NCBI RefSeq assembly: GCF_022012475.1
Contig: NZ_JAKLWS010000001.1
Span: forward strand, 124,001-188,000
Direction of reading: 5' to 3'
DNA: 64,000 nt
DNA from: Rhodohalobacter sulfatireducens
Lineage (GTDB): Bacteria; Bacteroidota; Rhodothermia; Balneolales; Balneolaceae
A program made the translations under genes and the position numbers. This document shows positions 1 through 64,000 of this stretch, in pieces; position 1 is the first letter of the stretch; each line of letters starts with the position of its first letter. The notes under the pieces are model-generated. The model was not told the origin of the DNA, ran no database searches, and saw nothing but the letters and a program-made list of their open reading frames with translations.

Positions 1-622
1 GCTTATGAAACGGATCGCGGGCGCCGTAGAAACAAACTGTTTCATCTGCAGATGGATCACCTTCTGAAGTCTTGTATTGAATGACAGAAAAGTGAACCGG
101 GATTGAGGCCGAAGCCGGATAATTTAAAAGAGAAGACCGAAAAGGGAGTACGCGATCTCCACCCGTTGTTGTGCCCTCGGGGAAAAGCACAATACCCTGG
201 TATTTATTCAAACTTTTTGACAGCAATTCATTCACACGGGTTACATCTCTTTTGATAGAACGATCTACAAAAATTACCCCCGTATATTTCACCATTGGGC
301 CTAACAGGGGCCAGGATTCCACGGCTTTTTTTGCTACAAACGTGCAGTTCATGTTGATGAACATTGGCACAATATCAATATAACTAAGGTGATTAGAGAC
401 GAGAATGAATGGAGCTTCAGGAGGTGTGCCTTTTACGTGAAACCTAATACTTAGAATCCTTGCAACCGTCTTCGACCAAAAACGCATGTAAAGGTTTCTC
501 CACGCTTCATAAGATAAGCCAAACAAACGTAGCGGCAGATAGATGGCAAAATACCCGGTATATGATAGCAGTGTAAAGAAAATCAGAAGAGATACTTTTA
601 CACTTGCGCGAAGATTTCTCAT
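1..622 (-). CDS. Lysophospholipid acyltransferase (PlsC/OlsA-like), 3' end cut off
   Basis: Partial gene; translation from the ATG at 622 stays open to the window edge (207 codons). It has a hydrophobic N-terminus (about residues 7-35), then the PlsC-family acyltransferase blocks: NHLSYID (catalytic H78 and D83, HX4D) and FPEGTTTGG (about 147-155). Family role: acyl transfer to a lyso-lipid hydroxyl at the inner membrane. It lies 72 bp downstream of an OlsB-like N-acyltransferase on the same strand, so the likely substrate is the lyso-ornithine or lyso-glycine lipid made by that enzyme (OlsA/GlsA role). That assignment is inference from context; a general phosphatidate-forming PlsC is the alternative. 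Confidence 0.85.
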   Translation of the reverse strand, partial: MRNLRASVKVSLLIFFTLLSYTGYFAIYLPLRLFGLSYEAWRNLYMRFWSKTVARILSIRFHVKGTPPEAPFILVSNHLSYIDIVPMFINMNCTFVAKKAVESWPLLGPMVKYTGVIFVDRSIKRDVTRVNELLSKSLNKYQGIVLFPEGTTTGGDRVLPFRSSLLNYPASASIPVHFSVIQYKTSEGDPSADETVCFYGARDPFHK

Positions 623-694
623 TGCAGATTCATTAATCGACTTTCTAAAAATAGATATGGCTAATCTAGTTCTTTAAGAAAGGGAAAAACAGCT

Positions 695-1450
695 TTATCC
701 AAAAAACAATTTCCGGGTTTCATCGGATATCGCTTCTACGTCAAGTAAAATAACGAAGTGTAACAGATTCAGGTCCCGATCATATGAAGGCCCTCCACAA
801 ACCGTGCATCCCACATCAATATAGTTTTGAAAAAGCGGCGGAATGTCGATCTCATCTGTTCTTGGCATATCATCATTCCATTCAAGCTCATAGCCTTCAC
901 GCGGTTCTATATGATACTCGGGATGAAGAATATTTTCCTTTTCCAGGTGCTCCAGTGTTTGAAGGGCAACATGTGGCTTCTTTGATTCGAGGGCGGCATA
1001 TCCAAACAGGTATCTTTTTTTAAAGTGCTCAAGATAACCGGCAAGCCCTTTCCAGAGCAGGAATAAAACACGTCCGCTCCGGTGCTCTTCACTAATGCAT
1101 GCTCGACCAACTTCAACGGCATTTTTGAGCACATCTTCGGGCAAATTATTTAAACGGAAGCGCACATCCGTCGTAAATCCCTTTCCTGATTGCGCCTGTT
1201 CATAACTTTGTAACCGATAGGTACCGATAATACTACCTGATTCATTATGTACGACGATCAGATGATGTGCCTGGTCATCGTATTTATCCCGGTCAATTCC
1301 ATTCTCAAATATGAAGTTTCGATCCAGCTCACCTTTAAAAATGTTGTAACGAAGCCGTTGCGCAGCTTCTACCTCCTCTTCCGTTTTGGCAAATTTAATT
1401 GTATATCGACGGCTGGCAACATCTGAGATTACGTGATCTTTAACTAACAA
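695..1450 (-). CDS. OlsB/GlsB-like N-acyltransferase (GNAT fold)
   Basis: 251 residues resembling the OlsB/hemolysin-type acyltransferases, which attach a 3-hydroxy fatty acid from acyl-ACP to the alpha-amine of ornithine or glycine. Recognisable blocks are RLRYNIFKGEL near residue 33, the strand VVHNESGSIIGTYRL near 70, and VGRACISEEHRSGRVLFLLWKGL near 115-137. The start is a TTG: an in-frame stop lies two codons upstream and no ATG or GTG is suitably placed. With the PlsC-like gene downstream it forms an olsB-olsA or glsB-glsA type two-gene unit. Ornithine versus glycine cannot be decided from sequence alone. Confidence 0.8.
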   Translation of the reverse strand: MLVKDHVISDVASRRYTIKFAKTEEEVEAAQRLRYNIFKGELDRNFIFENGIDRDKYDDQAHHLIVVHNESGSIIGTYRLQSYEQAQSGKGFTTDVRFRLNNLPEDVLKNAVEVGRACISEEHRSGRVLFLLWKGLAGYLEHFKKRYLFGYAALESKKPHVALQTLEHLEKENILHPEYHIEPREGYELEWNDDMPRTDEIDIPPLFQNYIDVGCTVCGGPSYDRDLNLLHFVILLDVEAISDETRKLFFG

Positions 1451-1669
1451 AATTTAAATCCATTATTTTAATTTGATAACGCACCTAAAGTATTTTAACC
1501 ATTTTACCGATCATTATGAAGTCGGTAAATGACTGTCAAAATACGATTTTTTTAACCCAACAGGGATAAAAATTCTAAAGAAATCAATTTATAAAATTTA
1601 TGAAAAAGGGCTTTATATTGTTTTGCGTTTACAACTCCAAATCACAAAAATTTAGTTCAAACTATATTT

Positions 1670-2884
1670 TTGAAGCTCAACATCTCAAAAAACTCGCTTC
1701 TTAAAGATCTCAATCTTTATATCATTTTTGGTGTAACTCTAACCTCTGTGATGGGCGTTTCGAGTATAGCGCCGGCATTCCCTTCAATCGGGCGCTCACT
1801 GAATGTATCAACTAACCAGATTGGATTATTAATCACCTTTTTTACGCTTCCGGGTATTATTTTTACGCCCATTTTTGGAATCCTTGCAGACCGTTTTAAC
1901 CGCAAAGTTATTCTCGTTCCATCCCTGTTCTTGTTTGGTATTGCCGGTACCGCCTGTGCTCTGGCAGACAGTTTTGAACAACTGTTGATGTTCAGGGTAT
2001 TCCAGGGTATCGGGAGTGCCGCTCTCGGAGTTCTGAATTTAACCCTCATTGGTGATCTGTACCTGGGTAATGATCGCGCTACGGTGATGGGGTACAACGG
2101 CTCTGTACTCAGTATCGGAACGGCTCTCTATCCAGCCATTGGTGGGGCGCTTGCCATTATCGGGTGGTCATACCCATTCTATCTCAGCTTGCTTGCTCTG
2201 CCGGTCGGTTTGTTTGCACTATTCTTCCTTCGGCAGGAAACAGAAAAGAACGGACTCGAAATTAAATTTTACCTGAAAGAGGTGAAATCGGCTCTTTTTT
2301 CAAAAACAGTAATGGCACTGTTTCTCTGTATGTTTTTCACCTTTATCATTCTGTATGGCGGATATATCACCTATTTTACCATTCTGCTTGATGAAAAATT
2401 CGCAAAAAGCTCGTTTGCAATCGGTGCCATTCTTTCTGGTTCATCTCTGGTAACAGCAATCACATCTGCGCAGCTTGGCAGGCTTACGGCTCGTTTCAAT
2501 GAACAAACACTGATTAAAGCTGCCGCTGTACTTTATACTCTGATATTTGCCATGATACCATTTGTTGACAATCTCTGGTTTTTTGCAATACCGATTTCAC
2601 TGTTTGGCGTTGCACAGGGGATGAATATTCCAAGTATCATGAACCTTTTGACCGGTTACGCTCCCAAGGAGTTTCGGGCTGCTTTTCTCTCCGCAAACTG
2701 GATGGTGATGAGACTGGGACAGGCTATTGGCCCTTACGTTCTGGGGTTGGTTTATCTTTATGTAAGCCTGGAAGGCACATTCTATTTTGCGGCTCTCACG
2801 GGTATCCTCTTCATTATCACGAGTTTTACTTTTTTGCGCGGGGAGATTCCTTCCGCAGATGCTCAATCAACTATAGCCAGCTGA
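1670..2884 (+). CDS. MFS transporter, drug:H+ antiporter type
   Basis: 404 residues with about 12 predicted membrane helices. After helix 2 comes the MFS loop motif GILADRFNRKV (about residues 68-78), and helix 5 has a glycine/proline-rich antiporter-like motif GTALYPAIGGAL (about 150-161). This fits DHA1-type exporters of drugs or metabolites; the substrate is unknown. The start codon is TTG at 1670; the next Met is at residue 28, inside the first helix, so TTG is preferred. The 3' end overlaps the convergent ABC ATPase gene by 14 bp. Confidence 0.85.
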   Translation: MKLNISKNSLLKDLNLYIIFGVTLTSVMGVSSIAPAFPSIGRSLNVSTNQIGLLITFFTLPGIIFTPIFGILADRFNRKVILVPSLFLFGIAGTACALADSFEQLLMFRVFQGIGSAALGVLNLTLIGDLYLGNDRATVMGYNGSVLSIGTALYPAIGGALAIIGWSYPFYLSLLALPVGLFALFFLRQETEKNGLEIKFYLKEVKSALFSKTVMALFLCMFFTFIILYGGYITYFTILLDEKFAKSSFAIGAILSGSSLVTAITSAQLGRLTARFNEQTLIKAAAVLYTLIFAMIPFVDNLWFFAIPISLFGVAQGMNIPSIMNLLTGYAPKEFRAAFLSANWMVMRLGQAIGPYVLGLVYLYVSLEGTFYFAALTGILFIITSFTFLRGEIPSADAQSTIAS

Positions 2885-3632
2885 GTCGATCTTCATTATC
2901 AACTCCGCTTTCTATGTACTGCTCGAAAATTTCACTCAGGTTTGAATCTTTTTCGAGTTCGCGACGGCTCTCCGAATCGAGGTAGGCCAGAATTTTTCCC
3001 TTGTGAAGGATAGCGATATCATCGCACAGATTTTCCACCACCTCAAGAATGTGGCTTGTAATAAAAATAGTGGTTCCCTTCCCTTTGAGCCTTCGAATCA
3101 CATTTTTCATCCGACCGATCGATATTACATCCACACTCTCGAACGGTTCATCCAAAAAAAGCAACTTGGGATCTGTAAGAATAGCAGCACAAAAAGCCAG
3201 TTTTTTCCGGCTGCCCGATGAAAGCTGCTTCGTCTTCACCTGGGCAAACTCTTCGATTTCAAAATATTCCATCAGGGAGCTGATTCTTTCATCCAGATCG
3301 TGATTGGACACTTTATACATGTCGCAAACATAAGAGATGAACTCGTAAGAGGTAAAATTTTCAAATAGTAGCGGAGGCTGCAGAACAGAGGCTACTCTTT
3401 TTTTAATTTCAACTTCGTTTTCAGCCGAGTAAGGCATACCGTCAATCTCCACAAAACCCTGATCATAAGAGAGTAATCCTGTCAAAATACCGATCAATGT
3501 ACTTTTACCGGCACCATTCGGCCCTATTAATCCAAATATATTCCCGGTTGGCACTTCAAGGTTCAGTTCCTTCAGAACGGGTTCTTTATCGTACGCTTTT
3601 GTAAGATTCTGTATGACTAAAGCTCGTTCCAT
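2871..3632 (-). CDS. ABC transporter ATP-binding protein
   Basis: 253 residues. Walker A is GPNGAGKST (about residues 37-45), the ABC signature is LSSGSRKKLAF (about 137-147), and Walker B is LLFLDEPFESVD. The deviation LSSGS from LSGGQ is common in ABC-2-type exporters. Its start lies inside the 3' end of the permease gene (16-bp overlap), so the two are translationally coupled and very likely form one transporter. Substrate unknown. Confidence 0.9.
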   Translation of the reverse strand: MERALVIQNLTKAYDKEPVLKELNLEVPTGNIFGLIGPNGAGKSTLIGILTGLLSYDQGFVEIDGMPYSAENEVEIKKRVASVLQPPLLFENFTSYEFISYVCDMYKVSNHDLDERISSLMEYFEIEEFAQVKTKQLSSGSRKKLAFCAAILTDPKLLFLDEPFESVDVISIGRMKNVIRRLKGKGTTIFITSHILEVVENLCDDIAILHKGKILAYLDSESRRELEKDSNLSEIFEQYIESGVDNEDRLSWL

Positions 3633-5146
3633 AGTTTCGGTATCACTTTAGTTTGAAAAGGTTCAGGCATAGAGTTTATTTTTCGAATGAGTGTAATTCC
3701 AAGTATCAGGTCGATGGCAAACAAGGCTACGATATGGAACCAAACATATTCTTCAAAGACAAAAAATGTAAAAAGGCCTAATATCATCACGATGAACATT
3801 GCAGTGAACGACATTGAAATGGGTAATACAGGATTCGAAACCGACATGACACTCACCTCTTCTATCTTTTTATAATTCTCGATGCAACTCGTCATGATAT
3901 AGTGCAGAAACACGAGACAAATGGTAAGAATACCAAGGTGTACCTGTATCATTGTGGGGACGGATTCGATAAATATCGGAACCAGGATAAATACAATACT
4001 TGATCCGGCAAGGCTCACCAGTATTGCAGCCATAATCCGTTGGGTTACAATTGTTTTTTTCTTGACCGGCATTTGAAGCGACAGCAGCAGTTCCCGGTTT
4101 TCAAATCCAAACATGTTGGTAAGCATCACCATCAAATAGATGATAGGAATAAGTGTAAGCAATACCCCGATGATATAAGTAGTATTTCCTAACAATACGA
4201 CATAGGGAACTACAAAAATGTAGGTGATTAAAAGTTGAATTTTACTATATCGATGATTCCATACGGAGTAGAAATATTTCCCGCCTTCTTTTCCCAGTAA
4301 TTTCATAAAGCGTGACAAACCCCTGTTATTTTCAACCTCAGAGGTAGACTTTGGCGGGGAGAGAAGTGATGTCTTTGTTTTTAGATGGATATCCCTGTTT
4401 AAAAGTACGGCCAGAAGTAACAAAAATCCGGTTACTATTGCTTGTTCAACGGTACCTGTGAGAGACGACCCTATATAGTAAAATATATATCCCGGCAGAA
4501 AGTAGAGCCAGTCCGTTAAAGCTTGTGCAGCCACCTGTGGAGAACTCAAGTATGGCTGATGATCAACACTTGAAGCAAGTAAAAGAGCAAAAATTACAAG
4601 AATCAATGTTATTCCGCTGACGTATTTAAATCGGTCTGCCGCAAACATTCGGAACCGCCACTTAATCGACGTAATTAACCCGTAGTTCACTAAAATCAAC
4701 AGCAATACAATAAGATATTGAATGGCTGTTTGTGCCATGAACCCCAAATAGATCAACCAAAAAACCTGGAAAATCAGGTTCAGCGGGTGTAAAAATCCGG
4801 CAAGGTTCAGGTAGTTTGTCAGCTTTTTAACCGGCATACCAAACGATAGAAGTTTACGGTTTTCGTTGATTCGAAGACGGCTGATTTTTGTAAAGAAAAC
4901 CTGGGTAAACCAAAAGATGTTGACAAAAAGCAGATTACCAAACAGGTGAACTTCCTCTGTAAGCCACGGATAGAGGCTTTGAAAATGTTCAATATCAGAT
5001 GTGAAAAGAAGAACGAGGATGACTCCGAAAAACTGTCCGGTTGCAATAATAATAAAAGCAGAATAGAATAATATTGCCGCTACTTCCACTCCTTGCAGGG
5101 AGCGCCACCACAACTTAAGATTTAGAGTGGAAAAAAGTTTTAACAT
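3617..5146 (-). CDS. ABC transporter permease, multi-helix
   Basis: 509 residues, strongly hydrophobic, with roughly 10-12 membrane helices in two blocks separated by a polar stretch (about residues 265-300). This looks like a full-length fused ABC-2-type permease. It is first in the pair with the ATPase gene, whose ATG overlaps its last codons. No signal peptide, periplasmic domain or substrate-binding protein is seen, which fits an exporter or a membrane-lipid function. I do not recognise a characterised family member. Confidence 0.8.
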   Translation of the reverse strand: MLKLFSTLNLKLWWRSLQGVEVAAILFYSAFIIIATGQFFGVILVLLFTSDIEHFQSLYPWLTEEVHLFGNLLFVNIFWFTQVFFTKISRLRINENRKLLSFGMPVKKLTNYLNLAGFLHPLNLIFQVFWLIYLGFMAQTAIQYLIVLLLILVNYGLITSIKWRFRMFAADRFKYVSGITLILVIFALLLASSVDHQPYLSSPQVAAQALTDWLYFLPGYIFYYIGSSLTGTVEQAIVTGFLLLLAVLLNRDIHLKTKTSLLSPPKSTSEVENNRGLSRFMKLLGKEGGKYFYSVWNHRYSKIQLLITYIFVVPYVVLLGNTTYIIGVLLTLIPIIYLMVMLTNMFGFENRELLLSLQMPVKKKTIVTQRIMAAILVSLAGSSIVFILVPIFIESVPTMIQVHLGILTICLVFLHYIMTSCIENYKKIEEVSVMSVSNPVLPISMSFTAMFIVMILGLFTFFVFEEYVWFHIVALFAIDLILGITLIRKINSMPEPFQTKVIPKLWNEL

Positions 5147-5265
5147 CGATTTGTATAACCTGTCTTGTATTCCATATACACTTCAGATGACTTCATTTTC
5201 AAACCTTCAAGGAATACTCTAATCCAATTTATGAAACTACGAGACTGAGATGACAATTCCAGTCC

Positions 5266-6390
5266 TCAAAACCGAAAACCTGCCATCAACGAAAGATACC
5301 CAAGTCTTTCATTTCCACTAAAGTTCCCTTTAAAAATCGGAGATATGCTCACGCCGTATCTAACCTGGAGTGAAATGCTCGTGCTTTGAATCAAAAAATC
5401 TGAACCAACTCCTGCCATTAAGCCTATATCAACGGCTTTTGTATTCTCGTTCAGATCAATACGGTCACCATCGTTTTGGAGAACTTCTGCATTTGCCCGA
5501 AATGCACTATAAATTCCACCGACAATTTTTGGTTTAATCATCGGTGTTACATCGTAATGAAGCCTTACCAAAACCGGAACCTCCACGTAATCAAGCAAAA
5601 CGGTTTCTCCATCAAACCTATTTGCCGATGGATTCAAAAAGCCTTTCTGAGTATAAAAAATTCCGGTTTCTATGCCGGTTTTTATCGAGTAGGGTAAAAC
5701 AAAAGGAAATGTTATTCCGGCCGATATACCCATCAAAAAATCCTGTCTCGACCCGGCCGTATAATCTCCCCCCAATTTGTTTGCGATTCCTATTCCCCCC
5801 GTAATTCCAATTCTAACCGAAACAGGTTCCCGTTGCACGACCGGTTCAGGTTCTTCATCCTCCAATTCAGTTGGCGGGTCAGTTTCTTCGGATTCCGGTT
5901 GTTCTTCTGCTATCGGCTCCGGGGGTGTTTCTTCGATCACCGACCATTCGTAGGGTTCAGATTCGAGTGTAACAGCCTCTACATCAGCCTGCGATGCGTA
6001 TTCGAGATTCACAAGCAGATCACGCATATTTTGATCCGGGTAAGTTTCAGCTGTGAAAAACAGATTCTCTGCACTCGTTATCTCAACTCCAATGCCACCA
6101 TTCAGTTGGATTAGCTCAAGCCCGATGATCTCCTCATTCATCTCCGGCATCTCTGCTTCCGCTGCATTAAGTCCGGGTGAAAAAAGCTGCATCTGAACCC
6201 GATTGATCTCCGGCTGTATGAGATCGTATGAATCAACCATCTCGGTCAGATGGTATCGAAGAACATATCCGTTACCATCTCCCCTTTCTGTAATAGATAT
6301 TCGTTCGAGCTGTGATTGTGCTGCGATCGAACAAATTCCCAAAATTCCCCAAATAAAGCCCAGTAAAAAAAATTGTTTGAAATTGAGCAT
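5266..6390 (-). CDS. Outer-membrane beta-barrel protein with N-terminal AMIN-like domain
   Basis: Starting from the internal ATG at 6390 gives a clean signal peptide (MLNFKQFFLLGFIWGILG, Ala-rich cleavage region before QSQLE); the longer form from 6450 puts 20 unlikely residues in front. Next come a beta-rich domain of about 125 residues, loosely like AMIN domains that bind envelope polymers, an acidic Pro/Glu-rich linker, and a C-terminal region resembling the Bacteroidota OMP_b-brl/PorT barrel family. The last residue is Phe (GFRF), typical of BAM-inserted barrels. Probably an outer-membrane structural or sensing protein. The AMIN assignment is tentative. Confidence 0.7.
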   Translation of the reverse strand: MLNFKQFFLLGFIWGILGICSIAAQSQLERISITERGDGNGYVLRYHLTEMVDSYDLIQPEINRVQMQLFSPGLNAAEAEMPEMNEEIIGLELIQLNGGIGVEITSAENLFFTAETYPDQNMRDLLVNLEYASQADVEAVTLESEPYEWSVIEETPPEPIAEEQPESEETDPPTELEDEEPEPVVQREPVSVRIGITGGIGIANKLGGDYTAGSRQDFLMGISAGITFPFVLPYSIKTGIETGIFYTQKGFLNPSANRFDGETVLLDYVEVPVLVRLHYDVTPMIKPKIVGGIYSAFRANAEVLQNDGDRIDLNENTKAVDIGLMAGVGSDFLIQSTSISLQVRYGVSISPIFKGNFSGNERLGYLSLMAGFRF

Positions 6391-6464
6391 AGCGTTCCAT
6401 GTCTGGTAAATAACTTTCTGTATTGAACGCAGAATAATTGAGAAACTCAACAGCTATTTCAGAT

Positions 6465-9293
6465 TCAGGAATCATTTAAAATCTCACTTAGAAATTTGCC
6501 CGTGTGGCTGTCTTTGTTTGCGGCAATATCTTCAGGTGTTCCGCTCGCAACGATTTGACCGCCTCCAAACCCTCCTTCCGGTCCAATATCAATAATCCAG
6601 TCGGCCGATTTAATTACATCCAGGTTGTGCTCGATAATAATCACCGAGTGGCCGTTATCAACCAGGTTGTTGAAAGACTTCAGAAGCTTCGAAATATCCT
6701 CGAAATGGAGACCAGTGGTTGGTTCGTCAAAGAAGTAGAGCGTTTCATCTGTGTTCGTTTTCGAGAGGAATTTCGCCAGTTTTACACGCTGAGCTTCACC
6801 ACCTGAAAGAGTTGTTGCACTCTGGCCGAGATTCAAATATCCAAGCCCTACATCTTCCATTGGCTGTAATTTGTTTACGATGCTGGATTCATCCACAAAA
6901 AACTCAATGGCATCACTAATGTTCATCTCCAGCACATCGTGAATATTTTTACCGCGATATTTCACATGCAGAATATCTTTCCGATATCGCGTTCCGCCGC
7001 ACTCCTCGCATTGTAATTCGATATCGGCCATAAACTGCATCTCAATTTTTTGCACGCCTTCGCCCTGGCACGCTTCACAACGGCCGCCGGGAACGTTAAA
7101 GGAAAAGTGACCGGGTTCATATCCCATAATTTTGGACTGTTTGGTATTTGCAAACAGGTCGCGGATACCGTCAAACGCTTTGGTGTAGGTAGCAGCATTC
7201 GAGCGCGTAGACCGGCCAATCGGGCTTTGGTCCACCATCTCGACAGCTTCAATGTTTTTAATTCCACTTACACCCTTATTCCGGCCAATTTTATCTTTCC
7301 AGGTTCCCAGTTTATTCTGAATGGTTGCATATAACGTATCATGGACCAACGTCGATTTTCCTGAACCGGATACACCCGTGACACAAACCAATTTTCCGAG
7401 TGGAAATTCTGCATCTATGCTTTTCAGGTTGTGTTCCGAAGCACTTTCTACAACCAGGGATTTGCCGTTTCCTTTACGGCGTTTTTTGGGAATCGGGATC
7501 TCTTTCTTTCCACTGAGATATTTTCCGGTCAGTGTTTTTGATTTTAACAGTTCATCATATGAGCCGCTAAAAACAACCTCGCCGCCATGAGTACCAGCAA
7601 ATGGACCGATATCAATAATATTATCTGCAGACTGGATCATTTCAGGATCGTGTTCAACAACAAGTACCGTATTTCCAATATCCCGCAGCGACTGCAAAAT
7701 GTTGATCAATCGATTGTTATCCCTGGGGTGAAGGCCGATGGTCGGCTCATCCAATACATATAAGCTGCCAATGAGCGAACTTCCCAATGAATTTGCCAGG
7801 CTGATTCGCTGTGATTCTCCCCCACTCAGCGTGTTGGTCAGGCGGTCCAGCGTCAGGTAATCCAGTCCAACTTCATCGAGGTATTTGAGGCGTTTTCGGA
7901 TCTCATACAAAATCTGTCCTGCAACTTCTTTTTCAAAATCGGTGAGCTCCATGTTCTCAAAGAATTCACGGGCATGGCCTATTGTCATCTCTGTTACCTG
8001 CCCGATGTGCTGACCATTTACCTTCACATAGAGTGCATCTTTCCGAACGCGATACCCTTCACATTCCGGACATCGGCTGTACCCGCGATACCTGGAATAG
8101 AGAACCCGCATGTGCACTTTATAAAACTGACTTTTCACATCTTCAAAAAATCCATAGATCCCTGCATAATTGTCCTTGCCGTGCCACAGTACACGCTTGG
8201 CATCTTTATCCAGATCTTTGTATGGAGTATCAATTGGGATTTTATCCCGGGCGGCTACTTTGATGAAGTCACGTAAATACTTTCCAAATTTCTGAGAATC
8301 GAAAGGCGCCACGGCTCCGCCCCGAATCGTTTTATCGGGATCGGGAATAACCAGGTCTTCATCAATACCAGACACCTTTCCAAAACCTTCACACTCATCG
8401 CAAGCTCCAAACGGATTGTTGAATGAAAACATCTGCGGTGACGGTTCCAAAAATTCCATGCCGTCCCGCTCAAATCGTTCACTGAATTTATACTCTTTTC
8501 CATTTCTGACCTTGATGGAGCAGCGGTCGTTCCCTTCACGAAATGCTGTCTCGATCGACTCCGCTATTCGGCTGCGGGTTGCATCATCCTTTTTGATAGC
8601 CAGGCGATCTACCAGCACCCGGTATGTTTCCGGTTCGATGCTTTCCGGATCATAATCATCTCGAGTCAGGTCAATCATCGATTCATCCTCGATATGGAGG
8701 AGTCGGGTCAACCCTTTTTCCTTTAAAACAGTTAATTGCTCTTCCGGTTTTCGCCCCTCTCGCAGTTCAAAGGGAAAGAGTACATAGAATTTCGTTTTCT
8801 CATCCAACTCTTCAAATAACTCATTGATGATGGTTTTGGGCGTATCTTTAAACACCTCCTTTCCGGACTTTGGAGAGATCGTTTTCCCAATCCTTGCGAA
8901 CAGCAGACGAACGTAATCATAAATCTCTGTAGTCGTACCAACTGTAGATCTCGGGTTGCTGCTGGTGGTTTTCTGCTGAATCGCCATCGCGGGAGAGATT
9001 CCCTGCATGAAATCCACATCCGGCTTGTCCATCCGCTCGAGGAATTGACGGGCATAACTTGAAAGGCTCTCAACGTATCGACGTTGTCCCTCGGCATAGA
9101 TCGTATCGAACGCTAAACTCGATTTTCCCGAGCCAGACACACCCGTAACCACCGTGAGTTTATTACGAGGGATCTCAACATCAATATTCTTGAGATTATG
9201 AACACGGGCACCTTTTACAACGATGGGGCGGTCGGAGGTTGGTGAACCGTTTTGCGAGATTTTTTGCTGGGCGGAGGAGTCGGTTTCTGGCAT
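6465..9293 (-). CDS. uvrA: Excinuclease ABC subunit A (UvrA)
   Basis: 942 residues, full length for UvrA, the damage-recognition ATPase of nucleotide excision repair. Walker A copies are at [10 protein letters not shown] (51-60) and in the C-terminal half (GVSGSGKST). Both ABC signatures ([18 protein letters not shown]) and two zinc modules (CDECEGFGK...CPECEGY and CEACQGEGV...CEECGGTRY) are present. At the usual first CxxC site the sequence reads ISPKSGKEV with no cysteines, which I believe is usual in Bacteroidota-type UvrA. Its stop lies 74 bp upstream of the preferred start of the outer-membrane protein gene on the same strand. Confidence 0.98.
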
Positions 9294-9469
9294 CAGTCAG
9301 GTTCAATTCAAAACTTTAAAAATACAAAAATTGTGAATGAAAATCGCTTTTTTTCCACTCTGTTGATCTGAAAGAACATGATGGAGGAATGATACGTTCT
9401 GCTGGCGAAGAACATGATCACGAGGCTTCAGGAAGCAGACCAAATCCTCACAGAGTTCGGATGTCTAAC

Positions 9470-10188
9470 TCAAACCGAGAGTGATCCAAGTTCTCTGAAT
9501 CTGGCATAAGTTGCTGGATCGAAAGGACTTACAGAAATTATATGATCGTAACGAATAGCAACAGAAAAATCAGAAATTTTAACATCAAATTCTTCAGGAT
9601 ACCGAATAATTTGCCTGTAGATATGACCGTAGAATGTAGTAAGCTGCAATGTCAATTCGTCCGGTTTACGGTATCCGCTAAAAAATGGAGTTAATAAAAT
9701 AGAGCGGATTTCATCGTTAACTCGAAAATACGTGTCAGTGACCCTTCCTGCATAAACTTTTCCATTATCAAGTGTAATGAGAATATATTTTTCATCCAGG
9801 TATGCATTTAGAATAGTTATTTCAAACGCATCATCGTCCTGCTTTATAACACGTTTTTTCATCTCATCTTTATCTAATACATAGTTTACAATGGTAACAG
9901 CAAATCCAATAAGAATTAAAGAGATAATGGCGGGAAGTAACTCAGGATAACCTAAAAAATCATGAAGAAAGTGAATCCATTCAGGTATAGCAGGATTTGC
10001 ATCTTCATCCAAAATGGCAGCTCTCCAAAAAAGAAAAGAAACACCATAAAAAAAGAGCCCCACAACCGAAGATTGAATAAAATCACATACCCATTATCCC
10101 GAATAGATCTGAATCTAGTTAAATAGCTATACTTTACAAATAAAAATCCACCTAGGACAGGTATAAGAATAGTATTTACAGAAAGCAT
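9470..10188 (-). pseudogene. DUF6338-like membrane protein gene interrupted by a -1 frameshift
   Basis: Two overlapping reading frames join into one plausible protein of about 239 residues. The first frame (ATG at 10188) gives a membrane anchor followed by about 45 residues. The second frame continues to 9470 with two more hydrophobic helices and a soluble domain (LITLDNGKVYAGRVTD, then a beta-rich tail) resembling DUF6338 proteins. The switch is at a run of seven T on the coding strand, arranged T-TTT-TTT in the first frame, a perfect -1 slippery site. It could be a pseudogene, a sequencing error in the homopolymer, or real slippage. The ATG overlaps the stop of the small gene upstream (TGATG). 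Confidence 0.6.
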
Positions 10189-10409
10189 CAGATTTTAGTA
10201 ACAGAAGAGGAGCCTTTTTCTTCTTGATTTATTTCCTTTTCAAAGAATTTCTCAAAGGTTTTATTAAGTTCTTCAAGCTCTTTTTTGTTTTCTTCCAAGG
10301 AATAATACTTGTCGATATCCATGCGGAGACCACCATAAGCGGATCCTTCGATATGATAAGAAGGTTTATTTTTCCAAAAGCGAAGATAAGTTTTAATTTT
10401 CTTCCACAT
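10188..10409 (-). CDS. Small hypothetical protein, coupled to the DUF6338-like gene
   Basis: 73 residues, highly charged, no signal peptide or membrane helix. The C-terminal half is predicted helix or coiled coil (ENKKELEELNKTFEKFFEKE). Its TGA stop shares one base with the ATG of the next gene, indicating translational coupling and probably a joint function. I do not recognise the family. Its coding status is supported by the coupling and by protein-like composition. Confidence 0.55.
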   Translation of the reverse strand: MWKKIKTYLRFWKNKPSYHIEGSAYGGLRMDIDKYYSLEENKKELEELNKTFEKFFEKEINQEEKGSSSVTKI

Positions 10410-11096
10410 GGCTGCTCTTTTTTTCTTGATTCAATATAGTTTACATCACTTAGTAACGCAATTTGGGTTTTTTATGTTTCTATGGCTCACTCTTTTGTGA
10501 ACAATATCTAAGTATTTAAGTTTTTGACACAAGCATTCAGGATTATGACTAAATTACAATATCAAAATTTTTCTAAAATTCGAAGATCAAACTAGATTCG
10601 GCATAAGCTAACCGTCGCTTCATAATCTACTAGTACTTCATTCTATTCAGACTCTGGCATGTTCCTTCTGTATTTGATCTTAAACATCTCACAAAAAAAA
10701 GAGAGAACATCCTTCTACAGATACTCTCACAGCTTTATGAAAAAGTGAAACTAACAATTCACTCATTTCATTTTTTTATTCTGCACGACTGGCGCCCATT
10801 TACAATTAATCTTTTTTTGTATTTATCTATATTTGATAGTCCAACTATCAATCCTTCATCGATTCCTTATCGAACTGTTCAATAATATCCATCGAAGATT
10901 TTCACGAATTATTGTTCCATCAATCAATTCCGATTTCATTCAAACCCGTTAAATTAATACATGGTTGTAATTCCCCAAATACCGGCTTAAAATAAAACAG
11001 CTTACAATCAGTTTAACCAGTAGTCCCAAATGCAAAGAGCAACATTTCATTAATACAAGAATTAATTTTTTTCTACAGATTGGAAGACATCCTGAT
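10410..11096. other. Gene-free AT-rich intergenic region
   Basis: 687 bp between divergent genes with no credible ORF. It contains a short perfect dyad (TTGATAGT-CCA-ACTATCAA, about 10833-10851) that could be an operator, and several T/A runs. No structured RNA was recognised. Confidence 0.6.
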
Positions 11097-11621
11097 ATGA
11101 ATACAAAGCTGACGATTTCTGAAGGATGGTTTCTAAGATCGCTCTTGCTGATTTTTGTGATATCCCTGTGTTCGGCAACGCTTACCTTTGCACAAACTGA
11201 AGATTCAACAGAAACAGAACGGCAGGAGCTTCAAGAGGAAGAAACACTTGAAAGCACACCTAATGAAAGTGAAACTCCCTATCGCATGGACTTACTGGAA
11301 TCGGATATCAATCGTTACCAGCTTCGCGATTATGGAAGTACAAACCGTTTTTACAGGCAATTGGAATATATGAAACCCGAAGAGTTTCTGATGCGTGGTG
11401 AGGAAGGATACCAACGTTATGGAGAGGAATGGGAAAGGAAAATTAACGAGGATCTTTTAGCAATTATCCGAGCCACATTTAAAGAGGATAGTGAAATTAT
11501 GAAACTCTGGAAAAGTATCGCTCCGTTCCTGTCATTTGGTATTTGGGAACCGTACGAAGTTCCGATTACAAGGGTTGATTATCCAAGCAAAGTACCTGTA
11601 GAAACTGTTGAAGAACAGTAA
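11097..11621 (+). CDS. Secreted hypothetical protein, acidic
   Basis: 174 residues. The N-terminus has a hydrophobic helix (SLLLIFVISLCSATLTFA, residues about 15-32) with an AxA-like cleavage region before QTED, so it is probably exported to the periplasm. An acidic Glu/Thr-rich linker (about 33-60) and a mixed domain (MDLLESDINRYQLRDYGS onward) follow. No family recognised. It stands alone between divergent and codirectional genes. Confidence 0.6.
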   Translation: MNTKLTISEGWFLRSLLLIFVISLCSATLTFAQTEDSTETERQELQEEETLESTPNESETPYRMDLLESDINRYQLRDYGSTNRFYRQLEYMKPEEFLMRGEEGYQRYGEEWERKINEDLLAIIRATFKEDSEIMKLWKSIAPFLSFGIWEPYEVPITRVDYPSKVPVETVEEQ

Positions 11622-11782
11622 ATATCATTTCTCATTATGATCTTAATCGTTGATAGTGCAAACGCCCTCTCTCTGCCGCGTCCGGGTCACGAGTGAAACA
11701 ATTGTTCCATTCCGTCTTCCATCTCCCAAAAAGTTTTAAAAATTTACCAACGATTTTGCATATTGTCTCAGACCAAAACTAA

Positions 11783-12889
11783 ATGCATACTATCATGAGT
11801 AATACTATCTCGCGTAAAGACTTTCTCGTTCGGGCCGGATCTGCACTTGCCGTTTCAGCTATTGGGTTTCCATCCATTATCCTTCCTCAGAATAATGAAA
11901 AACTGGGTGTGGCCCTGGTTGGATTAGGATATTACAGTACAAACATATTGGCACCCGGCCTGCAACAAACTGAACATTGTGAACTTCGTGGAATTGTAAC
12001 CGGTTCACCCGAAAAAATTCCCGTTTGGCAAGAGAAGTATGGCATTCCTGATGCAAGTGTTTACAACTACGAAACGATGCATGAAATTGCCAATAACGAT
12101 GATATTGATGTGGTCTACATTGTACTTCCTAACAACATGCATGCTGAATATTCCATCATCGGAGCTAATGCAGGAAAGCATGTATGGTGTGAAAAACCAA
12201 TGGCCATGAATGTTGAGGAGTGCCGGGCGATGATCGATGCCACCGAGAAGAATGGCGTTCAGCTTACCATTGGGTATCGTATGCAGCATGAACCAAATAC
12301 GCAAACAATAATTAAATATGGTGAGGAAGAGACTTACGGACGAATTACTGCAATACGGTCCGGTGGCGGATTTCGAGCGAATCACGAGCCGGATAACTGG
12401 CGTGCCGTAAAAGAGATGGGAGGAGGAGCTCTGTATGACATGGGAGTTTATCCAATCAATGCAGCCCGGTATTCGTCCGGAATGGAGCCGGTTGCAGTAC
12501 GAGCAAAACAGTGGTCTGTTAGGGAAGATATTTACAGCGACTGTGATGAATACACCGACTTCGACCTTGAATTTCCCAATGGACTGACTATGGAAGGCAA
12601 ATGCAGTTTTGGCAATGGAATGAACTATCTCGATATCGACTGTTCGGATGGCTGGTATCGGCTGCGACCTTTTCTTTCCTACAGCGGAGTAAGAGGTGCT
12701 ACAAGCGACGGAACTATTTTAGCACCTGATCCCGGTCATCAGCAAGCCCGCCAGATGGACAATGATGCGCTTGCAATAAAAAATGGCACTAATCCTACCG
12801 CACCCGGTGAAGAGGGCCTCAGGGATGTTCGAATTGTGCAAGCCATCATGGACTCATCCCGGTTGGATGGCCAGTGGATGCAGTTGTAA
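11783..12889 (+). CDS. Gfo/Idh/MocA-family oxidoreductase with Tat-like leader
   Basis: 368 residues. After a leader (SRKDFLVRAGSALAVSAIGFP; RK replaces the usual RR of a Tat motif) comes a Rossmann start, VALVGLGYYSTN, then CEKPMAMN, the family's substrate-lysine motif EKP. The C-terminal region matches the GFO_IDH_MocA beta-sheet domain. Family role: NAD(P)-dependent oxidation or reduction of sugars and cyclitols; a Tat leader resembles periplasmic glucose-fructose oxidoreductase. The start may be the second Met (11795), closer to the leader motif. Substrate unknown. Confidence 0.85.
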   Translation: MHTIMSNTISRKDFLVRAGSALAVSAIGFPSIILPQNNEKLGVALVGLGYYSTNILAPGLQQTEHCELRGIVTGSPEKIPVWQEKYGIPDASVYNYETMHEIANNDDIDVVYIVLPNNMHAEYSIIGANAGKHVWCEKPMAMNVEECRAMIDATEKNGVQLTIGYRMQHEPNTQTIIKYGEEETYGRITAIRSGGGFRANHEPDNWRAVKEMGGGALYDMGVYPINAARYSSGMEPVAVRAKQWSVREDIYSDCDEYTDFDLEFPNGLTMEGKCSFGNGMNYLDIDCSDGWYRLRPFLSYSGVRGATSDGTILAPDPGHQQARQMDNDALAIKNGTNPTAPGEEGLRDVRIVQAIMDSSRLDGQWMQL

Positions 12890-12896
12890 GAAATGA

Positions 12897-12975
12897 AGAC
12901 ATGGTATTTTTCGTGCTAATTCAAAGCTTTGAAAAATTTCAAAGTTTAATGTTAAAAAGAAAAAATACCATGTCT
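12897..12975. repeat. Long nested inverted repeat between convergent genes
   Basis: Perfect 15-bp arms (12897-12911 and 12961-12975, agacatggtattttt and its complement) enclose a 49-nt loop. The loop itself contains an 8-bp hairpin with a 2-nt loop (CTTTGAAA/TTTCAAAG, 12927-12944). It lies between the oxidoreductase stop and the stop of the opposite amidohydrolase gene, so it may act as a bidirectional terminator or mRNA end-stabiliser. The outer arm and inner T/A runs are compatible with either. Confidence 0.7.
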
Positions 12976-12988
12976 CTTTTAAATCAGA

Positions 12989-14233
12989 TCACTCGCCGTC
13001 GTAAACAATTTCTCCGTTGATAATCACACCTTCAATGTGAGTTACATACTCAAAGGGATCGCCGTCATACAAAACAATATCGGCATCTTTTCCTTCTTCG
13101 ATGGAACCTACCCGATCATCAATTCCAAGGATTTCAGCGGCTCCTAATGTGAGGGCATGAAGAGCACTTTCAAAACCCAGTTCATTGGCGGCAGCAATCG
13201 CGGCTTCAAACCGAGCCACTCTTGTTTTAGGTACATAACTTTCATACCCACTCTGAAATGCAAATGGAATTCCTGCCTCTTTCATTTTTGCGGGGGTTTC
13301 CATGTCGACATTTTTACGTTCACCAGAGGGACGAGTCATCAGTGGATGAATGACAACAGGTATATCCGCTTCTTTAATTTCATCCAACACGACATATGCT
13401 TCGGATGCTCCTTCTAATATCATTGGGAAATCGAATTCTCGTTGAATGCGCAACGCTGTCATGATATCGTGGGCTCTGTGAGCTGAAACCAATGCCCTGA
13501 TCTTTCCATCTAAAAGGTCGGCAAGTGCCTCCATTTTCAGGTTTCTGGATTGGTCCTTACCTGCTGCACGCTTATCGGCATATTCCCGTGCCTCAATCAA
13601 ATTCTGCCGGAGAACAGCAACCGCTTTGGCACGGGTTCCGGGAGAATCATAATTATTGTCGATACTCGGCCCGAACGTTACAGCTATTGTCGTTGTGGAG
13701 TCTACCAGTGATTCCTCAACTGTTTCACCCGACGTTTTAGCAATCATCGTTTGCCCGCTGATTACCGCACCCGGGGCGTGCCCTGTATGGATTGTTGTAA
13801 TGCCCTCTTCCATCAGGTAGTTCACAAGGAACTCACGGGCGTTAAATGCATCGATTGCACGTAACTCAGGCTGTACGGCATTCGAGGTTTCGAGCTGATC
13901 CTGGTCGTGATCCTGGTTATAATACCCGGCCAAACCTACTACAGTTCTCGCATCAATCAAACCGGGGGTAACGACAGCAGCTTCATGACGTTCATAATCA
14001 CTTGGAATATCTACTTCATCCTCGCTGCCTACTTCTTCGATTACCCCGTTATTTATCAATACAATTCCGTTCTGAATGGCTTCACCGCTGACCGTATAAA
14101 CAGTCTCACCCTGTACAGCGATCTGTGCATCAGTGGTTGTTAAGAAACCGGAAGCAGCACTCAGAGCCACGGTTATAAGTCCAAACAATACGTTTCTAAT
14201 CTTCATAATATTCTGATCAAACAATTTCATCAT
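12989..14233 (-). CDS. Amidohydrolase-family paralog lacking metal ligands (probable pseudoenzyme)
   Basis: 414 residues with a signal-like N-terminus (about residues 13-36) and the amidohydrolase fold (imidazolonepropionase/prolidase-like layout, LIDARTVVG, C-terminal SIEEGKDADIVLYDGDP). The metal-binding HxH of the upstream paralog is R96-x-V98 here. The later histidine blocks (NHTHRHDD, LQHVSEAH) read VSAHRAHD and LEGASEAY, and FHTDD reads FQSGYE. So it is probably catalytically dead, or uses another chemistry. It is coupled to the upstream active paralog: its ATG shares the A of that gene's TAA stop. Confidence 0.8.
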   Translation of the reverse strand: MMKLFDQNIMKIRNVLFGLITVALSAASGFLTTTDAQIAVQGETVYTVSGEAIQNGIVLINNGVIEEVGSEDEVDIPSDYERHEAAVVTPGLIDARTVVGLAGYYNQDHDQDQLETSNAVQPELRAIDAFNAREFLVNYLMEEGITTIHTGHAPGAVISGQTMIAKTSGETVEESLVDSTTTIAVTFGPSIDNNYDSPGTRAKAVAVLRQNLIEAREYADKRAAGKDQSRNLKMEALADLLDGKIRALVSAHRAHDIMTALRIQREFDFPMILEGASEAYVVLDEIKEADIPVVIHPLMTRPSGERKNVDMETPAKMKEAGIPFAFQSGYESYVPKTRVARFEAAIAAANELGFESALHALTLGAAEILGIDDRVGSIEEGKDADIVLYDGDPFEYVTHIEGVIINGEIVYDGE

Positions 14234-15537
14234 TAATGCCTCTCCCCGTGAATGTGCATATTTGTGGATCGAAAAATCTCATAGCCGCCGGTGGCGTAAT
14301 CACGATCTTCGGGATTGCTGCGATCATAGACTTTTTCGCCCTCAATCCATGTTTGTTCAACATGTGTATACACACTTAACGGTTCGCCGGAGAGTATGAT
14401 GAAATCTGCATCTTTACCCTCTTCAAGAGAACCCACTCGATCTTCAATATCCATCATTCGGGCCCCTGCTATGGTAACGGATTCAAGCGCTGCCTTTCGG
14501 CTCATTCCGTTTCGAACACCCAGTGCTGCGGATCGAAGTAAAAACCGCGAATCTACAATCGGGTCGTCTGTATGGAAAGCCACATTAACACCGGCATCTT
14601 CCAACTCTCTTCCGTTAATATTGATCATATTGATGGCTTCAAGCTTACCACCCGGCGAGTCAATCGCAATAATTGAGGCATGTGCACCTGATTCGGCAAT
14701 TTCGTCTGCCACTTTATGGGCTTCGCTCACATGCTGAAGGACAAGTCTGTAGCCAAACTCTTCCGCCAGCCGAATGGCTGTGAGAATATCATCATGTCTA
14801 TGGGTGTGATTGTGTACAATTCGTTTACCTTCCAATACTTCTACGAGTGTTTCCATCCGGAGATCGCGTTCCGGCATTTCAGAAGGATCACCGTCAGCTG
14901 CTTCAATTTTTTGTTGATATTCCTGGGCATCAATAAACAACTCCCGAACCATAGCCGCAGATTTTGCCCTCGTACCGGGTGACCCATTTGACCGTAGCGG
15001 ATTTGTACCATTAGCCATTTTCAGTCCACCGTATACCCCGGTTTCTTCATCTACAACTATCAGCATCTCTTCAATGGTATCGGCCGGTTTAGGTTTCACG
15101 TAAACGGTTTGACCACTCATAAGCAGCCCGGAGCCCGGCATTATATTAACACTTGTAATTCCGCCTGAAACTACCTTCCGAAACTCTTTACTCCTTGGAT
15201 CGATGGTGTCCATGATTCGCACATCCGGATGCAGGGATGAGGAGTAATCACCACCATCACCTTCACCGACATGTGAATGTGTATCAACAAGTCCCGGCAT
15301 CAGTACTTTGCCTGAAACGTCATGCAGGTCTGCATTTCCGGGGATATCAGTATCGGCATCACCGACAGCTACAATTTCACCATCTTGAACGATAAGAACT
15401 CCATTATTTATTGGCTCGCCGGAGATCGGGATGATTGTGGCTCCAGTAAAAGCCTGCGGGGTTGATTGGCTGAATGCCAACAGGCTACCTATAAGAACCA
15501 TCATCAGTGCGAGCACAAAGCTTTTGAATAACTTCAT
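14233..15537 (-). CDS. Secreted amidohydrolase-family protein
   Basis: 434 residues: signal peptide (residues about 5-24, cleavage near AFSQS), then an amidohydrolase TIM-barrel with metal ligands intact: DTHSH (H87, H89), NHTHRHDD, LQHVSEAH and FHTDDP. The C-terminus has the composite-domain motif SLEEGKDADFIILSG. Expected to hydrolyse an amide or peptide-like bond in the periplasm; substrate not evident. It forms a coupled pair with the metal-less paralog downstream, suggesting a hetero-oligomer. Confidence 0.85.
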   Translation of the reverse strand: MKLFKSFVLALMMVLIGSLLAFSQSTPQAFTGATIIPISGEPINNGVLIVQDGEIVAVGDADTDIPGNADLHDVSGKVLMPGLVDTHSHVGEGDGGDYSSSLHPDVRIMDTIDPRSKEFRKVVSGGITSVNIMPGSGLLMSGQTVYVKPKPADTIEEMLIVVDEETGVYGGLKMANGTNPLRSNGSPGTRAKSAAMVRELFIDAQEYQQKIEAADGDPSEMPERDLRMETLVEVLEGKRIVHNHTHRHDDILTAIRLAEEFGYRLVLQHVSEAHKVADEIAESGAHASIIAIDSPGGKLEAINMININGRELEDAGVNVAFHTDDPIVDSRFLLRSAALGVRNGMSRKAALESVTIAGARMMDIEDRVGSLEEGKDADFIILSGEPLSVYTHVEQTWIEGEKVYDRSNPEDRDYATGGYEIFRSTNMHIHGERH

Positions 15538-15647
15538 ACTACATTTTTATGTTTTTTTTAGGATTGGGGGGGCACAATTTACAAAAAGTTAAAGCCAGAA
15601 AAAGAGAGGGTTTTTGATAATGATGTAGGAAATTGCTGATTTGAAGG

Positions 15648-15704
15648 CATCGGATGAGTGTCTTAGCCAACAAAACAAATATAGCAAACTACACTCATCC
15701 GATG
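15648..15704. repeat. Stem-loop element, copy 1
   Basis: Perfect 14-bp inverted repeat (catcggatgagtgt at 15648-15661, its complement at 15691-15704) with a 29-nt loop. A related element lies at 26607-26666; the two share ATAGCAAA plus ACACTCATC in the right half. Both sit just beyond a minus-strand Rho-independent terminator. Confidence 0.7.
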
Positions 15705-15726
15705 ACTGAACGAATTGCCGCTCCAT

Positions 15727-15762
15727 AAAAAAACCCGGTGCGAACTGAATCACGCCGGGTTT
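15727..15762 (-). terminator. Rho-independent terminator of metK
   Basis: On the minus strand an 8-bp AAACCCGG/CCGGGTTT stem, extended by an inner GC-containing section, is followed by seven T. It begins 22 bp after the metK stop. Confidence 0.9.
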
Positions 15763-15784
15763 AAAACTCAATATTAAATTCCTG

Positions 15785-16936
15785 CTATTTTACAGCATTC
15801 GCAATCTTATCTACATAGTCGAGTTTCTCCCATGTAAATTCATCGCGGCCAAAGTGACCATAAGCTGCTGTTTTTCTGAAACCGGGAGTTTTCAGTTTCA
15901 ATCGTGAAATAATTCCGGCGGGAGTCAAATCAAATACTTTCGATACGGCATCAGCCAACTCAACATCACTTACCTTTCCGGTTCCGTATGTACTAACATT
16001 TACAGAAACTGGTTCAGCTACCCCGATCGCATAGGCTAACTGAACGAGGCATTCATCAGCCAGATCAGCTGCTAGGATGTTTTTTGCAATATGTCTTGCG
16101 GCATACGCTGCGCTTCTGTCAACTTTCGAAGAATCCTTTCCTGAAAATGCACCGCCCCCGTGAGCTCCGCGTCCACCATAGGTATCCACAATAATTTTTC
16201 GGCCTGTAAGTCCGGTATCTCCATGCGGCCCGCCGATCACAAAATTGCCGGTTGGGTTGACATGCAAAATTGTTTCATCGTCAATCAAATCCGAAGGAAT
16301 GACCGAGGAGATCAGGTGCTTTTTGATGTCGTTCTTGATGTGTGATTGTTCAATCCCATCATCATGCTGAGTGGATATAACAATCGTATGGATTCGTTTG
16401 GGGTTGCTCTCGTTATCATACTCAACCGTTACCTGGCTTTTACTGTCGGGGCCAAGATAGGGGATCTCACCGCTTACTTTGCGTATATGTGCCAATTTTC
16501 TCAACAGGTCATGCGAATACTGGAGAGACATCGGCATATAGGAATCGGTTTCCTTTGTGGCATAACCAAACATCATTCCCTGGTCGCCGGCACCCTGCTC
16601 TTTTTCATCACCTTCGTCCACACCCATCGCAATATCTTCACTTTGGTTATGGATCGCTGAGATAACGCCGCATGAGTCTGCGTCAAAACGATAGCTGGCT
16701 TTTGTATAGCCAATATCGCGAATTACCTCTCGTGCTGTTTCCTGCACATCTACATATGCATCGGTTCGAACTTCGCCGGAGAGAACAACCAACCCGGTAG
16801 TTACAAGTGTTTCAACTGCAACTCGTGAATCGGGATCCTGTTCAAGCATGGCATCCAAAATGGCGTCGGAAATCTGGTCTGATACTTTGTCGGGATGCCC
16901 TTCTGATACCGATTCAGAGGTAAACAAATTCTTCAT
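15785..16936 (-). CDS. metK: S-adenosylmethionine synthetase
   Basis: 383 residues, full length. It makes AdoMet from methionine and ATP in the cytosol. Signature blocks: [16 protein letters not shown] near the N-terminus, [12 protein letters not shown] around residue 115, and the glycine-rich GGAFSGKD loop around 260. It is followed by a strong terminator; the upstream gap (16937-17136) shows no SAM riboswitch that I recognise. Confidence 0.98.
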
Positions 16937-17136
16937 AAAATAGTTTGTTATTAAAAATATTGGTTAGCACTTCAAAGCGGCTTAATGTACAAAAAATCTG
17001 ATCATCTTTCATTCCCGAAAACCAACTTTTACTTTACAGGTACGCAGTGATCCTCAGAATTTTAGATTTCGAAACAATTTTTCTGTATTGTAGTAATCCA
17101 TTCTGAACATATTATCCTGCCAAAAACATTTAAATC

Positions 17137-18738
17137 ATGAGAACTTTCATTCTTTCATCTGCACTCGGAATTTTTTTGATGTTGACGATCGCTGCTTCCT
17201 GTCAACTGAGTTTCCTGGATAATCAACCCCCGCCCGGTGGATTATCTTCGAAAGATGTTAACACAGCCGAATTACAAAAACCCGGAGTGAGCACACCCCA
17301 AAATCTTTTCTCCGATTTTCTCGATATGTGGGAAGAAGTGAGTTCCATGAGCCCAGCAGAAATCGACAGCCTCAGTGAAACAGAACTGCTTTCTTTAAGT
17401 GATCCCGTCAGACAAGCGACAGAAAATACCCCCTATTTTTCTGAACAAACATTACAAGATATTGGTGAGCCGCTGCAAGAAATAGCTCTGAATTTCAAAA
17501 CCATTCCCCAATCTCAACATCAATCCCTGAGCCGAGGAATTGAAAACTCGCTGAATGCAGGAGAGTCAACAACGGGAAAAAGCCCAGAAGAGATACGCGA
17601 ACTCTTGAAGTTACTCGCTTCTTACGAAAGTTCTGCCTGTGGCGAAATATTTAATCAACAGAATGAATTTATCCTTCTATCCCCCGGTGATTCATTTAAT
17701 ATTGCCAACCAAGTTTGCCCGGCCGGTACAACATTTTTAATTCGAAAGGGAATTCACCCGGGTCAATCTGTTTTAAGTTCAAAGACCGGCAATAAGTGGA
17801 TCGGATTGGACGGGGCCATTATGGATGGAGAAGATACCGTATACCGTGCATTCAGCGGCTCAATAAACGAAAACCAAATTGCATGGCTCGAGTTACGCAA
17901 CTACCATCTTCACGGAATTTTTTCAACAAATAACCCTTCTGATATTCTAATCACTCACACCACTTTTCGAGACATTGCCCCCGACTCTTCCGGCCAGGAT
18001 TACGGCGCACTAAAGTTTGATAACGCTTCAAATATTACCGTGAGCCATTCTCATTTTGAAAACGTAGCCTCCGGTGTTCGATTTCGGTTCAGTTCAGGTC
18101 CACTTGGTGTAATCAATAATTCAGCTCTAAATTCAGGACGGAATTTTTTCCAGTGTGATCAGTGCCGGGGAGGGGGCATTCAAATCAATCGAAATTCCAT
18201 GGAACGAACAGATGCATATGGAATAGCCGTGTTGGAAGACTGGATTAACCTATTCAAATCTCATGGAGACAGTACCAACTGGATTCAGGTAAATCAAAAT
18301 CGTGCCCGGGGCCATAGTCTCTCGGGAAGCGGCTCATTTATTATGCTTGGAGATGCCGGTGGCAGTTACCAGGAGGCGATTGGTAATATCGGCGTCAATC
18401 CGGGGCAGGTTGGAATGGGTGTTGCCGGTGGTGAAAACATTAAAGTTGAAGCCAACGCCATGTATAGCGTTCCGTGGGATTCCAGCAATGTAGCCTACTA
18501 CTCAGCCCTCTACTCACCCAGTTGCGGAAATCATCAGTTTCCAAATGTTGAGGATGGAGCAGAACCCAATAGAGCCAACTGGATCTGCGGTGATGAATTC
18601 AATTGTCATAATCCACCAAGAATGAATTACGCGTGGACGGATGGAAAGTGCGATATCGACCTTGAGGAAATTCGAAACAGTGTACAGGTAGACAGATCCA
18701 TGGGGCCAGATATCTGGGATGAATGGCTGAATGAATAA
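17137..18738 (+). CDS. Exported right-handed beta-helix protein, probable lipoprotein
   Basis: 533 residues. The signal peptide ends TIAASC, a relaxed lipobox with C22, so the mature protein is probably lipid-anchored. Residues about 25-160 are helical and polar; from about 195 the sequence has repeated short beta-strand turns (NASNITVSHSHFENVASG, GGIQINRNSM) typical of pectate-lyase-like parallel beta-helices. Such proteins bind or cleave polysaccharides, but no catalytic signature could be placed. The C-terminal portion has several Cys (SCGNHQF, ICGDEFNCHN, GKCDID), possibly disulfides. Confidence 0.7.
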   Translation: MRTFILSSALGIFLMLTIAASCQLSFLDNQPPPGGLSSKDVNTAELQKPGVSTPQNLFSDFLDMWEEVSSMSPAEIDSLSETELLSLSDPVRQATENTPYFSEQTLQDIGEPLQEIALNFKTIPQSQHQSLSRGIENSLNAGESTTGKSPEEIRELLKLLASYESSACGEIFNQQNEFILLSPGDSFNIANQVCPAGTTFLIRKGIHPGQSVLSSKTGNKWIGLDGAIMDGEDTVYRAFSGSINENQIAWLELRNYHLHGIFSTNNPSDILITHTTFRDIAPDSSGQDYGALKFDNASNITVSHSHFENVASGVRFRFSSGPLGVINNSALNSGRNFFQCDQCRGGGIQINRNSMERTDAYGIAVLEDWINLFKSHGDSTNWIQVNQNRARGHSLSGSGSFIMLGDAGGSYQEAIGNIGVNPGQVGMGVAGGENIKVEANAMYSVPWDSSNVAYYSALYSPSCGNHQFPNVEDGAEPNRANWICGDEFNCHNPPRMNYAWTDGKCDIDLEEIRNSVQVDRSMGPDIWDEWLNE

Positions 18739-18741
18739 CTT

Positions 18742-19773
18742 CTAAGAAGATGAACTAAAGAGATCCGGATCATCAGCATTCTCGTTATCTTCCTCAACGC
18801 CAAGATATTTATAGGATTGAGCAGTTGCTACCCGGCCTTTGGGTGTTCGCTGCATAAAACCTTCTTTGATGAGAAACGGTTCATACACCTCTTCAATCGT
18901 CCCTTTGTCTTCTCCCACTGCAACAGCAAGAGTCCCCAATCCAACAGGACCTCCTTTGTAATTTTCAATAATGGCTTTCAGAATTCGGATGTCCATCTCG
19001 TCGAGTCCATTTTTATCCACATCAAGTGCATTGAGAGCTTTATCTGCAATGGCGTCATCGATAGCATCGAGACCGTCCACCTGCGCAAAATCGCGAGTTC
19101 GGCGTAACAGTTTGTTCACGATTCGGGGAGTACCACGGCTTCTCCGTGCAATTTCATAGGCTCCTTTGTCTGTAATTCCAAAGTTCAGGATTCCCGCCGT
19201 TCGGTGAGCAATTCTCTGCAGAAGTTCGGCATCGTAATAATCGAGTCTCATATCAATACCAAAACGTGCGCGCAGCGGTGCCGTCAGTAAACCCTTTCGG
19301 GTAGTTGCTCCCACAAGTGTAAAATGATTCAGTTCAATCTGCACACTCCGTGCGTTGGGCCCTGAATCGATCACAATATCCAGCTTATAATCCTCCATGG
19401 CAGAATACAGATACTCCTCTATAACAGGATTCAGGCGGTGAATCTCGTCAATAAAAAGAACATCGCCCTTTTCAAGGTTCGTAAGCAAACCAGCAAGATC
19501 GCCCGGTTTTTCAAGGACCGGACCGGTTGTCGGTTTAATCTGAACGCCCATCTCCCGTGCGATAATAAATGCCAGAGTTGTCTTCCCCAGGCCCGGCGGC
19601 CCTGATAATATTACGTGATCCAGCGCCTCCCCGCGTTTCTTCGCAGCCTGGACAAAAATTGATAAATTCTGGATAACTTTTTTTTGACCTACAAATTCCT
19701 GCAGAGATGAGGGACGTAGTGATTCTTCAATTACAGGATCTTTTTCTTCCGGATTCAAGAGTGGATTTTGCAA
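18742..19773 (-). CDS. ruvB: Holliday junction branch-migration helicase RuvB
   Basis: 343 residues, full length. Walker A GPPGLGKT (about 59-66), Walker B FIDEIHRL, sensor [18 protein letters not shown], and the C-terminal winged helix with [23 protein letters not shown]+ motor working with RuvA/RuvC in recombination repair. The stop is only 3 bp from the convergent beta-helix gene. Neither ruvA nor ruvC is adjacent. Confidence 0.98.
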
Positions 19774-19937
19774 TTTTTATTCCTTCACAAATGTTAAAAC
19801 TAAATTAACTTTATAATAATTAACTTAATCCTGAAATTCATTGTCCTACATACGTTCATTTCAAATTCTGGGATATCTGTTTGATAGAAATGATTCAAGC
19901 AGCTAAAAAATAACCTTGTAAACACAAGATTGTCATA

Positions 19938-22193
19938 ATGAAAAAGAACTCGCCCTCAGCTGATCAATCCGAATTCAACCCTGTTGATCTGGAAGAAGTG
20001 AATAATAAAAAGGATGGTGCCAATCCTTTGAAGAATAAAGTTCTCTCAGAAAAGGGGATGCCGCAGGACATGAGCCCAAGTGAATTAAAGATTTTCGGGA
20101 GCGATTATTTTACCAATTACGAGTTTAGTTGGCTGAAATTTAACTGGCGTGTATTGAATCTTGCCAAGAACACCGATCTTCCGCTGCTTGAACGTATTAA
20201 ATTTATTGGTATAGTTTGTTCAAATCTCGACGAATTCTTCCAAAAACGTGTGGGCGGATTGAAACGCCAGATCCATGCGGGTGTATCCGAATTGAACGTA
20301 GACGGCCACACGCCGGAAGAACAAATGCAGAAAATTCGCAAAGAAGTCAAAAAAATGATCAAGCATTACAGGAGTTGCTACCTGGATGAGATTGTACCAC
20401 AGCTCCATGAAAACGGCATCCTTATCAAAGATTATTCAGAACTTGATGCAACCCTGCAAGAAAAAGCGGATGATTATTTTGAGAAACAGATCTACCCGAT
20501 TATCACTCCGCTTGCAGTAGACGAGGCACATCCATTTCCCTTTATCTCAAATAAAAGCCGCTCTCTCGCCATAAAACTTCGAAGTATTGAGACGAACGAT
20601 TTGCTCTTTGCGCGAATCAAAATACCGGCAAACCGTCCCCGGTGGATTAAACTTGAGCAGACGGACAAAAATGTTGTGCTCCTTTCCGTCAAAGATCTTA
20701 TCAAAGAAAAAATTAACCGTTTTTTCCCCGGTGTTGAAGTTCTTTCTGCGAATGTATTTCGCGTAACCCGCAATGCGGACATCGAACGAAATGAAGAGGA
20801 AGCGGATGACCTCTTGGAGATGATTGAAGAGGAGCTGCGGGAGCGAAGATTTGCAGAAGTAGTACGCCTTGAGATCGACAAGAATATGCCGCTTGATGTT
20901 AAAAAGTACCTGTATTCTCACCTGCATGTACACCAAAATGAAGTTTTCGAGATGGAGGGGCCTATCGGGCTGGCAGATGCCACACAGCTTTATAACCTGG
21001 ATGGTTTTCAGCATCTTAAACTTGAGCCCTGGGTACCTTCGCTGCACCCTGTATTTCGGCATCCCATCGATGAAGAAACCCCAAGTGTTTTCCAGGTAAT
21101 TAAGAAAGGGGACTTTATCGTACATCATCCCTATCACAGTTTTGAATCGTCCACTCAACGATTTGTGGAGCAAGCAGCGAGAGACCCCAAGGTGCTTGCG
21201 ATCAAACAGACGCTTTACCGAACATCCAGCGACTCGCCCCTCATGCATGCTCTCATTCGTGCTGCTGAAACCGACAAGCAAGTAGCTATCCTCATTGAAC
21301 TGAAAGCGCGATTTGATGAAGAACGAAATATCAGCTGGGCGCAACGTCTTGAGAAGGCCGGTGTTCACGTATCCTATGGTATTGCCGGATTAAAAATTCA
21401 TACCAAACTCACGATTGTGGTGCGTGAAGAAGAGGATGGCCTTCGAAGATATGTACATATTGGAACCGGAAACTACCATCCCGATACCGCACAATTGTAC
21501 GAAGACCTGGGATATTTCACCTGCCGGGATGAGATCGCTTCCGATGTTTCGGATGTGTTTAATCTGCTCACTGGATATGCACCCAGTCAAACATTTCGAA
21601 AAGCTTTTGTTGCGCCAAAGCACCTGCGAAATAACATTATGGAATTGATCCAAAAAGAGATTGATGAAGCAAGAGAAGGCCGACCGGCAAAAATCATTGC
21701 CAAAATGAACAGCCTCGAAGATCCATTGATTATCCAAAAACTGTATGAAGCATCACAAGCAGGTGTGAGTATCGACATGATTGTGCGGGGTGTGTGCCGG
21801 TTGATTCCCCAAAAAGAGGGATTAAGTGATAACATCCGCGTCCACTCCATTATTGGCCGATTCCTTGAACACTCCCGGGTTTACTATTTTCACAATGCGG
21901 GCGAGGATCTTTACTATATCGGTTCGGCAGATTGGATGCATCGCAACCTTGATGCCAGGGTTGAAGTTCTCGCACCCATTGAGCATCCACGGCTAAAACA
22001 ATACCTCGAATTTATGTTGGGTATTTATCTTCGCGACAATCAGCAGCGGTGGGTCATGAAATCCAACGGAAATTATCGAAAAGTGAAGCGTAAAAAGGGA
22101 GAGCAAAAAATTGGAACTCACAGCTATCTTATGGCTCACACTAAATCCCATGCTGAACCGATTCCGAGAGCAACTAAAAAAGATCAGAAGTAG
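19938..22193 (+). CDS. ppk1: Polyphosphate kinase 1
   Basis: 751 residues; reversible transfer of ATP gamma-phosphate to polyphosphate. The N- and head-domain hallmarks (FSWLKFNWRVLNLA, NLDEFFQKRVGGLKRQ) precede two catalytic PLD-like domains with histidines at about 507 (HIGTGNYHPDTAQLY) and 652 (YYFHNAGEDLYYIGSADWM). The N-terminus has a roughly 45-residue polar extension rich in Asp/Glu/Lys. The C-terminus is basic and Lys-rich. No ppx lies next to it. Confidence 0.97.
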   Translation: MKKNSPSADQSEFNPVDLEEVNNKKDGANPLKNKVLSEKGMPQDMSPSELKIFGSDYFTNYEFSWLKFNWRVLNLAKNTDLPLLERIKFIGIVCSNLDEFFQKRVGGLKRQIHAGVSELNVDGHTPEEQMQKIRKEVKKMIKHYRSCYLDEIVPQLHENGILIKDYSELDATLQEKADDYFEKQIYPIITPLAVDEAHPFPFISNKSRSLAIKLRSIETNDLLFARIKIPANRPRWIKLEQTDKNVVLLSVKDLIKEKINRFFPGVEVLSANVFRVTRNADIERNEEEADDLLEMIEEELRERRFAEVVRLEIDKNMPLDVKKYLYSHLHVHQNEVFEMEGPIGLADATQLYNLDGFQHLKLEPWVPSLHPVFRHPIDEETPSVFQVIKKGDFIVHHPYHSFESSTQRFVEQAARDPKVLAIKQTLYRTSSDSPLMHALIRAAETDKQVAILIELKARFDEERNISWAQRLEKAGVHVSYGIAGLKIHTKLTIVVREEEDGLRRYVHIGTGNYHPDTAQLYEDLGYFTCRDEIASDVSDVFNLLTGYAPSQTFRKAFVAPKHLRNNIMELIQKEIDEAREGRPAKIIAKMNSLEDPLIIQKLYEASQAGVSIDMIVRGVCRLIPQKEGLSDNIRVHSIIGRFLEHSRVYYFHNAGEDLYYIGSADWMHRNLDARVEVLAPIEHPRLKQYLEFMLGIYLRDNQQRWVMKSNGNYRKVKRKKGEQKIGTHSYLMAHTKSHAEPIPRATKKDQK

Positions 22194-22362
22194 TTGTCCT
22201 CAAAATGATTCATTCTATCAACCCGATCGAAGGAAAAGTTTAGCTGATGAGCAGGTTCGGAAAGAAATTCGCTCAAAAACGTTAACTTCAGTAGAACAGA
22301 TAAACAGGGATCTACTCAGATCTTACCTGCTTGAAGCGAAGCTCATTGATGAACAATTTTAA
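22150..22362 (+). CDS. Possible small protein overlapping the ppk1 3' end
   Basis: An open frame starting inside ppk1 and running 169 bp past its stop. The part beyond ppk1 (SLADEQVRKEIRSKTLTSVEQ onward to IDEQF) has charged helix-like composition and looks protein-coding, but the start is uncertain (ATG at 22111 or 22150) and no family is recognised. It could instead be non-coding. Confidence 0.25.
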   Translation: MLNRFREQLKKIRSSCPQNDSFYQPDRRKSLADEQVRKEIRSKTLTSVEQINRDLLRSYLLEAKLIDEQF

Positions 22363-22377
22363 ACGAAGAGTTTAACT

Positions 22378-23196
22378 TTACTCGCCCAATCTCTCTGGTG
22401 ATTCACCTGATGGAATGTTACCCAATCGAACGTCCAACTTTTTCAACAGAGAAAGTGCCGCCGATTGATACCGTCCATTCATACTGTAGGCATTGAAAAC
22501 AGCTTCTCTTGCTGCTCTTGGCTGATCCAGGTTTAACAGTGCATTACCAAGAAACCACCACGATTTTTCCTTTTGGTGATCCTCAATATTTTCAATCTCG
22601 GTGATAGATTGAAAATGAGTTTTTGCAGACTCATACTCCCCGCTGTTGTAAAATAAAATTCCCAGGTTCATCTCAATTCGGACTCGCTGCTGGTTATTTG
22701 GTGATTGGGTTAACAACTCCTGAAATTTTTCGATAGCTTCTTCAGTATCTCCCTCGTAAGCAGTTGCCAGGGCCTCATTGATAGCCACATCCAGGCCTTC
22801 TGCAGGGCGCTCATCCGACCGGAGTACATCCGCCCCGATTAAATTCGATTCCTCAATTTCTGTCAGAGCAAAACTCTGAATTGGCTCGTCCTGCTCGAAG
22901 GAAAAGAACTGCAAACCAATTGCCAATATCACGGCGGCCGCTGCCGCATAGATCCATACCTTGTACCCTTTTATGGCTGATGGTTTTGAGCCTTCAGGTT
23001 CTTCTCCTTTACCAAAATTTGGTTTCTTCCCTTTTTTAATAAGGCTGCGCAGGTGCAGTTCAGTTTCAAACCAATCATACCATTCAGGATGTTGCAGAAA
23101 CTGTTTCCAAAGTTCATCGATCTCATCTTGCGATAGCTCTCCCCTGATATACTGATCTATCCTCTCAAGTAACTGAATTTTTTCTTGTTCTTTCAT
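22378..23196 (-). CDS. Membrane-anchored TPR protein, possible anti-sigma-type partner
   Basis: 272 residues. The N-terminal helical segment (IDQYIRGELSQDEIDELWKQ) resembles the cytoplasmic part of Bacteroidota anti-sigma-like proteins, but no zinc-binding HxxxCxxC is present. One membrane helix follows (about residues 78-98, VWIYAAAAAVILAIGLQFF), then an extracytoplasmic region with three or four TPR-like helices (about 140-245). It lies immediately downstream of an ECF-like sigma gene on the same strand, so sigma regulation is a reasonable inference. Confidence 0.65.
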   Translation of the reverse strand: MKEQEKIQLLERIDQYIRGELSQDEIDELWKQFLQHPEWYDWFETELHLRSLIKKGKKPNFGKGEEPEGSKPSAIKGYKVWIYAAAAAVILAIGLQFFSFEQDEPIQSFALTEIEESNLIGADVLRSDERPAEGLDVAINEALATAYEGDTEEAIEKFQELLTQSPNNQQRVRIEMNLGILFYNSGEYESAKTHFQSITEIENIEDHQKEKSWWFLGNALLNLDQPRAAREAVFNAYSMNGRYQSAALSLLKKLDVRLGNIPSGESPERLGE

Positions 23197-23227
23197 AGTC
23201 CGGGGTTAATGTTACTCACTCCTCTTT

Positions 23228-23244
23228 GTACTATTTGATAGTAC
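23228..23244. promoter_or_regulatory. Perfect dyad upstream of the TPR gene
   Basis: GTACTAT-TTG-ATAGTAC, a 7-bp perfect inverted repeat about 32 bp before the TPR gene start, in the gap between the sigma-factor and TPR genes. Operator-like, but a short mRNA hairpin is equally possible. A similar ATAGT/ACTAT dyad occurs near 10833. Confidence 0.35.
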
Positions 23245-23300
23245 CTCTCGTACGTATGAACCGTATTTTCCAATTTCCTTACAAAATTTTTTCATTTTTT

Positions 23301-23840
23301 TTAGAAATACTGCTGCACACAATCCTGTAACTGCTTTATAACACGGTGTTTACGCGTCCAGGCATTGTTTTTCGTAATTTCGAAATATTCAGCAATCTCC
23401 TTTGTATTGGCCTCGGGATGGTCAAACAGGAAAGTAATCAGATCCTGGTAGTGCCCTTTTAATTTTTCAATGCAGGTTAAAAGAATTGACTCCTGATCTT
23501 CACTAACCAAATTCCAAACCTGTTCGGGTTCGGCAACGAGTTCTTCTTCTATTTCTGCATATTTATCGAGATCAAAATCACGCACTATTTTGTAATAACT
23601 ATGCCTTGCACCCGACAGCATATACGACAGTAACCCTGATGGACTTTCAATCTCATCGTTCTGGATCTTGGGGATTACATATTCAAACATTTTCTGAACA
23701 GCATCTTCTGCATCTTCAGGGGTAGCATTTACGTTTGAGATCAGATATTTCTCTAAAATTGGAATTGCCTCAGCACACATCTGATTTGCCGTTTGCATGT
23801 CCCCTCGCCTCACTGCATACACCAACTCTGAATAGTCCAT
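23301..23840 (-). CDS. ECF-like RNA polymerase sigma factor
   Basis: 179 residues. The region-2-like core contains TPEDAEDAVQKMFEYVIPKI (about 39-58), a recognisable variant of the DA.D..Q..F motif. Region 4 is a helix-turn-helix (NTKEIAEYFEITKNNAWTRKHRVIKQL, about residues 145-171). Acidic spacer between the two. Likely transcribed with the downstream TPR membrane protein. Its regulon is unknown. Confidence 0.8.
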   Translation of the reverse strand: MDYSELVYAVRRGDMQTANQMCAEAIPILEKYLISNVNATPEDAEDAVQKMFEYVIPKIQNDEIESPSGLLSYMLSGARHSYYKIVRDFDLDKYAEIEEELVAEPEQVWNLVSEDQESILLTCIEKLKGHYQDLITFLFDHPEANTKEIAEYFEITKNNAWTRKHRVIKQLQDCVQQYF

Positions 23841-23949
23841 AAAGTACCAACGATTTAATTATACGCTCCTGAATATAACAGATGGACTTTTTTACGCAAA
23901 CTAATATTGAATTTTTTTAGCGAAATTTTCAGAATTTTAGCTTCAAAAA

Positions 23950-24666
23950 TCACTTGAGGATGTTTTTATTCCTGAGGCTGATGTACCCATCACCGGCAAT
24001 AATGATATGATCCACTACGGGAATTCCAAGTAAATTGCCTGCATCGCGAAGGCGTTTGGTAAGCTGAATATCTGCCTGCGAGGCTTCCAGGTAACCTGAT
24101 GGATGATTATGGACAAGGAGGATGCTGTTAGCCTGGTTTAAAACGGCTTGACGAATAACTTCAGCCGGTTCCACAACCGTTGCAGTACTGCCGCCGGAAC
24201 TGATCTTTTTATAACCTGTAAGAATTTTGGAATTATTCAGAAATGCCACATAGAACTCCTCGTGCTTCAGATCTCGCAGGCGGGGCATAAAATAGGCTGC
24301 TGCCATCTCGGGCGTGGTAATTTTTATTTCATCACCCAGTGATTCCATCTGGATTCGTCGGGTCAGTTCAAAAACAGCCTCCAGTGTAAGCGCTTTGACT
24401 TTGGCTATACCTGGAATCACCTTAAGCGCCTGCCAGTCTTGCTTGGAAAGATTGCGAAGGCCCTGGAACTTGTCCAGCAGTGCACGAGACATATCCACTA
24501 CATTCATCCCTTTGGAACCGGTCCTCAACAAGATGGCCAGCAGCTCCGGCGTTGATAAGCTTTCCGGCCCATACTTCAACAGCTTTTCGCGAGGTTGCTC
24601 CTCCGGGTGCATCTCACGGACAGCCCTTCCTTTGTACTTATCTGCATCAAATTCTTCCAGTTCCAT
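23950..24666 (-). CDS. radC: RadC-family JAB/MPN protein
   Basis: 238 residues. N-terminal helix-hairpin-helix region (PELLAILLRTGSKGMNV, QALKVIPGIAKVKALTLEAV) and a JAMM metal site HNHPSG with H186, H188 and D199 (HxHx10D). Despite the historic name, a DNA-repair role is not established; the fold suggests a metal-dependent isopeptidase or nuclease. Complete, isolated gene. Confidence 0.93.
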   Translation of the reverse strand: MELEEFDADKYKGRAVREMHPEEQPREKLLKYGPESLSTPELLAILLRTGSKGMNVVDMSRALLDKFQGLRNLSKQDWQALKVIPGIAKVKALTLEAVFELTRRIQMESLGDEIKITTPEMAAAYFMPRLRDLKHEEFYVAFLNNSKILTGYKKISSGGSTATVVEPAEVIRQAVLNQANSILLVHNHPSGYLEASQADIQLTKRLRDAGNLLGIPVVDHIIIAGDGYISLRNKNILK

Positions 24667-24720
24667 AAACCTTTTTATCTGTATGAACTGGAAATGAACA
24701 ATTCCTTACAGAAAAACTTT

Positions 24721-24812
24721 TGAATATTGAACATCGAATATTCAATCATGAATTTCGAAGGGTTATCAAATCACTTCATCATTCGGTGTTCGATATTAAA
24801 TATTCGATATTC
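24721..24812. repeat. Imperfect AT-rich inverted repeat
   Basis: About 39-bp arms made of GAATAT/CGAA-like words (roughly 70 percent matched by eye) with a short loop, filling the gap between radC and amn. The pattern resembles AT-rich intergenic repeats common in Bacteroidota genomes. No second copy was seen in this window. Confidence 0.55.
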
Positions 24813-24813
24813 C

Positions 24814-25992
24814 TCACTCCGGCCCTCCCATCAGCGGCTCGTTGATTGCACGAATACTGGAGTTGGGTAAGCCGTCAGGGTAGTTTTCCTTACTCATATT
24901 CAATGCATCAATCACAATTTCAAGGTGCATCTCTTTGGAGTTATCATAAAATGTTTGTGCATCCCCGCTAAGTTTTGGTTTCCCGTGCAGAGGTTTATCA
25001 CTTACACAAAGAAGAGTTGCAAACGGAACCCGGTAGCGATACCCATTTGTAGCAACGGTTGCCGATTCCATATCAATGGCTACACTCCGGCTCACATGAA
25101 TTTCCTGCACGGTTCTTTTCTTGATGAACTCCCAGTTTCGGTTTGCCGTAGTGTAAACCGTTCCAAGCCGATAATTTCTCCTGTTTGAGTCGAGTACCTC
25201 TTTCAGGTATACATTTAACAAGTGATTCGGTGTGATGGGAATATTGAGCGGCAATACGTCATCCAATACACCATCTGCCCGGAGAAAACCGGTTGCCAAC
25301 ACAAAATCTCCTATATCCTGGTGATTTCTGAGCCCCCCGCAATGCCCTACCATCACCATTGCATCGGGACGTAAAACAGCCACATGGTCGGAAATGGTTT
25401 TGGCGTTCGCTGGCCCTACTCCAATATTTACCAGTGAAAACCCTTTATTCTCCGGTAGTTTGTGATGATATGCCGGCATCTGCACTGATCGATCCGGTTT
25501 TATGCAATCCGGAAAGAGATTCTGAAAAACCTCAACATGCATATCATAATTGGTGAATAGAATGTATCGCTGAAAGTCATCAGGCTTGGTTCCGGTGTAA
25601 TGCTCAAGCCGATTTAAAGAAATATCTATTCGCTCCGGGCTGAAAAGAAACAGCTTTTTCTGCGTGATATCCCAGTCGTCTTCATCAGCATTATCGAATA
25701 AGGCCGGATCATTAATCGCCACCCGGGGACGAGAGGGAAACACTTTCATGCTCGCTCCTTTTTCCAAAAGTTTTCTCAGCTCCCGTTTCAAATACCAGCG
25801 ATAAGCACTTGGCAATGCCATCTCCCCTGTGATGATAGGATTATGTTCCGACCAGGAACGCTTCACCATCAACTTTGGGTAATCACCCTCCCGGTATATC
25901 TTCTCCATCAAATCACATGCCTTATCTACAATTTGATTTCGTTCTTTATCTGCAGATATTGACTCACCTTGTATCTCTATACGTTCATCCAT
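24814..25992 (-). CDS. amn: AMP nucleosidase
   Basis: 392 residues. Hydrolyses AMP to adenine and ribose 5-phosphate. N-terminal Amn-specific domain (about 1-160), then the phosphorylase-like catalytic domain with VGHCGGLRNHQDIGDFV and the nucleoside-binding motif AIDMESATVATNGY (about 315-328). The start codon is only 12 bp from the start of the divergent NUDIX gene, so each promoter must lie inside the other's coding sequence or start region. Confidence 0.93.
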   Translation of the reverse strand: MDERIEIQGESISADKERNQIVDKACDLMEKIYREGDYPKLMVKRSWSEHNPIITGEMALPSAYRWYLKRELRKLLEKGASMKVFPSRPRVAINDPALFDNADEDDWDITQKKLFLFSPERIDISLNRLEHYTGTKPDDFQRYILFTNYDMHVEVFQNLFPDCIKPDRSVQMPAYHHKLPENKGFSLVNIGVGPANAKTISDHVAVLRPDAMVMVGHCGGLRNHQDIGDFVLATGFLRADGVLDDVLPLNIPITPNHLLNVYLKEVLDSNRRNYRLGTVYTTANRNWEFIKKRTVQEIHVSRSVAIDMESATVATNGYRYRVPFATLLCVSDKPLHGKPKLSGDAQTFYDNSKEMHLEIVIDALNMSKENYPDGLPNSSIRAINEPLMGGPE

Positions 25993-26004
25993 TAATGCTG
26001 TAGT

Positions 26005-26568
26005 ATGTCTGATTCATTTTCATTTACAAAACCCAAATGGGACATCATTAAAGATAAGAAACTCTTAGAAACTCCCATTTTTTCTCTTTATCAACGAGAA
26101 CTTATTCCTGACAAAGAAACGACCCCTGCATCTTTTTACGTGCTGGATGCACCGGATTGGATTAATATTCTTGCATTAACCAAAAACCGGGAGATAGTTT
26201 TGGTTGAGCAATACCGAGCGGGTATTGATGAATCCTCCCTGGAGATTCCGGGTGGAATGGTGGATGAGGGTGAATCCCCGATGGTATCGGCCAAAAGAGA
26301 ACTCTTGGAGGAGACCGGGTATCAATCAAAGAAGTGGACCAAACTCGGTCAGACAAGTGCAAACGCAGCCATCATGAACAATTACACACATATTTATTTG
26401 GCCGAAGAGTGCGTGAAAGTGGATGAACAAAATCTCGAGGGTAATGAAGATATCGCCGTTCATATTCTTGAGTTAGATCATTTCCTGGAATTGGTCAAGG
26501 AGAGTACGATTCATCACTCGATTGTTGTGGCAGCGGTTGCTCATTTGCTTTTGCATGATAAAACGTAG
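26005..26568 (+). CDS. NUDIX hydrolase, ADP-ribose pyrophosphatase-like
   Basis: 187 residues with a complete NUDIX box GGMVDEGE followed by REL.EETGY (about residues 92-114). The N-terminal strands (PIFSLYQRELIPD) fit the ADP-ribose/sugar-nucleotide pyrophosphatase subfamily. It would convert ADP-ribose to AMP and ribose 5-phosphate, and the divergent amn gene product would cleave AMP further. That link is inference. Confidence 0.87.
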   Translation: MSDSFSFTKPKWDIIKDKKLLETPIFSLYQRELIPDKETTPASFYVLDAPDWINILALTKNREIVLVEQYRAGIDESSLEIPGGMVDEGESPMVSAKRELLEETGYQSKKWTKLGQTSANAAIMNNYTHIYLAEECVKVDEQNLEGNEDIAVHILELDHFLELVKESTIHHSIVVAAVAHLLLHDKT

Positions 26569-26606
26569 TCCGGTTCGCCGAGCGGGAAGCAACTATTCTG
26601 AGTGAT

Positions 26607-26666
26607 TCACCAGATGAGTGAATATAGACAGGTGATTTTTGATAGCAAAAAACACTCATCGAATGA
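26607..26666. repeat. Stem-loop element, copy 2
   Basis: Imperfect 14-bp arms (26607-26620 and 26653-26666, 11 of 14 paired) around a 32-nt loop. The right half shares ATAGCAAA and ACACTCATC with the element at 15648-15704. It lies 12 bp beyond the terminator at 26679-26716. Confidence 0.65.
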
Positions 26667-26678
26667 TTATCCGGGGAC

Positions 26679-26716
26679 AAAAAAAATAAAAGGCACGCAG
26701 TAATTAGCTGCGCACC
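26679..26716 (-). terminator. Rho-independent terminator
   Basis: Minus-strand stem GGTGCGCAG/CTGCGTGCC (9 pairs, two of them G-U) with a 7-nt loop, followed by a TTTTATTTTTTTT tract. It serves the secreted-protein gene ending at 26750. Confidence 0.85.
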
Positions 26717-26749
26717 TCTTGAGGTCTTAAGATGTAAGAAATGTAAAAT

Positions 26750-27505
26750 CTACTCCCAGGTTCTGAAAATCAACTCCGCAAAATAGGCACGTGGATTTTC
26801 ACAGGAGGCTACAGCATTCATTTTCTGGCCATGTTCGTTGGCAATCTTGTAATAATTCTGAGCCATATTCCCCCTGTGCTGGAAACTCTGCCACCAGGCT
26901 ACACTCATAAAATCATACTCACTGTCTTCCCAACCCAGGTATGGCATCTGGAAATGAACTCCATATCCGTCCATCCCTTCAGCAATCGTTGCTTCAGCTA
27001 TCTCTTTTTGAACTGCAACCGCATGCTCAATCGTGACACCATCTTTCAAATTACAATCGGCAAGTTGAACCGGGAATCGCGTATCCATCGGTTCGTTTTC
27101 TCGTGCTGCATTAACAACTATATGATCCATTGTGGCAAACGTTACCCGGCAGATGTCAGGATTTTCCTCATCACCCTCGTCCATATGCCTGTTTACATAG
27201 TTACCGTACTCCTTGTACATCTCCTCGCCATTCGGCCACTCCCCCACCAGGATATGAGTGACACCCTCTAAACGCTCGCCAACGATGAGAGGCCGCATCA
27301 GGTATTGATTATATTGACTGCCGTCTGCAGCTACTTTTTCGCCATACTCTTTTGCATCTGCAATTACATCATCAAAAGTGAAACCGTCTTTTAACTGACA
27401 AAGAATATATTCCATCCGAACATTTTCTTCTGTTTCTTGTGCAACTGCGTCCGCTGCACCCATCATAATTAATGCAACTACCAGTGTATTTATATATGTC
27501 TTCAT
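26750..27505 (-). CDS. Secreted protein with two ferredoxin-like repeats, unknown function
   Basis: Using the ATG at 27505 gives a clear signal peptide (MKTYINTLVVALIMMGAADAVAQ, Ala-rich cleavage region); the longer frame adds 25 residues with no signal. The mature part has two related halves, each starting YILCQLKDGFTFDDVIADA (about 30) or LADCNLKDGVTIEHAVAV (about 135), suggesting a duplicated dimeric alpha-beta barrel/ferredoxin-like domain. Three Cys are conserved in position with the repeats. Function not recognised. Confidence 0.7.
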   Translation of the reverse strand: MKTYINTLVVALIMMGAADAVAQETEENVRMEYILCQLKDGFTFDDVIADAKEYGEKVAADGSQYNQYLMRPLIVGERLEGVTHILVGEWPNGEEMYKEYGNYVNRHMDEGDEENPDICRVTFATMDHIVVNAARENEPMDTRFPVQLADCNLKDGVTIEHAVAVQKEIAEATIAEGMDGYGVHFQMPYLGWEDSEYDFMSVAWWQSFQHRGNMAQNYYKIANEHGQKMNAVASCENPRAYFAELIFRTWE

Positions 27506-27821
27506 AATTAACCATTCTTTTTTTAAAGTGTTCATAAAGCTAATTCCGGCATCACTTTCAGTCTTGTACTTTTCCAACATTTACTTGGACTTTCTGCCCG
27601 ACTTATAGAATGACGACTACATTTTCGATTGTTTCCTGATTTTTAATAGAAAATCTTCACATTTAAAGCATCAAAAAAGAGGGTGATATAAAATCAGTTG
27701 CTCAATGTGTTTTAGAATGTGTATACTAAATGTCTTGATCTTTATTTCGAATCAGTTAGAACGAAAATAGAAACAATTCGGGTTATAGTGTCCCAAAATC
27801 GAAATAAACAGTTGAAAACAG
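27506..27821. other. Intergenic region between divergent genes
   Basis: 316 bp, AT-rich, no ORF and no strong dyad; presumably holds promoters for the secreted-protein gene and the peroxiredoxin gene. Confidence 0.5.
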
Positions 27822-28295
27822 ATGATTTCTAAAGGAACAAAAATAGACACAAATTTTTCAATTAAGGTCGTTGATAACGGTGAAGAGAAAGAGGTAGAAT
27901 TCTCTGAATTACTGGATCGTCCCACAATTGTATCAGTTTACATGAAAAACAACACAAGCAGTTGCGACCGACAGACCGAAAGCCTGGCCGAACATTCTAA
28001 GTGGTTTGATGAGAAAGGGTACAACCTGATAGCCATCAGCAAGGATGGGTGCCGTTCTCATAAAAACTATGCAAAGAAGCAAGGCATAGACTACATCTTG
28101 GCATCAGATCCTGATTATAAATTTGCCCGGGCAACCGATTCCATTGTGGAAAAAAGTATGTATGGCAACACCTATGAAAGTCCCAGCCGGTCTGCCTATC
28201 TCATAGACATTGACGGAACCGTTCTTGAAATTATCGAGAAAGTAAATACAAAAGCTCACGCAGAAGAGTTGAAAGAGCTTGTTGAATCCAATTAA
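27822..28295 (+). CDS. Peroxiredoxin, Bcp/PrxQ type
   Basis: 157 residues with a thioredoxin-fold peroxiredoxin layout. The peroxidatic cysteine is C48 in NNTSSCDRQ (family TxxC), with a second cysteine C77 in SKDGCRSH placed like the helix-3 resolving Cys of some PrxQ proteins; the conserved Arg is in PSRSAYLID. It reduces peroxides using thioredoxin or similar. It sits 9 bp upstream of topA and probably shares its transcript. Confidence 0.85.
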   Translation: MISKGTKIDTNFSIKVVDNGEEKEVEFSELLDRPTIVSVYMKNNTSSCDRQTESLAEHSKWFDEKGYNLIAISKDGCRSHKNYAKKQGIDYILASDPDYKFARATDSIVEKSMYGNTYESPSRSAYLIDIDGTVLEIIEKVNTKAHAEELKELVESN

Positions 28296-28304
28296 ATCTT
28301 ATTT

Positions 28305-30854
28305 ATGAAGTCCTTAGTAATTGTAGAATCACCCACGAAAATCAAAACCATCAAGAAGTTTTTGCCGAAGGGTTATGTGGTTGATTCGTCGATGGGGCAC
28401 ATTCGTGATCTTCCCTCATCCGCTAAAGAAATTCCAGCTAAATACAAGAAAGAGTCCTGGTCGAACCTCGGTATAAATGTAGATGAGCGATATGATCCTA
28501 TCTATGTTGTACCGAAGGGGAAAAAGAAAATTGTAAAGAAATTAAAAGAACAGCTTAAAGATTCCGATGAACTGATTTTAGCTACGGATGAGGATCGTGA
28601 AGGAGAGGCCATTTCCTGGCATTTAACAGAATTACTGAATCCCAAAGTACCCGTGAAACGGATGGCGTTTCGTGAAATCACCAAGGAAGCGATTGAAGAA
28701 GCCCTCGAAAATTTTCGCGACATCAACATGAATCTTGTTCATGCACAGGAAACGCGCCGAATTTTGGATCGACTTGCAGGTTATACAATCTCTCCCCTGC
28801 TTTGGAAAAAGATTGCACCGGGACTTTCTGCGGGCCGTGTTCAATCTGTAGCCGTTGAGTTTCTTGTAGCCCGTGAACGCGAGCGCATGAAATTTAAGAG
28901 CGGTACGTACTATGATTTGAAGGCCATTCTCTCAAAAGAGGGTGAAAAGGAGAAATTTGAAGGTGTACTTTCACACGTCGATGACAAACGACTCGCCAGT
29001 GGAAAGGACTTTGATGAAAATACAGGTAAACTTAAAAAGCCCGACAGTGTAGTTCTTCTTGACGAAGAGAAGGCGGGTAATCTCCGAGATTTGTTAAATA
29101 AAGCGGATTGGTCGGTTACCAATGTGGATGTAAATGTTCAGAAACGAAATCCATCTGCACCATTTATTACATCGACCCTGCAGCAGGAAGCCAACCGAAA
29201 ATTTGGATTTTCCGCCCGTGATACGATGAGTGTTGCTCAGAAATTGTATGAGAACGGGTATATCACCTATATGAGAACGGATTCGACCAATCTTTCAGGC
29301 CAGGCGATCAGTGCCGCACGAAATGAGGTTGAAAAGCAGTATGGAGAAGAGTACCTGTTCAAGCGTGTTCGAACTTACGGAAAGGCCAAAGGTGCGCAGG
29401 AAGCACATGAGGCGATTCGTCCGGCCGGTTCAAGCTTTACGCATCCGGAAAAAGCGGGATTGAGCGGTCGCCAGTTTAAGCTTTATGATTTGATCTGGAA
29501 ACGAACTATCGCCACACAGATGGCCGAGGCACGACTTGAATTTACCAATGTAACTATTTCCGCTGAGCACGACGGAACCAAAGCTGATTTTAAATCAAGC
29601 GGTAAAAAGATTCTGTTTCCCGGATTTTTCAGAGCGTATGTAGAGGGAAGTGATGATCCCGAAGCCGCCATCGAAAACCAGGAGATTTACCTCCCTGAAA
29701 TGAAAGAAGGCGACGCAACAGAACTTCACGAACTCGAATCGATCTCACACGAAACCAAGCCGCCTGCACGATATACTGAAGCAACCCTGGTGAAGGAACT
29801 TGAGAAAAGCGGTGTTGGTCGTCCCAGTACATACGCAACCATTATCGGTACCATACAGGAACGCGGGTATGCCAAGAGTGAAGGAAAAGCTCTCGTTCCA
29901 ACGTATACTGCGTTTGCCGTTACGGAACTTTTGGAAGAGCATTTTCCTCACGTTGTAGACAGTAAATTCACGTCTCAACTGGAAGACAAACTGGATAAAA
30001 TTGCCAAGGGTAATTACGACCCCGTAAAATACCTCGACGATTATTATAAAGGCGAAAATGGCCTCAAGAACCAGGTCGAACAACAAGAAGATAAAATTGA
30101 TCCACAGAAAGCCAAGAAACTCAACCTGCCCATTGAGGGATTGAACGGTATGCGAGTTCACGTAGGCCGATTTGGCCCCTATGTGAAGGTGAACTCCAAT
30201 GGAGAAGATATCACCACCTCATTGCCGGAAGGTTTGGATCCCGGTGAATTGTCAGCCGATAAAATCAAAGAGCTCCTGGTTGCCGAGAAAGAGGGACCGA
30301 AGTCGCTCGGTAATCATCCCGAAACGGGTGAACCGGTCTATGTTCTCACCGGCCGGTACGGGCCCTATGTGCAAAAGGGAGATGTAACTGAAGACAACAA
30401 GAAACCGAAACGCGTTTCACTCCTCAAAGGCATGAAACCGGCGGATGTAGATTTTGAAACTGCCGTAAAACTTCTTGAACTGCCTCGAACTCTCGGGGAG
30501 CATCCGGAAACCGGCAAAGTGGTGAAAGCCGGAATCGGACGATACGGCCCGTTTGTGCTTCACGACGGTAACTTCAAATCTCTCAAAAAGACAGATAATG
30601 TTCTGGAAGTTGGGTTAGATCGCGCTGTAGAACTCATTAAAGAGAAGAAAGGAAAAGGGAGAAGAAGCAGTTCAGAAATTGCAGATCTTGGCAAACACCC
30701 GGAAACCGACAAACCCATTAAGGTCTTAGATGGCCGATATGGCCCATACATCAAATATGGCCGGAAAAATATTTCGCTCCCGAAAGGAACCGAACCCGAG
30801 AAATTCCGCATGGCAGATGCGGTTCAATTAATTGAAGAGAAAGGAAAGAAGTAA
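28305..30854 (+). CDS. topA: DNA topoisomerase I
   Basis: 849 residues. TOPRIM domain at the start (IVESPTKIKTIKKF, DEDREGEAISWHL), catalytic tyrosine in ENGYITYMRTDSTNLS (about residue 324). The C-terminus lacks CxxC zinc fingers and instead carries about four repeats of the form P-E-T-...-GRYGPYV (from about residue 608 to the end), the topoisomerase C-terminal repeat arrangement. Relaxes negative supercoils. Confidence 0.97.
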   Translation: MKSLVIVESPTKIKTIKKFLPKGYVVDSSMGHIRDLPSSAKEIPAKYKKESWSNLGINVDERYDPIYVVPKGKKKIVKKLKEQLKDSDELILATDEDREGEAISWHLTELLNPKVPVKRMAFREITKEAIEEALENFRDINMNLVHAQETRRILDRLAGYTISPLLWKKIAPGLSAGRVQSVAVEFLVARERERMKFKSGTYYDLKAILSKEGEKEKFEGVLSHVDDKRLASGKDFDENTGKLKKPDSVVLLDEEKAGNLRDLLNKADWSVTNVDVNVQKRNPSAPFITSTLQQEANRKFGFSARDTMSVAQKLYENGYITYMRTDSTNLSGQAISAARNEVEKQYGEEYLFKRVRTYGKAKGAQEAHEAIRPAGSSFTHPEKAGLSGRQFKLYDLIWKRTIATQMAEARLEFTNVTISAEHDGTKADFKSSGKKILFPGFFRAYVEGSDDPEAAIENQEIYLPEMKEGDATELHELESISHETKPPARYTEATLVKELEKSGVGRPSTYATIIGTIQERGYAKSEGKALVPTYTAFAVTELLEEHFPHVVDSKFTSQLEDKLDKIAKGNYDPVKYLDDYYKGENGLKNQVEQQEDKIDPQKAKKLNLPIEGLNGMRVHVGRFGPYVKVNSNGEDITTSLPEGLDPGELSADKIKELLVAEKEGPKSLGNHPETGEPVYVLTGRYGPYVQKGDVTEDNKKPKRVSLLKGMKPADVDFETAVKLLELPRTLGEHPETGKVVKAGIGRYGPFVLHDGNFKSLKKTDNVLEVGLDRAVELIKEKKGKGRRSSSEIADLGKHPETDKPIKVLDGRYGPYIKYGRKNISLPKGTEPEKFRMADAVQLIEEKGKK

Positions 30855-30901
30855 TTTCTCGCTTTATAGCCTAAACGTTTTCACCGTTTAATATTATCAG
30901 C

Positions 30902-31855
30902 TTGGCTAATGAGCATCTAACAACAGACTATATTTACATCCTGGGAAGAGGGCATAACGGCTCCACCGTGTTCAACCTCTTACTTGGCAATCATCCGGAC
31001 ATTGAATCTCTTGGTGAATTCAGCAGCGGCTTCCAAAGATTCCAGACTGAAACTTGCTCTTGTGGCTCAAAACTCCAGGAGTGTAAACTTTGGAGCCGGG
31101 TCTTTTCTAATCTTGATGGCAACCCCAACTGGATTGGAGCAGATAACTATTCAAGTATGCTGAAATATTTGGATAAATTTCATCGCCTGCCCCAAGTAAT
31201 TACCAGGCATTTCCTGCCAAAATGGGTTGAAAATGATTATTTGCCATCCACTCGATTACTATTTAAAGAAATTGCTATTGCAAGCAATGCTTCCTGCATC
31301 GTTGATTCATCTAAAGAACTGAGCAGAGGAACCTTTTTTGTATCGAAATTTCCCGAAAACACCAAAATAGTTTACCTGGTTCGAGATGGAAGAGCAATGA
31401 TCTGGTCTTTTCTCAGGAGGTTCAGATGGTCGGGCCGTATTAAACTATTCGGAAAGCGCAGAAAGATACGATCTGAGATACTCCTCGTTCTCCACATTAT
31501 TTTCTCGTTGACAGTGAGCCAGGTACATGCCGGTATTCTGAAATTTTTTCACCCCGGCAATATCATTACAGTAAAGTTTGAAGATCTGTCAGAGAATACT
31601 GAATCAGAATTTGAACGAATAGGCAGATTTTTGGAAAAAGATTTCTCAAAGATTACAGATAGGATCATCAGTGGTAATGAATTAGAAATCGGGCATAATA
31701 TTGGGGGAAATAATATGCGTCATTCCCAAAAAGGAACCTTTGTTTTTAAACATGATGATTCGTGGAGAGAACATTTTCCGGTTTACTATTCAAAATTATA
31801 CCTGTGGTTTGGATTTATTCATGCCAGGTTGAACGGGTACAGATCTCTTGATTGA
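30902..31855 (+). CDS. Sulfotransferase-family protein
   Basis: 317 residues. The N-terminal PAPS-binding loop is GRGHNGSTVFNLLLGNHP (about residues 13-30); a second binding block, YLVRDGRAMIWSFLRR, lies near 160. It transfers sulfate from PAPS, here plausibly to a glycan since it heads the polysaccharide region. Start is TTG at 30902; the frame is open only to 30875 upstream with no ATG, and no Shine-Dalgarno is obvious. Unusual: HNGS replaces the typical RSGS. Confidence 0.75.
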   Translation: MANEHLTTDYIYILGRGHNGSTVFNLLLGNHPDIESLGEFSSGFQRFQTETCSCGSKLQECKLWSRVFSNLDGNPNWIGADNYSSMLKYLDKFHRLPQVITRHFLPKWVENDYLPSTRLLFKEIAIASNASCIVDSSKELSRGTFFVSKFPENTKIVYLVRDGRAMIWSFLRRFRWSGRIKLFGKRRKIRSEILLVLHIIFSLTVSQVHAGILKFFHPGNIITVKFEDLSENTESEFERIGRFLEKDFSKITDRIISGNELEIGHNIGGNNMRHSQKGTFVFKHDDSWREHFPVYYSKLYLWFGFIHARLNGYRSLD

Positions 31856-32025
31856 GCTAAAAGAGACGAATATCATCCTTTCTTTTCAAAATTAGCTATC
31901 AACAAGTAGACAATTTTTACTATCAATACTTGCTTGCATGACCGAAGCTTCTATCTTTAAAAAGAAGAAATAAATAGAGTTGCCGGTGCTTTTCTCAATT
32001 CAATTTTTAAAAACACGAAATCTAT

Positions 32026-32805
32026 ATGCATAAATATACAGTAACAATACTCCCTCTCTTTATCTGCATCTTTGCTCTGTTAATTCTTTCTAATCCCGCA
32101 ACATCCCAGGATAAACCCAACCTCTCTGATGCACTCCGCGAGATGATTGATAACAAGGGCGTGGAAGCTGCAAATCAACATTTTTCTTCGATGAACTCCT
32201 CGGAAAGGGAACAGTACACCGTAGACATGGAGGGAATCTCGGAGCTGACAAACACCTACCTGGAGGAGGGCAACATGGAGGCCCTCATGGCAATTTCTGA
32301 AATTTCCGGACCCTTCATGCAGGATATGGTTTCCCGGTCGATGGAGCAATATGCGCCTGAAATGGAGGCAATGGAAGAGATGGCTAAAGAACAAGAGGCC
32401 GAGAGAGAGCAGGATGCACAACAGCGCCAAGAAGAAAGAACCCTTGAACGTCAGCAAGCTATTATGGAGCGCCAGGGTCAGCCGCGGGACGACCTTGAAC
32501 GGTTTAAAGGAGTATATGGCAATCCCGATGAACCTGAATCTGCACGACAATTATGGGTAAATGTTTCCTGCGACGGCTACCTGGTTTCCGGGGCAATGTG
32601 GGGAGATGCGGCTCCCTGGTGGCTGCGCTCTGAAAGTGAGAATGTTTTTACGATGGAAGATTCTTTTAACAATGTCAGATTGGAGTTTACACCGGGCGGG
32701 GATGACCTTGAAATGATTCATAATCTTGATTTTATGGAGAATCCATTGCAACGGGTTGGCCCGCTTCCCGAAGATTGGAATTCATGCATGGAACGTTATC
32801 GGTAA
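32026..32805 (+). CDS. Secreted protein with coiled coil, unknown
   Basis: 259 residues: signal peptide (TVTILPLFICIFALLILS, cleavage near ATSQD), helical region, then a Glu/Gln/Arg-rich coiled coil (about 105-150), then a compact beta-rich C-terminal domain with two Cys. Function unknown; neighbours are a sulfotransferase and a CBM9-like protein. Confidence 0.6.
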   Translation: MHKYTVTILPLFICIFALLILSNPATSQDKPNLSDALREMIDNKGVEAANQHFSSMNSSEREQYTVDMEGISELTNTYLEEGNMEALMAISEISGPFMQDMVSRSMEQYAPEMEAMEEMAKEQEAEREQDAQQRQEERTLERQQAIMERQGQPRDDLERFKGVYGNPDEPESARQLWVNVSCDGYLVSGAMWGDAAPWWLRSESENVFTMEDSFNNVRLEFTPGGDDLEMIHNLDFMENPLQRVGPLPEDWNSCMERYR

Positions 32806-33004
32806 TTAATTAAAAAATTCTCATATTTTAATTCCGATTCTGTAACAATTCGTTCTTACCTGCATCATAATTAATACACAGGACACTAGAACAAGAGACG
32901 GAATAAACACTCCATAAACACCCGTTTAAATCGACGGGCTGGTGGTGAATACGAGAGAAATACCTCTTTAGAATTCCGTTCCATAACATAAAAAAATCAA
33001 GACC

Positions 33005-34516
33005 ATGCCAGATCCTACTCCAATCTCCGTAATCAATCCAATTAGAATTAATCCCGGATTATTCAGGTTTTTGCTCAAAAGCCAATGGGCGATTGAACCG
33101 ATTCTTCTCAATGAACCTCTCAATGATGGAGGCTGGGACGACGCCGGTAAAATGAAATTCGACAAAGGTTGGATCCTTGCTAAAAATGATGCCAATTTCC
33201 TTTACCTCGCTATTGACATAACGGCCGATACCGGAAACGATCCGAACACAGATGACTACTTCTGGTTGACGTTTGATGTGAACCGAAACAGAAGCATCAG
33301 TTCCAATAAAGATATTAATTATGGGAACTACCCGGGCCACCCTGAAAAATTGGGAAAACAGTTTTACCTGGGCCCCGCAAGATGGACAGGGTTGCACAGC
33401 ACAGACTCAGAAGTCAGGCAGGAATTCGGCATTTCCGAAAACTCCGATACTCCACACCGTATTTGGAAATTCAAGATTGAATTGAGCGAAATCAACGTAA
33501 ACCTTGCCTGGCCGCTGGGTACACCACACTCCTTTTTTGGCCTGCGTGTGAAGTCCGACAGTCCATCATTCCGTGAGGATTTTCCTGATAATTTTTACAA
33601 GGATTTTTCAGCTCTCAAGCAGATTATTTTCTCCAGGAAACCAAGAATTCCAACCAAAGATATGCACAATATTTTTGGAAGCATCGGCCTGATTCCGTCT
33701 AAGAAAATTGGCAGCGACGGTCGGGCCAGCACGGATCCCGGCTATTATGTTCATGTAGAAAATGCGGCCTTTGGCGGCACTCTGAATGTAATCGGTAACC
33801 GGAATAAAATTCTTGATATGTGGTCGAAGGACAGGAAAAAGTATAAAGTACAGATCAAAGCACCGGGATCTTCCACATTTGAGGACCTGGTCTCTTCCTG
33901 GAATAATTACCGCTGGAATGGTACCGATCATGTTCTTGAAACATTCTCAGCCAGCTCTTCGGGGTTTTATCATCTTGCAGACCCAAGCAAAGATTACTCG
34001 ATTGATGACCTGTTGATTCAATTCCCAACCGGATTTTTACCTGCCGGCAAAGCAACTCTCAGAATTCAATTTTACGATACGGCCGGAACCGGCAGCTCCC
34101 CCGGCGACAGTGAACAACTGGATATTTACATCGACAATCATCTCCCCGCTGCGGTCATTGAAAAAGTGCTTCATAACGGTGCCGAAGTGGACGCCTGCGC
34201 AATCGAAAAAATCGGGCCGGACCCCGATGGATTACGCTTCAGGATTACCGCACACGACCCGGAAGGTAATTTAAGAGGTGTAAGTTTCAGAGCAACGTAT
34301 GGTGAAAATCAAACCACCGGCATCTATAGCGAGGGGTATTCAACCTCAAAAGGAAACTGGAATGGTTTTGAAGACAAACTCTTGCCGGATACATGGCGAC
34401 CGCCCATCACCTGTGCTTACAGCTTTGTGCTAACCGCAACCGCCCGAACCACAAACGGGTATGGTTATATCGGCAGGAGTACATATCACAAAAACCTAAC
34501 CCTGTTGCTCGACTAA
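33005..34516 (+). CDS. Large protein with CBM9/DOMON-like N-terminal domain, unknown
   Basis: 503 residues. The first about 200 residues have the all-beta CBM9-like pattern (W.IEPILLNEPLNDGGWDD, FLYLAIDITAD, YFWLTFDVNRN) typical of carbohydrate- or haem-binding modules. Residues about 230-500 are another beta-rich region. Surprisingly no signal peptide is visible and the start at 33005 has none upstream. A terminator follows. Function not assigned. Confidence 0.6.
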   Translation: MPDPTPISVINPIRINPGLFRFLLKSQWAIEPILLNEPLNDGGWDDAGKMKFDKGWILAKNDANFLYLAIDITADTGNDPNTDDYFWLTFDVNRNRSISSNKDINYGNYPGHPEKLGKQFYLGPARWTGLHSTDSEVRQEFGISENSDTPHRIWKFKIELSEINVNLAWPLGTPHSFFGLRVKSDSPSFREDFPDNFYKDFSALKQIIFSRKPRIPTKDMHNIFGSIGLIPSKKIGSDGRASTDPGYYVHVENAAFGGTLNVIGNRNKILDMWSKDRKKYKVQIKAPGSSTFEDLVSSWNNYRWNGTDHVLETFSASSSGFYHLADPSKDYSIDDLLIQFPTGFLPAGKATLRIQFYDTAGTGSSPGDSEQLDIYIDNHLPAAVIEKVLHNGAEVDACAIEKIGPDPDGLRFRITAHDPEGNLRGVSFRATYGENQTTGIYSEGYSTSKGNWNGFEDKLLPDTWRPPITCAYSFVLTATARTTNGYGYIGRSTYHKNLTLLLD

Positions 34517-34532
34517 ACAACAAACCCGATTG

Positions 34533-34568
34533 AAAAGTCATGTGGATTCATGGCTTTTCTTTTTTTTG
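34533..34568 (+). terminator. Rho-independent terminator
   Basis: Stem AAAAGTCATG/CATGGCTTTT (10 pairs, one G-U) with a 6-nt loop and a T-rich tail, 17 bp after the CBM9-like gene stop. Confidence 0.88.
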
Positions 34569-34917
34569 GATCCTACATTTTTTGATCTATCCGCCGGGTT
34601 GCGTATTGTCTGTGAAATTAAAACGAATGACTGGTTCAATTCCGGCAAACGTTCTCAAAAGAATAGATAAGTAACATCTTCTCAAGAATCGTAAAAGGCA
34701 GCTAAACGAGTGCAAATGGGGAGTGGACAGTCTTACCTTACTGCAATTATATCTCATGGAGTTTGCATTTTAAATCAACAGAGGCCGGAATAAACGTTCT
34801 TGCTTAAAAAAATCATCTTTTTATTTCTGCATTCGTTTAAGTTGAATATTATTATTGAGTATTTAGTGAACCGACATTTGTTCATAGATTGTATTTCAAA
34901 ATTGCCGGAACCAAAAA
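34569..34917. other. Intergenic region upstream of GT-C gene
   Basis: About 350 bp of AT-rich DNA with no ORF or notable dyad; probably the promoter of the glycan locus. Confidence 0.45.
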
Positions 34918-36315
34918 ATGCGTGATTTAAAACTGTGGATACCCGTCCTGGCTTTTTTCATAAGTTTTGCAGCTACTTATCCAGGCAGCATAATACTTAA
35001 AGACGAGGCAAACTATATAAGGCAGGCCAGCGCTTTTGCCAAGGGAGATATTCACGTTACATATGTAAACCCGGTTACACAAGAACGTACCGAAGTGAGG
35101 CCAAGTGAGTATCCGCCGGGCACATCACTGATAACCGCTCCTTTTATTTCAATCGGGGGATGGCATGCCGCTCACTGGATGCCGGCCATTGCTTTAGTTT
35201 TAGCTATTCTGTTTACAGCATTTCTGTTAAAAATAGCCGGCTATCATCCGGCATATTCACTTTTACTCTTCATTTTTCCACCGGCCCTGGTTATGGCAAG
35301 AGTTGTGTCGAGTGATGTGATTAGTGCTACATTTGTTGCTCTCGGATGGCTCCTTTTTTGGAAAGGTATTTCAAAAAAATCAACCCCTGGTACATCTCTA
35401 TTATTTTTATCCGGTTTTGTGGCAGGGATCTCCATGCTGATTCGGGAAACGAATGCGTTGCTCTTTGTGCCACTTTTTTTAGGGGCCTTAATTCGGAAAG
35501 ACCGGGGATGGAATTGGATTCTTGTTGGCGGTTTACTGGGTTTATCCATTCGGCTATTTGCAAGCTACCTGGTATTTGGAGATCCCATGTTTGCGAAAGA
35601 AAACGCCGGATTTTCTTTCTATGCAATTTCGAATAACATCCTCCTCTATCTTGTGGCACTTACTATTTTTGCACCCGGCGGACTGCTTTTTGCCGCTTTG
35701 TATAAAGGGAAACGCAGATATGAGGTTATCTCTACCGTATATATCTTTTTTATTTTTTACCTGGTCTATAATTCAGGCTACGAAACAAGCGGATTTCTAA
35801 AAAGCCTGGCACTGGGGCCGCGATTTTTTATTCCTCTTTTACCCGTAATGGCTTTGGCCATGGCCGAATCAGTTCCAAGACTATTCAATCCAATTTTTCT
35901 GAAATTTAAAAGACGGCAATTTATCCTCCGAGGGGGACTTTTACTCATCACAAGCGGTATCATTCTCACAAATGTTCTTTTACATGAATGGGCGGAAGTC
36001 CATGAAAATATCCAGGAAAAAATTGAAGAGCATGTCCCTGAGAATTCAGCAGTGATTACCAATTTTCAGGCAACTCTTAAATATGTATCTGAGCTGCAGG
36101 GCTATCCCGCACGAGTGAATTTTTTCGAGCTTACTCCTGAAGAAGCAGAACAAATTGGAGACGCCTATATAATTTTTGTACAACGATCCGAGAGTACCTA
36201 TTGGAGAGAAACTGCCGGCAGTGAAAACCGTTTTTTGGAAAGTATTCCCACAGAACCGGTTTTCAATCAAGAATACCTGGATAATTATCATCTGAAAATT
36301 TACAGAACCAACTGA
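34918..36315 (+). CDS. GT-C fold membrane glycosyltransferase (GT39-like)
   Basis: 465 residues, about 11 membrane helices. The first extracytoplasmic loop holds KDEANYIRQASAFAKGD (acidic pair D/E at about residues 29-30), the usual place of GT-C catalytic carboxylates, and later RPSEYPPGTSLITAP. Such enzymes take sugar from polyprenyl-phosphate. The GT2 gene 250 bp downstream could supply that donor. Confidence 0.7.
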   Translation: MRDLKLWIPVLAFFISFAATYPGSIILKDEANYIRQASAFAKGDIHVTYVNPVTQERTEVRPSEYPPGTSLITAPFISIGGWHAAHWMPAIALVLAILFTAFLLKIAGYHPAYSLLLFIFPPALVMARVVSSDVISATFVALGWLLFWKGISKKSTPGTSLLFLSGFVAGISMLIRETNALLFVPLFLGALIRKDRGWNWILVGGLLGLSIRLFASYLVFGDPMFAKENAGFSFYAISNNILLYLVALTIFAPGGLLFAALYKGKRRYEVISTVYIFFIFYLVYNSGYETSGFLKSLALGPRFFIPLLPVMALAMAESVPRLFNPIFLKFKRRQFILRGGLLLITSGIILTNVLLHEWAEVHENIQEKIEEHVPENSAVITNFQATLKYVSELQGYPARVNFFELTPEEAEQIGDAYIIFVQRSESTYWRETAGSENRFLESIPTEPVFNQEYLDNYHLKIYRTN

Positions 36316-36565
36316 ATAGTTCATTGAAATTTCAAAGTCAAAATTACAATTCTTGTCTTCCCTTTAAGAAAGCAACGGTGGATGATATTTGTAATCCCGG
36401 CTGTGAACTCCCGGAAATATTTCTACCCTCAAAAACGGTAATTTCCGATTTGTTGTAACTCGAATTCAACTTGATTACATTGCTCGCCTACATACCTAAT
36501 TAGTTTTTTCTTTCTTTGTTTTAAATAATCTTACATCATTAAGACTTAGAATTTTTTCCTGAATA

Positions 36566-37447
36566 ATGCGGGCTACATCAAAAATGAAGAATCAAGTATC
36601 TATTGTTATTCCTGCTTACAATGAAGAGCAGGGGGTGAGCAAACAAATTTCAGCTATTCATGAAGTTATGGCAAATTCAAACTGGAATTATGAGTTAATT
36701 CTGGTTGATGACGGGTCAACGGACTCCACAATTGAAGAAATTAAAAAACATGATGTAAAGATCATTCGCCTGCCGGAAAACCGAGGATATGGAGCTGCCT
36801 TAAAAGAGGGAATCTCTAAAGCTGAAAACGACCTCATTGTTATAACGGATGCCGACGGTACTTATCCTGCAGATGCAATACCTGAATTACTCGCTAAGAG
36901 TAATGGGTATGACATGATTGTCGGTGCCCGTACTACAAACGACGCAAAATTACCATGGGAGCGGCGGCCGGCAAAGTGGATATTAAGAAAGCTGGCCAGT
37001 TATTTGGCAGGCTATAAAATTCCTGATTTAAACTCAGGACTGAGAGTCATGAAAAAACCTGTAATCGAACGTTTTTTTCATATTCTTCCATCCGGTTTTT
37101 CATTTACCACAACCATTACACTTTGTATGCTCTGCAATGATTACCTGGTGCATTACCATCCAATCAGTTATGCAAAAAGGATCGGAAAATCTAAGATCCG
37201 CCCGATTGATACCTATCACTTTTTTCTTTTGATATTGAGAACCATCATACTGTTCAATCCCTTAAAAATATTTTTGCCATTCGGAACTCTATTTTTTCTG
37301 CTTGGATTTGCAAAACTGGTTTTTGTCGACTTCCCTTTAAGAAATGTTTCTGAAACAGCTGTTCTCGGCTTTTTGGCAGCGTTCATTATTTGGGCCATTG
37401 GTCTATTATCAGATCAAATTGCAAGGGTGGGGCTGGCTCGAAGATAA
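36566..37447 (+). CDS. Family 2 glycosyltransferase, polyprenyl-phosphate sugar synthase type
   Basis: 293 residues. GT-A core: SIVIPAYNEEQGVSK, ELILVDDGSTDSTIEE, NRGYGAALKEGI, DADGTYPAD (DxD-equivalent) in residues about 10-110. Two membrane helices at the C-terminus (about 220-285) as in dolichyl-P-mannose-like synthases. The second Met (36584) is an alternative start. Overlaps nothing; the flippase-like gene follows within 8 bp. Confidence 0.87.
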   Translation: MRATSKMKNQVSIVIPAYNEEQGVSKQISAIHEVMANSNWNYELILVDDGSTDSTIEEIKKHDVKIIRLPENRGYGAALKEGISKAENDLIVITDADGTYPADAIPELLAKSNGYDMIVGARTTNDAKLPWERRPAKWILRKLASYLAGYKIPDLNSGLRVMKKPVIERFFHILPSGFSFTTTITLCMLCNDYLVHYHPISYAKRIGKSKIRPIDTYHFFLLILRTIILFNPLKIFLPFGTLFFLLGFAKLVFVDFPLRNVSETAVLGFLAAFIIWAIGLLSDQIARVGLARR

Positions 37448-37454
37448 CATCCAG

Positions 37455-38471
37455 ATGGCAGACAAACATCTATTATCATATGTAAAGCATCCGGCTGTAA
37501 AAATTATATTCAGTCTCGCGGTCATTATTATTCTTCTTTTTTGGCTGCCTGTATCTGAGCTGTGGGAAAGTATTCGAAAAGTATCATTTACTACATGGCT
37601 TTTTGTACTTGCAGGGTTTCTTTTTGGCCACTGCCTCGGAGCTTTTAAATGGAGGCTGCTCATAAATATAACAGGACGAAAATTACCCCTACCTGCGGCA
37701 CTGCGCTTTCACTTCACAGGATTGTTTGCAAATCTATTTCTTCCGTCTCTTGCCGGTGGAGATATTGTTAAAACCGGTTTAGCCATTCAGTTTAAAAAAG
37801 AAAAAGGAATTCCAATTTTTGGAACTTTAACAGACAGGCTGATTGATACCGCATCTGTTGTTTTTATTATAGCATTAGCAGCACTGCTGTCTCCAAATTT
37901 CTTATCGGAGGCGGATCAGAGAATAGTCTTCGTGATGTTCATACTATTAACAGCAATTTCTCTTGCCATTATTGTATTTCTGATGCTGCCTGTCCATCGA
38001 ATTTCGAACAACCGCATCCGAAACTTGCTGCGAAATATTAAGGGTGTTCTCTCATCCATCATGGATAAACCCTTGAAGCCCGCCATTGCTTTTTTACTAT
38101 CCTTATTAATACAGTCCATTTTTATACTGCTAACCGTTTACCTGGCATCTGATATTTCTGTTCATTTACCTTTAGTCTTGTGGTTTTTGGTATGGCCGCT
38201 CGCAAAGTTATCTGCACTCCTGCCAATAAGTCTTGGTGGGATTGGTGTTCGCGAAGCTGCGCTTGTTGTTCTTTTAGGCCGATTGTCTATCCCCGCTACG
38301 GACGCAGTTGCTTTAGGATTACTTTGGGAGAGTATTTTAATTACCGGCGGTATTTTCGGCGGATTATACTACCTGATTCACAAAATAATTACAGGTGATA
38401 AAGAAACCTCGATTTTTGATTTTTCGAAAAAGAAATTTGAAAATAACAATCTTAACGAGTTTAATAGATGA
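37455..38471 (+). CDS. LPG_synthase_TM/UPF0104 family membrane protein
   Basis: About 338 residues from the ATG at 37455, which lies just after the GT stop; the open frame reaches further up but overlaps the glycosyltransferase. Seven or eight helices; family features GAFKWRLLINITGRKLPL, LFANLFLPSLAGGDIVKTG and PISLGGIGVREAALVVL. Family members are flippase-like or aminoacyl-lipid synthase membrane domains; here it probably handles a lipid-linked glycan precursor. Its last 4 bp overlap the next gene. Confidence 0.75.
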   Translation: MADKHLLSYVKHPAVKIIFSLAVIIILLFWLPVSELWESIRKVSFTTWLFVLAGFLFGHCLGAFKWRLLINITGRKLPLPAALRFHFTGLFANLFLPSLAGGDIVKTGLAIQFKKEKGIPIFGTLTDRLIDTASVVFIIALAALLSPNFLSEADQRIVFVMFILLTAISLAIIVFLMLPVHRISNNRIRNLLRNIKGVLSSIMDKPLKPAIAFLLSLLIQSIFILLTVYLASDISVHLPLVLWFLVWPLAKLSALLPISLGGIGVREAALVVLLGRLSIPATDAVALGLLWESILITGGIFGGLYYLIHKIITGDKETSIFDFSKKKFENNNLNEFNR

Positions 38472-39898
38472 GTAAACCAAACATACTAATTCTGGGTGCA
38501 GGACCTGCCGGCGTTGGCGCTGCTTATCAACTTACGAAACTCAATAAGGCAAATGTTACTGTTCTTGAGATGAAGGATACTCCCGGCGGGAATTCGGGAA
38601 GTTTCTATGAAGAGGGTCTGTATTTAGATTATGGGAGCCACCGTCTGCATCCGGCATGTGATGAGGCAATTCTCAATGATATAAAAGCTCTCTTGGGAGA
38701 CGATTTAGTTCTTCGGCCACGGCATGGGCGGATTCGGTTAGAAAAAAGGTGGATCCATTTCCCGTTGAAAGCATCTGAATTGGCCACAAAGTTGCCCATC
38801 TCCTTTTCAATGGGTGTTGGTTTAGACATGGTTCGAAGCATTTTACCTAAAGCGAAAAGCAAAGATCTGAATCAAGAAAATTTTGCAACCCTGCTGGAAT
38901 CGAAATTGGGAAAGACTATTTGCAGGGAGTTCTACTTTCCATATGCCAAAAAAATATGGGGTTTATCTCCTGAAAAGATCTCCGTTGTACAGGCGGAAAA
39001 AAGAGTATCAGCGAACTCATTTGCAAAATTATTAAAAAAAGTTTTCTCAAAACCCCAGAACACCGGCATCAACGGACTTCCCTCTTTTTATTATCCCAAA
39101 AAGGGATTCGGCCAGATTACTCAAGCACTGGCTTCTGAGGCTGAAAAATACGGGGCTAATTTTATTTTTAATGCCCGGGTAAAAAAAGTGGAAACCAAAA
39201 ATGGTACCGCACACTCCGTTCAGGCGAATTCCAACGGAAAAAAACATGAATTTGAAGCAGATTATATATGGTCAACACTTCCGGTAACCGGGATGGTAAA
39301 AGGAATCGATCCGCCCGCTGATGAGAACCTTCAAAAAGCAGCCAATGATATAAAATTTCGTTCGATGGTTTTGATCTACCTGTTTATTCAGCAGGACAGG
39401 TTTACAGAGTTTGATGCTCACTATTTCCCGGGAGAGGAAATTCCCATTACCAGGTTGTCTGAAACAAAAAATTACAGTGATACAGATTATCCGGAGAACC
39501 TGACGGCGATATGCGCCGAGCTGCCGTGCCAGTTTGAAGATGATGTTTGGAATATGGGAGAAGAGGATCTTGGAAAATTGGTCGCTGATTCATTAAAAAA
39601 AGCAGGTATCCCTGTTCAAAGCACCGTAAAAAATGTAGTGGTAAAACGGTTAAAACACGCTTATCCCATATACAATACCGGTTACGAAAAAAAGTATCAG
39701 CTACTCGATGATTACCTGAGTGGGATTAATAATTTACTTGTATTTGGCAGGCAGGGATTGTTTGCTCACGACAATACGCACCATGCACTCTATATGGCTT
39801 ATTCGGCTGTGGATTGTATTGATGATGAAGGCGAGTTTGATGATGAAAAATGGGAAGAATACCGGGAAGAGTTCAAGACTCATGTCGTAGTAGATTAA
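38468..39898 (+). CDS. FAD-dependent UDP-galactopyranose mutase/protoporphyrinogen oxidase-like protein
   Basis: 476 residues. N-terminal FAD-binding Rossmann motif ILGAGPAGVGAAYQL (about 7-21) and the amine-oxidase-type signature. It resembles UGM-like flavoproteins that appear in glycan loci and isomerise or oxidise sugar nucleotides. It is third in a tightly packed plus-strand operon (4-bp overlap with the upstream gene), so it probably modifies the sugar handled by the GT2 and flippase-like proteins. Confidence 0.75.
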   Translation: MSKPNILILGAGPAGVGAAYQLTKLNKANVTVLEMKDTPGGNSGSFYEEGLYLDYGSHRLHPACDEAILNDIKALLGDDLVLRPRHGRIRLEKRWIHFPLKASELATKLPISFSMGVGLDMVRSILPKAKSKDLNQENFATLLESKLGKTICREFYFPYAKKIWGLSPEKISVVQAEKRVSANSFAKLLKKVFSKPQNTGINGLPSFYYPKKGFGQITQALASEAEKYGANFIFNARVKKVETKNGTAHSVQANSNGKKHEFEADYIWSTLPVTGMVKGIDPPADENLQKAANDIKFRSMVLIYLFIQQDRFTEFDAHYFPGEEIPITRLSETKNYSDTDYPENLTAICAELPCQFEDDVWNMGEEDLGKLVADSLKKAGIPVQSTVKNVVVKRLKHAYPIYNTGYEKKYQLLDDYLSGINNLLVFGRQGLFAHDNTHHALYMAYSAVDCIDDEGEFDDEKWEEYREEFKTHVVVD

Positions 39899-39990
39899 AT
39901 GAACATACCTCTATTAAGTTTGAACTTTAAGCCTCCATCCGCATCGGGTCCCTCACTATTTCAAATCATACCGTTATAAACAAATAAGAA

Positions 39991-40049
39991 CGCGTTTACC
40001 TGCTAGAGCTCTATCCTCGCCACATGCAGTGGCTTCCCTGGTAAACGCG
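39991..40049. repeat. Cloverleaf-like nested inverted repeat
   Basis: 59 bp with perfect 10-bp outer arms (CGCGTTTACC and its complement) enclosing a perfect 10-bp palindrome TAGAGCTCTA (40004-40013) and a 5-bp GCCAC/GTGGC hairpin (40019-40033). No T-tract follows, so it is not an obvious terminator. It lies in a 352-bp gap between the flavoprotein and a GT2 gene; the rest of the gap shows nothing. Confidence 0.65.
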
Positions 40050-40250
40050 AAAATAAGATAAATAAGCTGATTTTTTTCACTGAGATAAGAGTTTTAAAAC
40101 TGTATTTTATGAGAACTGTAATTCCCTAAAAGATGTCTGCATGAGGATAAAAACCGGTAAGGCTGAATTTGATTTCTTTGATACCTAATTCATTTTACGT
40201 TATCACCGGCTCAAAATATCGATTCAAATAAACTGTGAAGTGATTTAAAA

Positions 40251-41192
40251 ATGATGGAATCCTGCTCGATCGTTATTCCCGTTTACAAAAGTTCAAAGAG
40301 CATAGAAATTCTTGTTGAACAGATCGTTGAACTGGGAAATAAACTTGAGCAAAATTTTGAGATTATCCTGGTAAACGACAGTCCTTTTTTTCTTGATACC
40401 GTTCAATCTCTAAAGCGTTTATCTGAGAAGTATCCTTCAATAATTACCATCACCCTCCGAAAAAACCAGGGACAGCATGTTGCCCTTCTTGTGGGCCTAA
40501 AAAATTCTACTGGACAGTATGTCATCACAATGGATGACGATTTGCAACATCCTGTGGAAGAGATTCCTAAACTGCTATCAGCTATAAAAGAGAATAAAAA
40601 TTTAGAAGTGGTTTTTGGAGTGCCCGCTCTCGGTAAAAAAAAGCACAGTTTCTGGCGAAATTTGGGTAGTTATTTTATTAACAATAAAGCGGATTCTTTC
40701 ATCAAGAATGCTCCTGAAGGCATTCGGAAGTCCGCTTTTCGAATTATGACAAGGGATGTGAAGGAGATCATCTTAAAAAATTACAACGCCATGCCTGCCG
40801 TTTCAAGCTTGTTGGTGAATGCTACTTCTCAGGTTGCAAATGTTGAAGTTGAACACAATGAACGGCTCTATGGTAAAAGCCAATACACACTGCGGAAACT
40901 TATCAGCTTGAGCCTGAATAATATTATCTATTATTCGGCATGGCCCCTGAAGGCACTGGGGGCGTTAGGCGTTTTTGGGTTTTCTTTTTCGATGATCTTT
41001 ATACTCTATACTTTATTCCAAAAACTGTTCTGGGGAATCTCATTTCCCGGTTACGCTTCAACGGTTATCCTTATCAGCTTTTTTGGAGGTTTGAACCTGT
41101 TGGCCGTCGGTATTATCGGGGAATATCTCATCCGAATTTTAAGAGAGCAGCAAAAATGGGATTTGGACGATTACATCAAGGAGATTGACTGA
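40251..41192 (+). CDS. Family 2 glycosyltransferase with C-terminal membrane helices (ArnC/GtrB-like)
   Basis: 313 residues. GT-A core with SIVIPVYKSSKSIEIL, FEIILVNDSP, KNQGQHVALLVGL and MDDDLQHPVEEI (DDD metal/donor site, about 95-97). Two C-terminal membrane helices (about 230-295) match bactoprenol-phosphate sugar transferases such as ArnC and GtrB. It likely makes a polyprenyl-phosphate sugar for a GT-C enzyme. Ends 17 bp inside the convergent aminotransferase gene. Confidence 0.85.
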   Translation: MMESCSIVIPVYKSSKSIEILVEQIVELGNKLEQNFEIILVNDSPFFLDTVQSLKRLSEKYPSIITITLRKNQGQHVALLVGLKNSTGQYVITMDDDLQHPVEEIPKLLSAIKENKNLEVVFGVPALGKKKHSFWRNLGSYFINNKADSFIKNAPEGIRKSAFRIMTRDVKEIILKNYNAMPAVSSLLVNATSQVANVEVEHNERLYGKSQYTLRKLISLSLNNIIYYSAWPLKALGALGVFGFSFSMIFILYTLFQKLFWGISFPGYASTVILISFFGGLNLLAVGIIGEYLIRILREQQKWDLDDYIKEID

Positions 41193-42315
41193 AATATTCG
41201 TTCACATGTGAGGTGATTTTCAAGATCTCCTCATCAGAGAGCCGGTAGTAGAAAGGAAGTCTTACCAACCGGTCGGTATACTTATCTGCATACGGCAGTT
41301 CGGGACCTTCATATCGATCTTTGTAAAAATGACTCTTATGCAAACTTTGATAATGAAATACAGCCAATATATTGCTCTTATTCAAATAGTCGATCAATCC
41401 AGTTCTTTGCTCTTCAGATTTACAAACCAGGTAAAACATGTGGCCATTGTTTGTGGCATATTCAGGAATCACTGGAATTTGAATGCCAAAATCATCTGCC
41501 GCGAGTGAAAGACGATCGTAGTACAAATTCCAAATCTCTTTGCGCCTTTGCTGTATCTTTTCCAGGTTTTCGATCTGTGCCCACAGGAAAGCCGCGGTCA
41601 GTTCCGATGGCAAAAATGATGACCCCGTATCCACCCAACCATATTTATCAATTTCTCCCCGAAAAAAGGCCGCTCTGTTGGTTCCTTTTTCCCATATGAT
41701 TTCCGATCGGTCAATAAAACGCTCATCATTAATAGCCAGGAGGCCACCCTCTCCGGCATTGATATTTTTTGTTTCGTGAAAGGAGAAGGCCGCAAGGTTA
41801 CCTATACTTCCAAGTGGATGACCTTTGTAATTCGATTCGATGGCCTGGGCTGCATCTTCAATCACTAACAGGTCGTGTTGATTGGCCAGGTTCATGATGA
41901 GATCCATATCGCAGGCGATACCGGCGTAATGAACAGGAACGATGGCTTTTGTTTTATCAGAAATGAGTGATTCTATCGACTCTTCATTAATCCCGGGATG
42001 ATCGCTTCGACTGTCTGCAAATTTTATGACTGCACCTTGTCTTACAAATGCCAGCGCGGTGGATACAAATGTATAGGAAGGAATGATGACCTCATCTCCG
42101 GGCTGGATATCTGCCAGAAGTGCACACATTTCAAGTGCATCGGTGCAAGATGTTGTAAGTAATGCCTTCTTGAAGCCATATCGTTCTCTGAAAAATGCCT
42201 GACACTTTTTTGTGAAGGCACCGTTTCCAGAGATTTTCCCCGATGATACAGCCTCCTTGATATAAGCCGTTTCATTTCCCGTTAAATGTGGTTTATTGAA
42301 TGGAATTTTATCCAT
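41176..42315 (-). CDS. wecE: dTDP-4-amino-4,6-dideoxygalactose transaminase
   Basis: 379 residues, DegT/DnrJ/EryC1 aminotransferase fold; the closest recognisable type is WecE/RffA. PLP lysine K183 is in SFHETKNINAGEGG; the N-terminus FNKPHLTGNETAYIKEAVSSGKISGNG is cut here to FNKPHLTGNETAYIKEA. It makes a 4-amino-4,6-dideoxy sugar nucleotide from dTDP-4-keto-6-deoxyglucose. It is the last gene of the minus-strand array. No rmlA or rmlB gene is nearby. Confidence 0.88.
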   Translation of the reverse strand: MDKIPFNKPHLTGNETAYIKEAVSSGKISGNGAFTKKCQAFFRERYGFKKALLTTSCTDALEMCALLADIQPGDEVIIPSYTFVSTALAFVRQGAVIKFADSRSDHPGINEESIESLISDKTKAIVPVHYAGIACDMDLIMNLANQHDLLVIEDAAQAIESNYKGHPLGSIGNLAAFSFHETKNINAGEGGLLAINDERFIDRSEIIWEKGTNRAAFFRGEIDKYGWVDTGSSFLPSELTAAFLWAQIENLEKIQQRRKEIWNLYYDRLSLAADDFGIQIPVIPEYATNNGHMFYLVCKSEEQRTGLIDYLNKSNILAVFHYQSLHKSHFYKDRYEGPELPYADKYTDRLVRLPFYYRLSDEEILKITSHVNEYFSQSP

Positions 42316-42321
42316 GCTGCA

Positions 42322-43293
42322 CTATAGTTTTTTTAAATCCGGTATATTTTTTTGCAAACCTTCACTAAATAAAAATCCGGCACCAATAATATTATTCATA
42401 AATATTCCAAGAAGATTAAAGAAGCTTACCAGTAATGCAATCTCCATGGGAACACCAAACTGCCCGAACAGTATGATGAATGCCCCCTCTCGAACCCCAA
42501 GACTGCCAATGGAAATCGGTATGATGAACAGCAAAAAAAAGACCGGTGATGCAAATAAATTTATTATAAAACTGATCTCATAGTTTAAGGCAACAAAAAC
42601 CAGGTAACTGCTGAAAGCGGAAACCACGAGATTACTAAAAGAGAGTACCATCGTTATGATCACCAGTTTTGGTTTTTTAAATACCGAAAGTATACTGTCT
42701 GAGGAATCAAGATCTGCTCTGATTTTCTTTTGAATGCTCTGATTTGAGATTGAATTCACAATCCTTCTCTGAACTCTTTTGTAGTAATAACTACTAACCC
42801 TCCGAACCGGCAGCTTTAATTGATAAGTAACAAGTAGTCCTGTTGTAATTATCAGTAGAGCCGCTATGCTCCAGTAATAGATTTCCCAAAGAAGCTCCCT
42901 GTTTTGTACCAGGGAGTCCGATATAAATGGAAATATTCCCAAAGCAAGCAGCAATACCGCAATCAATGCTGCAAACTTTTCTGCGAGAATTGTGATAAAT
43001 GCCACAGTATATTTCTGTAACTTTTTTCCTACTACAGCTACCCTGTACGCATCCCATCCAATACTACCCGGTGTAAAAAATCCAATTACCATGCTACCCC
43101 AAAATTGCTGAATAATATAGAACAGGGAAATGTCTGTATTGGAGTAAAAACGAGTTAAAAAATACCATCGCAGGGAACCGATCAAAATCTGAACAGGCCG
43201 AACCAATATTGCCAACCCGATGATATATGGATTGGCACTTTTCATGTTTTGGAATAGTAAAGGGATATCAATTTTTCGAAAGATCAGCCACAA
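42322..43293 (-). CDS. LPG_synthase_TM/UPF0104 family membrane protein, second copy
   Basis: 323 residues from a TTG at 43293, 6 bp upstream of wecE. Seven or eight membrane helices; family motifs FFTPGSIGWDAYRVAVVGK and PISIGSLGVREGAFIIL are present. The open frame extends about 30 codons upstream and encodes what looks like the missing first helix (LKTARRIIYLVLPIILLW), but with no ATG, GTG or TTG before it, so the true start may be a rare codon (ATT/ATC/ATA) or an error. Probably a flippase-like partner for lipid-linked sugars. Confidence 0.72.
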   Translation of the reverse strand: MWLIFRKIDIPLLFQNMKSANPYIIGLAILVRPVQILIGSLRWYFLTRFYSNTDISLFYIIQQFWGSMVIGFFTPGSIGWDAYRVAVVGKKLQKYTVAFITILAEKFAALIAVLLLALGIFPFISDSLVQNRELLWEIYYWSIAALLIITTGLLVTYQLKLPVRRVSSYYYKRVQRRIVNSISNQSIQKKIRADLDSSDSILSVFKKPKLVIITMVLSFSNLVVSAFSSYLVFVALNYEISFIINLFASPVFFLLFIIPISIGSLGVREGAFIILFGQFGVPMEIALLVSFFNLLGIFMNNIIGAGFLFSEGLQKNIPDLKKL

Positions 43294-43395
43294 CAGAATA
43301 ATTGGCAGTACCAGGTAAATTATCCTTCTTGCTGTTTTTAAAATCCCCGATAATTTTATGTTTTTTGATGAAATATCGATCTATTAAGAATCCTT

Positions 43396-44724
43396 TTATT
43401 CAATTAATTTATTTTTTACGAGCTGAGTTTTCCCATTCCTTTCTTTTGGAATTCTATCTGTAAGGGTAAACTCAATTTTCATATCATCACCAAGCCTGGC
43501 TTTCACTAATTTTGCTAACTCTTGTTCAACCCGATTTCTTATCGTGGAGTCCTTCAGAATAATATAAACTTCAAGTTTGTCCGGGCTATTTTGTACAATC
43601 TGTGTCTGAAGAAGTCCATCTACTTTTTCATAAGAGATTATTGAGTTTAATTGGAAATTTGGAAATGGTACCAAATAACCATTCGTATCGAAAAGAACAT
43701 CTCTTTTTCTGCCTGATATATTTCCAACGACTTTATGTTTCATGCCACACCTGCAAGAACTGTTGCTCCATGTTGCAAGGTCACCGGTTTTGTACCGTAT
43801 AAATGGCATTGAATAGTTATAGAACGATGTTGCCGTGATCTCTCCCTCCTCTTTATCACCAACAGCTTGGTTATTATCATCCAATAGTTCCATTATAGAA
43901 AACTCCATATGTTGGTGCAGTTGATGCAGCTCACATTCTGAAATCAGGCATACTCCCTCCCACTGCGTAAAAACATTGAACACAGCACAATCAAATGATT
44001 TCTCTATTATTGACCTGTACTCAGGCAGTAAATTTTCTGAATATGTAATGATACTCTTTAATGAGAAATTGATTTCATAAGATGTATGATCAATAAATTG
44101 AGCCAGTGTATAGATAGCCGTTGGATATCCTCTTATTATTTTAGGCTTTAATTCGGATAGTTTATCAAGGATTCGCTTACAATTCTGATGATCAAGAAAA
44201 AAAGCAGAAATTTGAAGAGAGTTTAACATCCGGTTGTACTTCCAGAGATTTTCCTCAGAACCCAAAAACATCCCGTCTACCTGAGCCCATCTCATATAGG
44301 GTTGATAACCGGCCATTTTCCATATGCGCCAAAAAAAAGTAAATCGAGCTATACTCACGTTTTTATCTTGAAGGAATTTCAAAGGCGACCCGGTAGAACC
44401 GCTGGTTTGATTTTGATAGGGGCTAAACTGCTCAGAATTATCAGCAATCAGATCGTCATATCTCTCTCTGATGATTTCTTTGGTCAACACCGGAATCGCA
44501 GGAAGATCTTCCTTCGTCCGAATATCTCCAGGTTTTATTCCATGTTTATTAAACAAGTCACGGTAATATGGAACATGTTTATAGGCATGTTGAATGAGGG
44601 ATTTGAGCTTTTCATTTTGATGCTCAACAATCCTCTCATACGAAAAATCCCTCGATCTCTTCAGAAACCGGAAAAGTTTGACGATCTCAACAGGGTACAG
44701 GTAATCTGAAATTTTAAATTTCAT
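43396..44724 (-). CDS. PaaK/CapK-like adenylate-forming ligase, copy 1
   Basis: 442 residues; resembles phenylacetate-CoA ligase/CapK proteins of capsule loci. ATP-binding motif TSGSTGSPLKF (about 109-119), acidic/aromatic block TQWEGVCLISE, and a later YNYSMPFIRYKTGDLA adenylation motif. Expected to activate a carboxylic acid as acyl-adenylate and pass it to CoA or a carrier. The three tandem copies share start MKFKISDYLYP. An 86-bp stretch (44309-44394) is identical to copy 2. Confidence 0.8.
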   Translation of the reverse strand: MKFKISDYLYPVEIVKLFRFLKRSRDFSYERIVEHQNEKLKSLIQHAYKHVPYYRDLFNKHGIKPGDIRTKEDLPAIPVLTKEIIRERYDDLIADNSEQFSPYQNQTSGSTGSPLKFLQDKNVSIARFTFFWRIWKMAGYQPYMRWAQVDGMFLGSEENLWKYNRMLNSLQISAFFLDHQNCKRILDKLSELKPKIIRGYPTAIYTLAQFIDHTSYEINFSLKSIITYSENLLPEYRSIIEKSFDCAVFNVFTQWEGVCLISECELHQLHQHMEFSIMELLDDNNQAVGDKEEGEITATSFYNYSMPFIRYKTGDLATWSNSSCRCGMKHKVVGNISGRKRDVLFDTNGYLVPFPNFQLNSIISYEKVDGLLQTQIVQNSPDKLEVYIILKDSTIRNRVEQELAKLVKARLGDDMKIEFTLTDRIPKERNGKTQLVKNKLIE

Positions 44725-44827
44725 AAAAGAAGTAATTAAACTTTGGGCAATTAATCACCTCATTTTTACAGTTAATTATTATTAAACTGCATAAGAAACT
44801 CTACCCAATCTCCTTTACCTCCAGGTA

Positions 44828-46162
44828 TCAAACTTTGTTTAAAAGATTATTTCTTACAAAGGGAGTTTTTCCATTCTTTCTTTTGGGAATGCTGTCGGCG
44901 TATATGAATTCAATATTCATCTCATCTCCAAGCCTGCTTTTTATACTTTTTGTAAATTCTTTCTCAATTCTTTCAGAACTGGATCGATTTTTAACCACCA
45001 GGTATACTTTCACTTTATCCAGGCTGGCTTGTACAATTTGTGACTGAAGTAACCCCTCCACTGTGTCATAAATATCTTTGTTCGATATCTGCAAACCTTT
45101 AAAAGATATTAAGTTTCCTCCTGTATCAAATAAAGCATCTTTTTTTCTGCCCGATATTTTTTTTACCACCATATGGTTCAAATCGCAGCTACAGCTAGTA
45201 TTCTCTCTTATTGCAAGGTCACCTGTTTTGTATCGAATAAACGGCATGGAATAGTTATAAAATGACGTGGCCGTAATCTCTCCTTTTTCATCCATTTCAG
45301 CAGGTTTATTATCGGCGTTTAGTACCTCCATAACCGAAAATTCCATATGCTGATGTAATTCTCCCTTCTCACATTCTGAAATCAAGCAAACTCCCTCCCA
45401 CTGCGAAAAAACATCGAATACTTTACAATTGAATGCTTTTTCGATCGCAAACCGATATTCAGGCAACAAATTTTCTGAATATGTTATAATACTCTTTACA
45501 GGATAGTCAACTGTGTAAGATGAGTTATTTACGAATTGCGACACCATAAAAATGGCCATCGGATATCCTCTGATAATTTTCGGCTTAAAGTCCGATAGCT
45601 TATCTAAAATTTGTTTGCAGTTTCTTTCATGTAGATAGTACGATGAAATTTGCAGTGAATTTAAGGTTCTGTTAAAACTCCAGAGGTTCTCTTTAGATCC
45701 GATATGCATCCCATCTATTTGCGCCCACCTCATATAGGGCTTATAGCCGGCCATTTTCCATATGCGCCAAAAAAAAGTAAATCGAGCTATACTCACGTTT
45801 TTATCTTGAAGGAATTTCAAAGGCGACCCGGTCGAACCGCTGGTCATATTTTCATAGGGGTTAAACTGATCAGCATTATCAGCAATTAAATCATTATATC
45901 GATTCCTGATGATCTCTTTCGTTAACACCGGAATAGCTGGAAGATCCTCTATTGTCTGAATGTCACCGGGTTTTATTCCGCATTCATTGAACAATTCGTG
46001 ATAATAGGGAACGTGATTGTAGGCATGGTGTACAATAGATCGAAGCTTTTCATTTTGATACTCAACGAGCTGTTGGTACGAAAATCCTTTCGACCTATTC
46101 AGAAACCGGAAAAGTTTGAAAATCTCAAACGGATACAGATAATCTGAAATCTTGAACTTCAT
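44828..46162 (-). CDS. PaaK/CapK-like adenylate-forming ligase, copy 2
   Basis: 444 residues, same architecture as copies 1 and 3, with intact TSGSTGSPLKF and YNYSMPFIRYKTGDLA. The middle of the N-terminal half is closest to copy 1 (identical DNA at 45747-45832), while its C-terminal 80 residues (QIVQASLDKVKVYLVVKN onward) are closest to copy 3, so it looks like a recombinant. Separated from copy 3 by a 211-bp gap without a gene. Confidence 0.8.
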   Translation of the reverse strand: MKFKISDYLYPFEIFKLFRFLNRSKGFSYQQLVEYQNEKLRSIVHHAYNHVPYYHELFNECGIKPGDIQTIEDLPAIPVLTKEIIRNRYNDLIADNADQFNPYENMTSGSTGSPLKFLQDKNVSIARFTFFWRIWKMAGYKPYMRWAQIDGMHIGSKENLWSFNRTLNSLQISSYYLHERNCKQILDKLSDFKPKIIRGYPMAIFMVSQFVNNSSYTVDYPVKSIITYSENLLPEYRFAIEKAFNCKVFDVFSQWEGVCLISECEKGELHQHMEFSVMEVLNADNKPAEMDEKGEITATSFYNYSMPFIRYKTGDLAIRENTSCSCDLNHMVVKKISGRKKDALFDTGGNLISFKGLQISNKDIYDTVEGLLQSQIVQASLDKVKVYLVVKNRSSSERIEKEFTKSIKSRLGDEMNIEFIYADSIPKRKNGKTPFVRNNLLNKV

Positions 46163-46373
46163 AGAAGGGTGGAAATCAAAGACACTTAAAAACTTTAAAA
46201 AGAATATTTAAGCCAGAATAAATAGTTGATATGCTTCTATTTTTTGTACCAAATACACAAATGCTTTACTTTTTTTGATTGCAAAATTAAGTTACTCCTT
46301 TTTAATTGATGATTCAGTCAATATTTTGGTGTTATTCTTTTGATCATTAATTGAAATCAAATACTGATTATAT

Positions 46374-47702
46374 TTAATCAATGAGATTATTTCTTACAAA
46401 GGGAATTTTTCCACTCTTTTTTTTGGGAATTCTGTCGGTGTAAACGAATTCAATATTCATCTTATCTCCAAGCCTGCTTTTTATACTTTTTGCAAATTCT
46501 TTCTCAATTCTTTCAGAATTGGATCGATTTTTAACCACCAGGTATACTTGCACTTTATCCAGACTGTCTTGTACAATTTGTGCCTGAAACAACCCCTCAG
46601 CATACTCTTCAGAAACAAATGAGTAGATCTGGAACCTTTGGAAAGGCACCAAATTCCCCTCCGTATCGAATAGCACATATACCATTCTTCCTGATATATT
46701 TTCAACGACTTTATGATCCATACCACATTCACAAGAACTATTGCCCCACGTTGCCAGGTCGCCGGTTTTATATCGAATAAACGGCATAGAATAGTTATAG
46801 AAAGACGTTGCCGTAATTTCTCCCTCCACTTTATCCCCGACCGGTTGACTGTTTTCATCCAATAGTTCCATTGCAGAATACTCCATGTGGTGATGTAGTT
46901 GATTCTGCTCACATTCTGATATCAGGCAAACGCCCTCCCACTGCGAAAAGAGATCAAATACCGGGCAGCTAAAAACATGCGTAATTTTTGACCTGTACTC
47001 AGGCGGTAAATTTTCTGAATACGTAATAATACTTTTTAACGGTAAACTGATTTTATAGGAATTATGATCAATATGCCGGGCCAGTGTATAGAGAGCTGTT
47101 GGATATCCTCTTAAAATTTTCGGTTTAAACTCCAAAAGTTTATCCAGTATTCGTCCGCAATTCTGATGGTCAAGATTGTAAGCGGATATTTGAAGTGAAT
47201 TTAACATTCGGTTATGATTCCAAAGATTTTCTTTCGACCCCATATGCATTCCATCAACCTGTGCCCATCTCATATAAGGCCTATAACCGGCCATGTTCCA
47301 TATGCGCCAAAAAAAGGCAAAACGGGCGATGCTGATATTTTTGCCTTGCAGAAATTTCGTAGGCACACTGGTTGAACCACTTGTTTGATTTTGATAGGGC
47401 TTGAATTGTCCGGCATTTTCAGCGATCAAATCATTATATCTGTCCCTGATGATCTTTTTGGTCAAAACAGGGATGGCGGGAAGATCCTCAACCGTTTGAA
47501 TATCGCTCGGTTTTATTCCGTGCTCGTCGAACAACTCGCGGTAATAGGGAACATGCTGGTAAGCATGACGGATGATGGACCTCAGCTTTTCATTTTGATG
47601 CTCAACCAGCTGTTGGTACGTAAAAGCCTTCGACCTTTTCAAAAACCTGAAAAGCTGAGCAATCTCAATCGGATACAGATAATCTGAAATCTTGAATTTC
47701 AT
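46374..47702 (-). CDS. PaaK/CapK-like adenylate-forming ligase, copy 3 (altered P-loop)
   Basis: 442 residues, same family. The ATP-binding motif reads TSGSTSVPTKF: glycine and serine of the canonical SGSTG-S are replaced by S and V, so its adenylation may be weakened or specificity altered. The rest (FSQWEGVCLISE, YNYSMPFIRYKTGDLA, four clustered Cys around SCECGMDHK) is intact. Follows the WecD-like gene by 41 bp in the transcription direction. Confidence 0.78.
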   Translation of the reverse strand: MKFKISDYLYPIEIAQLFRFLKRSKAFTYQQLVEHQNEKLRSIIRHAYQHVPYYRELFDEHGIKPSDIQTVEDLPAIPVLTKKIIRDRYNDLIAENAGQFKPYQNQTSGSTSVPTKFLQGKNISIARFAFFWRIWNMAGYRPYMRWAQVDGMHMGSKENLWNHNRMLNSLQISAYNLDHQNCGRILDKLLEFKPKILRGYPTALYTLARHIDHNSYKISLPLKSIITYSENLPPEYRSKITHVFSCPVFDLFSQWEGVCLISECEQNQLHHHMEYSAMELLDENSQPVGDKVEGEITATSFYNYSMPFIRYKTGDLATWGNSSCECGMDHKVVENISGRMVYVLFDTEGNLVPFQRFQIYSFVSEEYAEGLFQAQIVQDSLDKVQVYLVVKNRSNSERIEKEFAKSIKSRLGDKMNIEFVYTDRIPKKKSGKIPFVRNNLID

Positions 47703-47743
47703 AAATATCAGAAGGAAATATAATAGGAGTCTACCCGGTTAAC

Positions 47744-48466
47744 TCAGAAGTTATTTAAATGTAAGACATACACTGCTGAATGAAATCTATATCCCATATT
47801 CATCAGTAAGTTAATATAGCTCTGATTGTTAATACTGGTATTTATCTGAAATTTCCTGATCTCATGATCCCGGCACCATTCAAATCTTTTTTGATGTAAA
47901 ATCTTAGCAACACCTTCCCCTTCAAATTCTGGGTCTACACATAACAAACCTGCAACGGCTACCTCTTTCTGAACTTTTAGGGATGCAAACCCGGCAATAT
48001 TTCCATTGTAACGACAGGCATAAACGACATCTGCCATGCCATCTCTGATTACAAGATTCTTAGCCCAATCCTCGTAAACTTCATCACAGCGGGTGCTATC
48101 CAAATACGGATTATTGTGATAGTGACTTTGATAATCCTGAAACGCCTCTTTTGTTATTTCACCGAGCTTATGGCTTATGCTTTTGTCAGCAACTTGAACT
48201 TCTATTGATGAATCATCGTACTTATCATAAAGAGAAGAATCAACATCCATTGAAAATTTCAGGATCGTGTCTGTAACAAAAAAACCCTCATCAAATAATT
48301 TGTTGAGAGACTGTTTGTAAGATGTATCACATTTGGCAATGAGAAGTTGTCCCTGTTTTTTTCGGAAATCTGTTAGCAGGGTTTGTATATCAATATCCTC
48401 ATCTACGTAAATTTTTGCGGTTTTTAGATTAAACCTTTCGTAATCTAATTCAGACCAATGAAGCAT
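47744..48466 (-). CDS. WecD-like GNAT acyltransferase
   Basis: 240 residues with a C-terminal GNAT domain (about 85-235; AGLLCVDPEFEGEGVAKIL contains the acyl-CoA loop) and an N-terminal domain arranged like E. coli WecD, including a HNNPYLDSTRCDEVYEDW segment. WecD acetylates the 4-amine of dTDP-Fuc4N made by WecE, and a WecE-type enzyme is in the same array. Whether the donor is acetyl-CoA or another acyl-CoA is open. Confidence 0.75.
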   Translation of the reverse strand: MLHWSELDYERFNLKTAKIYVDEDIDIQTLLTDFRKKQGQLLIAKCDTSYKQSLNKLFDEGFFVTDTILKFSMDVDSSLYDKYDDSSIEVQVADKSISHKLGEITKEAFQDYQSHYHNNPYLDSTRCDEVYEDWAKNLVIRDGMADVVYACRYNGNIAGFASLKVQKEVAVAGLLCVDPEFEGEGVAKILHQKRFEWCRDHEIRKFQINTSINNQSYINLLMNMGYRFHSAVYVLHLNNF

Positions 48467-48537
48467 TTTGAGTGTTCTTCTATTCGTTGAAACATTCGAA
48501 ATATGCCGTGATGATAAGAATTATTCAGGAAATAGCT

Positions 48538-49215
48538 TTAATGATCCCGAATAATTTTACACGGATTTCCATAAGCTACCACTCCTGAAGGAACGTCTTT
48601 CGTCACTACGCTACCGCCCCCTATGATTGTGTTTGAGCCGATCTCAACTCGATCGAATACCACACTGCCCATTCCTATCTTTGTTTTACTACCAATGGTG
48701 CAGTGCCCGGCAATATGTGTTCCCGGGTAAAGGGTCGTAAAGTCACCAATTTGCGTATGATGACCAATCGAAACACTTCTATTCATGGATAAACCAAACC
48801 CTAAATCTGCATATGGAGAGATCACACACCCGGGTTCTACGTAAATTCCCGTACTCAAAGAAACTGTACTTGCAACATTGGAGGAGGGATGTATCAAATT
48901 GAAGTATTGATCCTTAGAAATATCGTGAGATTCTAAAAAGTGACTGAATATTTTTTCTTTAATCCAGGGAGTGGATACAGAAAAAAGGCAGGTGTCTTTA
49001 CTTCCTTTTTTATACTCTCCTGACTTATAAATCTCATAATCAAATCCACAGTTAAAGGGCACATTATCGGTAACCTCAATATTTTTTATGATTTTGATTG
49101 ACTTTTTGTACCCGCAATCCCTCAATGAGTTAAATACAAGTGACAAATAACTGCCGCTAAATCCAAACAGGCAGATATCATCATCTAACAATAAATCATT
49201 TTCCCGATCTTCCAT
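48538..49215 (-). CDS. NeuD/PglD-family sugar O- or N-acyltransferase
   Basis: 225 residues. N-terminal small alpha/beta domain (DICLFGFSGSYLSLVFNSL) followed by a left-handed beta-helix of hexapeptide repeats (about 115-215: VEPGCVISPYADLG, IGHHTQIGDFTTLYPG, IGGGSVVTKDVP). Active-site histidine is likely in SIGHHTQIG. NeuD/PglD enzymes acylate sugars or UDP-amino sugars. Second in the minus-strand array. Confidence 0.83.
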   Translation of the reverse strand: MEDRENDLLLDDDICLFGFSGSYLSLVFNSLRDCGYKKSIKIIKNIEVTDNVPFNCGFDYEIYKSGEYKKGSKDTCLFSVSTPWIKEKIFSHFLESHDISKDQYFNLIHPSSNVASTVSLSTGIYVEPGCVISPYADLGFGLSMNRSVSIGHHTQIGDFTTLYPGTHIAGHCTIGSKTKIGMGSVVFDRVEIGSNTIIGGGSVVTKDVPSGVVAYGNPCKIIRDH

Positions 49216-49255
49216 GCTTTTTGATTCAACAGTTTTTTACTCTAAACGATGGCTT

Positions 49256-50089
49256 CTAATTATTTTCATTATAAAATCCATGATTCCCAAATTCTTTAGC
49301 TGACATCACCTCTTTTTCATGAACCTTAAGAAGCTTATGAGTTCGTTTCAAAAGATCGGTATTGGATGCTAACTGCCTTTTTTCTGAATCAAACCAAATA
49401 TTATCTTCAAGGCCAATTCTAGCACCATACCCCATTGCAATTGCTGAAGCAGTAACGGGAAGCTGAGCCAACCCTATACCGGCCAGTGAAATAAAATGAT
49501 TCTCAGGAATCGATTGGATGGCCGTACCCATCTGATGGAAGTTCGCCTGGAAGCCGGCAATATTTCCAAATAGCAAATTCCAGTAGTAAGGCCCTTCGAT
49601 TGCGCCTTTTCTTATCAGGTATTGGCCATAATTTATCATTCCCAAATCAAAACACTCTAGTTCCGGATGCACGCCAAATTGACTCATTTTCTGTGCGAGT
49701 TTTTGGATCATATCAGGAGAATTGATCGACGCTTGCTTGGGAAAGTTAAGTGAAGACAACGTTAGCGAACACATATCAGGCTGTAATTCTATTACTTCGG
49801 CTCTCTTTTCAAACTCAGAATTCACTCTTCCCGAGGTGCTGGCACAAATCACCAAATCAGGACAGTATTTACGAATTCCTTCAAAAATATCCCTGTAAAT
49901 AGATGCTTTCCAGGTGGGCATCCCATTTTCATCCCTTGCGTGCAGGTGTACAATTGTGATGCCTAATTCATACGCCTCATGCGTCTGTTCAATGATTTCT
50001 TCTGGCTGAACAGGAACATGGGGGGTCATATTTTTTGTCGGCACCATGCCCGTAGGGCAAAAGTTTATGATAATCTTATTTGATAACAT
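49256..50089 (-). CDS. BKACE-family beta-keto acid cleavage enzyme (DUF849)
   Basis: 277 residues from the ATG at 50089, which is preceded by AAGAGG and GAGG elements; the longer frame starts at a TTG. Family signatures: NFCPTGMVPTKN at the start, then IVHLHARDENG (H48, H50) and GLEDNIWF (E228), the three positions of the metal and substrate site of 3-keto-5-aminohexanoate cleavage enzyme. Family reaction: beta-keto acid + acetyl-CoA to a new CoA ester + acetoacetate. First gene of the minus-strand array; an unusual partner for glycan genes. Confidence 0.85.
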   Translation of the reverse strand: MLSNKIIINFCPTGMVPTKNMTPHVPVQPEEIIEQTHEAYELGITIVHLHARDENGMPTWKASIYRDIFEGIRKYCPDLVICASTSGRVNSEFEKRAEVIELQPDMCSLTLSSLNFPKQASINSPDMIQKLAQKMSQFGVHPELECFDLGMINYGQYLIRKGAIEGPYYWNLLFGNIAGFQANFHQMGTAIQSIPENHFISLAGIGLAQLPVTASAIAMGYGARIGLEDNIWFDSEKRQLASNTDLLKRTHKLLKVHEKEVMSAKEFGNHGFYNENN

Positions 50090-50367
50090 ACCTCGTTCAT
50101 CCTCTTGATTTGAATATTCCAATCATTCTCACCCTATCGTAGTTTTTATTATTGACGGCAGGATCTACAATAAAAAATACAATAAGAATTTTTACCATTC
50201 CATGTTGTCTATCTTTTCTAAAAAATCATTTTATAAAAGATTTAAAAAACCGGCTGCTGCACAAATCTGGTTGCTTTTGTTTTAATGTTAACAGAAATAC
50301 CCCTATTCTTTCCGCTGGGGTTCTTACCCTCTGGTTACCAGAGCTTTCGAAATGAAATATTTGTTGA

Positions 50368-51774
50368 ATGAATCGAAAAAAAGAAGCGATAAAAATTAGT
50401 GTAGTTCTGATTCTAATTTTGGGTTTAATTGTGAACCTTTTTACGATCTACACGTTTCCTTCCTGGTTTGATGAAGCATACTTTGCCAATATTTCATTTA
50501 ATCTTGCCAATGGAAAAGGATTCCTGCAAGACCTTATCCCGGGCTATAATAACGGCCAGGTGTTGATTTACGGACCTGTCTATTTCTTTCTGCAATCGCA
50601 GCTAATTCATCTTTTTGGCTTAGATCAGTTTGTTTTCAGATTGCCTAACCTGGTTGCCGGTTATCTCTCCGTTTTCTTGCTGTATAAAATTTTGCGCGAT
50701 CGGGGATGTAACCAAACCTTTTCTCTTCTCTTCCTGGCAGCCGCCATCGTTGATGTTTCATTCAACAGGAACCTGGTTTACGGACGGATGGATTTAGCAG
50801 CTCTCCTTTTTGTAATATTGGCGCTGTTTCTAACTCACAGAATTGAGTTCCAAAAAAAATCGGGCTATTTGGTACAATGGCTTCTTGTTGGGTTGCTCTC
50901 CACAGCCGCATATCTCACAACTCCCCGCGCTTTGTTTCTACTTCCAATAGTGTTCGTGATGGCTTTTTATAAACTATTTGTTGAACCCAAAAGTAAGATT
51001 TCAGCCTATCAATGGATTGCAGCAACCGGGGCTTCATTGGTATTTATTGTGCCCATATTTTTGTGGATCCAATATGCCGGCGGTTTTGAAGAGTATGCAA
51101 GCTTCTTTCGGGCCCGGGAGAGTGTAAGTTCTCATATTGGCGTCTCGTTTTTTCGCTCTTTCTACGACAATGTTACGATAGGCATTTTTATAGTGATGGT
51201 TCTGATTTACATCCAAACCGTTATAAAAAAACCATTATTGATTGGCGCAGTTCTTACTTATCTCTCTTTTTCCTTTTTTGTTGAAGAACATGGACCCTAT
51301 GCGGCTATGATTACACCCATTTTAATTGCAGGCATCTTTTATATCCTTTCCGAAAGTGTGAGCAGAAGGTTCATCCAGTATTCATTGAGTGCGTTGATCA
51401 TTGTACCGGGCTTATTTCTTATTTTCTTGCGAGGGGCAGACCTACTCGCCAACTCGGATTGCCGGGACAGCACAAACATTCCGGAGCTAATCAACGAGCC
51501 CTCAAACCAAAAAATAATAGCCCCATTTAAATACTACTTTTTTGCGGAGAATGAGAATCGAGAAGTTGTGACTTTTAATCGTGCAAAAATCGATAGAAAA
51601 GTGCTCGTCAAAGATGCCGATCTGATTGTGTCTTCGAATGAGATGAGTGATTTTTTGAACAGGAACAATTTCGAAAAAGTTGCCGAAATCACCTGTAAAC
51701 CCACCAAACTACCATTTCTACCGGGTACGTTCTATGAAAGATCTACTTATACTGAGACATTCTACAACCGATAA
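50368..51774 (+). CDS. GT-C fold membrane glycosyltransferase (ArnT/GT39-like)
   Basis: 468 residues, about 11-12 helices. First loop has FPSWFDEAYFANISFNLANG with an acidic pair D/E (about residues 35-36), the expected catalytic position, then LIYGPVYFFLQSQLI. Probably transfers a sugar from polyprenyl-phosphate. Divergent from the BKACE gene. Confidence 0.72.
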   Translation: MNRKKEAIKISVVLILILGLIVNLFTIYTFPSWFDEAYFANISFNLANGKGFLQDLIPGYNNGQVLIYGPVYFFLQSQLIHLFGLDQFVFRLPNLVAGYLSVFLLYKILRDRGCNQTFSLLFLAAAIVDVSFNRNLVYGRMDLAALLFVILALFLTHRIEFQKKSGYLVQWLLVGLLSTAAYLTTPRALFLLPIVFVMAFYKLFVEPKSKISAYQWIAATGASLVFIVPIFLWIQYAGGFEEYASFFRARESVSSHIGVSFFRSFYDNVTIGIFIVMVLIYIQTVIKKPLLIGAVLTYLSFSFFVEEHGPYAAMITPILIAGIFYILSESVSRRFIQYSLSALIIVPGLFLIFLRGADLLANSDCRDSTNIPELINEPSNQKIIAPFKYYFFAENENREVVTFNRAKIDRKVLVKDADLIVSSNEMSDFLNRNNFEKVAEITCKPTKLPFLPGTFYERSTYTETFYNR

Positions 51775-51816
51775 TTTTTATAACTGAACGGGATCATCGA
51801 AAATACTACATGAACG

Positions 51817-52341
51817 ATGCAACATAGTGAGGCAATAAATATGTTAACTGCACCCCGGCAATTTTCAAACAATAAACAGGTTTGGATAGATCTCGGCTGC
51901 GGAACCGGCACATTTACTCTCGCATTAGCTCACCATCTATCACCCGGAAGCAAAATTGTTGCTGTAGATAAAAAAAAGAAAGTGCTCAAGGAGATCCCCG
52001 CCAAATTCAAGCACGTTCAAATTGAGAGGAAGGTTACCAATTTCAAAAACAACAGTTTCCAGTTTAAAAATATGGATGGTATCCTTTTGGCCAATTCACT
52101 TCACTATGTCCGAAAGAAAGAAGCCTTCATCACCAAATTGAAAGAAGCCCTGAAACCGAATGGAGTTCTAATAATTGTTGAATACGATACGAACATTTTC
52201 AATCCATGGGTGCCTTTCCCAATTTCTTTTAAGCGCCTGGTAAAAACATTCAAAAAAGCGGGCTTTACATCCATTGAAAAGATAGGCGAGATGCCCTCAC
52301 GGTATAATCGATCAAATTTATACTCGGCGATTATCCAGTAA
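51817..52341 (+). CDS. Class I SAM-dependent methyltransferase
   Basis: 174 residues. Motif I WIDLGCGTGTFTLALA (about 24-39), then IVAVDKKKK and ILLANSLHYVRKKEAF. Small Methyltransf-type domain; substrate unknown, perhaps a glycan or lipid given its position 42 bp after the GT-C gene. Confidence 0.8.
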   Translation: MQHSEAINMLTAPRQFSNNKQVWIDLGCGTGTFTLALAHHLSPGSKIVAVDKKKKVLKEIPAKFKHVQIERKVTNFKNNSFQFKNMDGILLANSLHYVRKKEAFITKLKEALKPNGVLIIVEYDTNIFNPWVPFPISFKRLVKTFKKAGFTSIEKIGEMPSRYNRSNLYSAIIQ

Positions 52342-52444
52342 TCAATTCTCTTAAGGCATTGCACTTTAGATCATATCATCTGAAACTGCAAATATGATCA
52401 TCAATAGTGACGTCTCAGGTAACCTTACAAAATCCTGAGGGATC

Positions 52445-52933
52445 TTATTGACACACTTGCTGCTGTCTTGTAAAATGCAGAAGTTTTTCGCCACTGTTTG
52501 AAAAGTATGTAAATGAAACCTCCACACCCTGCATGTGTACGGGCCGCCAGAGTGTACATGGAATTCGGTTCACAGCTTCACTGTAAAGAGAATCGTACAA
52601 TTTTCTTTCCTCAAAATCCTTGTTCGTGAGATTAGAAATTGAATAGTAATATTGTAGCTGATTCGCACCAAATCCCACACTGTCAAAAGAAGTATTCAGG
52701 TCAAGACGCTGCGGCAAAACATTATTCAGGTCTTCAGCCTGGGTCTCTAAAGCAAAATTAGGTATATCTGTTACCTGATTCTCTTCATCTGAAATTGTAC
52801 AGGATGAGATGAATAATATGCCTAAGGCAAAGCAAAAAACCTGAATTTTGACCTGCCACCTACCCAATAAATAACCCTCCTTTATGGCATAAATAGCTAA
52901 AAAATTATGCATACCCTCTTCTCTCTGATTCAT
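52445..52933 (-). CDS. Probable lipoprotein, unknown function
   Basis: 162 residues. An N-terminal hydrophobic stretch ending LFISSC gives a lipobox with Cys about 45; the true start is probably nearer this signal (an internal Met or Leu codon) than the first Met. The mature part has no recognised domain. Its stop is 104 bp from the convergent methyltransferase gene; a short dyad (GATCATAT/ATATGATC, 52369-52399) lies in the gap. Confidence 0.5.
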   Translation of the reverse strand: MNQREEGMHNFLAIYAIKEGYLLGRWQVKIQVFCFALGILFISSCTISDEENQVTDIPNFALETQAEDLNNVLPQRLDLNTSFDSVGFGANQLQYYYSISNLTNKDFEERKLYDSLYSEAVNRIPCTLWRPVHMQGVEVSFTYFSNSGEKLLHFTRQQQVCQ

Positions 52934-53062
52934 TCTTTTTTTGATAAATCTTCAATAACTAAGTTACTAATTTAGGTGAAAATATTTCAGCATTAGAGAA
53001 GCTAAATTTCCTGTTGAAACGTTGTAGAACAGACAGAGAGAATGTTTAAAAAGGGAGGAACA

Positions 53063-53548
53063 ATGAATATCTATTTCAAAGTAATCGGAGTTCTGATATG
53101 TGTCGTGTTTACACTAAACATATCAGTATTTGCACAAAAGGGGTTGGGAGACTCCAACGGAATAGCAAGATCAGGAGAACTGCCAACTATTGTCATGTTG
53201 GACGGAACACTGGATCACATAAAAACAGGGCCATGTGAGCATACCACCGGACGTGCAGTAATCGGTACGCATTTGTTTATCGATACGGAAGAAAGTGATG
53301 AACTCTTCAATGTGCATTTAGGTGCAGCATATGCGCTTGAGTCATTTGTCGCCAATCTTGAAATCGGGCAGAAAGTGGAAATTCAAGCATTCCAAACGGA
53401 CGGGATGAAACCGCTTGAGTTCATTGCTAAAGAGGTCACCACCGATAGTCGTACACTGCAACTTCGTGATGAAAATTTACGACCCTTTTGGGCCGGTGAT
53501 CGAAACCTTCGCGATGGTAGACCTTTCCGCCGTGGGTACAGATGGTAA
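53063..53548 (+). CDS. Secreted hypothetical protein
   Basis: 161 residues from the ATG at 53063, chosen because GGGAGG lies 6 bp upstream of it and it starts a signal peptide (VIGVLICVVFTLNISVFAQ); the ATG at 53042 would sit ahead of that ribosome site. The mature protein is beta-rich and may bind a small ligand or metal (CEHTTGRAVIGTHLFI). Unknown family. Convergent with the GH3 gene, 30-bp gap. Confidence 0.6.
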   Translation: MNIYFKVIGVLICVVFTLNISVFAQKGLGDSNGIARSGELPTIVMLDGTLDHIKTGPCEHTTGRAVIGTHLFIDTEESDELFNVHLGAAYALESFVANLEIGQKVEIQAFQTDGMKPLEFIAKEVTTDSRTLQLRDENLRPFWAGDRNLRDGRPFRRGYRW

Positions 53549-53578
53549 TCAGATGTCATTTGGTATTTATGATACCCG

Positions 53579-56302
53579 TCATGCAATAATTTGCAGAGTT
53601 TCTGTCAACAGAATATCCTCGGAAGAACACCCAACCATTACTTCTACCTCTCCGGGCTGAACCGTTAACGATTGCTCTTGATCACTCCAATGAGCAAACG
53701 AATCTTCATGGAGTATAAATTCAACCGTTTCTGTTTCTCCGGCTGAAATATGAACTCGATTATACCCTTTTAATTCTTTCACGAGTCGTGGGTCACTTCC
53801 CCCGGGATAGTGCAGATAAAGTTGAACAACTTCATCGCCATCCAATTCACCCGAATTTGAAACATCGGCCCGGACTGTTAACTCCCCTCCATTTTCAGCA
53901 GAATACTCTGAGCTTTCAAGCTGTATATTGGAATACTCAAAGTTTGTGTACGACAGTCCGTACCCAAACGGATAGAGTACATCACCCCTGAAATACTTGT
54001 AGGTGTGACCTTCCATATCGTAATCTGTAAACTCGGGCAGATCATCAATGGACCTGTAGAATGTAACCGGCAGTCGTCCTGCGGGATTGTAATCCCCAAA
54101 AAGCACGTCTGCTATGGCGGTTCCCCCGGCCTGACCGCCATACCACGCCTGTAAAATAGACGGGATGTTTTCATCTGCCCACTTGATGGCTATTGCACTC
54201 CCGCTCATCAATACCAGAATAACAGGTTTACCCAAAGCTTGAATCTCTTGCATCAGGCGTTCCTGGGGAGCAGGCAATTCCAGGTTTGTCTTATCACCAC
54301 CTTCAAAACCTTCAACCTCAAGATCCATCTCCTCTCCTTCCATGCGGGCATTTAAACCCATGCACAGAACCACGACATCGGAATTTGAAGCTACTTCTGT
54401 TGCTTCAGCCAACAAGTCCGTTCCGGGAACTTCCCAGGTAAGCTGAATCTGCGGATCGGGTCCGTAACTGTAAAACTCAACGGTAATATCATACGTCTCA
54501 CCGGCTTCCAGGTCCACTTCGAAATACCTATACCACGGTGAGTGAGTCATCTGGCGATCGAACTGCTCCTCGCCTTCAAAATAAAGTTTGAAGTAGTTCA
54601 TTCCATTCAACCCGATCGCATAGGTGCCGGTAACCGGCGCCCTTAACTGACCCGTCCAACGAGCTGAAAATGGGTCGGCAATTTCTCCGTTGATGGGTGT
54701 ATCATCCTTCCAGATAAAATCGACTTGCGAATCCACACGGCTGATTGCCGGTTCACCATCAAACTCAGTATTCTCAAAATATTCACCATACAACCCATTT
54801 CCCTCTCCCCGGGATGGCGTCAAATACTCACTGTCCACTACACTCAGGTTTGGAATCCCTTCGGCAAAATGAGATCCCAGTGCGTAGTTCACCTCAACCT
54901 GGTCACCCAATTTCTGTTCAATACCTTTCAGCGGAGTAATCGCCTCTGCCGGTGTACCGTGATAGTTGCCCAGCATGCTCCAGTAGTTATCGGCATTGGG
55001 GCCAATCACTGCAATTGAGTTCAGATCTTTCGAGAGCGGAAGCAGCGGTTCTACATCCTGGCCCGTAGGTTCATTTTTCAACAGCACAATCGATTCTCTC
55101 GACATCTGCAGTGCAACTTCGTTGTGTTCATCACTTGCTACAACGGAATATGGAACATTTGAGAACGGAACTTCAGATGGATCATCAAACATTCCCAGCT
55201 TAAACCGAGCTTCAAACAATCGCTGCAGGGCTACATCCAGGTCCTCTTCGGTGATCAAACCTTGATCAAACGCATCTTGCAGGTAGGGGAATGAGCTCCC
55301 GCAATTCAGGTCCGTGCCCGCTTTTAACGAAACGGCTGCTGCCTCCGCCGCCGTATCGGAATAGTCGTGCCGCCCCTCTTCATAAAAATCAGCGATCGCC
55401 CAGCAGTCGGAAACTACGTAACCGTCGAATCCCCAGTCATCACGCAAAATGGATTGTAGAAGAGGATCACTGCCGCAGCACGGAATTCCGCGAAACCGGT
55501 TATAGGCACACATAACGGACGCCACCTTGGCATTCTCTACTGTTGTTTTAAACATCGGTAAGTAGGTTTCGTGGAGATCACGATCACTTACATCCACGTC
55601 AAACGAGTGGCGTAGTGGTTCCGGGCCGTTATGAACAGCAAAGTGTTTGGATGTGGCTATCACTTTGTAATAATTGGGATCGTCTCCCTGCAGCCCGCGA
55701 ATAAATGAGTTTGCCAGTGTGCCTGTTAGGAATGGATCTTCACCATATGTTTCCTGCCCACGTCCCCAACGCGGGTCACGAACGATGTTGATGTTTGGCG
55801 TCCAAAATGTAAGTCCCATATAAATATCTCGTCGTCCTGCATTCGCAAACGTATGATGCTTGGCCCGGGCTTCATCAGAAATTACATTCGCCACTTCATT
55901 AAAAAGGGGCCTATTCCAGGTTGCGGCCATCCCGATCGCCTGTGGAAAAACGGTTGCAATTCCGGCCCGCCCTACTCCGTGGAGGCATTCGTTCCACCAG
56001 TTGTATTGCGGAATATTGAGACGGTCGATAGCGGGTGCGTCATACCGAAGCTGAGATATTTTTTCCTCAACCGTCATCTGGTTGATCAGATCAGCAGCCC
56101 GTTCCGCAAACGCCGTATTGCTGCTTTGCGAGGTGCAGCCCTGCAGGACCTGGAATAGCCCCGAACCGGACAGTGCCAGCACGCCCGCAGATCCCAAACT
56201 TCCTTTTAAAAAGTCGCGTCTTGACCACCCCTCATTATTCCAATTATCATTTTCTTTCCCCGTTTCTTGATTCGATTTTTCCAACGATTCTGCCTTTTTC
56301 AT
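53579..56302 (-). CDS. GH3 glycosidase with PA14 insertion, Tat-exported, possibly lipid-anchored
   Basis: 907 residues. Tat motif SRRDFLKG (R28, R29), hydrophobic segment and LQGC (C56), which fits a Tat-lipoprotein signal. GH3 first domain with SKHFAVHNGPE and the nucleophile in FDGYVVSDCWAI, second domain about 400-700 with a PA14-like insertion (about 490-600: GLYGEYFENTEFDGEPAI), and a C-terminal fibronectin-III-like domain. The plant-xylosidase-like VSDCWA suggests beta-xylosidase/arabinosidase or beta-glucosidase activity; specificity not settled. Confidence 0.85.
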   Translation of the reverse strand: MKKAESLEKSNQETGKENDNWNNEGWSRRDFLKGSLGSAGVLALSGSGLFQVLQGCTSQSSNTAFAERAADLINQMTVEEKISQLRYDAPAIDRLNIPQYNWWNECLHGVGRAGIATVFPQAIGMAATWNRPLFNEVANVISDEARAKHHTFANAGRRDIYMGLTFWTPNINIVRDPRWGRGQETYGEDPFLTGTLANSFIRGLQGDDPNYYKVIATSKHFAVHNGPEPLRHSFDVDVSDRDLHETYLPMFKTTVENAKVASVMCAYNRFRGIPCCGSDPLLQSILRDDWGFDGYVVSDCWAIADFYEEGRHDYSDTAAEAAAVSLKAGTDLNCGSSFPYLQDAFDQGLITEEDLDVALQRLFEARFKLGMFDDPSEVPFSNVPYSVVASDEHNEVALQMSRESIVLLKNEPTGQDVEPLLPLSKDLNSIAVIGPNADNYWSMLGNYHGTPAEAITPLKGIEQKLGDQVEVNYALGSHFAEGIPNLSVVDSEYLTPSRGEGNGLYGEYFENTEFDGEPAISRVDSQVDFIWKDDTPINGEIADPFSARWTGQLRAPVTGTYAIGLNGMNYFKLYFEGEEQFDRQMTHSPWYRYFEVDLEAGETYDITVEFYSYGPDPQIQLTWEVPGTDLLAEATEVASNSDVVVLCMGLNARMEGEEMDLEVEGFEGGDKTNLELPAPQERLMQEIQALGKPVILVLMSGSAIAIKWADENIPSILQAWYGGQAGGTAIADVLFGDYNPAGRLPVTFYRSIDDLPEFTDYDMEGHTYKYFRGDVLYPFGYGLSYTNFEYSNIQLESSEYSAENGGELTVRADVSNSGELDGDEVVQLYLHYPGGSDPRLVKELKGYNRVHISAGETETVEFILHEDSFAHWSDQEQSLTVQPGEVEVMVGCSSEDILLTETLQIIA

Positions 56303-56479
56303 CTCTTTAAAACCCTTTTAAATGTTGAAGTATTTATACTTTCAAATAAATCGATTTAGTACTTGGATGCAACTCAAGATGGTTCTTTTCGCAACATTCT
56401 GAAAAGTTTATCATTATACATTGATTTTTTAAATACATTTATCGGTATTCACCCTCAAGCATGAACTTTTGCCGGATTT

Positions 56480-57367
56480 ATGAGCTCATTGAAGAGAAAA
56501 ATTAAATACCTGTTTAAACCAATGCCGGACCCTGCCAACGGCGTCATCACGGGTGAAAAAATTCAACTCTTATGTGATCATTTTATCGGCAACGAAAAGC
56601 AATTATCAAAGAACCCGCTGCTATGGAGAAAAAAGTATAAGTGGAAGAAATTTGAGCACCTTAATTCCCCCTTTAGTAACCGAAGCCGCGTTTTCTGTTA
56701 TACCGAAGTTATATGGGATATGGACCTGTTAATCGAAAAGCTAAAGTGGTTGAAAAATCCATTTTTGCTTGTTTTTCACAACTCGGATGTCTCTTTTGAA
56801 AAAGAACACTTGAAGCTGTTTGAAGCCCTGCCGAATCTTAAGAAAATTTTTTCAAAAAATGCCACTGTTCGGGATAACAGGGTAACTCCTCTCCCTCTTG
56901 GCATTGCAAATACCCCATTTGCTCATGGTCAATTGTCTGTCATAAACCACGTAAGAGAACGGAAGTTTAAAAAAGACAATTTGGTCTACTTCAATTTCAG
57001 TATTCAAACAAATAATGAAAAGCGAGAGGAGTGCTATCAAAAAATTTCGCGGAAAGGAATTGAATTTCAACCCGGTAAAAATTTTGAAGATTACATTCAG
57101 TCCCTCAGTACATACAAATTTGCAATTTGCCCTGCAGGCAGTGGCTTAGACACCTACAGGTTTTGGGAATCTTTGTATTTAAGGGTGGTACCTATTTGTA
57201 AAAGGAATACGGTGGCAGAGTATTTTTCCCGGGATTTTCCGGTGCTTTTGCTGGACGACTGGGCGGATTTAGACGTAGAAAAATTGGAGAATGCATATCA
57301 ATCATTCAGTTGGAATAATCAAGAAAAGTTGGATATGGGTTACTATGATGAACTTTTGACGCTTTGA
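56480..57367 (+). CDS. Exostosin-like glycosyltransferase-related protein, copy 1
   Basis: 295 residues. Shares with the 59913 gene the blocks ITGEKIQLLCDHF/ITGERIQLLCDHF, PLPLGIAN, FNFSI, FAICPAGSGLDTYRFWESLYL and VPICKRN. The C-terminal GLDTYRFWE-type motif resembles GT47/exostosin-like or fucosyltransferase-fold donor-binding regions. Probably cytosolic or membrane-associated transferase. Family assignment uncertain. Confidence 0.6.
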   Translation: MSSLKRKIKYLFKPMPDPANGVITGEKIQLLCDHFIGNEKQLSKNPLLWRKKYKWKKFEHLNSPFSNRSRVFCYTEVIWDMDLLIEKLKWLKNPFLLVFHNSDVSFEKEHLKLFEALPNLKKIFSKNATVRDNRVTPLPLGIANTPFAHGQLSVINHVRERKFKKDNLVYFNFSIQTNNEKREECYQKISRKGIEFQPGKNFEDYIQSLSTYKFAICPAGSGLDTYRFWESLYLRVVPICKRNTVAEYFSRDFPVLLLDDWADLDVEKLENAYQSFSWNNQEKLDMGYYDELLTL

Positions 57368-58612
57368 TTGTTCAATTATAAACCAAGAATCCACATATAT
57401 CAGCAATCGAGAAAAGAATTTAACCAGAATTTTTCACGAAAAAGGTGACTGTAGATTTGCAGCATAATGAATAGCTCTGAAAGAGCGCAAGAACATAGCC
57501 TCGGGCAGAGTGAGCTAACGAACGACGCCCGGGGATAAAAAAGCATAATAAGCCTCCCCGAGGCGCTGGCTTGCGGATGGTCAACATTCCGTAGCGAGGG
57601 GTTTCGGGAAATACGGTGTAAAAAGCTACCTCTTCCAAACCCCGAATACGCCGGGCAATCCAATCCTTGATCGCCTGCGAAGTTCTTCAAGATCCATAGG
57701 CGCCGGTTTAGGTGGCTGGCTGCCTCTTACTGAACCACCACTGGCCCTGACATTACTCATAAAATCACAAATTTTTAGATGATATCTTTATCTAGGTTTA
57801 TTGGAAAGGTTGAGGATCATTCAAAATGATAAGCTATCAAACCTTAACGTCATCTTATTCATCCCTACTCTTCGGGACGAACCGTAAATTCTAGGCGGTG
57901 AAACAATTGGTGGCTGTTACTGAATCTCTACCTTTTATTAATGGTCCATTGCGTTCATAGCTTGTTAACTCAGTTAAGAGCCGCTCATTTTTTGAATGCG
58001 AAGCGATATGATAAAAGGTCCCCACAGATCTTCAGGCTCCCTCAATCCGCCAATTCTTTCGAGGCCGGAGTGGTGATGGCACACCTCAAAGGGTGCCGCA
58101 CTGAACCATCAGCCACCGAATATTCTTCACAGCCGGGGTTTTGGGTGCTTTTGACGGCATAAAAGTACCAGAATGCAACAATGTTACTTTCTTTAAATGA
58201 CAGCGGTAATCGTCAAAGTTCACCTAAATCTCAACCCGTTAAAGGATAGTCACTTTTTTTGTGCGAAAAAAGTGACGAAAAACGCATCGGGAATAGAGAT
58301 AGCCACTCTCTGTGGTTTCAATAGGATTACGATATTTCAGTTCTTCCGTGCCCCCAGATTATCCTTCCCGCTATTCCCGCAATCTCCTATTCCATATTCA
58401 CGGCCAGTATACCTTTACTTTTATGAAAATTGCCTTCGGCCTTGAAGAATCTGGAGAAAAGGTTTTATTGTGAAGCGCTTGGGCAGCCTTCCTCACCGGT
58501 GATAAACCTAAATTCTTACTCTGAGCTTGATGGACCATCCCCCCAATGATGCCCAGGTCAGAAGGGAAAATCTTTTACAAATTCTCAATCGACTACTTTA
58601 CTACTTCAATCT
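57368..58612. other. 1.2-kb gene-free region with repeat-like sequence
   Basis: No credible CDS. It is less AT-rich than its neighbours, with hairpins such as GCTCT-GAA-AGAGC (57474-57486) and a CCTCGGGC/GCCCGGGG arm pair, and a perfect 11-bp hairpin near 58249-58276 (GTCACTTTTTT and its complement). The stop-rich frames give short compositionally odd peptides. I read it as decayed repeat or mobile-element DNA without identifying the element. Confidence 0.5.
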
Positions 58613-59533
58613 TTATCCACCAACAATTTTCTTAGCATCCTGCCTGATCCCTGAATCATTTGATCGCCATAAATATCTCAAATAAAAGATTTGGGATTTA
58701 AGCTTTTGCAAAAGAATACGGATAGCAGACCGCTCCTGTCTACACTCAAATGTTACGGCTGTAAATCCAATCTTAATAAGCCGGAAAAAATCGAATCTGC
58801 TTGGGTGTAAACCGAATGTACTTGTACCGCCGCGACCTGTTTTGATGACGCGTGGTTTATAAACACCCGGATGCTGATTCACAACAAAATTTCCATAGGT
58901 TTCGAATTCACTGAACCCATGATTTCTAAGATTTTCATCTGCAATGGATTGTAAAATCATCCAATACCAGGGATTTTTGCCGGGTGTTATTTCCCGGATT
59001 TTTTGAATCAGCTCCTGCATGTACTCTTTTTTTATCATCAAATGCTGATCGATAAAGGAGTGATTCACTTGCTTTTCAAGTCCAAACAGATCTTGCAGAA
59101 ACTGAAAATAGGGTTGATGATGTTCCGTTTTTGGATTGAAAAAAATATGTTTATCCTCGTCAAAAAAGGTGATTGGCCTCATTAGAATGGTATCACTGTC
59201 CCAAATCAAATAATGATCGGCAATCCCCGGTAGTTGCGATACGGCCATTTTTAAAAACTGCTGATAGTACCAGTTACCTTTAACATTTCCTTCCATCCTA
59301 TCATTGAGAATAGCTTCAATACGATTCAGGCTTAATCCTTCCACCAATTCATCTTCATCCAGAAAATGTAGGTTTATCTTTGAGTGCGTTCTCTTTCTTA
59401 TCGCTTTGAAAACATCTGATTTTGTGATCAGGAATATTTTTCGGCTCTGAAGAAAATGATCAATCGAATGAATTGCCAGAGGAGCAATTACTGAATCATC
59501 TGCATGAGCGCATAAAACTGTATCGTACACCAT
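58613..59533 (-). CDS. DUF6492-type putative glycosyltransferase
   Basis: 306 residues. GT-A-like layout: DTVLCAHADDSVIAPLAIHS at the start, then ADHYLIWDSDTILMRPI (DSD metal motif, about 118-120) and later HPSRFDFFRL. No membrane helix. Probably transfers a sugar in cell-surface glycan synthesis. Faces the plus-strand exostosin-like genes on both sides. Confidence 0.7.
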   Translation of the reverse strand: MVYDTVLCAHADDSVIAPLAIHSIDHFLQSRKIFLITKSDVFKAIRKRTHSKINLHFLDEDELVEGLSLNRIEAILNDRMEGNVKGNWYYQQFLKMAVSQLPGIADHYLIWDSDTILMRPITFFDEDKHIFFNPKTEHHQPYFQFLQDLFGLEKQVNHSFIDQHLMIKKEYMQELIQKIREITPGKNPWYWMILQSIADENLRNHGFSEFETYGNFVVNQHPGVYKPRVIKTGRGGTSTFGLHPSRFDFFRLIKIGFTAVTFECRQERSAIRILLQKLKSQIFYLRYLWRSNDSGIRQDAKKIVGG

Positions 59534-59659
59534 AAAACTTTCAAATCGGATACAAGGAATTCTAAAAGTTTGTAAGTTACTTTTTTTGGATTCAGAATCA
59601 TAAACGAATGAGCGGGGACACTTTTAAATCAGGCAGATCAAAGGAAAGTGAAACTAAAG

Positions 59660-59800
59660 CTGAGCTAAACCTGCATTTCTCACCAAGAAATTTTCTTGTG
59701 AGCAAGACGAAGTTCAAATAGCGCAGTGAGGCGTACATGCTGTACGTTAATCAAGCTATTTGAACTTCTGCCAAAGGCATGCCCTGGGCAAATGCAGCTC
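59660..59800. repeat. Multi-arm palindromic element
   Basis: Perfect 14-bp arms GAAGTTCAAATAGC (59709-59722, complement at 59755-59768) enclose a CGTACA-TGC-TGTACG hairpin (59732-59746). Upstream a CTCAC.AAGAA/TTCTT.GTGAG hairpin (59679-59702) and outer CTGCATTT/AAATGCAG words (59671-59678, 59790-59797) add further arms. Looks like a MITE- or REP-type fold-back element; no second copy seen here. Confidence 0.6.
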
Positions 59801-59880
59801 ATGGGGAAAATTTCGCCGAATTACACACTGCAATTTTTAAAATGAAATATAGATTATTCCAACTCTATGGTACTTAATAG

Positions 59881-59896
59881 GTTATAAATTTATAAC
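59881..59896. promoter_or_regulatory. Perfect 16-bp palindrome upstream of exostosin-like copy 2
   Basis: GTTATAAATTTATAAC lies 17 bp before the ATG at 59913, directly followed by an ATATAT tract. It could be an operator, or chance in AT-rich DNA. Confidence 0.35.
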
Positions 59897-59912
59897 ATAT
59901 ATGTAGTGAGAA

Positions 59913-60875
59913 ATGAAGGTAAATCACGGAAACATCATCAAGATCAAGAAAAAGCTCTATTCTCTGTTCCGAAAATCTCAATCTTTTTTCGGTGAAGGGT
60001 TCTCACCGGTTTTAAAAATTATTACCGGTGAGAGAATTCAATTATTATGCGACCATTTTCTGGGGACGATTGATGATTTTCATGGAAACCCAAGGATCAA
60101 AAGAAGAAAAAACAGGTGGCTTCCAATTGAATCAATAAACTCTTCGATTCATAACAAACCTCGCATCTTTTGTTATACACACCTGTTGGACAATCAAACC
60201 TACCTTGTTAAAAAGTTATCGCTCCTGGAGAACCCCTTTGTACTTGTTCTTCACAACTCAGATTATAATTTTGAAGTGAAGCACCTTGCATTATTCGATC
60301 ATCTTCCAAATTTGCGGCACATATTTACTCAAAACATGAAGGTCTCGGATGAACGTGTAACACCCATTCCAATTGGAATTGCCAACAGGATGTGGCGTCA
60401 TGGCAACTTATGGCTATTAAACAACATGATAAAGCGCGATCCGCCTAAAACAGATCTCGTTTTTTTCAACTTTAGTATTAATACTAACCGGGAAGCAAGG
60501 GAAGATTGTTATCAAAAAATTAAAAAGAAGGGAATTGAATTTTTACCATGGAGAGGAGTTCTTCCCCACTGGGAGACATTGCAAACTCACAAATTCGCAA
60601 TCTGCCCGGAGGGAAACGGTATAGATACCTATCGGTTTTGGGAATGTCTTTATCTAAAAGTTATTCCCATCTGTAAAAGAAATATCCTGGTTGAGCATTT
60701 TGCCAAAGACTTTCCAGTAGTACTCATTGAGGATTGGGAGGATTTGGACTTGGGTCAATTAGAAAATAATTATGCCAATTTTGACTGGAAGAATTGGGGA
60801 AAGCTGGATATGAGTACCTGCGAAAATCTGATCTCTGAGAAAGTTAATTCACTTATTGCCAGGCAACCAACCTGA
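59913..60875 (+). CDS. Exostosin-like glycosyltransferase-related protein, copy 2
   Basis: 320 residues, a paralog of the 56480 gene: shared blocks include LVLHNSDYNFEVKHLALF, VTPIPIGIAN, VFFNFSINTNREAREDCYQ and FAICPEGNGIDTYRFWECLYL. Slightly longer N-terminus. Function as for copy 1. The two copies frame the DUF6492 gene and repeat-rich DNA, suggesting a past duplication. Confidence 0.6.
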   Translation: MKVNHGNIIKIKKKLYSLFRKSQSFFGEGFSPVLKIITGERIQLLCDHFLGTIDDFHGNPRIKRRKNRWLPIESINSSIHNKPRIFCYTHLLDNQTYLVKKLSLLENPFVLVLHNSDYNFEVKHLALFDHLPNLRHIFTQNMKVSDERVTPIPIGIANRMWRHGNLWLLNNMIKRDPPKTDLVFFNFSINTNREAREDCYQKIKKKGIEFLPWRGVLPHWETLQTHKFAICPEGNGIDTYRFWECLYLKVIPICKRNILVEHFAKDFPVVLIEDWEDLDLGQLENNYANFDWKNWGKLDMSTCENLISEKVNSLIARQPT

Positions 60876-60964
60876 TTGAAATTTTATTATGGAAAAAATC
60901 CTCAAGACTTTAAATTACTATCTGATATCAGTTCATATTCATTGAACACAAAATGGAGGGAGAG

Positions 60965-61423
60965 ATGAAATCAATTCTTTTTAAAATTTTAATGGTTGTT
61001 CTAGCCGTATTTATTGTTCTTCAATTTTTTGGGGTTGATAAAACCGTCCCTGAAACTGAGCCTTCTGCCGATTTTTTGAATATTCATCAACCACCAGAGA
61101 ATGTTGAATCTATTTTCAGATCAGCCTGTTACGATTGCCATTCCTATGAAACCACTTATCCCTGGTACTCGAATATACAGCCGGTAGCATGGTGGCTGCA
61201 GGACCACATTGATGAAGGCAGGGAGGAGATGAATCTTTCGACATGGCAAAATTATACCGCCGAAGATGCAGACCATTACCTCGAAGAGATGATAGAGGTG
61301 GTTGATGAGGAAGAGATGCCATTGCCGTCTTACACCTGGACACACTCGGAAGCCCGGTTGACAGACCAACAGCGGGACGCTCTTACAGATTGGGCCTCAG
61401 AACTGCGTACCTCGAAGCAGTAG
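60965..61423 (+). CDS. Haem-binding-domain protein (Haem_bd type)
   Basis: 152 residues from the ATG at 60965, preceded by GGAGGGAG; the ATG at 60953 overlaps that ribosome site. Membrane-anchored N-terminus (ILFKILMVVLAVFIVLQFFG), then CYDCHS, a CxxCH c-type haem site, and SNIQPVAWWLQDHIDEGR typical of the Haem_bd family. Periplasmic electron-transfer or redox role is likely. Confidence 0.85.
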   Translation: MKSILFKILMVVLAVFIVLQFFGVDKTVPETEPSADFLNIHQPPENVESIFRSACYDCHSYETTYPWYSNIQPVAWWLQDHIDEGREEMNLSTWQNYTAEDADHYLEEMIEVVDEEEMPLPSYTWTHSEARLTDQQRDALTDWASELRTSKQ

Positions 61424-61463
61424 AATTCTGAACCTTCTTTTGTAACAGGCGAACAAGACTAAA

Positions 61464-62390
61464 CTACTCACTATTTGAGGGATTAGTGACTTTCTTTTGG
61501 CTATCCCACATGGTATTCAGCTTTTCACCGCCGCGAATTCCAAAATCGAGCGTTCTGATTGGAAATGGAATCATTATGTCGTTCTCATCAAAGGCTTTCT
61601 TCAGGGCTATAATCGCATCACTTTGTGGCTCCCAAAAATCCGGGTTGCTTCTGAAATCCACCCAAAAACGAACCACAAAATTGATGGAACTCCCGCCAAA
61701 TTCTTTGAAGAAAAACTCAACCTTTCGATTTTGATTTCTTTTCTCGATGGATTCAATCGCCTCTGTAGCCACTTTTTTTACTTTCTCAAGATCATCCCCA
61801 TAGGAGATTCCACATTCCAGGTCAATTCGCCGCTCTTTATTTTTCGTGTAGTTGGTAAATGGATTTTCATAAACCACTTTATTCGGGATATAGACAATTT
61901 GACCCTGCGGCGTTTTTATAATTGTGTTACGCAGGTTCAGCTTCTGAACCGTACCAAAGTAATCATTGCTCTTTATGATGTCCCCGATTCCAAAGGGATG
62001 GCGAATGGATAGAAGCAAACCTGAAATGAAATTGGCGGCAATATCCTGAAATGCAAAACCTAAGGCCAAACCGATAATACCGGCACCGGCCAGCAGGCTT
62101 GTAACGGTTCCATCAAGATTTAGAATGCTCAACGCAAAAAAGACCCCAATGCCAATAATCAGAACCGACATGACGGTCTCAGCCAGATCAATAACAGTCT
62201 TATTGGTAGTGGCTTTTTCGAGGAGAGTGCGTACAAACTTCCGCAGCATCTTTCCGATTACATAAAAAACAACCAGTACCAGCAGAGCCAATGCTAAATT
62301 GGGAAGCATCTCGATGGTTGCACTCAACCATGTCTCAAGCTTACCCGCTACAATCTGGTAAGCTTCATTCATATCCAAACCAGGTTCCAT
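61464..62390 (-). CDS. MscS-family mechanosensitive channel
   Basis: 308 residues. Three membrane helices (about 25-125), pore-lining helix with GLALGFAFQDIAANFISGLLL (cut: GLALGFAFQDIAANF), then the beta domain (GIGDIIKSNDYFGTVQKLNL) and the alpha-beta C-terminus. Protects against hypo-osmotic shock. Single gene. Confidence 0.93.
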   Translation of the reverse strand: MEPGLDMNEAYQIVAGKLETWLSATIEMLPNLALALLVLVVFYVIGKMLRKFVRTLLEKATTNKTVIDLAETVMSVLIIGIGVFFALSILNLDGTVTSLLAGAGIIGLALGFAFQDIAANFISGLLLSIRHPFGIGDIIKSNDYFGTVQKLNLRNTIIKTPQGQIVYIPNKVVYENPFTNYTKNKERRIDLECGISYGDDLEKVKKVATEAIESIEKRNQNRKVEFFFKEFGGSSINFVVRFWVDFRSNPDFWEPQSDAIIALKKAFDENDIMIPFPIRTLDFGIRGGEKLNTMWDSQKKVTNPSNSE

Positions 62391-62795
62391 AAAATGTGTA
62401 AGTAATTTATTCCAAAGGGTTTACAATCTATACAAGTCTAAATATTTAAGCATTGTTCCATTTTATTTTTAATTCCCAAGTTCAGTTTTGAAAAGCCTAC
62501 TGTGTATTCGATTTTCCAAGACAGATCCTCAGACCCACCAGATAAGCTGAACTGTAACATCTTGCCAAAGATGTAAGAAACGATAAATCACAAAGGAAGC
62601 ATTGATAAGGTGTTTATTCGGATTGAGCAGACTCACTTTTTCTGTTCTGTTTATCCCCTTAGAATCGTTATCATCTACCCGTTGAGGTCTTGATAAGAAT
62701 AGGCTCTTTAACAGTTGATTTGAAAAATAATACTTATTAGATTTTTCGCGTTTGTTAATGGGTCATATTCATAAAATTTCTAAACAGATTGTAAC
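62391..62795. other. Intergenic region
   Basis: 405 bp between divergent MscS and GldA-like genes, AT-rich, no ORF. Contains one short hairpin, ACATCTT-gcca-AAGATGT (62557-62574), without a T-tract. Probably holds both promoters. Confidence 0.45.
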
Positions 62796-63731
62796 ATGAG
62801 TATAACCGTTGAGAATCTCACCAAGATTTACGGTTCTCAAAAAGCAGTTGATGACATCTCTTTCCAGGTTAAAACCGGAGAAATCCTTGGTTTTCTTGGA
62901 CCAAATGGTGCCGGTAAAAGCACCACGATGAAAATTATATCCTGTTTTATCAGCCCTACCAAGGGATCCGTACAGCTTGACGGTTTTGATATTAACAAGC
63001 ATTCTGAAGAGGTGCGAAGACGTATCGGGTATTTGCCGGAAAACAATCCTTTGTACACCGATATGAGCATTTTTGATTACCTGCATATGTCGGCAGCCCT
63101 TCAAAATGTATCCGAAAAAGAGATTCCCGACCGCATTAAACAGATGGTTGATGTTTGCGGGCTTGGACCGGAATGCCATAAAAATATCAACGAACTGTCG
63201 AAGGGTTTTCGGCAGCGGGTAGGATTGGCACAGGCACTTATTCACGACCCGGATGTATTGATTTTGGATGAACCGACAACCGGCCTCGACCCCAATCAAA
63301 TCGTGGAGATCCGATCACTGATCAAAGAGATCGGTAAAGAGAAAACGGTGATGCTCAGCTCGCATATCCTCAAAGAGGTAGAGGCAACCTGCGATCGCAT
63401 ACTCATCATCAGCAAAGGAAAGTTGGTTGCAGACGGATCGACAGAGGAATTGAAAGCACGATCTTCCGGAACGAACCGGCTGCTTCTTCAAATAGAGGGC
63501 GAAGGTGTGAAAGAGGGGCTGTTGGCTTTAGATTCTGTGGCTCAAGTCACACCGGCAGACGAGCATGGAAAAGGCAGTTGGTTCGTGGATATAAAAACCG
63601 GCCGGGATTCACGAAAAGAAATTTTTAGGCTCTGCGTAGATAGAGATTGGGTTTTACTGCAACTTACTCCCATGCAATCAAGCCTCGAGGATGTGTTCCG
63701 AAAACTCACCATTCAATCGGAGGACTTATGA
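62796..63731 (+). CDS. gldA: GldA-like ABC transporter ATP-binding protein
   Basis: 311 residues. Walker A GPNGAGKSTTMKI (about 37-49), signature LSKGFRQRVGLAQAL, Walker B VLILDEPTTGLDP. The LSKGF signature and ~310-residue length match GldA, the ATPase of the GldA/F/G ABC complex first known from gliding Bacteroidota, though present in non-gliders as well. Its last codons overlap the next gene (ATGA). Confidence 0.85.
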   Translation: MSITVENLTKIYGSQKAVDDISFQVKTGEILGFLGPNGAGKSTTMKIISCFISPTKGSVQLDGFDINKHSEEVRRRIGYLPENNPLYTDMSIFDYLHMSAALQNVSEKEIPDRIKQMVDVCGLGPECHKNINELSKGFRQRVGLAQALIHDPDVLILDEPTTGLDPNQIVEIRSLIKEIGKEKTVMLSSHILKEVEATCDRILIISKGKLVADGSTEELKARSSGTNRLLLQIEGEGVKEGLLALDSVAQVTPADEHGKGSWFVDIKTGRDSRKEIFRLCVDRDWVLLQLTPMQSSLEDVFRKLTIQSEDL

Positions 63732-64000
63732 AGCATATCTGGACTATTTGCAAACGCGAGGTGAATGCATTTTTCAGTTCTCTAACTGCATACATTATTC
63801 TTATCGTATTCCTGGCAGTCAGTGGATTTTTTACATGGCTTGGTGGTTCAGGCGACCTGTTTTTTGTAGGACAGGCATCTCTCAATACATTTTTCGGAAT
63901 TGCGTTCTGGACGCTCTTCTTTTTCATCCCGGCCATCACCATGCGGATGCTCGCAGAGGAACGTCGATCCGGCACCCTGGAACTACTCGCCACAAAACCT
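63728..64000 (+). CDS. GldF-like ABC permease, 3' end cut off
   Basis: 91 codons seen from the ATG at 63728, overlapping the GldA-like stop by 4 bp. Encodes an N-terminal cytosolic start (MKHIWTICKREVNAFFSSL), a first helix, a helix TLFFFIPAITMRMLAEE and the ABC-2 permease motif RRSGTLELLATKP. Matches GldF-type permeases. A gldG-like gene may follow beyond the window. Confidence 0.85.
   Translation, partial: MKHIWTICKREVNAFFSSLTAYIILIVFLAVSGFFTWLGGSGDLFFVGQASLNTFFGIAFWTLFFFIPAITMRMLAEERRSGTLELLATKP

Follow-up and report, generated by a model that had tools for sequence, protein, structure and literature searches.

Enzymes of the beta-keto acid cleavage enzyme (BKACE) family are known chiefly for the breakdown of small acids and are usually annotated as lysine-degradation enzymes. 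What does such an enzyme do at the head of a run of sugar-modification genes in Rhodohalobacter sulfatireducens? We addressed this question in a 64,000-nucleotide stretch of its genome (the window). The gene reads on the minus strand from an ATG at 50089 to a stop that ends at 49256, and the plus strand across the same interval contains 13 stops. The encoded protein matches PF05853 over the full domain, with 267.7 bits against a gathering cut-off of 24.8. A search of the genome found no second BKACE, leaving the window gene as the only one.

An AlphaFold2 model of the protein (15 sequences) is a TIM barrel with a mean pLDDT of 88.6. Among solved structures it comes closest to 3NO5, 3FA5, 3CHV and the Kce structure 2Y7E (TM ~0.9). 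The zinc ligands H48, H50 and E228 are invariant in an alignment of 15 sequences, and the first-pass annotation had placed them correctly. It had also matched them to positions of Kce, the 3-keto-5-aminohexanoate cleavage enzyme. The ligands are common to all BKACEs compared and thus mark family membership, not Kce function. The role of Glu145 as the base is taken from a study of BKACE enzymes (PMC11961710).

The window BKACE is not the lysine-degradation Kce. It scores 223.3 on the NCBIfam Kce equivalog, below the cut-off of 382, whereas a positive control from Marinifilum (L074), whose locus also encodes lysine 5,6-aminomutase, scores 444.9. The Marinifilum genome also carries the NeuD-linked type of BKACE described below, as a second, separate gene. 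Kce (PDB 2Y7D-G) and the window BKACE share the fold, the zinc ligands, the base Glu, the Arg and the Asp at ~28% identity, but Glu14 of Kce, the residue that binds the amino group of the substrate, is replaced by Val16. Trees with and without viral members both place the window BKACE outside the Kce branch. No lysine 5,6-aminomutase was found in the window genome (G000), and the same search recovered the enzyme in G440. Lysine degradation was therefore rejected on four grounds: the curated cut-off, the Val in place of Glu14, the absence of the aminomutase and the position in the tree. The contrary outcome named in the first-pass annotation, placement within Kce together with kam genes elsewhere in the genome, did not occur in either the tree or the genome search.

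The window BKACE also falls below the cut-offs of the 3-oxoadipate:acetyl-CoA acetyltransferase model (NF053568; 201.6 against 350) and the 3,5-dioxohexanoate:acetyl-CoA acetone transferase model (NF053538; 146 against 430). Two control BKACEs encoded beside pcaD (L102 and L103) score 491 and 494 on the 3-oxoadipate model. The 3-oxoadipate-type enzymes (PDB 3NO5 and 3FA5 group) are the closest solved folds, with 33% identity, but the window BKACE has Trp232 where these enzymes have an Arg, and their context is pcaD/benzoate. Because the amino-binding Glu of Kce and the 3-oxoadipate-type Arg are both absent, we would guess from the sequence that the substrate is neutral and polar. The intact catalytic residues would agree with an ordinary catabolic BKACE, for lysine or another substrate, that sits in a glycan locus by chance. 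We regard this as extremely unlikely and already largely refuted, as the protein is below all curated BKACE cut-offs while the positive controls pass, is the only BKACE of a genome that lacks lysine 5,6-aminomutase, and belongs to a separate clade whose identical gene pairing recurs across distant bacteria and viral contigs.

Phylogenetic analysis by maximum likelihood placed the window BKACE in a clade of 30 rows (support 100/99), apart from Kce and from the 3-oxoadipate group. The same clade persisted after viral members were added (100/100). Its members retain the zinc ligands, the base Glu, the Arg and the Asp, and the residues of the clade include N9, M15, S86, T110, N153 and N176, an active-site signature that is provisional since the outgroup has 14 rows only. 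Nine of the 22 clade positions map close to the points where the barrel strands end on their C-terminal side, modestly more than expected (p 0.018, post hoc). All full-length BKACEs found among 394 Bacteroidota genomes are of the window type or are the Chlorobiaceae fusion described below. L156 and L183 (40% identity) were excluded as another subtype.

Phe147 is invariant in the clade (15 aligned sequences). According to a preprint, all BKACEs carry a Tyr at this position and BsfD has a Phe instead (PMC12871164). We found Phe there in the control Kce (L074) and in the 3-oxoadipate enzymes L102 and L103, so the claim of a universal Tyr fails as a general rule. Phe147, first considered as a sign of BsfD-type chemistry, is for the same reason not diagnostic and was dropped as such. 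In the flavophos pathway, BsfD (DUF849, PDB 9ZSC) serves as a biosynthetic enzyme of the same family, and it transfers acetyl onto a beta-keto acid without cleavage. Were the window enzyme to act in this way, the beta-diketo product would become the acyl group. Both the invariant Phe and the missing CoA transferases of some genomes fit such an acetoacetate-free reaction. We still consider it unlikely, as Phe is shared with enzymes from a kam locus and from beside pcaD, and a free diketo acid would require activation before an acyl-CoA-using transferase could accept it. BsfD also differs in belonging to a phosphonate pathway, in an insertion with Arg91 and in having no described acyltransferase partner (PMC12871164).

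In the window, the BKACE gene heads a same-strand run that continues with genes for a NeuD-like protein, a GNAT protein, three PaaK-like ligases, an LPG_synthase_TM protein and WecE (Table 1). The first-pass description of the neighbours as sugar-modification and acid-activation genes holds for these seven downstream genes. The first gene upstream, which is divergent, encodes a PMT_2-type glycosyltransferase, and beyond it lies one whose product resembles, by eye, a SAM methyltransferase. TIGR03570 is the top-scoring model for the NeuD-like protein, although the score is below the cut-off of 160.8. The three PaaK-like ligases in tandem (43396-47702) represent a local expansion. None was seen in the other BKACE loci compared, and the ligases were rejected as a constant part of the module because they were labelled in the window only.

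Table 1 Features of the window and of the compared loci, with positions counted within the sequence named.
Feature	Sequence	Positions	Strand	Basis
BKACE (beta-keto acid cleavage enzyme family), 277 aa	window	49256..50089	minus	PF05853; Zn ligands H48, H50, E228; base E145; R224, D229
NeuD/PglD-like left-handed beta-helix (LbH) sugar acyltransferase, dedicated partner	window	48538..49215	minus	TIGR03570 128.5 bits; Hexapep; own clade with BKACE-linked NeuDs
GNAT acyltransferase, WecD-like	window	47744..48466	minus	PF00583; PRK10975 (WecD) 67.6 bits, below cut-off 219
PaaK-like adenylate-forming ligase 1	window	46374..47702	minus	phenylacetate-CoA ligase-type NCBIfam models, all below cut-off
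PaaK-like adenylate-forming ligase 2	window	44828..46162	minus	
PaaK-like adenylate-forming ligase 3	window	43396..44724	minus	
LPG_synthase_TM (UPF0104-like) membrane protein	window	42322..43293	minus	PF03706 106.3 bits
WecE-type dTDP-4-amino-4,6-dideoxygalactose transaminase	window	41176..42315	minus	NF008687 549 bits, above cut-off 375
Half-length DegT-like protein	L070	11152-11790		
Half-length DegT-like protein	L149	3987-4634		
Half-length DegT-like protein	L152	7413-8033		
Half-length DegT-like protein	L154	7441-8085		
Half-length DegT-like protein	L166			
NeuD with two in-frame stops	L060	~10482-11129		
CitE-like aldolase, MaoC-like hydratase and PglD-like set	L057	5307-6658		
Wider-clade BKACE cluster (Salmonella plasmid pRSE21)	L031	11428-14292		
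Wider-clade BKACE cluster (Streptomyces camelliae plasmid)	L095	1-4197		

We profiled the neighbourhoods of related BKACE genes and found that the sugar contexts vary and the BKACE-acyltransferase pair is constant. Of 26 bacterial loci, some from close relatives, 24 carry a NeuD-like gene on the BKACE strand no more than two genes away, and the stop and start codons often overlap. By chance, 0.03 of 12 such loci would be expected (12 genomes with counted NeuD genes; rough gene counts). One of the two exceptions, L059, stops at a contig edge. In the other, L060, a NeuD gene with two in-frame stops sits beside an intact BKACE, and an intact pair is located elsewhere in the same genome. This near-constant pairing with a NeuD-like acyltransferase is a new result for this branch of BKACEs.

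The linked NeuDs form a clade of their own (98/98), apart from the other NeuDs of the same genomes, and this holds for 23 of the 24 rows labelled as linked. The one labelled row that falls elsewhere comes from a bystander gene on the opposite strand in L057. The only unlabelled member of the clade is a further copy from the same operon. These partners share the LbH fold with the NeuD/PglD/VioB sugar N-acyltransferases (TIGR03570), whose chemistry is acyl-CoA-dependent, but they differ in scoring below the cut-off, in a divergent N-terminal part and in their separate clade. The two genes are also inherited together. BKACE is present in 11 of 245 Cyclobacteriaceae genomes, and the dedicated NeuD occurs in 10 of these 11 versus none of the 234 without BKACE (Fisher p 6e-17, which is optimistic because the genomes are related). 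The profile for the dedicated NeuD was built partly from these sequences, so what carries information is that the other 234 genomes lack this NeuD. One of the 10 genomes has a second dedicated NeuD located away from its BKACE.

In Chlorobiaceae, GNAT and BKACE are found in one protein (L023-L030, L071-L073). Several of these fusions have a homocitrate-synthase-like gene, or one for an ATP-grasp protein of cyanophycin-synthetase-like type, nearby.

IMG/VR contigs contain 23 non-redundant BKACEs of the clade, and 22 of them adjoin NeuD or GNAT: a NeuD-type gene is at most two genes away in 17, a GNAT gene is directly downstream in five, and L164 has neither. In the tree, these viral proteins are intermixed with bacterial members, and their catalytic residues are conserved (L149 was partly aligned). 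Genes for terminase, portal, T4-type RNA ligase or head-tail adaptor proteins are located near L146, L147, L149 and L153; the viral status of the remaining contigs rests on the IMG/VR label. The INPHARED phage genomes yielded no match. We tentatively suggest that bacteria and large tailed phages both carry a mobile BKACE-acyltransferase module in which beta-keto acid exchange may lead to an N-acyl group not described so far, placed on glycans of the surface or of the virion. Phages could in that way remodel their own glycans or those of the host.

BKACEs yield acyl-CoA, and NeuD-type and GNAT enzymes consume it. The near-constant pairing, the fusion and the co-inheritance across varied sugar contexts point to a BKACE that fixes the acyl group. 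With moderate confidence, we interpret this as a biosynthetic BKACE that makes an unusual short acyl-CoA, from which the neighbouring NeuD-like or GNAT enzyme transfers the acyl group to an amine. As the maker of the donor, the BKACE would use the canonical exchange, in which a beta-keto acid and acetyl-CoA give acyl-CoA and acetoacetate. The NeuD-like (LbH) or GNAT protein would then move the acyl group onto an amino sugar. In the window, the acceptor would most likely be the 4-amino group of a dTDP-4-amino-4,6-dideoxyhexose, which the WecE homologue would supply. The first-pass annotation had proposed that the enzyme serves to make a specific acyl-CoA. This part gains from the dedicated pairing with, and fusion to, acyltransferases that use acyl-CoA. 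Its stress on acid activation is not supported, since the PaaK-like ligases of the window were seen in none of the other BKACE loci compared.

Linkage of the BKACE and acyltransferase genes does not require that their products act in sequence, and the sub-threshold TIGR03570 score of the window NeuD-like protein also speaks against this interpretation. CoA_trans (PF01144), the usual route for acetoacetate re-use, is absent from the window genome and from three of nine other genomes tested, and no dedicated source of the beta-keto acid was seen in minimal three-gene cassettes. The missing CoA_trans of the window genome and the lack of an evident beta-keto acid source count against an easy canonical reading.

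The reaction could also run in reverse, from acyl-CoA and acetoacetate to a beta-keto acid that a PaaK-like or ATP-grasp ligase would activate. The three PaaK-like ligases of the window and the ATP-grasp genes at several loci are consistent with this, and Bacteroidota O-antigens contain related acyl groups, namely 3-hydroxybutyryl and 3,5-dihydroxyhexanoyl (PMC3210612, PMC6519341). However, a ligase beside the pair is missing from most bacterial and viral loci, and the dihydroxyhexanoyl group of Flavobacterium psychrophilum is assigned to ketoacyl-ACP synthases, not to a BKACE, which makes the reverse direction rather improbable. The wfpC-G acyl route of the F. psychrophilum O-antigen resembles the acyl-CoA-donor route proposed here in that an acyl-making set feeds a PglD homologue, but it uses ACP and ketoacyl synthases instead of BKACE (PMC6519341). 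The linkage data that suggest a donor-making BKACE would also suit one that modifies the acceptor, such as an N-malonyl sugar once NeuD has done its step. In BKACE15, however, both substrates use one channel, which acetyl-CoA fills (PMC11961710). A nucleotide sugar would probably not be accommodated there, and an acceptor-side role is very improbable.

If the BKACE does make the acyl-CoA donor, the pair would supply sugar N-acylation with acyl donors by a new route, one that is also phage-borne. This branch of BKACEs is probably mis-annotated wherever it is present. As a genomic rule, a BKACE beside NeuD or GNAT would flag glycans with unusual acyl groups. A literature search limited to freely readable papers returned no description of this gene pairing and none that connects BKACE/DUF849 with glycan loci or with phages.

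Other genes recur around the BKACE-NeuD pair. Half-length DegT-like proteins (~210 aa) that keep the PLP lysine are found beside it (Table 1), as are WbqC-like proteins in bacteria and viral contigs (L057, L058, L149, L168 and L169, some identified by eye); the literature search on WbqC found nothing relevant. In the genus of the window and in Algoriphagus (L013, L067, L068, L069 and L144), NeuD is joined by ATP-grasp ligases and a FemAB-like protein, and these could be alternative amide-forming enzymes. Divergent from the pair in L057 are genes for a CitE-like aldolase, a MaoC-like hydratase and another PglD-like protein, perhaps a second source of acyl-CoA. BKACEs of the wider clade on a Salmonella plasmid (L031) and a Streptomyces camelliae plasmid (L095) occur with RibA, gamma-glutamyltransferase and a methyltransferase, and the L031 cluster additionally has RibD and riboflavin synthase. 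These two clusters probably encode a pyrimidine- or flavin-like natural-product pathway.
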